Positions 1-46,007 of a stretch of DNA of 46,007 bases are shown piece after piece (within the stretch, counting starts at the first letter, position 1; every line of letters begins with the position of its first letter). Made by a program: the position numbers and the translations under genes. The DNA comes from an uncultured Nitrosopumilaceae archaeon. GTDB lineage: Archaea; Thermoproteota; Nitrososphaeria; Nitrososphaerales; Nitrosopumilaceae. The notes beneath the pieces were generated by a model that made no database searches, was not told the DNA's origin, and saw only the letters and a list, made by a program, of their open reading frames with translations. Location of the stretch: contig CALCPD010000069.1 in NCBI GenBank assembly GCA_937897875.1, forward strand, positions 1-46,007. Direction: 5' to 3'.

Positions 1-1
1 A

Positions 2-154
2 TCAATAAATGAAAATGAATTAAAATTTTCATTAAGTGAAAAAAATATGCAAACTAACGAAATGGAATTAGATGAATCAATAATAGTGGTAGGAATAATT
101 ACAATAATTTCAATTGGAGCTGCAATATTTTATCTTAAAGGATATAAAAAATAA
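2..154 (+). CDS. C-terminal fragment of a membrane-anchored protein (5' end outside window)
   Basis: An open frame enters from the left edge and ends with TAA at 152-154, giving about 50 residues. The visible part is a polar stretch, then a hydrophobic helix starting SIIVVGIITIISIGAAIFYL, and a short basic end (KGYKK). This matches the C-terminal anchor of archaeal secreted or surface proteins, with most of the protein outside and a basic stop-transfer tail inside. The upstream domains are missing, so the function cannot be named. It ends directly against the stop of the convergent decarboxylase gene. Confidence 0.6.
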   Translation, partial: SINENELKFSLSEKNMQTNEMELDESIIVVGIITIISIGAAIFYLKGYKK

Positions 155-706
155 TCACACTAAAAGAACTGCAGCTGCAAAAACAGTAGTCCATTTTCCA
201 TCTTTGTCTCCCTTTGTAGATTGAGTTACATGATGGGTATTGTAAATTTGACCAGAAATTAGCCACTGTTGTCGTTTTTCATCCCAATCTTTATCAGCAT
301 CAAAAGGAATCCCCAAAGAAGAAGCCAACATTTGTGCAGCAATATCTTCAGCATAATCACCGGCCTGAGTTTCATTTTGACCAAAAGATTCGTATTCAGA
401 CAAGTAACCATATCGTTCGTTATCTTTAGGTTGTGCAATTCCAACAGAAGCAGCACAAACTCTATGAGGTTCTTTAGTTTGATTTTTAGAATATATTGTA
501 AACAAAATTTGTCCAGCTTTAATTTTTTTCAAACCTTCCTTACGACTAATCAGTTTAGCTTTAGGAGGAAAAATACTAGAAATCAATACTAGATTAGTTC
601 CTGCAATGCCTGCATCCCTTAAGGCATATTCAAAACTAGTCAATCTATCTTCGTGTACACCTTTACCTTTTGTAAGAAACAATTCTTTAGCTACTAAATC
701 TAACAT
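155..706 (-). CDS. pdaD: Pyruvoyl-dependent arginine decarboxylase
   Basis: Decarboxylates arginine to agmatine, the first step of archaeal polyamine synthesis. The 183-aa protein has the family hallmarks in order: LTKGKG near the N terminus, SFEYALRDAGI, the LISSIFPP segment, YGYLSEYESFG, YAEDIAAQMLA and a C-terminal GDKDGKWTTVFAAAV. In this family the proenzyme cleaves itself between two serines, here Ser43-Ser44, to make the beta chain and an alpha chain with an N-terminal pyruvoyl group. Length fits the family (about 160-190 aa). ATG start at 704-706. It faces the preceding surface-protein tail with no gap. The family assignment is firm; substrate specificity is inferred from the family. 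Confidence 0.93.
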   Translation of the reverse strand: MLDLVAKELFLTKGKGVHEDRLTSFEYALRDAGIAGTNLVLISSIFPPKAKLISRKEGLKKIKAGQILFTIYSKNQTKEPHRVCAASVGIAQPKDNERYGYLSEYESFGQNETQAGDYAEDIAAQMLASSLGIPFDADKDWDEKRQQWLISGQIYNTHHVTQSTKGDKDGKWTTVFAAAVLLV

Positions 707-761
707 TTCTGAATTCCAGTTAGAGAATTATTATTTATACTTTAATTTTACAAAATAAAAT

Positions 762-1013
762 CTATTTTTCAGACTTTGGTTTTTTCTTTTTCTTTCGTTT
801 ATCAGGATCGGCTTTAATTTGAGTTAAAAATATGAATGTGAAAAATGCACCCAACCCAATATTGATCAATCCCATGAAAGTAATCATAATTTTCATGTTA
901 GGAGGAGTAATAGCAGATAATCCAATAAGCGTACCAATTATACCAGTAACAAAAAACATCATCATGAGAACTTTGACTCTAGTTGGTTCGATGTATCTCA
1001 TATCAAATATCAA
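762..1013 (-). CDS. Small two-helix membrane protein with Lys-rich tail
   Basis: An 83-aa protein I do not recognise. Two hydrophobic helices are visible (about residues 15-34 and 42-64), followed by a very basic C-terminal tail (ADPDKRKKKKKPKSEK) that should lie in the cytoplasm. It is encoded alone between the decarboxylase and the tRNA, transcribed leftward. The basic tail could contact nucleic acid or lipid head groups, but nothing in the sequence decides this. Confidence 0.65.
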   Translation of the reverse strand: MIFDMRYIEPTRVKVLMMMFFVTGIIGTLIGLSAITPPNMKIMITFMGLINIGLGAFFTFIFLTQIKADPDKRKKKKKPKSEK

Positions 1014-1116
1014 AAAGCCAATGTTATAAATTGAAAGCTAAACAGATTATCGTAAAAAAATACAAAATTAGCCTCAGGTAACACTTTAAACCTTGAAAAA
1101 TTTTATTTTATTTCGT

Positions 1117-1190
1117 GCCAATGTAGCTCAGCCTGGTAGAGCAACTGATTTGTAATCAGTAGGTCATGGGTTCAGATCCCGTCATTGGCT
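1117..1190 (+). tRNA. tRNA-Thr, anticodon TGT
   Basis: A full cloverleaf can be drawn. The acceptor stem GCCAATG (1117-1123) pairs with CATTGGC (1183-1189), with discriminator T at 1190. A D arm with GCTC...GAGC follows. The anticodon stem ACTGA/TCAGT (1144-1148 / 1156-1160) encloses the loop TTTGTAA with anticodon TGT at 1151-1153, reading ACA. The T arm is ATGGGTTCAGATCCCGT. No intron is present and CCA is not encoded. A T-rich run (TTTTAATTTTT) follows at once and can serve as the archaeal oligo-T terminator. Confidence 0.97.
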
Positions 1191-1200
1191 TTTAATTTTT
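1191..1200 (+). terminator. Oligo-T run after tRNA-Thr
   Basis: A T-rich stretch begins directly after the tRNA discriminator base. Archaeal RNA polymerase terminates at such runs without needing a hairpin. Position and composition are the only evidence. Confidence 0.45.
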
Positions 1201-1264
1201 AAAAATACAATATTTATAAAAAATTCAATACGATTAAGTAGACAGTAACGAAAAAACACACATT

Positions 1265-2068
1265 ATGGTTGAAGGGGATTTTGAAAACGCACCTAAAATA
1301 AATGAAAAAATTGTAAAAAAATCAACAATCAATGTGCTGATAATAACAATTATTATCATAACAGGAGTTGCAGCATTTTTTGCAGGTTCATATGTATCAA
1401 ATTTTAATTCAGATACAATTTCACAAGAAGAATTAGAAAATGCAATAGCAAAATTAGAATTAAAAATTCTTGAAAAACAATTACCAACAAATCAACCAAC
1501 ATTACCATTAAAAATATCTTCAGGAAATAATCCAGTTATTGGAAATCCAGATGCACCAATTACAATTATAGAATTTTCAGATTTTCAATGTCCATTTTGT
1601 GCAAAGTTCCACATGCAAACACTTCCAACAATTATGGATGAATATATCAATAAAGGAACAGTGAAATTAGTATTCAGGGATTTTCCGATACAAAGCATAC
1701 ATCCTAATGCAGTACCAGCATCAATTGCAGCAGAGTGTGCAAATGAACAAGGTGAATTTGAACAAATGTATCACATGTTGTTTGAAAAACAAAAAGAGTG
1801 GAGTAATTTAGAAACATCTTATGCAATCACAGCATTTAATCAATATGCATCAGAATTACAATTAAATGAAGAAAAATTTGATTCTTGTATTAAAAATGTG
1901 AAATACATCGAAGAGGTCCAAAAAGATCTTAATGAAGGCAGAACGTACGGGGTTACAGGGACACCAGGATTTTTTATTGGGAATGAAAAAATAGGTTTTG
2001 TGGAATTAAAAGGTGCACAACCATTTGAGAGTTTTAAAAAAGTCATAAACTCCCAGTTAGAGAATTAG
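1265..2068 (+). CDS. Membrane-anchored DsbA-like thiol-disulfide oxidoreductase
   Basis: A 267-aa protein with a single N-terminal membrane helix (about residues 22-45), a short polar linker with coiled-coil character, and a DsbA-type thioredoxin domain. The domain shows IIEFSDFQCPFC with the redox pair Cys109-Pro-Phe-Cys112, a helical insert, and the cis-Pro loop GVTGTPGFFIG near the C terminus. Ammonia-oxidising archaea commonly carry several such proteins, which act outside the membrane to form or shuffle disulfides in secreted proteins; that location fits the anchor. Two further cysteines (in AAECANEQ and DSCIKN) lie in the helical insert. The exact substrate is unknown. Confidence 0.9.
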   Translation: MVEGDFENAPKINEKIVKKSTINVLIITIIIITGVAAFFAGSYVSNFNSDTISQEELENAIAKLELKILEKQLPTNQPTLPLKISSGNNPVIGNPDAPITIIEFSDFQCPFCAKFHMQTLPTIMDEYINKGTVKLVFRDFPIQSIHPNAVPASIAAECANEQGEFEQMYHMLFEKQKEWSNLETSYAITAFNQYASELQLNEEKFDSCIKNVKYIEEVQKDLNEGRTYGVTGTPGFFIGNEKIGFVELKGAQPFESFKKVINSQLEN

Positions 2069-2117
2069 AATAACAAGCGTTTATTAGACCTGAATCGATT
2101 TTCTGGGTTATCGGAAT

Positions 2118-2152
2118 AATGACGAATAGGCAATGAGCTTTATCGTCATTGC
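2118..2152 (+). promoter_or_regulatory. Competing hairpins in the DEAD-box helicase leader
   Basis: Two mutually exclusive stems share the same 3' strand. AATGACGA (2118-2125) pairs with TCGTCATT (2143-2150), 8 bp; GCAATGA (2130-2136) pairs with TCATTGC (2146-2152), 7 bp. A possible TATA box (TTTATTAG, about 2080-2087) would put transcription start near 2105-2110, so both stems would be inside the 5' leader, 18 nt before the ATG. Such a switch could make translation or transcript stability depend on temperature. The base pairing is seen; the regulatory role is inference. Confidence 0.45.
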
Positions 2153-2170
2153 TTAAGAGAAGAAAACAAA

Positions 2171-3529
2171 ATGACAAAATTTAAAGATCTAGGATTAAAA
2201 GATGAAGTACTAAGAGGAATTACTGATCAAGGATTTGAAGAAGCATTTGAGATACAAGAAGCAGTAATTCCAGTTTTATTATCAGGAAGAGATGTTGTAG
2301 GACAAGCTCATACAGGTTCAGGTAAAACAGCAGCATTTGCACTATCGATGTTAAACGACATTACACCAAAAAAAGGAATTCAAGGACTAATCATGGCACC
2401 AACAAGAGAACTAGCCATGCAAATTAGTACAGAGATTAAAAAAATGGGCAAGTATACGGGAATTAAAATTGCTACAGTGTATGGAGGACAAGGAATGGGA
2501 ATTCAATTAGATGCCCTACATAGAGGAGTTGAAATTATTGTAGCAACTCCAGGTAGACTCATTGATCATCTCAAAAGAGGATCAATAGAGTTAGGAGATG
2601 TAACACATATCGTATTAGATGAAGCAGATACAATGTTAGACATGGGATTTGTAGATGACATTCAATTTATTTTAGATTTATCACCAGAAGACAGAGTGAT
2701 GTCATTGTTTTCAGCAACAATGCCAACAGCAATTTTGAGACTTGGAGAAGATTATTTACACAATCCAAAACAATTCTTGTTAGATGCAGATGATCTTAGT
2801 GGAGAAGGAATAGACCAATCATTTTTAGTAATTAAAGATAGAGACAAATTCAAATATTTACTTGATTTCATTAAACCGTTAAAAGGTCAAAGCATAGTAT
2901 TTTGTTCAACAAAATACAGAACCAGAGATGTTGCAAAGTATCTTCATCAAGAAAAATACAATGCAGTTGCAATAGAAGGAGACATGTCACAAAGTAGAAG
3001 AGAGCAATCAATGGCAAAATTCAGAAACGGTAAAGCAGACATCCTAGTTGCAACAGACGTAGCATCAAGAGGAATAGACGTACCAAGAGTAGAACTAGTA
3101 GTTAATTATGATGTGCCAAATCAGGAAATGGCATATTTTCATAGAATAGGTAGAACAGCAAGAGCAGGAACTGAAGGTAGAGCAATTACATTTGTATCAT
3201 ATTCATCAGTAGGAGATTGGAATATAATTAAACGTCAAATCAAAGTACCATTAAGAGATCTTAATCAAGAAATGAATATTGAAATTTCAATTCCAGATCC
3301 ATTAAAACGACAATCATCATCAAGAAGATATGGCGGTGGTGGCGGATCAAGATCCAACTACTCCAGAGGAGGTAGAGGCGGTGGCGGAGGTTACGGCAGA
3401 GGCGGTGGCGGAGGTTACGGCAGAGGCGGTGGCGGAGGTTACGGCAGAAACACCAGAGATGACAGAGGAAGTAAAAGAAGAGACAGTGGCGATGGCAAAA
3501 ATAGCTATGGCGGACGCAGTAGATGGTAA
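2171..3529 (+). CDS. DEAD-box ATP-dependent RNA helicase with Gly/Arg-rich tail
   Basis: Unwinds RNA duplexes using ATP. The 452-aa protein shows the helicase motifs in order: Q motif region FEIQEAVIP, Walker A AHTGSGKT (motif I), PTRELAMQ (Ia), TPGR (Ib), DEAD (II), SAT (III), then in the second RecA domain VATDVASRGIDVP and HRIGRTARAG (VI). After residue about 385 comes a low-complexity tail rich in Gly, Arg and Tyr with RGG boxes, ending in a basic Ser/Arg stretch; such tails bind RNA and promote condensates. The tail DNA contains three perfect 24-bp repeats. Helicases of this kind in archaea help ribosome assembly and cold adaptation; the structured leader upstream fits that idea. Confidence 0.96.
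   Translation: MTKFKDLGLKDEVLRGITDQGFEEAFEIQEAVIPVLLSGRDVVGQAHTGSGKTAAFALSMLNDITPKKGIQGLIMAPTRELAMQISTEIKKMGKYTGIKIATVYGGQGMGIQLDALHRGVEIIVATPGRLIDHLKRGSIELGDVTHIVLDEADTMLDMGFVDDIQFILDLSPEDRVMSLFSATMPTAILRLGEDYLHNPKQFLLDADDLSGEGIDQSFLVIKDRDKFKYLLDFIKPLKGQSIVFCSTKYRTRDVAKYLHQEKYNAVAIEGDMSQSRREQSMAKFRNGKADILVATDVASRGIDVPRVELVVNYDVPNQEMAYFHRIGRTARAGTEGRAITFVSYSSVGDWNIIKRQIKVPLRDLNQEMNIEISIPDPLKRQSSSRRYGGGGGSRSNYSRGGRGGGGGYGRGGGGGYGRGGGGGYGRNTRDDRGSKRRDSGDGKNSYGGRSRW
3377..3448 (+). repeat. Three perfect 24-bp tandem repeats coding GGGGGYGR
   Basis: Three identical, in-frame 24-bp units lie at 3377-3400, 3401-3424 and 3425-3448 inside the RGG tail of the DEAD-box helicase gene. Each encodes GGGGGYGR. 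The stretch is far richer in G and C than the surrounding DNA. Perfect identity at silent positions implies recent expansion by slippage or unequal recombination, so copy number may vary between strains. Confidence 0.95.
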
Positions 3530-3580
3530 TAGTACAAAAATTTAAAGACAAGAAGTTAGTAGTTGATTTAAGGTAAAGTA

Positions 3581-3817
3581 ATGCATAAAGGATTCATTTT
3601 ATTAAATTGCGATTTAGGCGCTGAAGAATATATTGTTGATGAATTAAAACAAATGCCCATTATCAGTAATGCATACTTAACTTTTGGTGCATATGACGTA
3701 ATTGCTGAAATTGAAACAGAAAATCAAGAAGGATTTGAGAAAGTTGTAGCTACCATTAGAAAACTATCAAGAGTAGTCAGCACCATGACATTAAATGTAA
3801 TTGACACAGGTAAATAG
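3581..3817 (+). CDS. Stand-alone Lrp/AsnC-type effector-binding (RAM) domain
   Basis: A 78-aa protein made only of the ligand-binding alpha-beta domain found at the C terminus of Lrp/AsnC regulators: GFILLNCDLGAEEYIVDELK, then ISNAYLTFGAYDVIAEIE and a last strand with VVSTMTLNVI. The DNA-binding helix-turn-helix half is absent. Members of this truncated type are common in archaea and may sense amino acids or mix oligomers with full-length Lrp proteins. It follows the helicase by about 50 bp on the same strand and could share its transcript. Function beyond the fold is unknown. Confidence 0.88.
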   Translation: MHKGFILLNCDLGAEEYIVDELKQMPIISNAYLTFGAYDVIAEIETENQEGFEKVVATIRKLSRVVSTMTLNVIDTGK

Positions 3818-3824
3818 CTAAGAA

Positions 3825-4010
3825 TTATTTCCTATCCAATTTCTTTTGTAATTTAGTATTCTCTTTTTCCAAGGTTTTTACTTTTTTTACAACTTTTTTT
3901 AATTCAACATTCATTTTTTTCAAATCTTTTTCTACTTTTAGTAAATTATTTAATGAACGAGGTACTTTTTTCGGAGTAATTTCTTTCGAGGATTCAGTTT
4001 TTTCTATCAA
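3825..4010 (-). CDS. Small basic coiled-coil protein
   Basis: A 61-aa Lys/Glu-rich ORF. From residue about 22 on, leucines and valines recur with heptad spacing (LLKVEKDLKKMNVELKKV), giving one long amphipathic coiled coil; the N terminus is Ser/Lys rich. It converges on the effector-domain gene with 7 bp between stops. I recognise no family. It is probably real because it fills the gap, but composition alone is weak evidence. Confidence 0.5.
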   Translation of the reverse strand: MIEKTESSKEITPKKVPRSLNNLLKVEKDLKKMNVELKKVVKKVKTLEKENTKLQKKLDRK

Positions 4011-4064
4011 TTCTATAATTTCTTACATAGTTCTTTTTAGATCTTTCTACAATAAATCAGCAAA

Positions 4065-4187
4065 CTATGTCTCTTTTTCATTATCTTCATATCCTAATTC
4101 TTTTAGAACTTTATAGTAAGCGTCAGGATCAATTTCCTTTAACTGAACTATTACGTCAAAGAAGTTTTTTTCAACATCATCAGTCAT
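4065..4187 (-). CDS. 40-aa acidic small ORF
   Basis: ATG at 4185-4187 to TAG at 4065-4067 gives a 40-aa peptide beginning MTDDVEKNFFDVIVQLKEID and ending ELGYEDNEKET. The composition (helical, acidic, with a hydrophobic face) is protein-like and unlike random AT-rich translation. It lies upstream of the 61-aa coiled-coil gene on the same strand, so the two may share a transcript. Function unknown. Confidence 0.5.
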   Translation of the reverse strand: MTDDVEKNFFDVIVQLKEIDPDAYYKVLKELGYEDNEKET

Positions 4188-4317
4188 GATTTAGCAACAT
4201 ATTATCCACCTAAAATTATTACGATATTTTAGATAAGAAATTAAGAAGATTAGCACTAGCAAGAAAAAAAATTTTACATAAATATCAAAAGTGAACTTGA
4301 AGACGATAGAGTAAAAA

Positions 4318-4605
4318 ATGACAGACATAATTTGGGGTAACGGGCAAAGCATTATTTCAACAGAAAGTTTTCAACTAAATGTAACACATAGAAAAGATGG
4401 AAATTCTGAAAAATATCCAGATACAGTGAAAATCATTATTTCAGGAGTAGATTTACCAGGATTGTCAGATAACAAAACAGAGTGGACAGTGGAAAATCTT
4501 CAAAACCTCATTGTGAATGCATTTCTAAAATGTGAAATCGATTCAAAAACACAAGAAGGAGATTTAATTGCAAAAGTATCACATTCAGGAGCTGCAGGAT
4601 ACTAA
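4318..4605 (+). CDS. Conserved-looking 95-aa protein preceding a 2OG oxygenase
   Basis: A 95-aa soluble protein with no family I recognise. It begins MTDIIWGNGQSIISTESF, has alternating strand-like segments (SFQLNVTHRK, TVKIIISGVDLPG), one helix (VENLQNLIVNAFLKCEI) and ends SHSGAAGY. A TATA-like box (TTTACATAAA, about 4272) lies upstream. Its stop codon touches the TTG start of the 2OG-Fe(II) oxygenase with no gap, so the pair is almost certainly co-transcribed and translationally coupled. It could be a partner or substrate of that enzyme; this is inference from position only. Confidence 0.75.
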   Translation: MTDIIWGNGQSIISTESFQLNVTHRKDGNSEKYPDTVKIIISGVDLPGLSDNKTEWTVENLQNLIVNAFLKCEIDSKTQEGDLIAKVSHSGAAGY

Positions 4606-5376
4606 TTGTGGAAATCCATAATTGTTACAAAAAATCAAATTGAGAATAAAGACATTAAAAAAATAATTGATGGAGAAAATTCATCAATAATAATAAAGAA
4701 TTTTTTAAAAAAAGAGGATTGTAAAAAAATAATTAAAAAAATATCCAGTATGAATATAGAAAAGGATTCAAAAAAATTTAATCATATTGGTCCATTTTTA
4801 ATGAATTATACTACAAAAAAAGAAAAATATTTTGATAATGCAGAAAAAGCAAATGAAGTATTTAAAAAAATTTTTGTGAATGTAGAAAATCCAGTTAATA
4901 AAATTAAAACAACAATATCAAAATGCTTTCCAAATTATAAAATTGCAGAAACAAAAGAAAATCAAAGAAATTATGCATCATGCACAATTAGACGACACGA
5001 AAATGGCAAATCAATCCCACTGCACAAAGATAATGTAAGATATGAAGGAGTAGAGTATCAAGTATCAAAAATCAATAGTCAGATATCATGTATTTTACAT
5101 TTACAAGAAACAGAAAAAGGAGGAAATTTATCAATATACAATAAACGATGGGAAAAAAAATTAGAGAAGTATAGAGAAATAGAATTCGGGTATAATCCAA
5201 TTATTAAAGAAAATATACTAATGGATACAATTGAATCCAAATCAGGGGATCTGGTGATTATTAATCCAAATTATCTTCATGAAGTAAAAAAAATTCAAGG
5301 TAATTCAGACAGAATAACATTAGGTATGTTCTTTGGAATTGAGAATAAAACTAAAAAGATCTTCTCTTGGGCATAA
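4606..5376 (+). CDS. 2-oxoglutarate/Fe(II)-dependent oxygenase (prolyl-hydroxylase-like)
   Basis: A 256-aa enzyme of the 2OG-Fe(II) oxygenase superfamily. The iron triad is visible as HxD (His140, Asp142) in SIPLHKDN and His225 in PNYLHEVKK, and the 2-oxoglutarate-binding Arg is Arg236 in SDRITLGMFF. The double-stranded beta-helix strands between them include ISCILHLQETEKGGNLSIY. These enzymes hydroxylate protein residues or small molecules. It starts with TTG directly after the stop of the 95-aa gene; the next in-frame Met is too far in to serve. The first 60 residues are unusually Lys/Ile rich. Substrate unknown. Confidence 0.88.
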   Translation: MWKSIIVTKNQIENKDIKKIIDGENSSIIIKNFLKKEDCKKIIKKISSMNIEKDSKKFNHIGPFLMNYTTKKEKYFDNAEKANEVFKKIFVNVENPVNKIKTTISKCFPNYKIAETKENQRNYASCTIRRHENGKSIPLHKDNVRYEGVEYQVSKINSQISCILHLQETEKGGNLSIYNKRWEKKLEKYREIEFGYNPIIKENILMDTIESKSGDLVIINPNYLHEVKKIQGNSDRITLGMFFGIENKTKKIFSWA

Positions 5377-5454
5377 TTTTACACAAATTTTCAAGATCAA
5401 CAATAAAAGAGAATTAAATGATTAATTTAGGATTGATAAGGGAATAATTGTTAT

Positions 5455-5769
5455 ATGAGGAAATCAGGATTGTTTCAATTGCAGAAAATTGAATATGAAG
5501 GAACAGTATGGGTACTAAATTACAATAATCCAGAGCCACTATTAGATCACGCAATTCACATGTTAGAAAGACACGGAGTAAAACGTGAAGATATGGAAAT
5601 TACAGAAACACCAAAAGCAAAAGTAGGTTCAATTGTAGTGGAAATATGGCCTTACGAATTAGTTGTAGCAAGAGTGAGAACAACTAGAAACGATTCATTT
5701 ATCAGCGGTACTGAATTTAATATAGAATTAAAATTAGACGAAAATGGGAATTACATAGATTACCTTTGA
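5455..5769 (+). CDS. Uncharacterised 104-aa protein
   Basis: A soluble alpha/beta protein I do not recognise. It starts MRKSGLFQLQKIEYEGTVW and contains a helix (PLLDHAIHMLERHG) followed by several strands (SIVVEIWPYELVVARVRTT). There is no signal peptide, Cys cluster or membrane helix. Its TGA stop overlaps the TTG start of the next gene in TTGA, so the two are coupled. Confidence 0.7.
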   Translation: MRKSGLFQLQKIEYEGTVWVLNYNNPEPLLDHAIHMLERHGVKREDMEITETPKAKVGSIVVEIWPYELVVARVRTTRNDSFISGTEFNIELKLDENGNYIDYL

Positions 5770-6455
5770 AGAAGAAGAAAATTCAGAATATCATTATTCT
5801 TAGTATTGCAATCGTAATCATTGGAACAATTATTGTGTATAATTATTCAACAGATATAACAAAACAAAAAGGATTACAATTTGGAAATGAATTAAGTCAA
5901 ATTGAGAACAATGTTTCAGACATACAAGGAAAATTCTATTCTGAAAAAACAAAATGGGTAGAAGGAGATATTTCAAAAGAAGAGTTGTTAAAATTTTATA
6001 AAATTCACATAATTGAATTCAGAGAAGAAATTTCAGAATATGATAAACTAACACCGCCAGAATTATTTCAAAGTTCAGTTACATTATTAAAAATTTCAGC
6101 TGAAACTCAACTAGAAAGTGATTTACAATTTATCGAATGGATAAAAACAGGAGATGAAGCAGCAAAAATTAGATCAGATACTTTAATTCAAGAATCATAT
6201 GAATATCAAAATTTAGGATTAGTGGAATTTCAAACTGCAAAGGTAGGCATAAAACATTATGTCGGAGGTGAGAAATTTGAGGAACCACAAGGAGTGTCAC
6301 CACAAAAAGTAGTTCAAGTGTCAGAAAAAATGAAAGAGCAGTGTAATGATCAATTTAGAAATGAATCAGGGGAATTTGATTCCAATGAGATAGAAATCGA
6401 ATGGTTCAATTGTAACAATAAAGCAGAAGAATGGAAAATACAACACATGCCATAA
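5766..6455 (+). CDS. Secreted or membrane-anchored protein of unknown function
   Basis: A 229-aa protein with Lys residues and one N-terminal hydrophobic helix (IIILSIAIVIIGTIIVY), acting as anchor or signal. The outer part is acidic and largely helical (residues about 35-180), with a C-terminal pair of cysteines (EQCNDQF and WFNCNNK) that may form a disulfide. The start is TTG, 4 bp before the end of the preceding frame. I recognise no family. Confidence 0.72.
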   Translation: MKKKKIQNIIILSIAIVIIGTIIVYNYSTDITKQKGLQFGNELSQIENNVSDIQGKFYSEKTKWVEGDISKEELLKFYKIHIIEFREEISEYDKLTPPELFQSSVTLLKISAETQLESDLQFIEWIKTGDEAAKIRSDTLIQESYEYQNLGLVEFQTAKVGIKHYVGGEKFEEPQGVSPQKVVQVSEKMKEQCNDQFRNESGEFDSNEIEIEWFNCNNKAEEWKIQHMP

Positions 6456-6471
6456 ATAAAAAATAGGAAAA

Positions 6472-6933
6472 CTATAGTAATTCAGATTTTTGTAGTAAAC
6501 TCAGAACAGGAGAAATTTCTTCCAATAAATTAGATTTTTCAAGAATAGTAGGTTTTGAAAACATTACAGGAAAAGTCATAGTCAACATATCCTGATCAGT
6601 GTGAGAAATTCCAATAAAATGTGAAGTGTTATTTATTTCAGAAAGAAAAACATCCCATTTTTGTAAATGGCTAGATACACGAGTAACATTTTGCTTTACT
6701 TCAGAGATAGAGGCATTCAAATCAGTATCAAATAATTTGAATTTAACAAGAGGGATCATTATCATGCCACCCAAGACAGTGTCATGATTTTTAATTTTAG
6801 ACAAAATTACATCTTCAGGATTTTTTACTTTCGAAAGATCACCATAATTAGGATCAAAATAACCAGCAACTAATTTTTTAGAATCAAATATACGAAAATA
6901 CCCATCTTCAAATTCTAATTTCCACAATCCCAA
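6472..6933 (-). CDS. Uncharacterised 153-aa protein
   Basis: A soluble protein starting with TTG at 6931-6933 (MGLWKLEFEDGYFRIFDSKK). Features seen: a strand-rich N terminus, a Gly-Gly-Met segment (VLGGMIMIPLVKFKLF), a helix with heptad-like spacing (ASISEVKQNVTRVSSHLQKW) and a hydrophobic C terminus. No catalytic motif is evident. It converges with the secreted protein gene (16-bp gap). Confidence 0.6.
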   Translation of the reverse strand: MGLWKLEFEDGYFRIFDSKKLVAGYFDPNYGDLSKVKNPEDVILSKIKNHDTVLGGMIMIPLVKFKLFDTDLNASISEVKQNVTRVSSHLQKWDVFLSEINNTSHFIGISHTDQDMLTMTFPVMFSKPTILEKSNLLEEISPVLSLLQKSELL

Positions 6934-7021
6934 GAAAATTATTCAAGGACAACTAATTAGTAAACGTTTATTCAGTAAATTAATTTTCAAAACACCCTAT
7001 GGATAAATTAAACAGTATTTT

Positions 7022-7153
7022 TTAATTATCACTTTCAAGTAAATTTAATGCTTTTTGTAAGGATACTTCAAGATCATTAATTCTTTTTTTGAGTTCTATA
7101 TTTTCATCCCTTAAAGAATCTCTCTCCTTAGTGAGTATTTCATTAAGATCCAT
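7022..7153 (-). CDS. 43-aa coiled-coil microprotein
   Basis: ATG at 7151-7153 to TAA at 7022-7024 encodes 43 residues starting MDLNEILTKERDSLRDENIE. Leu/Ile positions follow a heptad pattern through the whole peptide (LRDENIELKKRINDLEVSL), a canonical leucine-zipper-like coiled coil with charged flanks. This regularity is hard to get by chance. It sits alone between two hypothetical genes on the same strand. Confidence 0.6.
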   Translation of the reverse strand: MDLNEILTKERDSLRDENIELKKRINDLEVSLQKALNLLESDN

Positions 7154-7217
7154 AACATAATTAACAATAATAGACTATTTTTACATTACAATTGAAAATA
7201 GGCGCAAAAAATAGACA

Positions 7218-7535
7218 TTACAAAGTATGCGAGTTTACTAATTTTTCATCCAATAATTTAACTTCAAAAATATCTTTTAAAAAATATTTTTGCTTCACAT
7301 GATTAGCACACAGTAAAACAGAAGATTTAGAATCTCCAACATTATACACAGTAAGATTAATGGGTTTATTATTACAACATATACGATTAACATCAAATCC
7401 AGTAACTTGCGTTGCCATTTCAAACCAAATTAATTTTTGAATTTTATTAAGATGTCGTATTGATTGTAGAGCTAAAGTCTGTTTTTTAATTTGTCTCAAC
7501 ATTTTTCTTATTTCTGGAGAAAGGTGTTCTAACAA
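7218..7535 (-). CDS. Uncharacterised 105-aa protein
   Basis: Starts with TTG at 7533-7535 (MLEHLSPEIRKMLRQIKKQ); a Met at residue 12 is an alternative. The N-terminal half is helical and basic; the C-terminal half is strand-like with Cys residues (RICCNNKPINLTVY, VLLCANHVKQ). The Cys/His content might bind metal, but spacing does not match a known zinc ribbon. Function unknown. Confidence 0.6.
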   Translation of the reverse strand: MLEHLSPEIRKMLRQIKKQTLALQSIRHLNKIQKLIWFEMATQVTGFDVNRICCNNKPINLTVYNVGDSKSSVLLCANHVKQKYFLKDIFEVKLLDEKLVNSHTL

Positions 7536-7617
7536 TATTCAGAATAAATTTATCATTTACATAAGTTTTCACATTTAAAAAAAGATAATTAAATAAGCTA
7601 GGAATCAAAGTAAGAAT

Positions 7618-7908
7618 ATGACAATATCAAAAGAAAATAAAGAATTTATCAACAGTCTAATTGAATATTACGTCAGTGAATCAGAATCATATAAACAAAT
7701 TGCAGAAAATTTTCTTCCAGAAGTAGAATCAATTCCAGATACAGCGTTTGGCATAATTACTGGATGTGTATATTCAGGATTTCTACAAGCATATCAAAAT
7801 CAACAACAGAACCCCAGTCTAGAGGACATAGATGAATTTAATCAAATAATTAAAAATAAGGCACCATTAATTAAAAAATCAATCACCGAAACAACTGGAA
7901 GTAAATAG
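7618..7908 (+). CDS. Uncharacterised helical 96-aa protein
   Basis: An acidic, all-helical protein (MTISKENKEFINSLIEYYVS) with a central small-residue helix (TAFGIITGCVYSGFLQAY) that is amphipathic rather than membrane spanning. I recognise no family. Divergent from the preceding gene, with an AT-rich promoter gap between them. Confidence 0.65.
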   Translation: MTISKENKEFINSLIEYYVSESESYKQIAENFLPEVESIPDTAFGIITGCVYSGFLQAYQNQQQNPSLEDIDEFNQIIKNKAPLIKKSITETTGSK

Positions 7909-8022
7909 AAATTAAAACTAGGCACAGATCTAGTCTAAATATAGAGAAATTTCATTGGGAAATCAAAATAAAGTTATTTAAAAAAGCAGTACAGTTTAAT
8001 TTGAATAATAAAAAACGAGTAT

Positions 8023-8115
8023 ATGAAAATTGATGGTAGTAAAATTATTTTTGGTTTAGGAGTTTCATCAGCTCTGGCAACGGCAGTGATTGCATTATAT
8101 TTCTCAATTCGTTAA
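8023..8115 (+). CDS. 30-aa single-helix membrane microprotein
   Basis: ATG at 8023 to TAA at 8113-8115 encodes 30 residues starting MKIDGSKIIFGLGVSSALAT and ending in ALYFSIR. A short basic N terminus, one transmembrane helix rich in Gly/Ala/Ser and a terminal Arg are what one expects of a small membrane subunit or regulator. It lies 31 bp before the GTG-started gene at 8147 on the same strand. It is too short for most gene callers. Confidence 0.55.
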   Translation: MKIDGSKIIFGLGVSSALATAVIALYFSIR

Positions 8116-8146
8116 AGATAAATCATAAAGATAATACAGAAAATCA

Positions 8147-8467
8147 GTGTCTGCAATAAATGAATTCAAAATTACACAAATAGTAGATAATGGCCAAATA
8201 ATTCAACTAACATTAATTGAAAATGTGTCTACAGAACCAATTTCACAAAAACAAATGATTATAGAAAATGTTTCTAAAAAATTAGATTCAGAAACCAAAG
8301 AACAAGTAATGCCACTACTAGAAGCTATTTTACAAGCACAACCAACTGTAAATATTAAATCATATCAACAAACACAAATTACAATATCTATGCCAAAATC
8401 AAGATATGATGGTATGGGTAGACCACAAGTTGGAAGTACAATAGACGTGAATTTAAAAAAAATCTAA
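8147..8467 (+). CDS. Uncharacterised 106-aa protein
   Basis: GTG start ([16 protein letters not shown]). It reads as strands ([23 protein letters not shown]) then a helix ([19 protein letters not shown]), more strands and a Gly-rich end ([19 protein letters not shown]). No catalytic motif. It follows the 30-aa membrane microprotein and overlaps the stop of the convergent thioredoxin-fold gene by 4 bp. Confidence 0.65.
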
Positions 8468-10491
8468 AGTTTTGAATTTACTTCATCTAAAGTATGTAAT
8501 GGTAACGAGCAAGAAAAATTTTTACAAATAAAAACAGAAGTTTTTTCTTCAAAAGATTTTCCACTAAAGAAAGGGTATTCAGATAGACTGTTTAATTGAT
8601 CAGAATTTTGAATTGTAACTATAAATGAATTAGGCAAATAATTTCTAAGTAGGGATTTACAAAGTTCAGAATTTTCAGAATTGATAACAGTAATTTCAAT
8701 AGGTTTTTCTAAATACAAAGAAAGAGTATTCAACAAATATCCAAATCCAAATGGATTTTCAGCAGCAATTTGTGCCTGAGATTCCATGATTTTAATTGAA
8801 ATATCAAGAAAAGATTGTTCCTGAGATAAATGATACAATCGTAACATTACAAAAGAAGAAACAGAATTTCCAGAAGGCAAAGATAAATCATAATTACTTT
8901 TTGGACGAATAATTAATTTCTCATGATTATCAGAAGTCATAAAGAAACTACTATTTTGTGAATCCCAAAAGTGATCAATTAAATGATGACCCAGTTTTAA
9001 TGCAAGTTTAAGATATTTAGAATCAGGTTCAATTTCAAATACATCCAATAATGCATTAACAAAATAAGAGTAATCTTCTAAATAACCATTAATTTTTGCA
9101 GTGCCATTTTTGTAAGTTCTTAAGAGATTACCGTCAACGAAAAGACTCTTTTCTATAAATGCAATACAATTTTTAGCAGCATCAAGATACCTAACATCAT
9201 TTGTAATTCGATAACCTTTTGCAAAAGCAGTTATCATCAATGAATTCCATGAGACTAGAACTTTATCATCTAATCCAGGGGAAATTCTTTTTGATCTTAT
9301 TTCTAATAATTTTTTTGAACATGAATTAATTATTTCATATACTTCTTTTTCAGATATTCCAAAATTAAATGCAACAGTGGAAACATTAAGATTATTACAA
9401 AGAATACTATTTCCCTCCCAATTGCCACCATCAGTTACATCAAAATAAAGACAGAATAAATCAGCATCACTTCCAAGTATTTCTTTAATTTCTTTTTTAG
9501 TCCAAACGTAAAATTTTCCCTCTACACCTTCAGAATCTGCATCATAAGCAGAATAAAATCCACCCTCAGAAGAAGTCATTTCACGTAAAACAAAATCAAG
9601 AGTTTTTTGTAAAACATTAAGATAAAATTGGTCGTTAGTAATTTGATAAGCTTCACAATAATTTACAGACATGAGAGCATTATCATAAAGCATTTTTTCA
9701 AAATGAGGAACCAACCATTTTGTATCAGTAGAATACCTATGAAATCCACCTCCAATTTGATCAAAAATTCCGCCCTTTGCCATTTTGTTTAGAGTTTTTA
9801 ATGCAAACTCATTAAATTTTGGCAAATTAGCCATTTGAGAATATCTAAATAAAAATGAAATATTTGCAGCGTTTGGAAATTTGGGAGCTGAACCAAATCC
9901 ACCATATGTAGGATCCCCTAATTGAAATAAATTCATTGCAGCTTCATCAAGCAAAGTTCGCTCTAATTTTGTAGGAACAGTAATTTTTTCGGTTTTATGC
10001 AATGCATGAATAAAACTTTCTGCAGATTTTTCAATATCTTTTGGTTTTTCTTTCCATGCTTGTGCCAATTGTCTACAGATACTCCCAAACCCAGGTCGGC
10101 CATAGGAATCCAATACAGGAAAATAAGTTCCAACGTAGAAAGGTTTTTGATCAGGAGTAAGAAAAACGCTTAAAGGCCAACCACCCTGACCCGTTGTAAT
10201 TTGACAAGCCTTTTGATAAATATCATCTATGTCAGGACGCTCTTCTCTGTCAACTTTTATGTTTACAAAATGTTCGTTCATAAAATCAGCAACATCATTA
10301 TTTTCAAATGATTCATGTGCCATCACATGACACCAATGACATGCACTATAGCCAACACTTAGAAAAATGGGTTTATTCTCATCCTTAGCTTTTTGTAATG
10401 CCTCGTCATTCCACCCATACCAATTAACAGGATTTTCTGCATGTTGAAGTAAATAAGGACTAGTTTCATGAATAAGATTATTTTCAGCCAT
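8464..10491 (-). CDS. Thioredoxin-fold / six-hairpin glycosidase-like protein (SPATA20/YyaL, DUF255)
   Basis: A 675-aa member of the conserved DUF255 family. The N-terminal thioredoxin-like domain has the diagnostic start ([20 protein letters not shown]), the CHWC redox motif (Cys51, Cys54) in [21 protein letters not shown] and the [15 protein letters not shown] loop. The remaining 500 residues resemble the N-acylglucosamine-epimerase alpha/alpha barrel ([48 protein letters not shown]). Length matches the family. Its reaction is not established; it is found in all domains. Encoded alone, leftward. Confidence 0.93.
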
Positions 10492-10537
10492 AACTAATCA
10501 TAGATTTTAGAATATTTGTACCTAGAGATAAAAATAA

Positions 10538-10780
10538 TTACCAAATTCCCTTACCTTCAGTCAATTCATAAATTCTAACATTAATTCTTTTAAGAAATTT
10601 TGATTTTGATTTATCAGCTTTTTTGTCATGACTGTAATCTTTTTTTTCAAGTAATTCTTGTAGTCGTGCTAATTGTTCTAAAGATAATTTATCAAATTCA
10701 TGTTTAGAGGAAGAAATTAAAGTTAATAATTTAATTCGTTCACGGTCTTCGGAGCTAATATCAGCCATATCATGGTACAT
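10538..10780 (-). CDS. Small charged helical protein
   Basis: An 80-aa protein, acidic N-terminal half and strongly basic C-terminal half (KKDYSHDKKADKSKSKFLKR). A second Met at residue 5 (MADISSEDRERIK) is an equally good start. No recognisable domain; predicted helices in the middle (FDKLSLEQLARLQELLEKK). It may be co-transcribed with the DUF255 gene downstream on the same strand. Confidence 0.6.
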   Translation of the reverse strand: MYHDMADISSEDRERIKLLTLISSSKHEFDKLSLEQLARLQELLEKKDYSHDKKADKSKSKFLKRINVRIYELTEGKGIW

Positions 10781-10871
10781 ATTATTTTAAAAATAAGTCT
10801 TATCTTGACTACATAATTTAGAAGTAAAATCAAAACAGTATGTTAAAATTTAATGAAAAAATTTTTGATTC

Positions 10872-11912
10872 ATGGGAAAAATGCGTGCAATGGTACTTTC
10901 AGAATGTGCTAAAATTGAAACAAATCCATTGAAATCAACTATCATAGATAAACATCAAATTGAAAGAGAAAATGAAATTTTACTAAAAATAGAAGCTTGT
11001 GGCGTATGTCATTCACAACTTCATGGAATTGAAGGGGACTGGAAACATATAGGAATTCCAGCATCATTGCCAATTGTTCCAGGACACGAGGTAGTTGGAG
11101 AAATAGTTGAAATAGGAAAAAAAGTTACTAAATTTAAAATCGGAGATAGAGCAGGAATTACTCCATTATTGGAAGCATGTAAAAAATGTCAATATTGTGA
11201 TGAAGGAAAAGAGTATCTTTGTGAATCATCAAAAATTACTGGAGAGACATTGAAAGGGGGATACTCAGAATACATCACAGTTACAGAAGATTTTGCCACA
11301 AAAGTTCCAAGTAGCATGAAATCAGAATACGCAGCACCATTATTTTGTGCAGGAATTACCGCATACAAAGCAGTTAAAGCTGCAGAACCAAAAATAAATA
11401 AAAAAATTGGAATATTTGGAATTGGTGGAGTAGGTCATATGGCAGTACAATTTGCCAAAATAGAAAAATGTGATGTTATTGCATTCTCCAGAACACAGAA
11501 TCATCTGGATGTTGCAAAAAGATTAGGTGCCATGGACACAATGATATTTTCTAAAGAACAGGAAGAATTTCTAAACAAGTTAAAAGAGAAACAAGGATTG
11601 TTAGATGCAGCAATTGTATTTGCTCCAGCAGACATTGTAACAGATACTGCAATTAAAGCAGTAAAGAAGGGAGGAATAATTGTAATAGCAACTGTAGGCA
11701 AAAATCCAGAATTTAGTGCATTTGAAGAAAAAACAATTCGAGGTACATTGATAGGTTCAACAAAGGATATGGAACAAGTAATCAAGATATGTGATGAAAA
11801 CAAAATTGAAGTAATTTATGAAACATTTCCTCTAGATAAAGCAAATGAGGCATTACAAAAATTAAAAGATTCAAAAATAGATGCACGAGCAGTATTAGTT
11901 CCACAGGATTAG
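10872..11912 (+). CDS. Zinc-dependent medium-chain alcohol dehydrogenase
   Basis: A 346-aa MDR-family oxidoreductase that interconverts alcohols and aldehydes with NAD(P). Visible: catalytic-zinc region ACGVCHSQLHG (Cys46) and GHEVVGE (His72, Glu73); structural-zinc cysteines Cys103, 106, 109 and 117 in EACKKCQYCDEGKEYLC; and the Rossmann loop GIGGVGHMAVQFAK. The usual CHTD/CHSD after the catalytic Cys is CHSQ here, so the second-shell Asp is Gln. A start at Met4 (MRAMVLSE) is possible and more typical. Substrate cannot be read from sequence. Confidence 0.92.
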   Translation: MGKMRAMVLSECAKIETNPLKSTIIDKHQIERENEILLKIEACGVCHSQLHGIEGDWKHIGIPASLPIVPGHEVVGEIVEIGKKVTKFKIGDRAGITPLLEACKKCQYCDEGKEYLCESSKITGETLKGGYSEYITVTEDFATKVPSSMKSEYAAPLFCAGITAYKAVKAAEPKINKKIGIFGIGGVGHMAVQFAKIEKCDVIAFSRTQNHLDVAKRLGAMDTMIFSKEQEEFLNKLKEKQGLLDAAIVFAPADIVTDTAIKAVKKGGIIVIATVGKNPEFSAFEEKTIRGTLIGSTKDMEQVIKICDENKIEVIYETFPLDKANEALQKLKDSKIDARAVLVPQD

Positions 11913-11931
11913 AGGTAACATAAGAAAGAAA

Positions 11932-12084
11932 ATGAATTGTAATAGATGTCACCACACAGATGAAGCTCATATTCCAGATAAAGAAAGTAAATTAATGATA
12001 AAATTAGGAAAATGTAAAATTCCAACGTGCACATGTCTACAATTTATGAATCCAATTCAAGAAATTGATGAGGATTTATTGTAA
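11932..12084 (+). CDS. 50-aa Cys-rich zinc-binding small protein
   Basis: ATG at 11932 to TAA at 12082-12084, 50 residues. Cysteines form CxxCHH at the start (MNCNRCHHTDEAHIP) and CKIPTCTC in the middle, enough to hold a zinc ion. It lies 19 bp after the alcohol dehydrogenase on the same strand and may share its transcript. Too short for common ORF cut-offs. Function unknown. Confidence 0.7.
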   Translation: MNCNRCHHTDEAHIPDKESKLMIKLGKCKIPTCTCLQFMNPIQEIDEDLL

Positions 12085-12089
12085 ATCTA

Positions 12090-12242
12090 TTAAATTATTC
12101 CTAAATCATTTAATTCCTTTTGTATTTCTGAGTCAACTCTTGCACCAGAACCACATTTACTGCACATACCTGTTTCATTTGGATCTTCAGACATTTTTTT
12201 CTCACATTCTACACATTTCTCAATACCTTTTTTGAATCCCAT
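12090..12242 (-). CDS. 50-aa zinc-ribbon protein
   Basis: ATG at 12240-12242 to TAA at 12090-12092. The 50-aa protein has two knuckles, Cys10-x2-Cys13 (EKCVECEKK) and Cys27-x2-Cys30 (GMCSKCGSG), the classic zinc-ribbon arrangement, followed by a short acidic helix (SEIQKELNDLGII). Zinc ribbons of this size act as RNA/DNA- or protein-binding adaptors. It converges with the preceding Cys-rich gene. Confidence 0.72.
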   Translation of the reverse strand: MGFKKGIEKCVECEKKMSEDPNETGMCSKCGSGARVDSEIQKELNDLGII

Positions 12243-12290
12243 ACTAGTAGTTCATCACACCAGCTTTATGTATTTTGTATTAACCGTAAT

Positions 12291-12566
12291 GTGATCATAA
12301 TAATTCATATACGAAAAAGAATCAAGATATACGTGGATAAACATAAACCATCAGATGAAATGATCAAAGATTTAGATAATCTATTATCAAAATTAAATGC
12401 AATGGAAATTGTTGCAGCAGACGAATATCAAAAAAATTCAGTTAAAATTATGAGAGCATTAGTAGAAGGGCAAATGCATTCAATTAATGAATTTCAACAT
12501 ATGAAAAAGGCATTAGATTTACTAACTTTACAATTATTCGATGTACAAAACAAAGTTAAGAATTAA
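12291..12566 (+). CDS. Uncharacterised helical protein (start uncertain)
   Basis: The longest frame starts with GTG at 12291 (91 aa), but its first 14 residues (IIIIHIRKRIKIY) look unlike the acidic helical rest. A GTG at 12333 would give a 77-aa protein starting MDKHKPSDEMIKDLDNLLSK. A TATA-like box at about 12265-12272 fits a leaderless start at 12291 or a short leader before 12333. The body is amphipathic helix throughout. No family recognised. Confidence 0.6.
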   Translation: MIIIIHIRKRIKIYVDKHKPSDEMIKDLDNLLSKLNAMEIVAADEYQKNSVKIMRALVEGQMHSINEFQHMKKALDLLTLQLFDVQNKVKN

Positions 12567-12699
12567 GTCTAGTATCACTAATCCCACAACTGCTACAACG
12601 GTATAGATTAGATTTTTGAAGTTCCTTTTCTAATTTCATTTCGTGGCCACAACACGCACAAGCAATCTTATCTGGATCTTTGTCTGATTCATCATTCAT
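12556..12699 (-). CDS. 47-aa zinc-ribbon-like protein
   Basis: ATG at 12697-12699 to TAA at 12556-12558. The 47 residues carry CACCGHE (Cys14, 16, 17) and CSSCG (Cys35, 38), a zinc-binding fold, after an acidic start (MNDESDKDPDK). The start lies inside the end of the upstream gene (8-bp overlap), so translation is coupled. Its end overlaps the convergent gene by 11 bp. Confidence 0.7.
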   Translation of the reverse strand: MNDESDKDPDKIACACCGHEMKLEKELQKSNLYRCSSCGISDTRLNS

Positions 12700-13102
12700 C
12701 TTTGTCAGATTCCTCTGAATCCTTATCTGATTCCTCTGAAGCCCTTACAACATAATCAGGTTTAGACTCAGGGATATCATCAGAATTACAATGCGGTTTG
12801 TATTGAGAAATAATTTTTTGAATTACATTACGTCTTTTTTCATCACTGGATTCAAACATAGGCAATATTGCAAGATACAAAGATTGTTCAGATCCAGATT
12901 GCTTAAGCCAACATTGGAATTGATCATGAGATGTAAAAAAGGACTTATCATCAGTTTTTTGACAATCACCAGCATAAAGAATATCAAATTTATCCTTGTT
13001 TCTGGATAAAATCAAATAAACTAATTTTTCCATAGGAGGACCCCATTCAGACATTGGAATAGGTCCAAGAAACTCATATTGAAGAATTTGAATGCTCATC
13101 AA
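12692..13102 (-). CDS. Uncharacterised 136-aa protein with acidic repeat tail
   Basis: A soluble protein of unknown function: MMSIQILQYEFLGPIPMSEW, a segment with Trp and Cys (FQCWLKQSGSEQSLYLAIL), a basic helix (EKRRNVIQKIISQYKPH) and an acidic tail with a repeated SEESDKD motif. The first Met may be skipped for the second. The tail repeat resembles the first residues of the coupled zinc-ribbon protein (NDESDKD), suggesting local duplication. Both genes form a two-gene leftward unit. Confidence 0.7.
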   Translation of the reverse strand: MMSIQILQYEFLGPIPMSEWGPPMEKLVYLILSRNKDKFDILYAGDCQKTDDKSFFTSHDQFQCWLKQSGSEQSLYLAILPMFESSDEKRRNVIQKIISQYKPHCNSDDIPESKPDYVVRASEESDKDSEESDKDE

Positions 13103-13218
13103 ATGTATTTCAAAGTACTTTCTTTTCTTTTTATCGGAAAATAAGGTCTAGTGGCAAGATCTAAAAAACAAATCTAGACTTGAAAAGATTAAATTCAAGC
13201 CTTATTGATTCCACATAA

Positions 13219-13467
13219 ATGAAGAAATCCCAAAATATGAGGCAAGTCGGATATTCCATGATTCTAGTTTCAGCAAGTTTAGTAGCAGTTTTAGTAATAG
13301 GGTTACTAATTGGCGAAGATGTCCTATATGCAGATAACATGTCAAGAGATAACACAGCACATTTCAATGAATGTAAAGCAAATGATTTCAAAACAGATGG
13401 ATGTGAGATATACTGGGATAGAATTAACAATGAAATCTCAGGAATTTATGTAGATTTAGAAAATTAA
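13219..13467 (+). CDS. Small membrane-anchored extracellular protein
   Basis: An 82-aa protein with a basic N terminus, one hydrophobic helix (VGYSMILVSASLVAVLVIGL, about residues 10-31) and an acidic outer domain holding two cysteines (FNECKAND and DGCEIYW), likely a disulfide. Met7 is an alternative start. It is convergent with the TPR-like gene. No family recognised. Confidence 0.65.
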   Translation: MKKSQNMRQVGYSMILVSASLVAVLVIGLLIGEDVLYADNMSRDNTAHFNECKANDFKTDGCEIYWDRINNEISGIYVDLEN

Positions 13468-13468
13468 T

Positions 13469-13807
13469 CTAAAAATCATTTTTAATAGAATTTGCTTTAT
13501 TTTGATAAATTTGAGCCTTCTCTGCATTATCTAATTCATTTAGGTAAATATCAGCAAGTTGTTGTAAAGGGTAAAAATCATTAGGAGAAATATCAGATAA
13601 TTTTTTCAAACATTCTATTTTCTTATCCAAGTCAGAAATTTCGACATAACAGCTGTATAATTCAATTAAAATTTTAGGATCATTAGTATTTAATTCAAAT
13701 TGTTTTTTTAACTTTAGTATTTTTTTCTGAGTGAGTTTAAGTGATTTTGAGCTAGGAGTATTTTGTTTTAATTCAAGACTTTTTTTAATTTTATTCATTA
13801 ATCCCAT
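13469..13807 (-). CDS. Small TPR-like protein
   Basis: A 112-aa helical protein. The first 35 residues are basic; the rest carries about two tetratricopeptide-like helix pairs (DPKILIELYSCYVEISDLDKK, then NDFYPLQQLADIYLNELDN...AEKAQIYQNKA). TPRs mediate protein contacts. A second small TPR gene occurs at 31414-31815. The start could be Met1 or Met4. Confidence 0.7.
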   Translation of the reverse strand: MGLMNKIKKSLELKQNTPSSKSLKLTQKKILKLKKQFELNTNDPKILIELYSCYVEISDLDKKIECLKKLSDISPNDFYPLQQLADIYLNELDNAEKAQIYQNKANSIKNDF

Positions 13808-13855
13808 AATTATACATGAACATACTAGAAATTAAGAGTGTATATAAAATAAAAA

Positions 13856-14542
13856 CTAATAACCATTTGCAAAATCAGATACCATATTCTTATCTTTAGT
13901 TAATCTATTCATTGCAAAAAATGCACCACCAACAATACCAGCTTGGTAAAAAGTATATAAGAAAATACCAGAAGAAGTAGGATCAGATTTTGTAAAACTT
14001 AAAGCAAGAACAGTAACAAAAACAAATGTACTAGCAGATGAAACAAATCTATTTAAAAATCCAGAATCCAAACCTACAATTCGTTTTGTTGCAGCAGCCA
14101 TTAACATAATACTGGAAATAATAAGAAATGTGGCACCACCATTAGCCATGATAAATGTATGTACCCAGGTCAACAATCCATCTTCAAAAATAGATACATC
14201 AGGCATCACACTTCCACCATTTATTGCAAAGTTTACAGAACTAAACATACCACCCATTACAAAAAAGAATAAGAATATTTTTACAATTGATCTTTTAATT
14301 GGACTACGAATTTCTGTTGGATTAACAGCTCGTTTTGTAATTTTTATGCCATATAGAAATCCAACAGCCATTGCAGGTAAAAACATCAAATTAATTAAAA
14401 TTGGGGATTCTCGATTGATAGCATCAATTTGAGGATGAAAAATAAGGAATAGTAGTAGAGCTAACAAAGCAGATGAAGCAAATAAAATCAAACCAAGGTA
14501 TTTGTGCCCAGTAGATTCAGATTGACCATTCCAGTCGTACAT
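13856..14542 (-). CDS. Polytopic membrane protein, about six helices
   Basis: A 228-aa integral membrane protein of unknown function. Hydrophobic helices are seen at about residues 15-37, 47-67, 85-110, 125-150, 165-185 and 193-210, with a basic cytoplasmic loop (KITKRAVNPTEIRSPIKRS). A conserved-looking His lies in TWVHTFIMANGG, where haem- or metal-binding is conceivable but not shown. No family name can be given. Confidence 0.75.
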   Translation of the reverse strand: MYDWNGQSESTGHKYLGLILFASSALLALLLFLIFHPQIDAINRESPILINLMFLPAMAVGFLYGIKITKRAVNPTEIRSPIKRSIVKIFLFFFVMGGMFSSVNFAINGGSVMPDVSIFEDGLLTWVHTFIMANGGATFLIISSIMLMAAATKRIVGLDSGFLNRFVSSASTFVFVTVLALSFTKSDPTSSGIFLYTFYQAGIVGGAFFAMNRLTKDKNMVSDFANGY

Positions 14543-14645
14543 TTTATCTAGTCATGAGAAAATGATTAAAGACAGAATCCAAAAATGATTTGTTCAAAGT
14601 ATCAATTCTGTTTACCCTTTTTAATGGAAATTAAATAAAATAGTC

Positions 14646-14852
14646 ATGAGTAAAGGATATCCAATTATTGGAATTGGGATAATTTCATTCATTTTCGGCT
14701 TAATTTTTGATCTTCAAGGACAATCAATAGTAGGTCCAAAATCATCTTTCATGTATGCCAATCCAGATTGGATCACATATGGAATTCAGATAATGATTGG
14801 AGGAATCATAATTATTGGAATTGGCAGTGTATTGAGAATTTTAAAAAAATAA
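14646..14852 (+). CDS. Small two-helix membrane protein
   Basis: A 68-aa protein with two Gly/Ile-rich membrane helices (about residues 5-23 and 40-62) joined by an outer loop (QGQSIVGPKSSFMYANPDWI), ending LRILKK. Convergent with truD, 5 bp between the frames. Function unknown. Confidence 0.7.
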   Translation: MSKGYPIIGIGIISFIFGLIFDLQGQSIVGPKSSFMYANPDWITYGIQIMIGGIIIIGIGSVLRILKK

Positions 14853-14857
14853 CAGTA

Positions 14858-16054
14858 TCAAAATCCTGCGGCAATAGGATCATCAGGTTTCATAACCTCC
14901 CTCAACAAAATTGTTGCAAAAGACCCACGAGATAATGAAAATTCAACATTATTTTTATTAGAAAAATAATCAGAGCAGTGAATCGAAGCTTGCCTAAATC
15001 CACCTTCGCTGCTGACTTCTTGCATTTCTTTAATGAAAAAATCTTTTGGAGTAATTTCTTCTTGAATTAAAATTTTAGAAATTTGATGATCAAATCTTGT
15101 TTTTTTATAATACGAATAACCAACAAAAGGTAATGACAAATATTGTTCAATTCCATCTTTAAATTTTCCAATTATACTTTTAGAATCATAACAGACATCA
15201 CCAGATTTAGCTTCAAATAAATTCTCACCGTCTAAAAATGCAGAACTAAGAGATTGATTAAAAATAAATGATTGATATGCTTGGATATAAAATCGTCTCA
15301 AAGACAACGGAATTGCACGTATAGCACGAATGGAATCATCGTGATCAATCATTTCTTTTAAAACAATTTTTTCAATATCCATTTGAGATGGAACTTGGTC
15401 ATAATATTTTTTATAATTTGTTTTATCAGAAAGTTTTTCGCGAATTTCAGAATTTTCGGCAGAGTCATATGAGGAAGTGAAAGATAAAATCAAGTCAACA
15501 GCCATATCAAAATCTCTGTGTAGAATTGCTTTTCCAATTAAATGAGTAACAGGTCTTTTTGAACCAAATCTCTGATATCCATAGAAATTCAAAACATGAT
15601 TATGTTCATTAAAAGAGGATAAACCATCAGAGCAATCAGAAATTTGAATTTTAAAATTATTACCAATCATATCTTTTTTAGACAGTGGTTTTTTGGTAAA
15701 TCCAATTTTTGTAAGAGAGTATTTTTCAGTGGAAAAATCTTCAATTGGCTTACCCTTGTGAGGTGAACCAACATATTGTTCAGTTACAGCAGAAGCGTCT
15801 TTTAGTCCTAGAGACTTTAAACGGACACCAGTTTTTCGAAAAACTCCAGATAAGGCATGATTAGTATCAATTTTTTTCTTTTTTAGTTTGTAAACAGCAT
15901 AACCACTTTCATCAGTTATAGAATTTGTGGCACGTTTAGAAATTAATTCAGAAACTTCAAAGTTCTCAGGATTAATTCTAATTTTACCACCAATACCAGG
16001 GAATTTTGAAGTGTAAACAGAGATTCCTATTTGTGAATCAATATCAGATATCAC
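14858..16054 (-). CDS. truD: tRNA pseudouridine synthase D
   Basis: Converts uridine 13 of certain tRNAs to pseudouridine. The 398-aa protein shows the TruD signature early: NPENFEVSE, then GLKDASAVTEQYV, whose Asp86 is the catalytic residue, followed by the TruD-specific domain with NFYGYQRFGSKRPVTHLIG and, later, LRRFYIQAYQSFIFNQ. Size fits archaeal TruD. The ATG overlaps the stop of the upstream propeller gene by 4 bp (ATGA), so the two are translated from one mRNA although their products work in different compartments. Confidence 0.95.
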   Translation of the reverse strand: MISDIDSQIGISVYTSKFPGIGGKIRINPENFEVSELISKRATNSITDESGYAVYKLKKKKIDTNHALSGVFRKTGVRLKSLGLKDASAVTEQYVGSPHKGKPIEDFSTEKYSLTKIGFTKKPLSKKDMIGNNFKIQISDCSDGLSSFNEHNHVLNFYGYQRFGSKRPVTHLIGKAILHRDFDMAVDLILSFTSSYDSAENSEIREKLSDKTNYKKYYDQVPSQMDIEKIVLKEMIDHDDSIRAIRAIPLSLRRFYIQAYQSFIFNQSLSSAFLDGENLFEAKSGDVCYDSKSIIGKFKDGIEQYLSLPFVGYSYYKKTRFDHQISKILIQEEITPKDFFIKEMQEVSSEGGFRQASIHCSDYFSNKNNVEFSLSRGSFATILLREVMKPDDPIAAGF

Positions 16055-17676
16055 TCTATTATCACTGTAAGGAATTTGCCAATTGTGATATCAGAAGATT
16101 CTGCACCAAGTAAAATTTTGTATGTTCCAGGTAACGCATCATCTGAAGCTGAAATCTTAACATGTATTGCAACAGGATTATCAGAATTTAATTCAAAAGT
16201 TTCAACAGAGTCATGAATTAGTTCAACTTTTAAAAAATCATGAGTTGTAGATATTACAGATGAAAGAGATAGAATATCATTTTCAAATTCAGAATTGATT
16301 ATGAAATGGAATGTTGCAGAATCATCAGAAGTAATATTCAAAACATCATATTCAAATTGAATTTCAAGAGGCAAAGATACAGAAGTATCTACAACACCAA
16401 TTTTATTTTCAACCCACTCAGTAAACCAAATTTTATCTCCAGATACTGTAAAATCAAAAACTTGTGCAATTCCACAGTTATCTAAAACTTCAGTACCCGA
16501 ATCACAATCACCCCAATTAGGATTCTTTGAGGGTATATGGTATTCTACAAGAGATTGTGTTTTTGGATTCATTACAGAAATATTATTTGCAGTTTGTTCA
16601 TTAAATACAAGTCCTCCCTGATTATCATTTTCAATCCAATAAGGTCGAGATATAGGAGATTTGATGATACCTGTTTGGTTACCATATGTCTCAAACATAG
16701 GTTCAGCCGTAACATATTGAATAAATTTTTCAGTAGAAGGTTCAAAACTAAAGAAGGATGAAGAAGTGGTATCAGCTATCCAAAGTAAACCATCATCAGA
16801 GAAGGTTATTCCATTAGGAGTTAGTAACTGTACAGGTAACGCATATGCACTAATGTAATCAATTAAAGGTAAAAATTGTTCACCAGAGTCATATACATCA
16901 TTACGATAATCATTTTGGTTAAATTTAACTAAAAATCCACCTTGTTGAAATAACCAATTAGTATACCAAATGTCGTCATTTGCATCTAACGCAAAGTCAG
17001 CAGTTACAGAATCATCAATGGCAGATGGAATACTAAGATAGTTTACATCATCTTCAGTAGGATTAACATCTAAAATAGTTAATTTGTTTCCTGTAAAATC
17101 ATTAATAATAATTTGAGAACCTTCAATAGTTAATCTCTGAGGCAAAGAATCACCGCCGGAAGTAGGATAAGATAATCGTTCATATGTTTCATCAATAGTT
17201 GAAAATTTCCAAATAGAGTCATAGGTTTCATCAGTAAACCAAACTGAACCGTCAGGAGCATAATCAATTCCCCACATCATTGAACGACCACCATTAGGCC
17301 ATGTGGGATTATCATATTCAGTAAAAGTTTCAGTAATAGGATCAAATTTTGCCAAATTTCCAGTATTAGTTTCAGCAAACCAAGCATTACCATCATAATC
17401 AGATGTAATAGCTAACGGATTAGTACATTCAGTTGGAATCAAATATTCAGTAACATATTTTGTTGACTTGGCATCACCACCAGAACTACAAAAAGTGGTT
17501 CTTTGATTATCAGGGAAATTATCAGCAGGAGTTCCAGTAATTGTAACTTCAGGATCATTCATTGCAGCATAATCCACGTCTTCATCAAATCCAGGAATCG
17601 CAATTAGAACTCCAGAAGTCAACATGAGTCCACCGAGAAAAGCAAATGCCAAAATTCCCTTAGTCTGTTTTTTCAC
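16051..17676 (-). CDS. Secreted streptogramin-lyase-like (Vgb) beta-propeller protein
   Basis: A 541-aa protein with an N-terminal signal or anchor (KQTKGILAFAFLGGLMLTSG) and a propeller of about seven blades in which motifs such as NAWFAETNTGNLAKFDP, GSVWFTDETYDSIWKF and LLWIADTTSSSFFSF recur. These match the virginiamycin-B-lyase/SMP-30 style repeat. After residue about 440 an Ig-like beta domain follows (residues about 440-541). The antibiotic-lyase name reflects fold only: many archaea and bacteria carry such proteins with no known substrate. Ammonia oxidisers often encode several. It is likely exposed on the cell surface. Confidence 0.82.
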   Translation of the reverse strand: MKKQTKGILAFAFLGGLMLTSGVLIAIPGFDEDVDYAAMNDPEVTITGTPADNFPDNQRTTFCSSGGDAKSTKYVTEYLIPTECTNPLAITSDYDGNAWFAETNTGNLAKFDPITETFTEYDNPTWPNGGRSMMWGIDYAPDGSVWFTDETYDSIWKFSTIDETYERLSYPTSGGDSLPQRLTIEGSQIIINDFTGNKLTILDVNPTEDDVNYLSIPSAIDDSVTADFALDANDDIWYTNWLFQQGGFLVKFNQNDYRNDVYDSGEQFLPLIDYISAYALPVQLLTPNGITFSDDGLLWIADTTSSSFFSFEPSTEKFIQYVTAEPMFETYGNQTGIIKSPISRPYWIENDNQGGLVFNEQTANNISVMNPKTQSLVEYHIPSKNPNWGDCDSGTEVLDNCGIAQVFDFTVSGDKIWFTEWVENKIGVVDTSVSLPLEIQFEYDVLNITSDDSATFHFIINSEFENDILSLSSVISTTHDFLKVELIHDSVETFELNSDNPVAIHVKISASDDALPGTYKILLGAESSDITIGKFLTVIIE

Positions 17677-17719
17677 AAAGTTTTTCGGATCATACTGTTA
17701 ATATCTTATTCCCAGTAAA

Positions 17720-18094
17720 TCACAATAATTTCAAATCACCAGTAATTTTATCAATTAAATTTTCAGGTGCAGGTCCAATAGAAATACACGTAGTTGTACC
17801 AGGGGCCAATTGAGTGTGTCCAGCATCAGAAACTTCAGACCAAGGAAGATTCAAATCAATAGCATGTCTTTTCACTTCTTGCAATGGCTTAATGCCTGAA
17901 ACTTTTACAACCACTTTTTCTTGGCCACCCCACCATTCAGACCACCATTCAGGATGAGATTTTCTAACATGTTCAGCACCTAAAACACAAGCATGTCCCA
18001 CTTGTGCAGCTATCTTACCTTTACCCATATCAAGATCAGTCCTAACTACAATTACCTGCTTTATGTCACCCATGACATTATGAAGAACAGGCAC
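17720..18094 (-). CDS. pth2: Archaeal/eukaryotic-type peptidyl-tRNA hydrolase
   Basis: Releases tRNA from prematurely dropped peptidyl-tRNA. The 124-aa protein shows all Pth2 landmarks: KQVIVVRTDLDMGKGKIAAQ, VGHACVLGAE, a Trp-rich loop (WWSEWWGGQ), KVVVKVSG, and the C-terminal DAGHTQLAPGTTTCISIGPA with the catalytic-site Asp and Thr. Met8 (MGDIKQ) may be the true start. Divergent from the reductase gene across a 45-bp gap that holds a TATA-like box. Confidence 0.96.
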   Translation of the reverse strand: MPVLHNVMGDIKQVIVVRTDLDMGKGKIAAQVGHACVLGAEHVRKSHPEWWSEWWGGQEKVVVKVSGIKPLQEVKRHAIDLNLPWSEVSDAGHTQLAPGTTTCISIGPAPENLIDKITGDLKLL

Positions 18095-18110
18095 AATGAA
18101 AAACTTTGGA

Positions 18111-18118
18111 ATTAAATA
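18111..18118 (+). promoter_or_regulatory. TATA-like box before the reductase operon
   Basis: ATTAAATA lies 22 bp before the GTG start at 18140, the spacing expected for a leaderless archaeal mRNA. It is the only AT-rich box in the 45-bp gap between divergent genes; on the other strand it reads TATTTAAT and could also serve pth2. Confidence 0.45.
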
Positions 18119-18139
18119 ATTGACAAAGAACCAAAATCT

Positions 18140-19276
18140 GTGTACTATGACGTAGTTGTTGCAGGAGGAAGTGTTGCAGGGCTATTATCTGCCAGAGAAA
18201 TTTCTTCAAAAGGATTTTCAGTCTTAGTAATTGAAGAAGACTATGAAATTGGAACACCAGAACATTGTGGTGGACTGGTAAGTATTGCAGGTTTAGAAGA
18301 ATTAGGAGTAATCCCGTTTAGAAAAACATTTGATCATATGATGGAATCTGCAGAAATAAAATCACCAGATGGAAAAAGTTTTACAATAAATTCGAAAAAA
18401 CAAAAAGTAGTTGAAATTAGTAGAAGAGAGCTAGATAAACAAATTGCATTTCAAGCTCAAAAAAATGGAACAGAAATTAAAGTTAGAACAAGTTTTCAAG
18501 AAGTAACAAATACAGGAATAAGAACTAATGAAGAAAATATAGATTGTAAAATTTTTGTTGATGCAAGAGGAGTATCATCACTAATACATAAAGACAGAAC
18601 AGGGATATTATCATCAGCACAATATGAGATTTATGCAAATTGGATTAAAAAAGGAAAAGTAGAAGTAATTTTTGATCAAGAAAAATATCCAGGATTTTTT
18701 GCATGGGTAATTCCATCCAACGAAGGAAAAGGGAAAGTAGGTGTAGCAGGAAAAGGGATTAACGTGTCAGATACATTAAATGAAATTCTTAAAGAAAAAG
18801 GAAAATATTCAACAATTAGAAAAATATTTGCACCGATTTGGATTAAAGGTCCAATTGAGAAATTCGTGGATGGGAAAACAGTGATTGTAGGAGATGCTGC
18901 AGGGCAAGCAAAACCAACAACAGCAGGAGGGATATTCACTAGTGGTATGGGAGGGGTTTTTGCAGGGCAAGCAATTTCTAAATTTTTGAAAACAAATGAA
19001 ATTTCACATCTACAAGAATATCAAAAGAGATGGACAGAAAGATTTGGAAAGGAATTTGATAAACAATTACTTGCAAGAAAAATATTAGAAAGATTAGACA
19101 ATCAAACAATCAACAAATTATTTGAATCAATCACACCAGAAATAACTAATGAAATTTCAGAAAAGGATGATTTTGATTTTCATACAAGTTCAATCATTAA
19201 ATTACTAGGGATCAAAGGATCTCTGAAAACAGCTCAGACACTAATCAGTGGAGAGTTCAAAAAAATATTGGGTTAA
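18140..19276 (+). CDS. Geranylgeranyl-reductase-family FAD oxidoreductase
   Basis: A 378-aa flavoprotein of the family that saturates the geranylgeranyl chains of archaeal membrane lipids or quinones. The N-terminal FAD site reads YDVVVAGGSVAGLLSAREIS, followed by EHCGGLVS, a family hallmark. A second FAD motif, VIVGDAAGQAKPTTAGGIFT, lies near residue 255. GTG start at 18140. It heads a rightward gene set with zinc-finger, aEF1B and cdc48. The choice between lipid and quinone substrate is open, since archaea carry several paralogues. Confidence 0.9.
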   Translation: MYYDVVVAGGSVAGLLSAREISSKGFSVLVIEEDYEIGTPEHCGGLVSIAGLEELGVIPFRKTFDHMMESAEIKSPDGKSFTINSKKQKVVEISRRELDKQIAFQAQKNGTEIKVRTSFQEVTNTGIRTNEENIDCKIFVDARGVSSLIHKDRTGILSSAQYEIYANWIKKGKVEVIFDQEKYPGFFAWVIPSNEGKGKVGVAGKGINVSDTLNEILKEKGKYSTIRKIFAPIWIKGPIEKFVDGKTVIVGDAAGQAKPTTAGGIFTSGMGGVFAGQAISKFLKTNEISHLQEYQKRWTERFGKEFDKQLLARKILERLDNQTINKLFESITPEITNEISEKDDFDFHTSSIIKLLGIKGSLKTAQTLISGEFKKILG

Positions 19277-19306
19277 AAAGAGATAGAAGTTTTAAGGAAA
19301 GTATAA

Positions 19307-19510
19307 ATGATGTTTACAGAAAATTTGAGCATGTCATCTACTATATCATTACCAACATGCAGTTGTTGTCATAGACCAATTATGCCTAATGATAAATGTG
19401 TAAAATTCAATTGTCCTAATTGTGGAGTAGACCTTATTTGGAGATGTGAAAGTTGCAGAGAAGCCGCAAGAAATTATACTTGTTCTTCATGTAATTTCCA
19501 AGGACCTTAA
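19307..19510 (+). CDS. Four-knuckle zinc-finger protein (HVO_2753-like)
   Basis: A 67-aa protein with four CxxC knuckles: Cys18/21, 36/39, 47/50 and 59/62. They make two zinc sites, as in the small archaeal zinc-finger family known from haloarchaea (HVO_2753). Met9 ([10 protein letters not shown]) may be the real start. It sits 5 bp before the aEF1B gene, the arrangement widely conserved in archaea and pointing to a translation-linked role. Confidence 0.9.
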
Positions 19511-19515
19511 ACAAA

Positions 19516-19782
19516 ATGACAGATATTGTTTTGATAGCAAAAATCCTTCCAACAGGAATGGAAGTAGATTTAGACAAATTAGCAGAAAACGTAAAAACAT
19601 CATTAAAAGATGGAATTAGTTTAAAGCGACATGCAAAAGAACCATTAGCTTTTGGATTAGAATGCCTAAAAGCAGAATTTGTATTAGAAGATAAAGAAGG
19701 ACAGATGGATTCACTAGAAGATACTGTTAGAGCAGTAGAAGGCGTTAGTGAATTTGAAGTACTTAGCATGAGTCGTAATTAA
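19516..19782 (+). CDS. ef1b: Archaeal elongation factor 1-beta (nucleotide exchange factor)
   Basis: Exchanges GDP for GTP on elongation factor 1-alpha. The 88-aa protein matches the compact archaeal form: [20 protein letters not shown], the loop [20 protein letters not shown] and the C-terminal [20 protein letters not shown]. Length is typical (about 88-92 aa). It lies between the zinc-finger gene and cdc48 with gaps of 5 and 23 bp. Confidence 0.95.
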
Positions 19783-19805
19783 CATAGCAGGAATTAAGTG
19801 ATTTT

Positions 19806-21974
19806 TTGGTCCGCAAAGAAGAGCCTTTGCAAATGAGAATTGGTGAAGCAAAACAAAGAGACGTAGGTAAAAAACGTGCCAGAGTAGGTCCTGAAGCAAT
19901 GGATTTTCTTAAAGCAGAACCAGGAGATATTGTAGAAATAATGGGCTCAAGAACAACATGTGCAATTATTTGGCCAGTAGATGAAGATGAAAAGTTTCCA
20001 GACATTATTAGAATCGATGGACAAACAAGAAAAAATGTAGGTGGAACTCTAAATGATATTGTCAAAATAAGAAAAGTAACATCAAAAATTGCAAAATCAA
20101 TTACACTAACACCAGTTAATGACATAGTAACAATAGATAAGGAATTCACAGATTTTGTAAAAAATAGACTCAAAGGGTTGCCAATTACACATGGTGATGA
20201 AATATCGGTAATGATATTAGGAAATTCCATGGATTTCAAAATTTCAAAAACAACTCCAAAAGGAGTAATCAAAATAGACAAAACAACTGAAGTGAACATA
20301 TCATCTGAAACTTCAATCGATAGAAAGGTTAGAGTTACATACGAAGAAGTCGGAGGTTTAAAAGAAAAAACTAAAGCAATGAGAGAAATTGTAGAGTTAC
20401 CATTACGACATCCAGAATTGTTTGCAAGATTAGGAGTTGAGCCACATAGTGGAATTTTACTTTATGGTCCACCAGGATGTGGAAAAACATTACTTGCAAA
20501 AGTTATGGCAAGTGAATCTGAAGCTAACATGTACCCAATTAATGGTCCAGAAATTATGAACAAGTATTACGGAGAAACAGAAGCAAAATTAAGAGATATT
20601 TTCAAAGAAGCAAAAGATAATTCTCCAAGCATAATTTTCATTGATGAAATTGATGCAATTGCACCAAAAAGAGAAGAAGTGTACGGAGATGTTGAAAAAA
20701 GAGTTGTGGCACAATTATTGGCATTAATGGATGGGTTAACAGACAGGGGAAATGTAATCGTGTTAGGTGCAACAAATAGACCAGACAGCGTAGATCCAGC
20801 ACTTAGAAGACCAGGAAGATTTGATAGAGAATTCGAAATTACAGTTCCAAATGAAGATGGAAGGTATGAAATTTTACAAATCCATACTAGAGGAATGCCA
20901 ATTAACGAAGACATAGATCTTAAAGGATTATCTACAGAATTACACGGATATACAGGTGCAGATATCAAATCACTTTGCAGAGAAGCTGCTATGAAATCAA
21001 TTCGAAGATACCTACCAGAAATTGATCTTGAAACAGAAAAAATTTCTTCAGAAGTACTACAATCAATGCAAATTAAATTAATTGATTTCTACGATGCAAT
21101 GCATGAAGTAGTTCCCACAGCAATGAGAGAATTTTACATAGAAAGACCAAAAGTGTGGTGGAGTGATGTAGGAGGATTAGAGGATATTAAAAAAAGTTTA
21201 ACAGACAACATAATCACCGCAATAAAAGAACCAAACAAATTTACAAAAATGGGCATCAAGCCTCCAAAAGGTGTTTTACTTTATGGTCCACCAGGATGTG
21301 GAAAAACATTACTTGCAAGAGCAGTAGCTACAGAAACGGGTGCAAATATGATATTAGTTAGAGGTCCAGAAATTCTTTCAAAATGGGTAGGAGAATCAGA
21401 AAAAGCAGTGAGGGACATATTTAGAAAAGCAAAAGCATCATCACCATGTATAGTAATTTTTGATGAATTAGATTCACTTGCAAAATTAAAAACAACTGAA
21501 GGCGGTGCAGGAGAAACAATTCTAAGTCAATTGCTAACAGAAATAGAAGAGGGCATATCATCACGAGTTGTAGTGATAGGAATTACAAATAGACCAGACA
21601 TCATAGACAATTCATTATTACGAACAGGTAGATTAGATCTTGTTCTTTATGTGTCACATCCAGATGAAAAAGGAAGGTTAGAGATCATTAAAACACTAAC
21701 AAAAAAAATGCCATTAACAAACGACGTAAAATTGCAAGAAATTGCAATTGCAACACAAGGTCATACAGGAGCAGATTTAGCTGCATTATGTAGAGAAGCA
21801 GCAGTTCATGCAATGAGAAATAATTCATCAAAAATTACCAGTCATGACTTTGCAGTTAGTTTGAAACAAGTAAAACCATCAATCACCAAAGAAATAGATC
21901 AGTGGTATAACACCATAAGAGAAAGTATATCTAATGTAGTACCCAAGTCAGGAGAGAAAGCATTTTACGGTTAA
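19806..21974 (+). CDS. cdc48: CDC48/VCP-type AAA+ ATPase
   Basis: A hexameric unfoldase that feeds proteins to the proteasome or remodels complexes. The 722-aa protein has the N domain ([20 protein letters not shown] onward, residues about 10-180) and two AAA modules. D1 has Walker A GPPGCGKT, Walker [16 protein letters not shown] and [13 protein letters not shown]2 repeats [20 protein letters not shown] and [11 protein letters not shown]. In D2 the Walker B is FDELD rather than FDEID. The start is TTG at 19806; an ATG at 19832 is a possible alternative but would trim residues. The two Walker A regions share 45 identical bp. Confidence 0.96.
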
Positions 21975-21976
21975 TC

Positions 21977-22273
21977 ATGACAATCCCATTAAGAAACACA
22001 ATATTTGAAAAAATTAAAGAAGCAAACTCACTAACAGATGTTGAACTATACAAGAGTTTAACAAAAGATGGACTAAATTTACCAGAAGATAAATTTAACA
22101 AATTACTTTTAGATTTAGAAATTTTAGGACTAATCAAAGTAGCTTGGTTTACAAAAGATGAACGTAGAATTGAAGTAATAATAGTTGAAAAAGAAGAGGA
22201 TCCAATTGAAAAACAGAATAAAGAAGTAATGGAAAAAGATTATGAAGCAAGTTTTCCTGGATTAGATAAGTAA
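21977..22273 (+). CDS. Winged-helix-like small protein downstream of cdc48
   Basis: A 98-aa protein starting 2 bp after the cdc48 stop. Three helices (RNTIFEKIKEAN, TDVELYKSLTKDG, EDKFNKLLLDLEILGL) followed by a two-strand wing (IKVAWFTKDERRIEVIIVEK) suggest a winged-helix fold, then an acidic helical tail. It may be an adaptor of the CDC48 machine or a regulator; the fold reading is by eye and position is the only link. Confidence 0.65.
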   Translation: MTIPLRNTIFEKIKEANSLTDVELYKSLTKDGLNLPEDKFNKLLLDLEILGLIKVAWFTKDERRIEVIIVEKEEDPIEKQNKEVMEKDYEASFPGLDK

Positions 22274-22282
22274 GTAAAAAAA

Positions 22283-23170
22283 TTAAATTAAAGGAAAATG
22301 AAAAGCTGCATCTAATGCGACTGCAACAAAAATTATTGTCAAATAAGGAGCAGTTACTTTGTATGCTTTCCAAGCAAATTCAGATGTAGGTGTTTTTGTT
22401 AATTTGTAATGATATACAAGCATCAATCCACCAGATACAGATGCAATAATTGCATAAACAATTCCCAATCCATCAGGAATTAATACTAGAATTAAAGAAT
22501 AAGGAATTAAAATCAAAGTATTTCCCAAAATAAATTTAGATGTTTTTTGCATTCCAATAACAACAGGTAACATAGGAACTTCAGCTTGTGCATATTCATC
22601 CTTAATTTTCATTGCAAGGCACCAAAAGTGAGAAGGAGTCCACACAAATACTAAAAAGCCAACTAAAAATCCTAACAAGTCCATACTGCCAGTTGCAGCA
22701 GCCCATCCAGCCCAAGCTGCAGCACTACCAGCAATTCCACCAATTACAATGTTAGAAGTATTTCTACGTTTGAGCCAAACAGTGTAAATTATCACATAAG
22801 AAAATATTCCCACTGCAATGAAAAATGCAGAAATAGCATTAAGTGCAAAGAATCCATAAATTACAGAAATACAACTTACAGCTAATCCATATAACAAAAC
22901 ATTCGATGCAGCCATTCTTCCAGAAGGAATAGGTCTAGAACTAGTTCTACTCATTTTAGGATCAATGTCTTTATCATAATAATGATTTAATGCACTAGAT
23001 CCAGCAGATGCCAAAGCTCCAGCTATAATGATATGTAAATAATCTAGGTATTCTAGCGGAGGAGATCCAGGAACTAATTTACTTGCAGCATACATGGATG
23101 TAACTGCAGTAATTACTAAAAGAACAACAATTCGTGGTTTAGATATTTCGATGATTTCATTAATTCCCAA
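22283..23170 (-). CDS. ctaB: Protoheme IX farnesyltransferase (haem O synthase)
   Basis: Attaches a farnesyl-type chain to haem B, giving haem O for terminal oxidases. The 295-aa polytopic protein has the UbiA-family prenyl-diphosphate site NHYYDKDID (Asn62, Asp66, Asp70) followed by RTSSRPIPSGR, the second polar loop with WTPSHFWCLAMKIKDEY, about eight or nine membrane helices, and the SKPRIVVLLVITA start. A TATA-like box about 29 bp upstream implies a leaderless mRNA. It stands opposite the double cupredoxin gene; both serve copper/haem electron transport. Confidence 0.95.
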   Translation of the reverse strand: MGINEIIEISKPRIVVLLVITAVTSMYAASKLVPGSPPLEYLDYLHIIIAGALASAGSSALNHYYDKDIDPKMSRTSSRPIPSGRMAASNVLLYGLAVSCISVIYGFFALNAISAFFIAVGIFSYVIIYTVWLKRRNTSNIVIGGIAGSAAAWAGWAAATGSMDLLGFLVGFLVFVWTPSHFWCLAMKIKDEYAQAEVPMLPVVIGMQKTSKFILGNTLILIPYSLILVLIPDGLGIVYAIIASVSGGLMLVYHYKLTKTPTSEFAWKAYKVTAPYLTIIFVAVALDAAFHFPLI

Positions 23171-23194
23171 TTTACTCTATCCAGTTACAAAGTG

Positions 23195-23204
23195 GTTTTA
23201 TTCC
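23195..23204 (-). promoter_or_regulatory. TATA-like box of ctaB
   Basis: On the minus strand the sequence reads GGAATAAAAC, centred about 29 bp before the ATG of ctaB, the spacing of a leaderless archaeal promoter. Seen only as sequence and spacing. Confidence 0.45.
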
Positions 23205-23265
23205 TTGTTGTAGATCCATTATATTTCAAAAGGAATAAGTATCTCACCCCTACCAGCTTATTTTA

Positions 23266-24357
23266 ATGAGTAATTGGGACCTATTAATGCCAGGCATGGG
23301 CCTTACAGGCGTAGGATTAGCAGGCCTCATATTGTCATATGCAGGAATTGCACATACATTCATCGATGGTATGCATGCATTAACAGGATTAACAATGTTT
23401 GTAGGACTAATTTTTACAGCGGCAGGAATTCTAGATGGAGGTATTTCTACAAGCAATAGAGCCAAAATTACAACTTTGGTAATTGTTGCAATTTCACTAG
23501 GATTTGGAATCTATGCATTAGGTACAATGAATACATCAGACTTTACACTTACAGTAGTACTAATTTTACTAGCAGTTGCACTTCCAGCATTAGCAATAGG
23601 ATACATTGCAATGAAAAAACCAGGAAGTCTAAAACCAATTGGTTTAGTTTTAGGATTAGCAGTTGCCAGTGCTATGGTTATTTGGATTACAGCAGGAACA
23701 ATGAGTGAACAAGACGCAGAGATAGCAGAAGAAATGATAAATGAAGATGCAATGGAAGGAGAAGTGACAGGACCAATTTTTGCAATTGAAATCCTCAAGG
23801 ATTCAGCACAAGAGGGAAATCCAGATTATGATCCAGACAGAGCAGTAGTTACACAAGGACATACAGTAGAATGGATTAATGCAGACATTGCACCACATAC
23901 AGTTACCAGTTCAATTGATTATGGTGAAACATTTGATTCAAGTTTAATCAGTGCAGGAGAGACATTTACTTTAGATACAACTAATTTAGAAATTGGAGAA
24001 TACGAATACTTGTGCATAGTTCACCCATGGATGATTGCAACATTAGTTGTAGAAGCACCAAAAGAAGCAACCAAAATTATAATTCCTGAAGGTGCAGCAA
24101 TTCCAGAAGAAGGTAAAATATTCTATGATCCAGAAACAATCAACATTACAACTGGAACTACAATAGAATGGATTAACGAAGATCCTGCAATGCATACAGC
24201 AACATCAGGTAGTCCAACGAATGGAGCTGATGGAGTATTTGATTCACAAATATTGAACATCAATGATACATACCAATTTACATTTACAGATGCAGGTAAT
24301 TATGATTATTATTGTATTTTACATCCATGGATGCTTGGAACTATTAATGTAGAATAG
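23266..24357 (+). CDS. Membrane protein with two plastocyanin-like (type 1 copper) domains
   Basis: A 363-aa protein with about five N-terminal membrane helices (residues about 9-31, 34-58, 68-88, 93-115, 121-143) and two outward cupredoxin domains. Each domain has a full type 1 copper set: APHTVTSS plus CIVHPWM in the first, AMHTATSG plus CILHPWM in the second, giving His, Cys, His and Met. Blue copper proteins replace cytochrome c in ammonia-oxidising archaea, so this is probably a two-copper electron carrier fixed to the membrane. Co-transcribed with the JAMM gene 2 bp downstream. Confidence 0.92.
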   Translation: MSNWDLLMPGMGLTGVGLAGLILSYAGIAHTFIDGMHALTGLTMFVGLIFTAAGILDGGISTSNRAKITTLVIVAISLGFGIYALGTMNTSDFTLTVVLILLAVALPALAIGYIAMKKPGSLKPIGLVLGLAVASAMVIWITAGTMSEQDAEIAEEMINEDAMEGEVTGPIFAIEILKDSAQEGNPDYDPDRAVVTQGHTVEWINADIAPHTVTSSIDYGETFDSSLISAGETFTLDTTNLEIGEYEYLCIVHPWMIATLVVEAPKEATKIIIPEGAAIPEEGKIFYDPETINITTGTTIEWINEDPAMHTATSGSPTNGADGVFDSQILNINDTYQFTFTDAGNYDYYCILHPWMLGTINVE

Positions 24358-24359
24358 AT

Positions 24360-24752
24360 TTGCAGGAAATTATTTTACAACAATCATACAAAAAAACTCT
24401 TTCACAGTATTCAGAAAATCAAAAACCCAATGAATCATGTGCATTATTATTTGGAAAAAATAATCAAGTTCTGGATATTTTTTTAACTGAAAATATTGAA
24501 GAATCACCAATAAATTTTACAATATCAAATGAACAATTGATAGAAGGGTACAAAATGGCTGAAAATAAAAAAATGGAAGTCATAGGAATATTTCATTCCC
24601 ACCCCAATTCAGATGCATTTCCTTCAAATACAGATAAAAAATTCATGCAAAGTAATCCAGTAGTCTGGATAATTTACTCAGGAATAAATAAAAACTTCAG
24701 AGCATTTATTCTGGATTCAGAAACCAAAGAAATCCCAATTAAAGAAAAATAG
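24360..24752 (+). CDS. JAMM/MPN+ metalloprotease (deubiquitinase/desampylase-like)
   Basis: A 130-aa JAB1/MPN/Mov34 domain with a complete metal site: Glu25 in NESCALLFG, then His79-Ser-His81-Pro-x6-Ser89-x2-Asp92 in FHSHPNSDAFPSNTDKKF. In archaea such enzymes remove ubiquitin-like SAMP modifiers or process them. It begins with TTG, 2 bp after the cupredoxin stop, so it is in that operon; the CDC48 gene lies 2.4 kb away. The catalytic motif is seen; the substrate is inferred. Confidence 0.93.
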   Translation: MQEIILQQSYKKTLSQYSENQKPNESCALLFGKNNQVLDIFLTENIEESPINFTISNEQLIEGYKMAENKKMEVIGIFHSHPNSDAFPSNTDKKFMQSNPVVWIIYSGINKNFRAFILDSETKEIPIKEK

Positions 24753-24786
24753 ACTTGATCAAATGTAAGAATATGGAATCAGCTTT

Positions 24787-24801
24787 GGGATTAAATATCC
24801 C
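24787..24801 (+). promoter_or_regulatory. Palindrome overlapping the TATA box of the DUF2024 gene
   Basis: GGGAT-TAAAT-ATCCC, a perfect 5-bp inverted repeat around an AT core. The core doubles as a TATA box (ATTAAATA), ending about 20 bp before the ATG at 24819, so the mRNA should be leaderless. A protein bound to the palindrome would block TBP. Sequence seen; role inferred. Confidence 0.45.
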
Positions 24802-24818
24802 TTATTTTAACAAAAAAT

Positions 24819-25076
24819 ATGGAAATTCACGTATACGACACTTATGTCAAAGCAGCAGACGGACACACCATGCACTTTGATGTAATTACTGGTGAAAAAG
24901 ATCATCCTAAAGCAATTGAATTTGGTAAGGAATGGTTAAAAGAAATAGGAGAGGGAGAAGCAGAAATGACACAAAACGAATGTACTTTCTGTCACTCACA
25001 ATCTTGTCCAGAGCCTGTAGAACAGGCAATTAAGGAAAAAGGTTATTTCATTCAAAAAATGGAAGGCTGTCCTTAA
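24819..25076 (+). CDS. DUF2024 family protein
   Basis: An 85-aa protein matching the DUF2024 pattern: IHVYDTYVKAADGHTMHFDV, then AIEFGKEWLKEIGEGEAEMT, and the Cys-rich NECTFCHSQSCPEPVEQAI ending in EGCP. Cysteines in CTFCHSQSC suggest metal binding. The family is small and of unknown function in bacteria and archaea. It has its own palindromic promoter region. Confidence 0.85.
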   Translation: MEIHVYDTYVKAADGHTMHFDVITGEKDHPKAIEFGKEWLKEIGEGEAEMTQNECTFCHSQSCPEPVEQAIKEKGYFIQKMEGCP

Positions 25077-25079
25077 ACA

Positions 25080-25110
25080 TTTTTTTTATTTTTTAAAATA
25101 AAATTTTTTT
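25080..25110 (+). terminator. T-rich transcription terminator after DUF2024 gene
   Basis: Three long T runs within 31 bp start 3 bp after the stop codon, the usual archaeal termination signal. A second small gene begins at 25135, past the run. Confidence 0.45.
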
Positions 25111-25134
25111 ACTACTTACAACAGTATTCATTTC

Positions 25135-25314
25135 ATGAGTAAACAAAAATATTCAAAAGGTACAATATATGGAGATAAAAAAACAAAGTGGATTTGTGGT
25201 TGTTTTCAGACCACAGATAATTATTTTAAATTTTGTAACAAACATGATCAAACTTTAGAAAAAGCAATTCAAGCTCAAATTGATGAATTAGATATGACTT
25301 TGGTAATTGAATAA
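25135..25314 (+). CDS. 59-aa Cys/His small protein
   Basis: ATG at 25135 to TAA at 25312-25314. The 59-aa protein holds KWICGCFQTTDNYFKFCNKH: CxC followed by C and H, a likely zinc site, then an acidic helix (LEKAIQAQIDELDMTLVIE). Just under common length cut-offs, it fills the gap before the convergent pyrophosphatase gene. No family recognised. Confidence 0.7.
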   Translation: MSKQKYSKGTIYGDKKTKWICGCFQTTDNYFKFCNKHDQTLEKAIQAQIDELDMTLVIE

Positions 25315-25319
25315 AATAA

Positions 25320-27359
25320 TTAAATTGAAAGAATTGCAACAAATGCAGATACAAATACAATTGCAATAGTATTAAGTAATTTAATCACAGTGTTAAGGGC
25401 AGGTCCAGCAGTATCTTTGTAAGGATCTCCAATAATATCACCTACAACTGCAACTTTGTGAACTTCAGAACCTTTCTCACCATTCATTTCAACTAACTTC
25501 TTTGCATTATCCCATGCACCACCAGTGTTAGCTAAGTGATATGCTAATAGAATTCCAGTGACAACTGCACCCATTAATAATCCAGCTACTGCAGTAGGTC
25601 CCAATAAAATACCCAAGATAATTGGAGAAATGATTGCAACAATTGCTGGTTTCCATAGTTCTCTGATAGAAGCTACAGTTGCAATATCCACACATTTAGC
25701 ATAATCAGGTTTAGAAGTTCCTGCAAGAATTCCAGAATCAGCCTTAAATTGTCTTCTAACTTCATCTACCATCTTACCTGCAGCTCTAGAAACTCCATTG
25801 ATTAATTGGCCAGTAATAATAAATGGAATCAATCCACCAATTAATAATCCAACAATAATTGCAGGGTTTGTTAAACTATAATTTAATTCTAAAACACCTT
25901 CAAATACATGTGCAGCTTCAAATTGGAAAGCTTGTATCATAGCTAGTGCAGCTAATGCAGCACTAGCAATAGCGAATCCCTTAGTAACAGCCTTAGTTGT
26001 ATTTCCTACAGCATCAATTTCATCAGTGACTTTACGATTTTCTTCTCCCATTCCAGTCATTTCAACGATTCCACCTGCATTATCAGCAATTGGTCCAAAT
26101 GCATCAATACTCAAAACAATTCCTGCAAGACTTAACATAGCCATAGCAGTCAAGGAAGTTCCAAAAATACCATAAAGTACTGGGTCTGCACCTTCAGGAG
26201 CTGCAGATGAAGAGATAGAATATGAAATAATAATTGCAACAACTAATGCAATCATGAAGGGTCCGGTTGATTGCATTCCTTTGATAATTCCCATCAGTGT
26301 TAATGATGCATATCCCCATTTTGCAGAATCAGCAATTTCTTTTACTGGGCCTTTCTTGTAACTGGTATAGTTATCAGTAATTTTTTGAATAACAGGAACT
26401 AGTACAACACCAATAACAGTGGTTCCAAATAATGCATATGCAGTAGAAGACTGGTCAATAAATTGTGTAATAAACACATAGTTTAATGCAATTGCAATAG
26501 CAGCTGAAACATAAAATGAACGATTAAGAGGTTTCATAACATCAGTTACACCTTTTGAACCAACAATTAAAACACCAACAATGGATGCAATCATTCCAGA
26601 AGATCCAATTAAAATTGGATAAAGGAAAAAGTTTGGTGCGCCAATTAATGCTGCAATCAATAGTGCTGCAAGAATTGTAACAATATAAGATTCATAAACA
26701 TCAGAACCCATTCCTGCTGCATCTCCAACATTGTCACCAACATTATCTGCAATTGTAGCAGGATTTCGAGGATCATCTTCGGGAATATTTACTTCAACTT
26801 TACCCACCAAGTCAGCACCCATATCTGCAGCTTTAGTAAAGATACCGCCACCGATTCTAATGAATAATGCAATAAGACTAGCTCCAATTCCAACTCCTGC
26901 AATAGTAATTGGATCAGGATAAATTAAATACAAACCAGTGATTGCTAAAAGAGCCATTGCAGGTACTGCTAATCCAACAGTAGCTCCACCTCTAAAGGCC
27001 ATAGCAAATGTCTTACCAAGACCATCACCACTAAGATTTGCAGCTCTAACTGCTGCTTTTACTGTAATTTTTAATGAGATAATACCAGCAACTGCAGATA
27101 ATGCTGCACCCACTGCAAAAGCAATTCCATTTGATGGTTGCAAAAATGCTCCAATAATTACCGATAGTGCAATTGCAACAGGAATGATAATTTTCATTTC
27201 ACGTTTTAGAAATGCTGATGCACCTTCTTTAACAGCATTTGAAATATCCATCATTTCTTTAGTACCAGAAGGTTGTTTGGTAATCCAAACAACTAATCCA
27301 CCAGCTACTAAAAAGGAAACAATTCCACAGATAAACGGAAGAATTTCAGCAAAATCCAT
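25320..27359 (-). CDS. hppA: Membrane H+-translocating pyrophosphatase, K+-independent type
   Basis: Couples hydrolysis of pyrophosphate to proton pumping across the membrane. The 679-aa, about 16-helix protein shows the substrate-binding segment FTKAADMGADLVGKVE, the DDPRNPATIADNVGDNVGD acidic cluster, GSDVYESY, SIDAFGPIADNAGGI and the C-terminal DIIGDPYKDTAGPALN. The subtype residues read GNTTKAVTKGFA (Lys456, Thr459), the combination typical of potassium-independent proton pumps. It lets the cell recover energy from PPi made in biosynthesis. Transcribed alone from a leaderless-type promoter. Confidence 0.97.
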   Translation of the reverse strand: MDFAEILPFICGIVSFLVAGGLVVWITKQPSGTKEMMDISNAVKEGASAFLKREMKIIIPVAIALSVIIGAFLQPSNGIAFAVGAALSAVAGIISLKITVKAAVRAANLSGDGLGKTFAMAFRGGATVGLAVPAMALLAITGLYLIYPDPITIAGVGIGASLIALFIRIGGGIFTKAADMGADLVGKVEVNIPEDDPRNPATIADNVGDNVGDAAGMGSDVYESYIVTILAALLIAALIGAPNFFLYPILIGSSGMIASIVGVLIVGSKGVTDVMKPLNRSFYVSAAIAIALNYVFITQFIDQSSTAYALFGTTVIGVVLVPVIQKITDNYTSYKKGPVKEIADSAKWGYASLTLMGIIKGMQSTGPFMIALVVAIIISYSISSSAAPEGADPVLYGIFGTSLTAMAMLSLAGIVLSIDAFGPIADNAGGIVEMTGMGEENRKVTDEIDAVGNTTKAVTKGFAIASAALAALAMIQAFQFEAAHVFEGVLELNYSLTNPAIIVGLLIGGLIPFIITGQLINGVSRAAGKMVDEVRRQFKADSGILAGTSKPDYAKCVDIATVASIRELWKPAIVAIISPIILGILLGPTAVAGLLMGAVVTGILLAYHLANTGGAWDNAKKLVEMNGEKGSEVHKVAVVGDIIGDPYKDTAGPALNTVIKLLNTIAIVFVSAFVAILSI

Positions 27360-27381
27360 AGTTATATCCCATTTCCCATTT

Positions 27382-27391
27382 CTTATAAATA
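27382..27391 (-). promoter_or_regulatory. TATA box of the pyrophosphatase gene
   Basis: Minus strand reads TATTTATAAG centred about 28 bp before the ATG at 27359, fitting a leaderless mRNA. Between box and start lies a duplicated AAATGGGA-like stretch of unknown meaning. Confidence 0.5.
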
Positions 27392-27395
27392 TACA

Positions 27396-27773
27396 TCAAA
27401 AAGAAAGGATTTTACTTCTTTTCTTATATGGTGAAAAAGTTTTTCCACGAAGTCCTTGTCGCACTAATTTATTGAATCGTTTTCCATGTGCAAGATATGG
27501 AAATCTCATATGGATTAATTCATGAACAAGTGTATTTTCAAGTGTTTTTTCATCAGGAATTTTTCTAACATTTATGAAAACTAAATTATGTTGTAAATAA
27601 GATACACCGTAATATTTGTAAGCTGATGTACGACGACCTTCAGTCATTTCTCTAGGAGCATCAAGAACCTCTTTAGTAGATAATAAAATCACAGGTTCAG
27701 GAATAGAAAACCTCTGAGAATAAATTCCAACTTTTTCTAATATTTGTAATTTAAGATCAGGATCTAGTTTCAT
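27396..27773 (-). CDS. SprT/WLM-like zinc metalloprotein
   Basis: A 125-aa protein with HELIH (His84, Glu85, His88) and a third His at 96 in FPYLAHGKRFNKL, the HExxHx7H arrangement of SprT-like and related minimal gluzincin-type proteases. The rest is strand-rich with a basic end (GLRGKTFSPYKKRSKI). SprT domains act on DNA-protein crosslinks in eukaryotes; the archaeal role is unknown. It is separated from the genes upstream by a 218-bp gap with inverted repeats and a candidate sRNA. Confidence 0.82.
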   Translation of the reverse strand: MKLDPDLKLQILEKVGIYSQRFSIPEPVILLSTKEVLDAPREMTEGRRTSAYKYYGVSYLQHNLVFINVRKIPDEKTLENTLVHELIHMRFPYLAHGKRFNKLVRQGLRGKTFSPYKKRSKILSF

Positions 27774-27827
27774 AGTTATTTGTCAAGTAATCTATGTTTA
27801 TCTTGAAATGTCAATTGTTGTAAGCAA

Positions 27828-27890
27828 AGAGTCAACTTTTCGTTAACTCTTAAAAATAACCATTAACGAAAACTTACAAATTTCTGTAAG
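27828..27890. repeat. Cluster of three inverted repeats
   Basis: TTTTCGTTAA (27837-27846) and TTAACGAAAA (27863-27872) form a perfect 10-bp inverted repeat with a 16-bp spacer. A near-perfect AGAGTCAAC/GTTAACTCT (27828-27836 / 27842-27850, one mismatch) competes with it, and CTTACA/TGTAAG (27873-27878 / 27885-27890) follows directly. The cluster lies 55-117 bp upstream of the SprT-like gene. It may be an operator or a folded leader RNA; both strands could use it. Confidence 0.7.
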
Positions 27891-27931
27891 ATAGTTGGTT
27901 GATTTTGAATCTACAAAATTATGAATGAATA

Positions 27932-27988
27932 GGGTCAGAGGTTATGTGGGGTAATCACGAATCATACAGCCACCGTCTCATCACACCC
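27932..27988 (-). ncRNA. Candidate C/D box guide sRNA
   Basis: On the minus strand: GGGGT, box C GTGATGA (27978-27984), an 8-nt spacer, D'-like CTGT (27966-27969), C'-like GTGATTA (27952-27958), a 13-nt guide CCCCACATAACCT (27939-27951), box D CTGA (27935-27938) and CCC closing the terminal stem. Total 57 nt, the usual archaeal size. The D guide would direct 2'-O-methylation of a target uridine opposite the fifth guide base from box D. It begins 3 nt after the stop of the dephospho-CoA kinase gene, so it could be processed from that mRNA. D' is imperfect and its guide is short. Confidence 0.6.
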
Positions 27989-27991
27989 CAA

Positions 27992-28486
27992 TTACTTCAT
28001 CATATCAAGTAATGTTTGTGCTTTATTTCTAATTTCTGTAGTAATTTGTACTAAAACTAGTCCCTTATTGGGTTGACCATACAAAACAACTGAATTTTCT
28101 GGAGCATGTATACAAACAGGCAATACTAACAAATCTTCTTCACCATTTACAATCAAACGTACAGGAGAAGACATCTCAAATGCTTTTTTAATAATTTGAA
28201 TACTTTGTAAAGTAATTTCAGCTGCAGGATTATCTATTTTTAATTCAGATTCTTTTCCAATTTTAGGATAGTCTCGTTTTTGTCTTTTTTCAAAACCATC
28301 AATTATTTGTAATGACGGAATTATACCAAATTCAATCATCTTCTCAGTTGTTCTATCACCAACTGTAATGATGTAAGAATCATCTAAAAGGTATTTTTGA
28401 ATATTTTCTCGATTATCTTGACCAATTGGCAATAATAATCCTAAAGGAATTTTGAATTGTTCTCTTAGAGAATCAGGTAATTTCAA
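27992..28486 (-). CDS. GTP-dependent dephospho-CoA kinase (DUF359)
   Basis: Last step of archaeal coenzyme A synthesis. The 164-aa protein matches DUF359: PLGLLLPIGQDN near the start, YIITVGDRTTEKM, LQIIDGFEKR, the acidic motif NGEEDLLVLPVCIHAPENS and VVLYGQPNKGLVLVQI. The family was shown in Thermococcus to use GTP. The gene follows the Mrp ATPase gene with 11 bp between them, leftward, and is followed at once by the candidate C/D sRNA. Confidence 0.9.
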   Translation of the reverse strand: MKLPDSLREQFKIPLGLLLPIGQDNRENIQKYLLDDSYIITVGDRTTEKMIEFGIIPSLQIIDGFEKRQKRDYPKIGKESELKIDNPAAEITLQSIQIIKKAFEMSSPVRLIVNGEEDLLVLPVCIHAPENSVVLYGQPNKGLVLVQITTEIRNKAQTLLDMMK

Positions 28487-28497
28487 TATTATCAGAA

Positions 28498-29625
28498 TTA
28501 AGAAGAAGTATTCTCAGATGTAGGTGTATCGGTAGAATTTTCAGAATCATTTGCTTCAGATTCCATTTCTTCATGTAATCTAGATGCAATAATACTACAT
28601 TGGGCTGCAACATTTTTTGCACTAGACCTAAATGCATCAGCACTTGGAGAATTAGTGTCAGTACTCATGATAGGTTTTCCTAAATCAGAACCAGACATTA
28701 TGCCATAATTTAATGGGATTTCTCCTAAGAATGGAATTTTAAATTGTTCACTAATTTTCTTTGCACCACCATCACCAAAAATATAATGTTTATCATCACA
28801 ATTTGGACAGATGAAATGACTCATATTTTCTATCACGCCGATAATTGGAACATTTAATTTTTCAAACATTGAAACTGCTTTAACTGCAACATTACTTGCA
28901 ACATCTTGAGGAGTTGTAATAACAAGAATTCCAGTAATCGGAATTGTTTGTGCAAGTGTCAATGGAATATCACCAGTGCCAGGAGGTAAATCAACAATAA
29001 GATAATCTAATTCAGACCAATTAGTGTCAACTAAAAATTGTTTCAAGATTCCAGAGATAATTGGACCACGATAAATTGCAGCTTGATTTGATTGGTCCGC
29101 AAAAAAACCAAAAGACACAACTTTCAATCCATTGCAATCAGCTGGTTGAAGTTTGTTATCTTCAACTTCCATAGAACCATCTTTCATTCCCAACATCAAT
29201 GGAATGCTAGGTCCATAGATATCAGCATCAAGTAAACCAACTTTAGCTCCTGTTTGAGATAATGCCAAAGCTAAATTTAATGAAACAGTAGATTTACCAA
29301 CACCGCCCTTTCCACTAGCAACACCGATAATATTTTTCACGGTTGCCATTTGAGTATCAGCACCCAAATCACGACCATCCATTACTTTTGCAGTTACGTT
29401 CAAATCAAAATTCTTTAAGTCAGAAAGTTCAGCAATTACTTTTCTCACATCATCTTCAATTTCAACATTGAAGGGACATGCAGGGGTTGTTAATTCTAAA
29501 GTAAATTTAAGATCACCGTCATTAAGCTCTAAATCTTTAATCATACCCATTGAGACGATGTCTTTTTTCAAATCGGGATCAATGACAGTACTAAGTTTTT
29601 CAAGAACTTGATCAATTCCAACCAT
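28498..29625 (-). CDS. Mrp/NBP35-type Fe-S cluster carrier ATPase with MIP18 domain
   Basis: A 375-aa P-loop protein that holds and delivers iron-sulfur clusters. N-terminal DUF59/MIP18 domain (residues about 1-85; ELTTPACPFNVEIEDDV), then the Mrp ATPase domain with deviant Walker A GVASGKGGVGKST (about 101-113), LLDADIYGPSIP, DLPPGTGDIPLTLAQ and the bridging cysteines of HFICPNCDDKH. The C terminus is a Ser/Thr/Glu-rich tail. Leaderless-type promoter (ATTTAAAG at 29650-29657). Runs divergent to rpo7. Confidence 0.95.
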   Translation of the reverse strand: MVGIDQVLEKLSTVIDPDLKKDIVSMGMIKDLELNDGDLKFTLELTTPACPFNVEIEDDVRKVIAELSDLKNFDLNVTAKVMDGRDLGADTQMATVKNIIGVASGKGGVGKSTVSLNLALALSQTGAKVGLLDADIYGPSIPLMLGMKDGSMEVEDNKLQPADCNGLKVVSFGFFADQSNQAAIYRGPIISGILKQFLVDTNWSELDYLIVDLPPGTGDIPLTLAQTIPITGILVITTPQDVASNVAVKAVSMFEKLNVPIIGVIENMSHFICPNCDDKHYIFGDGGAKKISEQFKIPFLGEIPLNYGIMSGSDLGKPIMSTDTNSPSADAFRSSAKNVAAQCSIIASRLHEEMESEANDSENSTDTPTSENTSS

Positions 29626-29649
29626 TGCATGAAAAAATCAAGATACAAT

Positions 29650-29657
29650 ATTTAAAG
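29650..29657 (-). promoter_or_regulatory. TATA box of the Mrp ATPase gene
   Basis: The minus strand reads CTTTAAAT about 28 bp before the ATG at 29625, standard for a leaderless archaeal gene. Confidence 0.5.
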
Positions 29658-29741
29658 ATAAGTTAGATGTGGAAAAAAATTGTGTTTTTTTTGAAAAATC
29701 ATTAAAATCTTTGAAAATACAAGTCAAATCACCCAAAGATT

Positions 29742-29749
29742 CATAAATT
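29742..29749 (+). promoter_or_regulatory. TATA box of the rpo7-spt4 unit
   Basis: CATAAATT lies about 27 bp before the TTG start at 29773, supporting that unusual start codon and a leaderless mRNA. Confidence 0.45.
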
Positions 29750-29772
29750 GAAATTCAAGAAAAAGTAAACAG

Positions 29773-30366
29773 TTGTTTTCTATATCTACCCTAGTTGATG
29801 TCGTTAGGATTCCCCCAAGCTTATTTGGAACTACGCTCAAAAAGGCAGCAGTCAACATTCTCAAAGAAAAATACGAGAGTATGATTAATGCAGAATTAGG
29901 ATATATCATCATGATTTTAGATGCCAAAGTGGACGAAATGGGAAAAATGATTGCAGGAGACGGAGGAACATTCCATAAAGTACAATTTGAGGCACTTACA
30001 TTTTATCCAAAATTACAAGAAATTGTTCAAGGCGAAATTGTAGATATTACAGACTTTGGTGCATTTGTTAGAATTGGTCCAACTGATGCGTTATTACACT
30101 TATCACAAGTTATGGATGATTATCTAAAGAGTGATGTTAAGATGGGATTAATTTTGGCTAACCAAAGTGGTAGAACATTAAAAGTTGGTTCAACACTTCG
30201 TGCAAGAATTACTGCAGTGTCCTTAGGAAAAGCTGCAGCAATGGGTAAAATCGGAATTACTTGTAGACAACCATTCCTAGGTGCAGATGAATGGATTGAA
30301 GAAGAAATTAAAAAATCTGATGGTACAAGTGAACCAACAAAAGAAGCAAAAGTAGAGGCTAGTTAA
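29773..30366 (+). CDS. rpo7: RNA polymerase subunit Rpo7 (RpoE')
   Basis: Stalk subunit of archaeal RNA polymerase, partner of Rpo4, binding emerging RNA. The 197-aa protein has the N-terminal tip domain (VDVVRIPPSLFG, then AELGYIIMILDA) and a C-terminal S1/OB domain (GEIVDITDFGAFVRIGPTDALLHLSQVMDDY). TTG start, supported by the TATA spacing. The last 20 residues are a charged extension. Followed 1 bp later by spt4, the order conserved in archaea. Confidence 0.96.
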   Translation: MFSISTLVDVVRIPPSLFGTTLKKAAVNILKEKYESMINAELGYIIMILDAKVDEMGKMIAGDGGTFHKVQFEALTFYPKLQEIVQGEIVDITDFGAFVRIGPTDALLHLSQVMDDYLKSDVKMGLILANQSGRTLKVGSTLRARITAVSLGKAAAMGKIGITCRQPFLGADEWIEEEIKKSDGTSEPTKEAKVEAS

Positions 30367-30367
30367 A

Positions 30368-30556
30368 ATGGCTCGAGAAATGGCATGCAGAAAATGTAAA
30401 AGAGTAACAACAGAAAAAGTTTGCCCAGGTTGTAAATCATCAGACTTAACACCAGATTGGAATGGAGTTGTACTTGTAGTTGATCCAACTAATTCAGAAA
30501 TTTCAAAAACATTAGCAATTACTCAAAAAGGTAAGTACGCAATTAAAGTAACATAG
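30368..30556 (+). CDS. spt4: Transcription elongation factor Spt4 (RpoE'')
   Basis: Zinc-binding partner of Spt5 that keeps RNA polymerase processive. The 62-aa protein has Cys7/Cys10 (MACRKCKR) and Cys19/Cys22 (KVCPGCKS) as the zinc site and the LTPDWNGVVLVVDP core. Full length for archaeal Spt4; coupled to rpo7. Confidence 0.96.
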   Translation: MAREMACRKCKRVTTEKVCPGCKSSDLTPDWNGVVLVVDPTNSEISKTLAITQKGKYAIKVT

Positions 30557-30601
30557 AAAATTTCTAAATCTTTAAAATCACATTAACATTTAATCTTAGT
30601 A

Positions 30602-31417
30602 TTGTCATTTAATCCAAAAAAACAATTAGTACAATTTCTTGCAGAAGATATAGGTAAAGGAGATATTACAAGTGCTTTATTATCAAAAAAAATAATTTCA
30701 GTGAATATTATTTCAAGAGAAAAAGCCATTCTTGCAGGCTCAAAATATGCAAAAGAAATCTTTGCTCTAAAAGGATGCAAATCCAAAATTATAACTAAAG
30801 ATGGTGTAACAATCAAACCAAATCAAACAATCATGAAAGTTACAGGAAATGCAGATAAAATTTTGACATGTGAAAGAACCGCATTAAACATCATAACAAG
30901 AATGAGTGGAATTGCAACACAAACAAATGAACTTGTTAAAAAAATTCCAAAAAAAACAAAATTGTATGCAACAAGAAAAACAGCACCAGGACTAAGATAT
31001 TTTGATAAAGAAGCTGTAGAAATTGGAGGAGGTAAAAAACACAGATTGAGATTAGATGAAATGGTGATGATCAAAGATAATCATATTGCTGTAGAACAAT
31101 CATTATTATCATTAATTAAAAAAACCAAAAAAAAATATAAGAAATTTGAAGTGGAAGTTGAAAATACACAGGATGCGATTCTAGCTGCCCAAGAAGGAGC
31201 AACAATAATTATGCTAGATAATTTCTCACCTGCCCAAATTAATAAAACAATTAAAGTTCTTAAAAATAAAAAATTACGAAAAAAGGTTTTGTTGGAAGCA
31301 TCAGGTGGAATTACTTCAAAAAACATATCAAAATATGGTAAAACAGATGTAGACATCATATCTATAGGAAGTATAACTAATTCAGTAAAAGGAATCGATG
31401 TTAGTTTAGAAATTTAA
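30602..31417 (+). CDS. nadC: Quinolinate phosphoribosyltransferase
   Basis: Makes nicotinate mononucleotide from quinolinate and PRPP, third step of NAD synthesis. The 271-aa protein shows EDIGKGDITSALL, ERTALNIITRMSGIAT, ATRKTAPGLR, the KHRLRLDEMVMIKDNH substrate loop and, at the end, EASGGITSKNISKYG. TTG start. It stands 400 bp from nadA, opposite in direction, with a TPR gene between, and its stop overlaps that gene by 4 bp. Confidence 0.96.
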   Translation: MSFNPKKQLVQFLAEDIGKGDITSALLSKKIISVNIISREKAILAGSKYAKEIFALKGCKSKIITKDGVTIKPNQTIMKVTGNADKILTCERTALNIITRMSGIATQTNELVKKIPKKTKLYATRKTAPGLRYFDKEAVEIGGGKKHRLRLDEMVMIKDNHIAVEQSLLSLIKKTKKKYKKFEVEVENTQDAILAAQEGATIIMLDNFSPAQINKTIKVLKNKKLRKKVLLEASGGITSKNISKYGKTDVDIISIGSITNSVKGIDVSLEI

Positions 31418-31815
31418 GAATTCAATTCAGATATCAAATTTAATACAGATTTATTTTTTGGATCAAGGTTTTGAATTTTCTTACAACATTCAAGTGCTAT
31501 TGGATTTTCTTGTAATTTTTGATGAGAATATGCTTTTAAAAGTAAAACCTCAACATCAGAATCTCCAGTTTCAAGACACCTATCAAAAAAGGATAATGCA
31601 GTGCGATATCTATTTTTCAAATAATAAATCCCTCCAATCGTAAATAGAGCATCATGATTGTAAGGAACCTTTTCCAGGTAATCCAAGCCTAATTTTAGAG
31701 CTTCAGGGTATTTTTTTCCCTTTACAAGTTTTTTAAATTTTTTAAATTGATCAATATTTTTTTTGAATGCAATATCCTCAGGAGTTTTACTAAATAATCC
31801 AACCAAAACAATCAC
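31414..31815 (-). CDS. TPR-repeat protein
   Basis: A 133-aa helical protein with about three tetratricopeptide helix pairs (KYPEALKLGLDYLEKVPYNHD, ALFTIGGIYYLKNRYRTALS, EVLLLKAYSHQKLQENPIAL). TPRs act as protein-binding scaffolds. It starts 3 bp after the nadA stop, on the same strand, and is probably on the nadA transcript. A link to NAD metabolism is not shown. Confidence 0.85.
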   Translation of the reverse strand: MIVLVGLFSKTPEDIAFKKNIDQFKKFKKLVKGKKYPEALKLGLDYLEKVPYNHDALFTIGGIYYLKNRYRTALSFFDRCLETGDSDVEVLLLKAYSHQKLQENPIALECCKKIQNLDPKNKSVLNLISELNS

Positions 31816-31818
31816 AGA

Positions 31819-32775
31819 TTAACTAATTTCAAGCATTCTATCAATGGCTAAACGAGCTTTATCTGCAATTTTTTTAGGAACAGTGATAACATTTTTCTCA
31901 TTCATCAAAGTATCATATACTTTTTCAAGAGTTATCATTTTCATATATTGACATTCTGCTTTTTCAGATGCTGGAATGAATGTCTTAGTAGGATTTTCTT
32001 TTTTCATCCTATACAAAATTCCAGTTTCAGTTGCAACAACAAAATTCTTGGATTTAGATTTACTTACATGATTTAACATACCTTCAGTTGAAAGAATTGA
32101 AACGGTATTGTCATCATAACTACCATCAGCAACATCATACATCATAGGTGTTGTACAACTACATTCAGGATGAATAACAAATTCAGCATCTTTCATTGAT
32201 TTTAATTTTTTAGTTACATCTTCAGGGGTGATTCCTGCATGTACATGACATTCACCAGCCCAGATATGCATATTTTTCCTTCCAGTCATTTTTGCAACAT
32301 AAGAACCAAGAAACATGTCAGGTAAAAATAAAATTTCTTTATCTTCAGGAATTGCTTTTACAACATTTACTGCGTTAGATGAAGTACAGCAATAATCAAG
32401 TTCAGATTTAATTTCAGCAGTGGTATTGACATAACCAACAGAAATTGCATTTGGATGTTGTTTTTTCCAATTTCGTAATTCTTCAACAGTAATTGAGTCA
32501 GACAAAGAACAACCAGCTTCTAAAGAGGGCAAAAGAACTTTTTTTTCAGGGCTAATTATAGAAGCAGTTTCAGCCATAAAATGTACACCACAAAATAAAA
32601 TTGTTTTTTGAGGAACAGTTGCAGCCAATCTAGATAATCCAAGCGAATCACCAGTAAAATCAGCTATATCTTGTACATCAGGAATTTCATAATTATGAGC
32701 CAAAATTACCACGTCTTTTTCTTTTTTTAAACGCATAATCTCATTTTTTAGAAATGAAGTATCTTGAACTAACAT
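31819..32775 (-). CDS. nadA: Quinolinate synthase
   Basis: Condenses iminoaspartate with dihydroxyacetone phosphate on a [4Fe-4S] cluster to form quinolinate. The 318-aa protein shows VVILAHNYEIPDVQDIADF, GDSLGLSRLA, VHFMAETA, the cluster cysteines Cys89 (EAGCSLSD), one in AGECHVHAGI and one in HPECSCTT, plus SADEGMLNH-like ILSTEGMLNHV. A TTTAAAT-type box about 25 bp upstream fits a leaderless start. Works with NadX (supply of iminoaspartate) and NadC nearby. Confidence 0.96.
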   Translation of the reverse strand: MLVQDTSFLKNEIMRLKKEKDVVILAHNYEIPDVQDIADFTGDSLGLSRLAATVPQKTILFCGVHFMAETASIISPEKKVLLPSLEAGCSLSDSITVEELRNWKKQHPNAISVGYVNTTAEIKSELDYCCTSSNAVNVVKAIPEDKEILFLPDMFLGSYVAKMTGRKNMHIWAGECHVHAGITPEDVTKKLKSMKDAEFVIHPECSCTTPMMYDVADGSYDDNTVSILSTEGMLNHVSKSKSKNFVVATETGILYRMKKENPTKTFIPASEKAECQYMKMITLEKVYDTLMNEKNVITVPKKIADKARLAIDRMLEIS

Positions 32776-32850
32776 TATCGAAAAAAATTGAAGATGTGTA
32801 GATTTAAAGAATATGAATGAGTCTATATTCTTCTACAGAGTCTCTAAAGT

Positions 32851-32865
32851 TGGCAAGTTTTGCCA
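32851..32865 (-). terminator. Short hairpin just after nadX
   Basis: TGGCAA-GTT-TTGCCA (plus strand) is a perfect 6-bp stem with a 3-nt loop starting 1 bp past the nadX stop. TGCCAA at 32872-32877, inside the last codons, can pair with TTGGCA at 32850-32855 as an alternative. It may mark the end of nadX mRNA or protect its 3' end; no long T run follows. Confidence 0.35.
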
Positions 32866-32866
32866 T

Positions 32867-33685
32867 CTATGTGCCAATTTGAATATCATCTGAGCAATAT
32901 TGCCTCAAGGTCTCAATGGCAGATAAAATAGCCAGTCTACTAGTTTTTGGGTTTTGGGAATCAGGGGTATTTTCAATAGTGAAAGTCATCTTTCCAGATT
33001 TTCCTATTGCCTCAATATGATGAGTATTTTTATCAGTGTCAGGATCAGCGATAATTTTTACAAGTGTTTTGTCACTTCCAATTCCAGATAAAGATACAAG
33101 TGCTGCTACATTGATGTTTGCAGGAAATAATAAGACAGCGTCACGAGCAGTACCCTCAAAAATTATTGTCGAAGAAGAAAGAGAATCTAAATTAATTTCA
33201 GAAGTTTCAAAAAACTTTGCACCTTTTAAGGAACGAGGATGTTTTGTTGTTGTAATAGATACAGATTCTAATTCATGTTTAATTGATTTTAATCCATCTA
33301 ACCCAGCAATTGCACCAGATGGAAGATAGATTGTTTTTTTGAAATGTTCACAAGCATCGTACAAAATATCATAAATGGATTCATCCAATAATGCACCAAC
33401 ACTCATAATCATAAAATCACGTTTATTTTGTAAAATGCTCAATCCATCATCTCTTACAGCATTTTGAGAAGCTGCCTCAACTACAATATTAACAGAATGA
33501 GAAGATAGTAAATGAGAATTTTCAACAATTTCAGGCTTATTATTTAATTTTGAAACAAGTGAAGTAGAGGCTTCTTTAGAATCATCATAAACATGAGTTA
33601 AGATTCCAGGTATCTTACCAGAATCAATTGCTAGTGCAATTTGTGTACCCATTACACCGCATCCCAATAAACCAATTTTTTTCAA
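32867..33685 (-). CDS. nadX: L-aspartate dehydrogenase (NAD biosynthesis)
   Basis: Oxidises aspartate to iminoaspartate using NAD(P), the alternative to NadB. The 272-aa protein has the Rossmann start KKIGLLGCGVMGTQIALAI, VVEAASQNAV, then GLDGLKSIKHELESVSITT and the C-terminal catalytic region with LFPANINVAALVSLSGIGSD and the HHIEA segment. Encoded 91 bp upstream of nadA on the same strand. Together with nadA and nadC it completes the route from aspartate. Confidence 0.94.
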   Translation of the reverse strand: MKKIGLLGCGVMGTQIALAIDSGKIPGILTHVYDDSKEASTSLVSKLNNKPEIVENSHLLSSHSVNIVVEAASQNAVRDDGLSILQNKRDFMIMSVGALLDESIYDILYDACEHFKKTIYLPSGAIAGLDGLKSIKHELESVSITTTKHPRSLKGAKFFETSEINLDSLSSSTIIFEGTARDAVLLFPANINVAALVSLSGIGSDKTLVKIIADPDTDKNTHHIEAIGKSGKMTFTIENTPDSQNPKTSRLAILSAIETLRQYCSDDIQIGT

Positions 33686-33753
33686 GTGATCAGAATAGAA
33701 AAGTTCTCTTAATTAATGATAGTTTAAAATAAAAATCAAAATAAACGATAGAA

Positions 33754-34704
33754 GTGATAATTAATAAAAAAATAGTTCTAGGAATAACATTTTTTTTGAT
33801 ATTTTCATTTATCATTCCAATTAATGCAAATATTGATTCTCCAAGAAAACAAATGGCAGAAGGTGTTTCAGTGCAAGATGTTATTTGTAGAGATGTGTTA
33901 GAGAAGGTCATTCGTACAAATGGAATGCCAGCATGCGTAAAACCAGAAACAATTGACAAAATGTTTGAAAGAGGGATTTTGCTCACTACAAAAGTAACAA
34001 AATCTAATGCAGAAATTACAACAGTTCCTGCATCCAGTATGTCCATAGTAAATTTCTATGTAACCGATAATGATTTGAATAAATCACATAGAGCCGTAGA
34101 AGTAGTATCCACTCAAGGACTTTTTGAATTCAAAGTTAATGGAATTCCCATTCAAGGGCCTGAAAAAATGATTGAAACAGGATATGATACAGGTCAATTT
34201 TATTTAAAATTAGAATTACCTGAAACAGTTAACGGTAAACAAATTAGTCAAGATGATATTGTTTTAATAAAATATTTAGATGAATCTAATTTGTCTGGAG
34301 TTCAAAGTGTACAAGTCAAATCAATTCCACTAACAAAAACATTTGCTGAAATTGAAACATCAGGGGGAGGTTCAAGAATTGGACATGAATTTATTTTAAG
34401 ATTGTACGAACCAGATGCAAATAGAGATTCCAGAGATGAAGATAAAATTTCAATTAGTCAATTAGAATTTAGAAGTGAGGGAGGAATTAAAACAACTCTT
34501 GCAAATCCAAAATTTGATGCTAACTCCAATTATTTGATTGAAACAGGACCTAACACAAACATCTTTGAAGTACAAATCAAAATCCCACGTCAAATTGACG
34601 ATAAAACTATCCACATTGGAGATTGGTATGAAATAAAATATATCGATAGAACCACCCCATCAAATTCAGATGAAAAAATAATTTTCAAAGGGAAGATTGG
34701 ATAA
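33754..34704 (+). CDS. Secreted protein of unknown function
   Basis: A 316-aa protein with a clear signal peptide (VLGITFFLIFSFIIPINA, cleavage near residue 26) and two similar beta-rich domains: FYVTDNDLNKSHRAVEVVST...ETGYDTGQFYLKLELP and FILRLYEPDANRDSRDED...ETGPNTNIFEVQIKIP. The repeated 'ETG-x(3)-FxV/L' and 'D-x-D/N' phrases suggest tandem Ig-like or calcium-binding folds of the sort seen in thaumarchaeal surface proteins. GTG start. No membrane anchor at the C terminus. Function unknown. Confidence 0.75.
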   Translation: MIINKKIVLGITFFLIFSFIIPINANIDSPRKQMAEGVSVQDVICRDVLEKVIRTNGMPACVKPETIDKMFERGILLTTKVTKSNAEITTVPASSMSIVNFYVTDNDLNKSHRAVEVVSTQGLFEFKVNGIPIQGPEKMIETGYDTGQFYLKLELPETVNGKQISQDDIVLIKYLDESNLSGVQSVQVKSIPLTKTFAEIETSGGGSRIGHEFILRLYEPDANRDSRDEDKISISQLEFRSEGGIKTTLANPKFDANSNYLIETGPNTNIFEVQIKIPRQIDDKTIHIGDWYEIKYIDRTTPSNSDEKIIFKGKIG

Positions 34705-34750
34705 AGTTGTTTTAATGGATCATCTTAGTCAAATATTGACATAACCTAAA

Positions 34751-34760
34751 GATTTTATTC
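34751..34760 (+). promoter_or_regulatory. TATA-like box of the nurA-herA-mre11-rad50 operon
   Basis: GATTTTATTC sits about 25 bp before the GTG start of nurA, the leaderless spacing. It is the only such box in the 75-bp gap and would drive the whole operon. Confidence 0.45.
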
Positions 34761-34779
34761 AAACACACCAACTATTGTT

Positions 34780-35616
34780 GTGCTCAATACAGTTTACAAA
34801 GATGCCATTATCAATAGAGAAAAAATGCTATCAATTCTAAAAGGTCCTAAATTTGAACAAATTTTACACAAGGCAAAAACAAATTGGAATGATTTCACGC
34901 CTACTAAAGAAAAAGTAATCACAGCAGGTATTGACAGTAGTTTCAACAACACTAAATTTCAAGGAATTGAATTATGGGCAACTACAGCAGTTTCAATAAA
35001 ATCTGATGGAGACATCCTTGTTGATCTTCATGATTCAGGTTTAGGATCAGATACGGATCTTTCAAGAATTGCAAGTAAAATGGAGATTGATGCATGTGAA
35101 AAAACAGTAGACGAAGTAGATTTAGTTTTAATGGATGGTTCATTGCATTCACAATTTATGACAAGGCAATCAGCACTAGATGCACAAGTTGTTAGAACAA
35201 TGAATAAAAAAAAGAATGTTATTTTTATTGCAAAAACATCAAACACAAAAAAACAATTTGAGAATTTAGGATCACTTGCAGGAGATATTTTTTATTATAA
35301 TCATGTAACAAACGGTCCAGGTTTTAGTGAAATATTTGTAGAAAGAAATTATGGTCCAGATAAAATAATTTCATCAACATTTGTAAGATTGAGTGATTCA
35401 ACTCCAATTATTAAATTAGAATTTTTAGGAGGAAAACATGATAATGATGAAGTGAAATCAATAATGAATAAACTGTTTAAAACTAGTGTGGGCGGATATC
35501 CATATGCACTAAAGCTTGCACACAATAACTGTAAAATATCAGACAAAGAACTTGGTAAAATGGTTAGTTTGTTAGGATTAAGTAATGAAATTGGTTCAAG
35601 GGAGGTGTTAGGTTGA
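34780..35616 (+). CDS. nurA: NurA 5'-3' nuclease
   Basis: Works with HerA to resect DNA ends after Mre11-Rad50. The 278-aa protein shows the NurA metal-site Asp in TAGIDSSFNNTKFQG, DLVLMDGSLHSQF and, near the end, YPYALKLAHNNCKI. GTG start at the leaderless distance from a TATA box. Its stop overlaps the herA start in TTGA. The enzyme forms a dimer that docks on the HerA hexamer. Confidence 0.92.
   Translation: MLNTVYKDAIINREKMLSILKGPKFEQILHKAKTNWNDFTPTKEKVITAGIDSSFNNTKFQGIELWATTAVSIKSDGDILVDLHDSGLGSDTDLSRIASKMEIDACEKTVDEVDLVLMDGSLHSQFMTRQSALDAQVVRTMNKKKNVIFIAKTSNTKKQFENLGSLAGDIFYYNHVTNGPGFSEIFVERNYGPDKIISSTFVRLSDSTPIIKLEFLGGKHDNDEVKSIMNKLFKTSVGGYPYALKLAHNNCKISDKELGKMVSLLGLSNEIGSREVLG
35601..35607 (+). 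promoter_or_regulatory. herA: Strong Shine-Dalgarno site before herA
   Basis: GGAGGTG lies 5 bp before the TTG start of herA, inside the end of nurA. It supports the TTG start and shows that internal operon genes here use leadered initiation, unlike first genes. Confidence 0.7.
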
Positions 35617-37145
35617 GTTTAGGTTTTGTTGTTGGAGAATCAAAACCGACATCAGTCACAGCAATTACATCACGATCATTGTCAGTTGGAGAATATATCA
35701 AAATCACCATTGATGAAGGGGAAATTTTAGGATTAGTTGAGAGATCATCAGTATCAAGTGCAGCATTTACAGATGTCAGAAATTTTCACGAAGCAGAAGA
35801 AAGTACAGAAATTGCAGATATCAATAAGAGAGATAAAACATTCACAGCACATATAGGAATCTTAGGATTTTTAGAGAATTTACGTAGAGGTCAGTCAATA
35901 ATTCCAGCAATTCCACCAATTCCAGGCACAGAAATTACACAACCAACTAATCAAGATTTAGAAGAAATTTTCAGTCCAAAAAAAGAGGGGTGGTTAAAAA
36001 TTGGTAATTTATTAAGAAATAAAAAAATTGAAGCTAAAATCAATCTAGACAGAATCGTTTCAAGACATCTAGGAATTTTAGCTATGACAGGAATGGGTAA
36101 AAGTAATCTAGTCTCATTAATCACAAAAAAAATATCAGAAGTAAAAGGAACAGTAATAATTTTTGATTATCACAACGATTACACAACACTAAACATTCCA
36201 AATGTGAATGTAATTGATGCAAAAATTAATCCAAGACTACTTGAAGCAGATCAATTTTCAGAAGTATTAGAAATTAGAGAAAATGCAGATGTGCAACAAC
36301 GAGTATTAAGAATGTCATTTACTCAAGAGGTAAAAGAAGCAGGAGAGTTTTGGAATAAATTAGAATACGAAGTAGATTTACTTGTAAATTCTGAAGACAA
36401 GAAATTAAAAGAAATCAGGACATCAGCATACAGAGTGCAAGACATCATTGAAGATGCACAAAGAAGATTCGACGATATTTTGGATCCAGAAATTGGGAAT
36501 CCAATGGACTACATTAAAGAAGGATGTACAAACATCATTAACATTTCAGAATTATCAGAAAAACAAGCAAATGTGGCAATGGGATTTTATTTGCAGCAAT
36601 TACTAAAAGATAGAAAAAATGCAACTATAGCAAAACATGGAAAATCAAAGAAACAAAAAGATTACAAATTCTTTGAACCAGTTTTCATAATTCTTGAAGA
36701 AGCACATGTATTCATACCAAAAGATCACGATACTGCAGCAAAGTATTGGGCTGCAAAAATTGCCAGAGAAGGAAGAAAATTTGGAGTAGGTTTAGGGATA
36801 GTTTCTCAAAGACCACGCAGTGTGGACTTGAATATACTCAGCCAGATGGGCTCATTTGCAATTATGAAAATCATTCAAGAAGATGATCAAAGACAAATAG
36901 CCTCAGCAACAGAGTCAACCAGTCGTGAATTGATATCACAATTGACGTCATTAAACGTAGGAGATGCAGTTCTTGTGGGTCAATGGACGAATTTACCATC
37001 AATGGTTCATGTGGAAGAAGTCAAAGAAAAGAAAATGGGAGCAGATCAAAGTGCAACTAAAGCTTGGATAAAGGCAGATAAAATGAAAAATGTCGGAGTA
37101 GAATCTACACAAGGATTAGTTCAAAAAGATTTGTTATTAGACTAA
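35613..37145 (+). CDS. herA: HerA DNA translocase/helicase
   Basis: A 510-aa hexameric, FtsK-like ATPase that moves along DNA in either direction and drives NurA. Seen: an N-terminal HAS-barrel (residues about 1-110), Walker A TGMGKS (159-164) in ILAMTGMGKSNLV, Walker B with Glu in VFIILEEAHVFIP, and arginine-finger-type segments SQRPRSVDLNILSQ and ATESTSRELISQL. TTG start backed by a Shine-Dalgarno site. Ends 1 bp into mre11. Confidence 0.96.
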   Translation: MSLGFVVGESKPTSVTAITSRSLSVGEYIKITIDEGEILGLVERSSVSSAAFTDVRNFHEAEESTEIADINKRDKTFTAHIGILGFLENLRRGQSIIPAIPPIPGTEITQPTNQDLEEIFSPKKEGWLKIGNLLRNKKIEAKINLDRIVSRHLGILAMTGMGKSNLVSLITKKISEVKGTVIIFDYHNDYTTLNIPNVNVIDAKINPRLLEADQFSEVLEIRENADVQQRVLRMSFTQEVKEAGEFWNKLEYEVDLLVNSEDKKLKEIRTSAYRVQDIIEDAQRRFDDILDPEIGNPMDYIKEGCTNIINISELSEKQANVAMGFYLQQLLKDRKNATIAKHGKSKKQKDYKFFEPVFIILEEAHVFIPKDHDTAAKYWAAKIAREGRKFGVGLGIVSQRPRSVDLNILSQMGSFAIMKIIQEDDQRQIASATESTSRELISQLTSLNVGDAVLVGQWTNLPSMVHVEEVKEKKMGADQSATKAWIKADKMKNVGVESTQGLVQKDLLLD

Positions 37146-38287
37146 TGTTATTTTCACATATTTCAGATACACATTTGGGATTAGTTCAATATGGTTCCAA
37201 TGAAAGGGAGCAAGATGTGTATGATGTTTTCAATCAAGCAATTGATAAATCAATTGAAGATAATGTAGATTTTGTAATTTTTGCAGGGGATATTTTTCAT
37301 ATGCCTAATCCAAATGGAACGGCAATAGTACAAATGGGAAATGCATTAAAAAGATTAAAAGAAAACAACATAGACTCATTTTTTATTTTAGGTGAACATG
37401 ATATCAGTAGAATTAGAACAACACCAATTCCATACATCTATCACAATTTAGGATTTTCAAAATACATAGGTAATGGCAACCCAATAGAATACAAAGGAAT
37501 AATGTTAGCAGGGTTAGACAAAATTAGAAAAACAGAAATGTCTCAATATGAAGAAGTACTTTCAAATCTAGATAAAAGTGTAGAAAAATTTTCAGGTCAT
37601 AAGATATTGGTATTACATCAAGGAATTACAGAATTCAACAAATTTGCAGGAGAGTTGCAGTCAACAGATTTACCAAAAAATTTTACATATTATGCAATGG
37701 GACATTTACATGATAAAGATATCAAACAATTCAATCATCTAAAAGGTCCAATTGCATATCCAGGTTCAATTGAATTAACAACTAGTGAAGGAATTAAGGA
37801 TATCAAAAAAGGTTTTTTTGAAGTAGATATTTCAGGAGATGAAGCAGTACCAAAATGGATTGAATTAGACACTAGACCTCAATTTTCATTTAATACAGAA
37901 TACAAAGAATTAGCAAAAACAATTGATCAAATCATAGAAAAAATCAGTAATCTTACAAAAAAGCCAATTATTGAAGTAAAAATACAAGGTGAAGAGATAG
38001 AAACAGACCAAATTCAGGCACAAATTGCCAGATTAAATGCATTATCACTAAGATGTTTTTGGAAAATTACTACAAAACAAATATCAGATTCATCAGTATT
38101 TCTAGATAGACCAAGTGTGATTGAAGATGAAATGTTTAGACTTTCAGCAAAAACATTAGATTCAGAAAAAGATGCAGATTTTGCAATTAAAGAACTCCTA
38201 CCAACACTGACAACGGATGGAATGAATGAAGCGTTAGAGATAATTTTGCACGATTATGAGAAATTCAAAAAAGAGGAAGAACAATGA
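37145..38287 (+). CDS. mre11: Mre11 double-strand-break nuclease
   Basis: A 380-aa metallophosphoesterase that processes DNA ends with Rad50. Motifs: HISDTHLG (I), VIFAGDIFHMP (II), ILGEHDISR (III; normally GNHD, here Asn replaced by Glu), VLHQGITEF (IV), YYAMGHLHDK (V) and AYPGSIELTT. The C-terminal part (residues about 270-380) holds the capping and Rad50-binding regions. Overlaps herA by 1 bp and rad50 by 4 bp. The GEHD form in motif III is a change at a conserved metal-site motif. Confidence 0.95.
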   Translation: MLFSHISDTHLGLVQYGSNEREQDVYDVFNQAIDKSIEDNVDFVIFAGDIFHMPNPNGTAIVQMGNALKRLKENNIDSFFILGEHDISRIRTTPIPYIYHNLGFSKYIGNGNPIEYKGIMLAGLDKIRKTEMSQYEEVLSNLDKSVEKFSGHKILVLHQGITEFNKFAGELQSTDLPKNFTYYAMGHLHDKDIKQFNHLKGPIAYPGSIELTTSEGIKDIKKGFFEVDISGDEAVPKWIELDTRPQFSFNTEYKELAKTIDQIIEKISNLTKKPIIEVKIQGEEIETDQIQAQIARLNALSLRCFWKITTKQISDSSVFLDRPSVIEDEMFRLSAKTLDSEKDADFAIKELLPTLTTDGMNEALEIILHDYEKFKKEEEQ

Positions 38288-40353
38288 TTACTTCAATTGA
38301 ATTAGGGGATTTTTTAGCACATTCAGAAACAAAATTAGAGTTTGAAAAAGGAGTAACAATTTTTGTAGGAGAAAATGGTGCAGGAAAATCAAGTATCATA
38401 GACGGAATTACATTTTCATTATTTGGACAACATACAAGAAAATCAAACAAAGGATTGATTAAAAGAGGTTCAAACCAAGGTTATTCAAAAATAGAATTTT
38501 CAATAAATGGTAAACAGTATGAAACAGTAAGAAAAATTGATAGTAAAGGGGGATTAGTTGCAACATTTTCTGAAATAACTAAGGAGGGCAGAGTAGAAAT
38601 TGCAGCAGGAGAAAGAAAACAATTTGGAGAATCAATGACAGAACAAGTAGAAAAAACAATAGGCATGGATTTTGAGAAATTAAAAATAGCATCAATTGTT
38701 CAACAAGGTGAATTAAATTCAATAATTAATGCAAAACCAAAAGAATTCAAAGAATTACTCAATGCCATAATTGGGATAGACAAATTAGATGTGGCATCTG
38801 AATCCATGAAAAAAGTTACAAAAGAATTTCGTGAAAAAATTAAAACAGATTTAGGATATGATGATACACATATTGAAATTTTAGAACGAGATCTTGAAAG
38901 ATCACAACAGGAAATAAAAGAAGCAGAACCTGAAAAAAATCAATTAGAATTAAAACAAAAGCAAATTCACGAAGAATTAAAAAAATTGCAGAAAGAATTA
39001 GAAATTGAAACACCAAAAATTGACAAAATCAAGCAATTAGAATTACGAAAAGATGAGCTATTAAGATATGTTAAAGAGACAATGAAAGAAATTCAGCAAA
39101 AAATTAGTGAAAATGAGCGTAAAATACGTGATTGTGAAGGGTGTTTTGATGAAATTAAACTAAAAGTTGATTTTGAGTCAAAAATCCAGAAAGTTGAAGA
39201 AGCAGTAGATGACACATTAAGAAAAATTCAAGAAATGAAAAGTCAAATTGCGTCTTTAAAAGAAAAACAAATTCTTGCATCAAAATTACAATTAAAAGAT
39301 AACAAATGTCCAGTATGTAATTCAATTGTAGAAAAATTAAATCCATTTTTTCAAGAAGAACATATCAAAGAAGAGATAATCAAATTACAAGAAAAAATCA
39401 AACTAAAAGAAAAAGAACGAGACATGTATACTCAAAAGAAAAAAGAGTTTTTGGAAAAAGTACAAAAAACAAGAGATGCAGAAGCAACTCTTAGAGCACA
39501 TTCAATAAACACAAAAGAAGAATTAATTAAAATTCAAAAAGAGACTCAGATTCAAAAAGTGAAATTACCAATGACTGATAATAGTGATTTAAAAGAAATG
39601 TCACAAATTGATGATCATTCGAAAGTAATTTTTGAGAATATTTTAAAATTAGAAGTGGATACAAAAGGATTCAGTGAAAAAGAATTTTTAAATCTTAAAA
39701 ATATAATCTCAGAAAAACAAAACAGTTTATCTCAAATGGATCAACAGATAGGAGGAATTTTAGAGAAGATAGATAAAGCCAAAAGACAAATAGAAATAAT
39801 TCAAAAAGTAATTTTAGAACTTAAAATAGTAAAAAAATATGTTTCAAAATTAGATAAAGTTCAAACAAATATTTTCAGCAGAGATGGTTCTGTTGCAACA
39901 AGCTTAAGATCATGGGCATTAAATTCAATTTCAGTTAAAGCTTCAGAATATCTATCATTGCTAAATACAAAAATTCAAAGAATTGCATTATCAGAAAAAG
40001 CTAGAGACGTATCAATTGCCTGTTATTCAAAAACAGAGGTTTTAGAATTAGAATCACTTAGTGGAGGGGAAAAAGTAAGCGTGGCATTAGCATTACGATT
40101 GGGAATGGCAAGTTTACTAGGCTCATCAAACCTAAATCTGATGATACTTGATGAACCAACAACACATCTTGATGCTGAGAGGAAGAAATCATTGGTTAGA
40201 GTATTATCTCAATTAACAGAAATTTCAAACTCACAAACACCAATGCAATTTTTAATCATCACTCACGATGCAGAAATTTTTGAAGATTCAAACGTTGAAC
40301 AGATTTACAAATTTGAATCAAAAGAAGAAGGAAGTAAAGTTATTGCACTTTAA
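38284..40353 (+). CDS. rad50: Rad50 SMC-like ATPase with zinc hook
   Basis: A 689-aa SMC-family protein. The Walker A GENGAGKSS (about 29-37), Q-loop VQQGELNSIINA, two coiled-coil arms meeting at the zinc hook KCPVCN (Cys342, Cys345), signature SLSGGEKVSVALALR near residue 590 and Walker B LMILDEPTTHLDAERK are all present. The hook lies midway, so both arms are complete, but the arms are shorter than in many archaeal Rad50s (about 850-900 aa). Starts 4 bp inside mre11; last gene of the operon. Confidence 0.96.
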   Translation: MITSIELGDFLAHSETKLEFEKGVTIFVGENGAGKSSIIDGITFSLFGQHTRKSNKGLIKRGSNQGYSKIEFSINGKQYETVRKIDSKGGLVATFSEITKEGRVEIAAGERKQFGESMTEQVEKTIGMDFEKLKIASIVQQGELNSIINAKPKEFKELLNAIIGIDKLDVASESMKKVTKEFREKIKTDLGYDDTHIEILERDLERSQQEIKEAEPEKNQLELKQKQIHEELKKLQKELEIETPKIDKIKQLELRKDELLRYVKETMKEIQQKISENERKIRDCEGCFDEIKLKVDFESKIQKVEEAVDDTLRKIQEMKSQIASLKEKQILASKLQLKDNKCPVCNSIVEKLNPFFQEEHIKEEIIKLQEKIKLKEKERDMYTQKKKEFLEKVQKTRDAEATLRAHSINTKEELIKIQKETQIQKVKLPMTDNSDLKEMSQIDDHSKVIFENILKLEVDTKGFSEKEFLNLKNIISEKQNSLSQMDQQIGGILEKIDKAKRQIEIIQKVILELKIVKKYVSKLDKVQTNIFSRDGSVATSLRSWALNSISVKASEYLSLLNTKIQRIALSEKARDVSIACYSKTEVLELESLSGGEKVSVALALRLGMASLLGSSNLNLMILDEPTTHLDAERKKSLVRVLSQLTEISNSQTPMQFLIITHDAEIFEDSNVEQIYKFESKEEGSKVIAL

Positions 40354-40885
40354 GAGATAATTCGACTTGATTTAACATAAATTTTAGAAATATAGATAAT
40401 GATTCCCCCTCATGTTTTGAATTCCATTCCTTTACTAGTTGATCATAAAACTTCCATTCAGATTCATCTTTTTGTAAATGAGGTACCATCATTTCTTTAA
40501 AGCCAGTAAGATCCCAATCAGTAGGGCACATGATATCACTCATTTGAGATAATTTACCATTTTTCATTTCAAATGGATATGATTTGCACACACCTGGTTT
40601 GAAATCATTTACTGTACATCTAAAAATATCATCAGTTTCTTCAAGAAATTTACATGCTCCATTTTTTTGTTTTAAAGCAAGATCGACTAAACCTTCTTCC
40701 ACTTTAATTCCAAGAGAATAATCTTTTGCACCAATTAATTCCAAAAAAGTTTCAGGTTTACATTTCAAACCATTTGAAAGTCGAAAAATATCATGGGCAT
40801 TAACAAAAATTGTATATTCCTTACAACAGTCCGTGTGACAATCAACACAAGGAAACTTTGGAAGTTTTTGAGTAGTAGATGACAT
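40340..40885 (-). CDS. YkgJ-family CxxCxxxCC cluster protein
   Basis: A 181-aa protein of the zinc/iron-chelating YkgJ type. Cysteines occur as CVDCHTDCC near residue 15 and later in GACKFLEE, FRCTVND and GVCKSYPFEM, the layout of the family. Role unknown; metal binding is likely. It overlaps the 3' end of convergent rad50 by 14 bp. Confidence 0.88.
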   Translation of the reverse strand: MSSTTQKLPKFPCVDCHTDCCKEYTIFVNAHDIFRLSNGLKCKPETFLELIGAKDYSLGIKVEEGLVDLALKQKNGACKFLEETDDIFRCTVNDFKPGVCKSYPFEMKNGKLSQMSDIMCPTDWDLTGFKEMMVPHLQKDESEWKFYDQLVKEWNSKHEGESLSIFLKFMLNQVELSLKVQ

Positions 40886-40924
40886 GAATTATAAAAATAA
40901 TTTTAAGTATTAAATGTGTAAAAA

Positions 40925-41734
40925 TTACTCTACAATAATTGTTCCTTGCATCCAAGTATGGAGTAAACAATAGTATGGTACTTCGCCAGAAGTTTCTGGA
41001 GTCCATTCAAAAGTATCATCTGCACTCATTATACCAGTATCAAATGTTCCACTTGGGGAAGGAGTGAATCCATCAACGGTACCGGCAGTAAATGAATGCA
41101 TGGCTGCAGTAGAATCAGAATTAATCATAGTTACTACATCGCCTACACTTACTGTAACGATACTAGGAGTGTAGCAGTCTAATGATGCTTGACAGTCCAT
41201 ACTCATTCCAGAATCATCTGCAGTTTTTATTTCAGTACTAGTTGCAGTTTGTGCAGAAACTACAGGAGTTAAGCTAAAAGCAGTTTCAATACCTTTAGGA
41301 CCATAAATGTCATCACCGTGTCCTAAACCTTGAACAATAACTTGAATATCAATTGAAGAGTCAGTTAACGTAGTACTTTCATGTACAGGATATTTTCCAG
41401 GGTGACGATGTGATGCAGGATCTGAAAGAATTGAATCAGAATTTTGAGTAGCAAAAATATCATAATTAACATGATCAACAATATTTCCATCATCATCTCT
41501 AAATTCAACTTCAAGAACTAAAGCATCACCTACATTGGTAGTACGTGGTAAAAGACTAGGATTAACTGAAAGTTGATTTAGATTGTCTTCAATTTGAGCA
41601 ATTTGAGTTTCAGGAATTATAACTTCACGAGATTCAGGTGTTTCATTTGGATCACTAATAATTAGAGATAAAGATATTGCAACTAAAATTCCAACAACTG
41701 TAATTACACCATATGTAAGATTCATTTCATCCAC
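40925..41734 (-). CDS. Membrane-anchored plastocyanin-like copper protein
   Basis: A 269-aa protein with an N-terminal anchor (LTYGVITVVGILVAISLSLI), a beta domain of unknown type (residues about 55-160) and a C-terminal cupredoxin domain. Type 1 copper ligands: His in AAMHSFTAG, then Cys, His and Met in YYCLLHTWMQG. Two further cysteines in MDCQASLDCYTP may form a disulfide. Probably an extracellular electron carrier of the ammonia-oxidising chain. It starts 8 bp inside the end of the HEAT-repeat gene, so both are made together. Confidence 0.9.
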   Translation of the reverse strand: MDEMNLTYGVITVVGILVAISLSLIISDPNETPESREVIIPETQIAQIEDNLNQLSVNPSLLPRTTNVGDALVLEVEFRDDDGNIVDHVNYDIFATQNSDSILSDPASHRHPGKYPVHESTTLTDSSIDIQVIVQGLGHGDDIYGPKGIETAFSLTPVVSAQTATSTEIKTADDSGMSMDCQASLDCYTPSIVTVSVGDVVTMINSDSTAAMHSFTAGTVDGFTPSPSGTFDTGIMSADDTFEWTPETSGEVPYYCLLHTWMQGTIIVE

Positions 41735-42215
41735 CTGTTAATTTAGCAAATTTTTCATTCTTACTTAAAGTTTCCATAAATTCAATATTAGATAAAGCAA
41801 CAACAGCAGATTCCACTACAGGTTCATCTGGATCGTTTAGTGCTTTTTGTAAAGCCTCTTTTGCATCTTTGTTTCCAACTACACCCAAAGCAATTGCAGC
41901 TTCGTGACGTACAAACATGCTAGGATCATTTAGAGTGGAATCAATAAGCGGAGGTATAGCAGCAGAATAAGACATTTGACCAAGTGAGAAAGCAGCTTCG
42001 TGACGAACTAGTTCATTATCATCATTTTTCAAAACTTTGGCAATATGTGGAATTTTATCCTCACCACCAAAATCTACTAAAATGCATGTAGCTCTAGTTC
42101 GAACTACATAATCAGAGTGATTCAAAAGAGAAACAAAGTAATCAACATCACTATTTTCATATTTTGATTCCATTTCTGCAAAAAGGGCCAATCGTTCATC
42201 AGTTACTGCTTGCAA
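41727..42215 (-). CDS. HEAT-repeat protein (PBS-lyase-like)
   Basis: A 162-aa protein built of four or five 30-residue HEAT-like repeats: YVVRTRATCILVDFG, LVRHEAAFSLGQMS, FVRHEAAIALGVVG and PVVESAVVALSNI. In other proteins such repeats bind partners or help insert cofactors. Translational coupling to the cupredoxin gene suggests a chaperone or docking role for it. Leaderless-type TATA (AATATAG on the minus strand, about 42238-42248). Confidence 0.88.
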   Translation of the reverse strand: MQAVTDERLALFAEMESKYENSDVDYFVSLLNHSDYVVRTRATCILVDFGGEDKIPHIAKVLKNDDNELVRHEAAFSLGQMSYSAAIPPLIDSTLNDPSMFVRHEAAIALGVVGNKDAKEALQKALNDPDEPVVESAVVALSNIEFMETLSKNEKFAKLTGG

Positions 42216-42284
42216 TTTACTGTAAAATTTTCTGTGTTCTATATTAGCCTACTTAAGAAAGAATTAGAAATTTTTAGAGGTATG

Positions 42285-42293
42285 TATTTATCG
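42285..42293 (+). promoter_or_regulatory. TATA box of the redoxin gene
   Basis: TATTTATCG lies about 26 bp before the ATG at 42315, the leaderless spacing; the divergent HEAT gene uses a separate box. Confidence 0.5.
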
Positions 42294-42314
42294 TAAAAAA
42301 ATTAACTTAGTTTT

Positions 42315-42980
42315 ATGGGCGTAAAGATAGGTGAAAAAGCACCAAACTTTGGAGTTTCAGATTGGGTGCAAGGCGCTCCAACGAATTTTGATCAAGAAAA
42401 AGATCACATTGTATTATTAGAAGTATTTCAAGTGAATTGTCCAGGATGTTTTATGGGTGCAATTCCAGACGCAATTAAAATTTATGAAAAATATAAGGAT
42501 GAAGGAGTAAGAGTGTTAGGGCTTGCAACAGCATTTGAAGATTTTGATAAAAATAATTTAGACAATTTGAAAATGCTTGTAGAAACAGGTGAAGTAGTAG
42601 GTGAAACAAAAAGTGCATTAGCACAGTATGGTCAATTACAAGAAGGAAGTAAATTATCTTTTAAAATTCCATTTCCAATAGGAATGGATAATTTAACAAA
42701 AAGTGCAGGAGAAATTACTCAAGAAAAAATATTAGAATTCATTTATCCACAAATACCAGAGTTTGATTCACAACCAGAAGAGTACAGAAATCAAATAATT
42801 CAAAGAGTCAAGGACCATATGAAATCAAAAGAATATTCTGCTGAAACATTTGAAAACTTTTCACTGCAAGGCACACCATCAGCAATACTAGTAGATAGAA
42901 AAGGAATTCTAAGAGACGTGTCATTTGGTCAAACAGGACACATTGATGGAATGATTCAGCAATTACTAAATGAAGATTAA
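42315..42980 (+). CDS. Redoxin (AhpC/TSA-TlpA type) with CPGC motif
   Basis: A 221-aa thioredoxin-fold protein without a signal peptide. It begins KIGEKAPNFGVSDW, has the redox pair Cys42-Pro-Gly-Cys45 in FQVNCPGCFMGA, and a cis-Pro loop in LQGTPSAILVDRKGI. The insert between residues about 85 and 170 is longer than in classical thioredoxins. The CxxC favours a thiol-disulfide reductase over a peroxiredoxin. Cytoplasmic partner unknown. Confidence 0.88.
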   Translation: MGVKIGEKAPNFGVSDWVQGAPTNFDQEKDHIVLLEVFQVNCPGCFMGAIPDAIKIYEKYKDEGVRVLGLATAFEDFDKNNLDNLKMLVETGEVVGETKSALAQYGQLQEGSKLSFKIPFPIGMDNLTKSAGEITQEKILEFIYPQIPEFDSQPEEYRNQIIQRVKDHMKSKEYSAETFENFSLQGTPSAILVDRKGILRDVSFGQTGHIDGMIQQLLNED

Positions 42981-42981
42981 A

Positions 42982-43566
42982 CTAGTTTTTGTTTTTTAAA
43001 AATTTAATCACAACAAATACAGTAATAACAATTACAATTCCCCCTACAATCAACCAAATCAAATAATCATCAGAAAGTGTTTGAGTGGATTGTCCATCAG
43101 GAGGTAAGAAATCATTATCAAGGGATTTAGATGAGTTATTTTCAATTGGGATGATATCATCTAAACCAGACAAGTATTCAGTACCAATAATTTTAACTAC
43201 ATTGTTTCCTAAACCAGAAAAATTCAGAGTTATGAAGCTAATTTTTTCATCAGATTGAACTTTGGGGAAAAACTCTTGATCATTTAGATAGAATCTAAAA
43301 TCACCACTCAACAAAGTGGCAGGAATAATTATTTCACCAAGATTATTTTCTAATCCACTATCAAGATAAAGAATAAGTTGTTTATTGTTTATGTCAAAAT
43401 CATAATCAAGTAAATCAAAATTTGCAGTTAGGACAACTTCAAAATCATAACCAGAAGTTTGAATATCAATTCGATTTATCAATCCAGTTGCATCAGATAA
43501 TAACTGACCATGAACAGGAGTTAGTACAAAAAATAATAATACTGTAAAAACAATAATAGATTTCAA
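42982..43566 (-). CDS. Secreted protein with C-terminal membrane anchor
   Basis: A 194-aa protein with a signal peptide (SIIVFTVLLFFVLTPVHG), a beta-rich outer domain (residues about 25-125), a Ser/Asn/Gln linker and a C-terminal helix (YLIWLIVGGIVIVITVFVVI) ending FLKNKN. The layout is that of a cell-surface protein. No family recognised. It follows the L15e gene by 2 bp on the same strand. Confidence 0.75.
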   Translation of the reverse strand: MKSIIVFTVLLFFVLTPVHGQLLSDATGLINRIDIQTSGYDFEVVLTANFDLLDYDFDINNKQLILYLDSGLENNLGEIIIPATLLSGDFRFYLNDQEFFPKVQSDEKISFITLNFSGLGNNVVKIIGTEYLSGLDDIIPIENNSSKSLDNDFLPPDGQSTQTLSDDYLIWLIVGGIVIVITVFVVIKFLKNKN

Positions 43567-43568
43567 TC

Positions 43569-44024
43569 TTATGCAGATTGTGGTACTCTTCTGTTTAATT
43601 CCTTATCCTGAGCAATCCTTGGATGAGCAGGGTCAGCTAAAATAATTTCAAACCAATAATGTTTTCCATCTTTATAGATATAGTATGAACCTAATAGTTT
43701 CATGTTAGGATAACGTTCAAGGACTCTTCTTTCTGCAACAGTTTTCATATTATCATCAGCTTTAATTCTAGTAACACCAAGATGTTTTGGTCTTCTACCA
43801 CCAGTTGGTCTTTGTTTTCTCATACCACCAGTTCCAACTCTCATTCTAACAACAACAATACCTTGTTTTGCTTTGTAACCTAATCTTCTAGCCCTGTCTA
43901 AACGACTTGGTTTATCAATACGAGTGATTGCGTTTTGTTTACGCCAACCAATGACACGAGAACGTAATTCAGGTGCATTTTCTTTCCAAAGTCTAATCCA
44001 GGTTTGATCTTGGTAACTAGGCAT
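43569..44024 (-). CDS. rpl15e: Ribosomal protein L15e
   Basis: A 50S subunit protein of archaea and eukaryotes. The core is diagnostic: YQDQTWIRLWKENAPELRSR, GYKAKQGIVVVRMRVGTGG, MRKQRPTGGRRPKHLG and YYIYKDGKHYWFEIILADP. I place the start at Met of MPSYQDQ (44022-44024), 151 aa. A longer frame to 44114 adds 30 residues that do not fit the family and would cover the promoter; a TTATTATA box at about 44046-44053 gives leaderless spacing to this start. Confidence 0.95.
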   Translation of the reverse strand: MPSYQDQTWIRLWKENAPELRSRVIGWRKQNAITRIDKPSRLDRARRLGYKAKQGIVVVRMRVGTGGMRKQRPTGGRRPKHLGVTRIKADDNMKTVAERRVLERYPNMKLLGSYYIYKDGKHYWFEIILADPAHPRIAQDKELNRRVPQSA

Positions 44025-44136
44025 ATCATGGATAAAAAAATCCCCTATAATAACTGATTTCAGAGAATTAGGGGAAATTTTAACATAAATTTTAGAAAAA
44101 GATGAAATTAACAAAAAATAACAATAAAATGAAAAG

Positions 44137-44240
44137 AAATGCCTAAGCAGGGCTAACCAGTAAAAATCTCTTTGAGTGATGATTATTCATCAACTCAAAG
44201 ATATGCTTCCGCAGAAAACGCTATGAATAAGGTTAAGCAA
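44137..44240 (+). ncRNA. Putative structured RNA or regulatory hairpin
   Basis: A gap without coding signal holds a strong hairpin: TCTTTGAGTGATGA (44169-44182) pairs with TCATCAACTCAAAGA (44187-44201), 14 bp with one bulged A and loop TTAT. AAGCA (44145-44149) can pair with TGCTT (44204-44208) below it, and TAACC (44154-44158) with GGTTA (44231-44235). The stretch has more G and C than usual intergenic DNA here. An A/T-rich box lies at about 44113-44130. Strand is uncertain because the hairpin is nearly symmetric. It matches no RNA family I can name. Confidence 0.4.
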
Positions 44241-44308
44241 AGTTGTTAAAAAAGATTCCTGACCATAGATTTCAGATTTTTATTGATCAAAAAAAGTCTC
44301 AAATCAGG

Positions 44309-44959
44309 ATGAAAAAAATCATATTTTTCATGGTATTAATCGGAAGTACAGGGTTAGTGACATCAGTATTTGCAGAATCGCAAATTTCAATCATCATGGA
44401 AAAAACAACATATACCTATTGTGAGAGATTGGTTTATTCTATTGAGGTTTCAGAAATTACAGGAGAACCAGCAATCATTCACATCAGGGATGGGGCAGGT
44501 GGAAAAAGTAGTGCAATACCAATACCAATAGAAAAATTATCAAATCCAATTCCATCTTTACATGCATTTGAAAAAGATATTTTTCCATTAGGAACATATT
44601 TCATAGATGTAGAATATTTAGGAATTCAGACCACAGCAGAATTTAATTTAATAGATTCAGACAACATGTGTATTTCTGAAGCAATGCAACCAGTGGTAGT
44701 AAGATGGATAAATGGAGAATTTACAGACGGCATGTTAATCAGTGGATTTCAAAATATTGTTGATAAAAAATTAATTGAAATACCATTTGAATTTACAGAA
44801 AAAAATATCGATTCACTAGTTATACCAGAATGGGTAAAGAGTGTAGGAAAAGGATGGGTGATGGGCATAGTATCAGATGAAATGTTTGTTAAAAATTTAC
44901 AATACCTAATCGATGAAAAAATTATCACATTTCCACCAGTAAGAGAGAATGAAATATGA
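44309..44959 (+). CDS. Secreted protein of unknown function
   Basis: I place the start at ATG 44309, which gives a clean signal peptide (MKKIIFFMVLIGSTGLVTSV, cut after FAES-like site); the longer frame from a TTG at 44243 would hide it. The 216-aa product has a beta domain (ISIIMEKTTYTYCERLVYSI, residues about 25-125) and a C-terminal helical part with repeated IDKK/LIDEK-type segments (ILISGFQNIVDKKLIEIP-like and NLQYLIDEKIITFPP), similar to repeats in other thaumarchaeal exported proteins. Two cysteines (YCERL, NMCISE). Overlaps the next gene in ATGA. Confidence 0.7.
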   Translation: MKKIIFFMVLIGSTGLVTSVFAESQISIIMEKTTYTYCERLVYSIEVSEITGEPAIIHIRDGAGGKSSAIPIPIEKLSNPIPSLHAFEKDIFPLGTYFIDVEYLGIQTTAEFNLIDSDNMCISEAMQPVVVRWINGEFTDGMLISGFQNIVDKKLIEIPFEFTEKNIDSLVIPEWVKSVGKGWVMGIVSDEMFVKNLQYLIDEKIITFPPVRENEI

Positions 44960-45471
44960 ATAAATATTCAACAATCACATTAATTGCCATAATTATTATC
45001 ATTATTCCATTTGCATATTCAGGGTTAAACATCATAGGAGCAAATCAATTAGAATACAAATGGAGTGGTTCAGAAGAATTTTCATTTTTTGCTATGTCAA
45101 ATAATGGTGATGTAGAATTTTGCAATACAATGCCATTTCCTACAAGTTTTGAAAAATTTCAAATTGTAACATTTTATGATGCAAAAAATATTGGCATGTA
45201 TGAAATTATGTCAACAACAATAGAGTCACAATCATCAATTATAAAAAAAGGTAATTTTTCAACTGAAGAATTTCAATCAACTCAACATATGTTCATGACA
45301 CTGGATTACGAATTTGATGGAGGCGCAATTAGAGTAGATCCCAATAAATTCATAGTATTAGTGAATATCCAAACCCCAATAGCAGGAATAATTCCATATT
45401 CATATACAAGTCAAATTACAGGATTTGAACTAGATCAAACTATGAAGAATCAAGAACTATTGTGTGACTAG
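44956..45471 (+). CDS. Membrane-anchored extracellular protein
   Basis: A 171-aa protein with an N-terminal anchor (ITLIAIIIIIIPFAYSG) and a beta-rich outer domain containing two cysteines (VEFCNTMPFP and the final LLCD). The ending Asp-stop is at 45469-45471 and overlaps the stop of the convergent surface-protein gene. Coupled to the preceding secreted protein by a 4-bp overlap, so the two may act as a pair. No family recognised. Confidence 0.7.
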   Translation: MNKYSTITLIAIIIIIIPFAYSGLNIIGANQLEYKWSGSEEFSFFAMSNNGDVEFCNTMPFPTSFEKFQIVTFYDAKNIGMYEIMSTTIESQSSIIKKGNFSTEEFQSTQHMFMTLDYEFDGGAIRVDPNKFIVLVNIQTPIAGIIPYSYTSQITGFELDQTMKNQELLCD

Positions 45472-46007
45472 TGTTTATTTCTATTAGCCTTTGAAATTAG
45501 TGCAAAGATAATACCAATTACTCCTGCAATTACAAATGCAAGGGTAACTCCCATGATCAACTCTCTACCATTTCCAGAGGATGGAGATTTAGATGGAGTA
45601 GAATCCAGAACACAAACATCATTTTCAAGAATAGTACCAGGGCCACATCTTTGATCTAGAACACAAACATCATTTTCAAGAATAGTACCAGGGCCACATT
45701 CATTGGTAGAAGGGGTTTCAATAACAGGGGTTTCAATAACAGGGGTTTCAATAACAGGGGTTTCAATAACAGGGGTTTCGATAACAGATGGGAGTTCGTT
45801 TGTGATTCCAAATACAGAACCAATAATTTCTAATTCTTCAGTTCCAGAAGGAATTTCAATAGTTAAAGTTCTACTACTATCTGTAGTTTGTATTTCTCTT
45901 GAAACGGTCTCATCACCATCAGCTAAAACAAAGAAGAAGTCATCCTCACCATCATAAATAGAATCAAAAAATTCACGTTCAAATGTGACATTTAATTTTC
46001 CATTGGA
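45468..46007 (-). CDS. C-terminal part of a repeat-bearing surface protein (5' end outside window)
   Basis: A minus-strand frame runs from the right edge to TAG at 45468-45470 (179 residues). In order: a beta domain (NGKLNVTFEREFFDSIYDGE to LTIEIPSGTEELEIIGS), five VIETP repeats, two copies of a Cys module (CGPGTILENDVCVLD), a Pro/Ser linker, a membrane helix (LIMGVTLAFVIAGVIGIIFA) and a basic end (KANRNKH). This is the stalk-and-anchor layout of thaumarchaeal cell-surface proteins; the beta domain is of a kind common in Nitrosopumilus secreted proteins. Each Cys module probably forms a disulfide. It overlaps the convergent gene by 3 bp. Confidence 0.85.
   Translation of the reverse strand, partial: SNGKLNVTFEREFFDSIYDGEDDFFFVLADGDETVSREIQTTDSSRTLTIEIPSGTEELEIIGSVFGITNELPSVIETPVIETPVIETPVIETPVIETPSTNECGPGTILENDVCVLDQRCGPGTILENDVCVLDSTPSKSPSSGNGRELIMGVTLAFVIAGVIGIIFALISKANRNKH
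45607..45699 (-). repeat. Two copies of a 51-bp direct repeat (Cys module)
   Basis: 42 bp at 45607-45648 and 45658-45699 are identical, with a period of 51 bp (17 codons). They encode the CGPGTILENDVCVLD module of the surface protein. Identity at silent sites points to recent duplication. Confidence 0.92.
45712..45786 (-). repeat. Five tandem 15-bp repeats coding VIETP
   Basis: The plus strand shows ggggtttcaataaca five times from 45712 to 45786; the last copy has one change (A to G). The minus strand encodes a Pro/Thr stalk, (VIETP)5, just outside the Cys modules. A phase- and length-variable spacer is likely. Confidence 0.95.

Follow-up and report, generated by a model that had tools for sequence, protein, structure and literature searches.

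A putative box C/D guide sRNA with a conserved D' guide behind the dephospho-CoA kinase gene of Nitrosopumilaceae

Layout of the RNA and known archaeal C/D sRNAs

Known archaeal box C/D sRNAs include the sR families of Sulfolobus, Pyrobaculum, and Pyrococcus (sR20, RF01140; sR12, RF01147; snoPyro_CD, RF00095). Mesophilic archaea have few C/D sRNAs according to earlier reports, and searches restricted to the open literature, to which the genome paper of Nitrosopumilus does not belong, yielded no C/D sRNA of Nitrosopumilus or ammonia-oxidizing archaea. The RNA described here lies in the window, that is, the whole stretch of 46,007 nt of Nitrosopumilaceae DNA that was analyzed. It resembles the sR families in its box order, guides of ~12 nt, k-turn plus k-loop, and length of ~60 nt, as well as in its nearness to a gene 3' end and a guide predicted to be directed to rRNA. 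It differs from them in that none matches it at the Rfam cut-off, in a D' box that reads AUGA with a compensating C' box RUGAUUA, and in a guide that is invariant across the lineage, whereas a review emphasizes the accelerated evolution of archaeal C/D guides (PMC7994747).

At its own cut-offs, Rfam returned nothing at the locus, and it holds no family for this RNA. Under permissive settings, the sR20 model aligned with positions 27988-27933 (E=0.0025; 23.7 bits versus a gathering cut-off of 44); this model, an unrelated archaeal C/D model, has an AUGA of its own in the D' place. A previous sequence-only reading of the window had proposed a C/D guide sRNA at the 3' end of the kinase transcript. 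The proposal is strongly supported by the conserved boxes, the covarying stem, and the conserved position, and it is backed also by the sR20 match on the exact span and by a fibrillarin gene in the genome (E=5e-90). Judged by these features, the locus belongs to the known class of box C/D guide RNAs, though it carries no annotation, and very probably encodes such an sRNA with the D' guide as its conserved, rRNA-directed guide.

Just past the kinase stop codon, the minus strand reads TTGGGGT-GTGATGA-GACGGTGGCTGT-ATGA-TTC-GTGATTA-CCCCACATAACCT-CTGA-CCCTATT; its part from 27990 to 27930 has the canonical layout of an archaeal box C/D sRNA. Box C (GTGATGA, 27984-27978; RTGATGA in relatives) and box D (CTGA, 27938-27935) sit near the RNA ends, as this class requires of RUGAUGA and CUGA, and the 5' strand of the terminal stem (TGGGG, 27990-27986) pairs with its 3' strand (CCCTA, 27934-27930). 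Between the two boxes lie the 12-nt D' guide (27977-27966), the D' box ATGA (27965-27962), a k-loop spacer TTC that varies across relatives (27961-27959), the C' box GTGATTA (27958-27952; RTGATTA in relatives), and the 13-nt D guide (27951-27939). Guides of ~10-12 nt are expected, and the D guide measures 11-14 nt in most relatives. Box C, box D, the C'-like GTGATTA, and the complementary ends (GGGG/CCCT), all of which had been pointed out on the minus strand by the sequence-only reading, are present there.

The CTGT at 27969-27966, previously taken as D'-like, was misread. A k-turn requires a GA, which CTGT lacks, and the guide would then measure 8 nt, whereas ATGA restores the normal 12-nt spacing; D' is therefore assigned to ATGA, and the D' guide is consequently the 12-nt GACGGTGGCTGT. 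The guide that CTGT would define, ATGAGACGGTGG, has a match with wobbles at 16S 1348, and this candidate was rejected because it runs into box C, departs from the normal spacing, and lacks the GA of a k-turn. A k-loop is described as comprising two G.A pairs, a U.U, and a Watson-Crick pair between nucleotide 6 of C' and nucleotide 1 of D' (PMC7994747). C' and D' are able to form one here: D' opens with an A that pairs with the U at nucleotide 6 of C', and 37 of 41 distinct rows have this U-A pair of AUGA with RUGAUUA in place of the usual G-C. The D' position reads CTGA in some distant relatives.

Within the window, box C, an NTGA D' box, the start of C', and box D at archaeal spacings, together with a 3-bp stem, occur a single time; among 300 first-order Markov windows, the boxes appeared in 2 and the boxes plus the 3-bp stem in 0. 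Minimum-energy folding of the RNA was no better than that of shuffles (z -0.39) and is uninformative, a result that is not unusual for k-turn RNAs. An alternative GGGGU-ACCCC hairpin from energy folding was rejected, as relatives do not conserve its pairing.

Conservation and gene neighborhood

A BLAST query of 161 bases found matches in 67 of the 72 same-genus genomes, those in G008 and G032 missing the RNA core, and the core also matched six genomes from two other families. Among genomes drawn from the phylum, a covariance model recovered the RNA in 62 of the 63 that belong to Nitrosopumilaceae, as well as in four Nitrosocaldus-type and six Nitrososphaera-type genomes; a Nitrosocosmicus contig has the Nitrososphaera-type D' guide. 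Boxes and spacing are kept in the 50 loci read, with the D half remodelled in three, and both box D and the D' box ATGA are invariant in 45 aligned relatives. When 40 loci of the same genus are compared, identity is 1.0 in both the D' guide and the D' box, versus 0.875 for the upstream coding sequence and 0.81 for the downstream one, and the D guide, which varies between species, has an identity of 0.825. Most positions of the D' guide show no variation among relatives; G099 and G101 have an A as its second base. The terminal stem comprises five pairs, two of them with changes on both sides, and 90.7% of its cells are paired; none of 500 shuffles, a procedure that ignores relatedness, equaled its paired-cell share, two-sided-change count, or covariation score.

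The preservation of this guide without any letter changed through a mostly mesophilic lineage, when archaeal guides usually turn over fast, is the standout feature of the RNA, together with the loss of the partner guide. Such constancy points to one ribosomal methylation that would matter outside heat. In the Nitrososphaera-type relatives L036, L037, and L041, the D'-to-D part is ~8-13 nt longer, and extra CTGACC-like repeats lie past the D box; the D half is thus being remodelled in these relatives.

The gene upstream of the sRNA (27992-28486, minus strand) is a GTP-dependent dephospho-CoA kinase gene (DUF359; Pfam PF04019, E=2e-36), which matches the corresponding NCBIfam model with E=1.2e-32, under that model's cut-off. 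As the sequence-only reading had stated, the RNA starts 3 nt past a stop codon, the TAA of the upstream open reading frame occupying 27994-27992. The sRNA lies 3' of the same kinase gene in every Nitrosopumilaceae, Nitrosocaldus-type, and Nitrososphaera-type locus inspected, and the kinase gene adjoins an Mrp/NBP35-type ATPase gene in the loci read from these three groups. A small gene for an SprT-like protein (27773-27396, minus strand; Pfam match weak and below cut-off) stands beside the sRNA in the window; it is also found behind the sRNA in G207, G407, and G225 and is thus a conserved neighbor.

Ancestral pairing and candidate targets of the D' guide

Searching with a second model brought up relatives from elsewhere in Thermoproteota (G228, G319, G422, G433, G443, G313, and others), many of which combine the D' guide [G/A]CCGATGGCTG with the D guide GGGTRAGCT. 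These double-guide C/D sRNAs aim at the GTPase-associated center of 23S rRNA, and we found no published name for them. Ancestral pairing was scored on the 23S of G228, the single such genome with a 23S available. There, the D' guide GCCGATGGCTGT is matched along 12 positions, with 11 Watson-Crick pairs, at 23S 1233, which corresponds to E. coli C1075, with a score of 11.3 that 0.75% of shuffles equaled, and the outgroup D guide GGGTAAGCTGC forms 10 Watson-Crick pairs at C1100, only 25 nt from C1075. Overall, outgroup D guides pair at 9-10 positions at 23S 1258/1259 of G228 (E. coli C1100/U1101), and shuffled guides equaled the outgroup pairing in 0.5-1.2% of cases for D' guides and 1-4% for D guides. 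Both C1075 and C1100/U1101 belong to the GTPase-associated center and lie 25-26 nt apart; double-guide sRNAs normally target sites within 100 nt (PMC4644070). This pairing identifies 23S C1075 and C1100/U1101 as the predicted ancestral targets of the D' and D guides, respectively.

The outgroup and Nitrosopumilus RNAs constitute one family, since G228, G422, and G468 unite the ancestral D guide with the Nitrosopumilus-type D' guide GGCGGTGGCTGT in one RNA, their CGGTGGCTGT core being identical. They have in common a D' guide family and differ in that the D guide GGGTRAGCT, aimed at C1100/U1101, is gone in Nitrosopumilus, and in that the outgroup genes lie elsewhere in the genome, behind unrelated genes or alone. 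The family thereby offers a legible example of how a double-guide RNA retains one guide and loses the other. Matches to CGGTGGCTGT in Desulfurococcales, Ignisphaera, and several bacteria are without C'/D boxes and look coding or due to chance, and among the R1/R2 matches from other Thermoproteota, some represent generic C/D sRNAs bearing other guides. The loci L263, L277, L308, and L324 (Desulfurococcales and other Thermoproteota metagenome-assembled genome contigs) share ATGATGAAGCGGTGGCTGTCGGATCA, which is read through as DDEAVAVGS and is probably a coding stretch mimicking box C plus guide.

In the window organism, partners of the D' guide were picked by the N-plus-five rule, in which the target is the nucleotide paired with guide position 5. 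At 16S C522, in the 530 loop, guide positions 2-10 form 9 bp (8 Watson-Crick and 1 GU); at 23S C1075, positions 1-9 form 9 bp with 3 wobbles, followed by a mismatch at position 10; and at 16S C1059, in helix 34, positions 1-10 form 10 pairs with 4 wobbles, increasing to 12 pairs in some Nitrosocaldus-type genomes. The 9-bp matches are long enough, since a duplex of 8-10 bp has been reported as optimal for methylation (PMC7089733). The best single-sequence match, C522, was equaled by 38% of shuffled guides, and thus one sequence gives no significant target. The D' guide most likely directs a methyl mark to the decoding or the GTPase center of the ribosome.

The invariant bases of the guide bear on the choice between these sites. 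U7 fits 23S A1077, whereas the 530 loop has a G opposite, with which a C would pair better; G8 and C10, invariant in Nitrosopumilaceae, both fit the 530 loop, whereas the 23S has U and C opposite. At guide positions 6-8, G, U, and G are the only bases able to pair with both the C522 and the C1075 targets, which suggests one guide serving two sites. We put forward, tentatively, that the invariant guide directs methylation both at 16S C522, in the decoding site, and at 23S C1075, a compromise that ammonia-oxidizing archaea may have kept since the takeover from a 23S-only ancestor. A similarly tentative reading is that the guide serves C522 only and that its pairing with C1075 is an ancestral leftover. 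The nine pairs at C522 account for the invariance of G8 and of C10, variation is seen at positions 11-12, where the 16S is unpaired (Nitrosocaldus-type guides even gain a pair), and predicted methylation sites of archaea are known to cluster in helix 18 (PMC4644070); however, U7 would then be unexplained, and the single-sequence match lacks significance. That C1075 alone is served, as in the relatives, is rather unlikely, although outgroup D' guides pair there perfectly or near-perfectly, the D guide site at 25-26 nt is what ordinary double guides have, and U7 stands opposite A1077. The Nitrosopumilus pairing at this site carries the wobbles and the mismatch mentioned above, and C10 is invariant in Nitrosopumilaceae and Nitrosocaldus-type genomes even though its 23S partner is also a C.

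Guidance of 16S C1059 is improbable: the number of pairs is high there, and this target better explains why guide position 2 is A in G099 and G101, a base that fits neither C522 nor C1075, but its four G-U pairs in the window genus stay wobbles and are improved in no same-genus locus read. Far less probable is an element of the 3' untranslated region in which the k-turn binds only L7Ae, stabilizing or regulating the kinase mRNA with no guide role. Its location 3 nt past the stop codon and its conserved position in three families would suit such an element, and L7Ae is reported to bind the k-turns of archaeal RNAs and possibly to regulate translation in this way (PMC5539422). In that case, however, a second box pair at exact spacing and an invariant guide would be needless, and the distant Thermoproteota relatives keep an RNA with two box pairs behind unrelated genes or alone, with guides that pair with 23S rRNA.

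Proposed maturation and the D guide

The sequences show the anatomy of the RNA, its conservation, stem covariation, and position, and the ancestral pairing in outgroups; from these we infer expression, processing, particle assembly, and methylation, as well as the choice between C522 and C1075. The sRNA would form the 3'-terminal tail of the transcript of the dephospho-CoA kinase gene. According to the work of Tripp et al. (2017), as reviewed in PMC7994747, most archaeal C/D sRNAs are without a promoter of their own, many overlap or adjoin gene 3' ends, and internal boxes are enough for their maturation. Co-transcription with the kinase gene is thus the most likely route in light of that summary, and processing of the sRNA from the kinase mRNA is plausible and has precedents. 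L7Ae, Nop5, and fibrillarin would bind the RNA, the C/D k-turn and the C'/D' k-loop holding the two guides, while the exposed ends would be trimmed and ~60 nt protected within the L7Ae-Nop5-fibrillarin particle. The D' guide would be the functional one, with fibrillarin 2'-O-methylating the target base paired with guide position 5. By descent, it would lead fibrillarin to the GTPase-associated center, at 23S C1075 (E. coli numbering); its pairing with 16S C522 is at least as good in the window organism, and one or both bases may carry the 2'-O-methyl.

The 13-nt guide before box D singled out by the sequence-only reading is present, but it is the variable guide and has no convincing 16S, 23S, or tRNA target. 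No signal above shuffled guides was obtained with it against the 16S, the 23S, and 37 tRNA matches of its own genome, either singly or over 17 variants, nor against tRNA matches from a single complete genome of the same genus. Lineages with AGCTACACAANTT-type D guides agree on position 1700 of the window genome's own 23S (best score 11.6, with 0.2% of shuffles as good). This site was rejected as a target: it lies in a variable archaeal insert, the match is eroded in the window genus, and the agreement is with that 23S and not with the lineages' own. The D guide of the window genus has apparently lost the ancestral target at 23S C1100/U1101, and it looks orphan or structural.

Two other Nitrosopumilaceae genomes have in common a second C/D-like sRNA (L390, G156:C3:53345-53409, and L391, G225:C1:342774-342839, both on the minus strand) with a D guide CTGGGGTAT before CTGA; its site ATACCCC is absent from the 16S and occurs once in the 23S of the window genome, at 354. 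Finally, the 23S genes of the Nitrosocaldus-type genomes G107 and G088 (L111 and L114) span ~3,714 bases, versus ~2,960 in G072, which suggests that they carry a large insert or intron.
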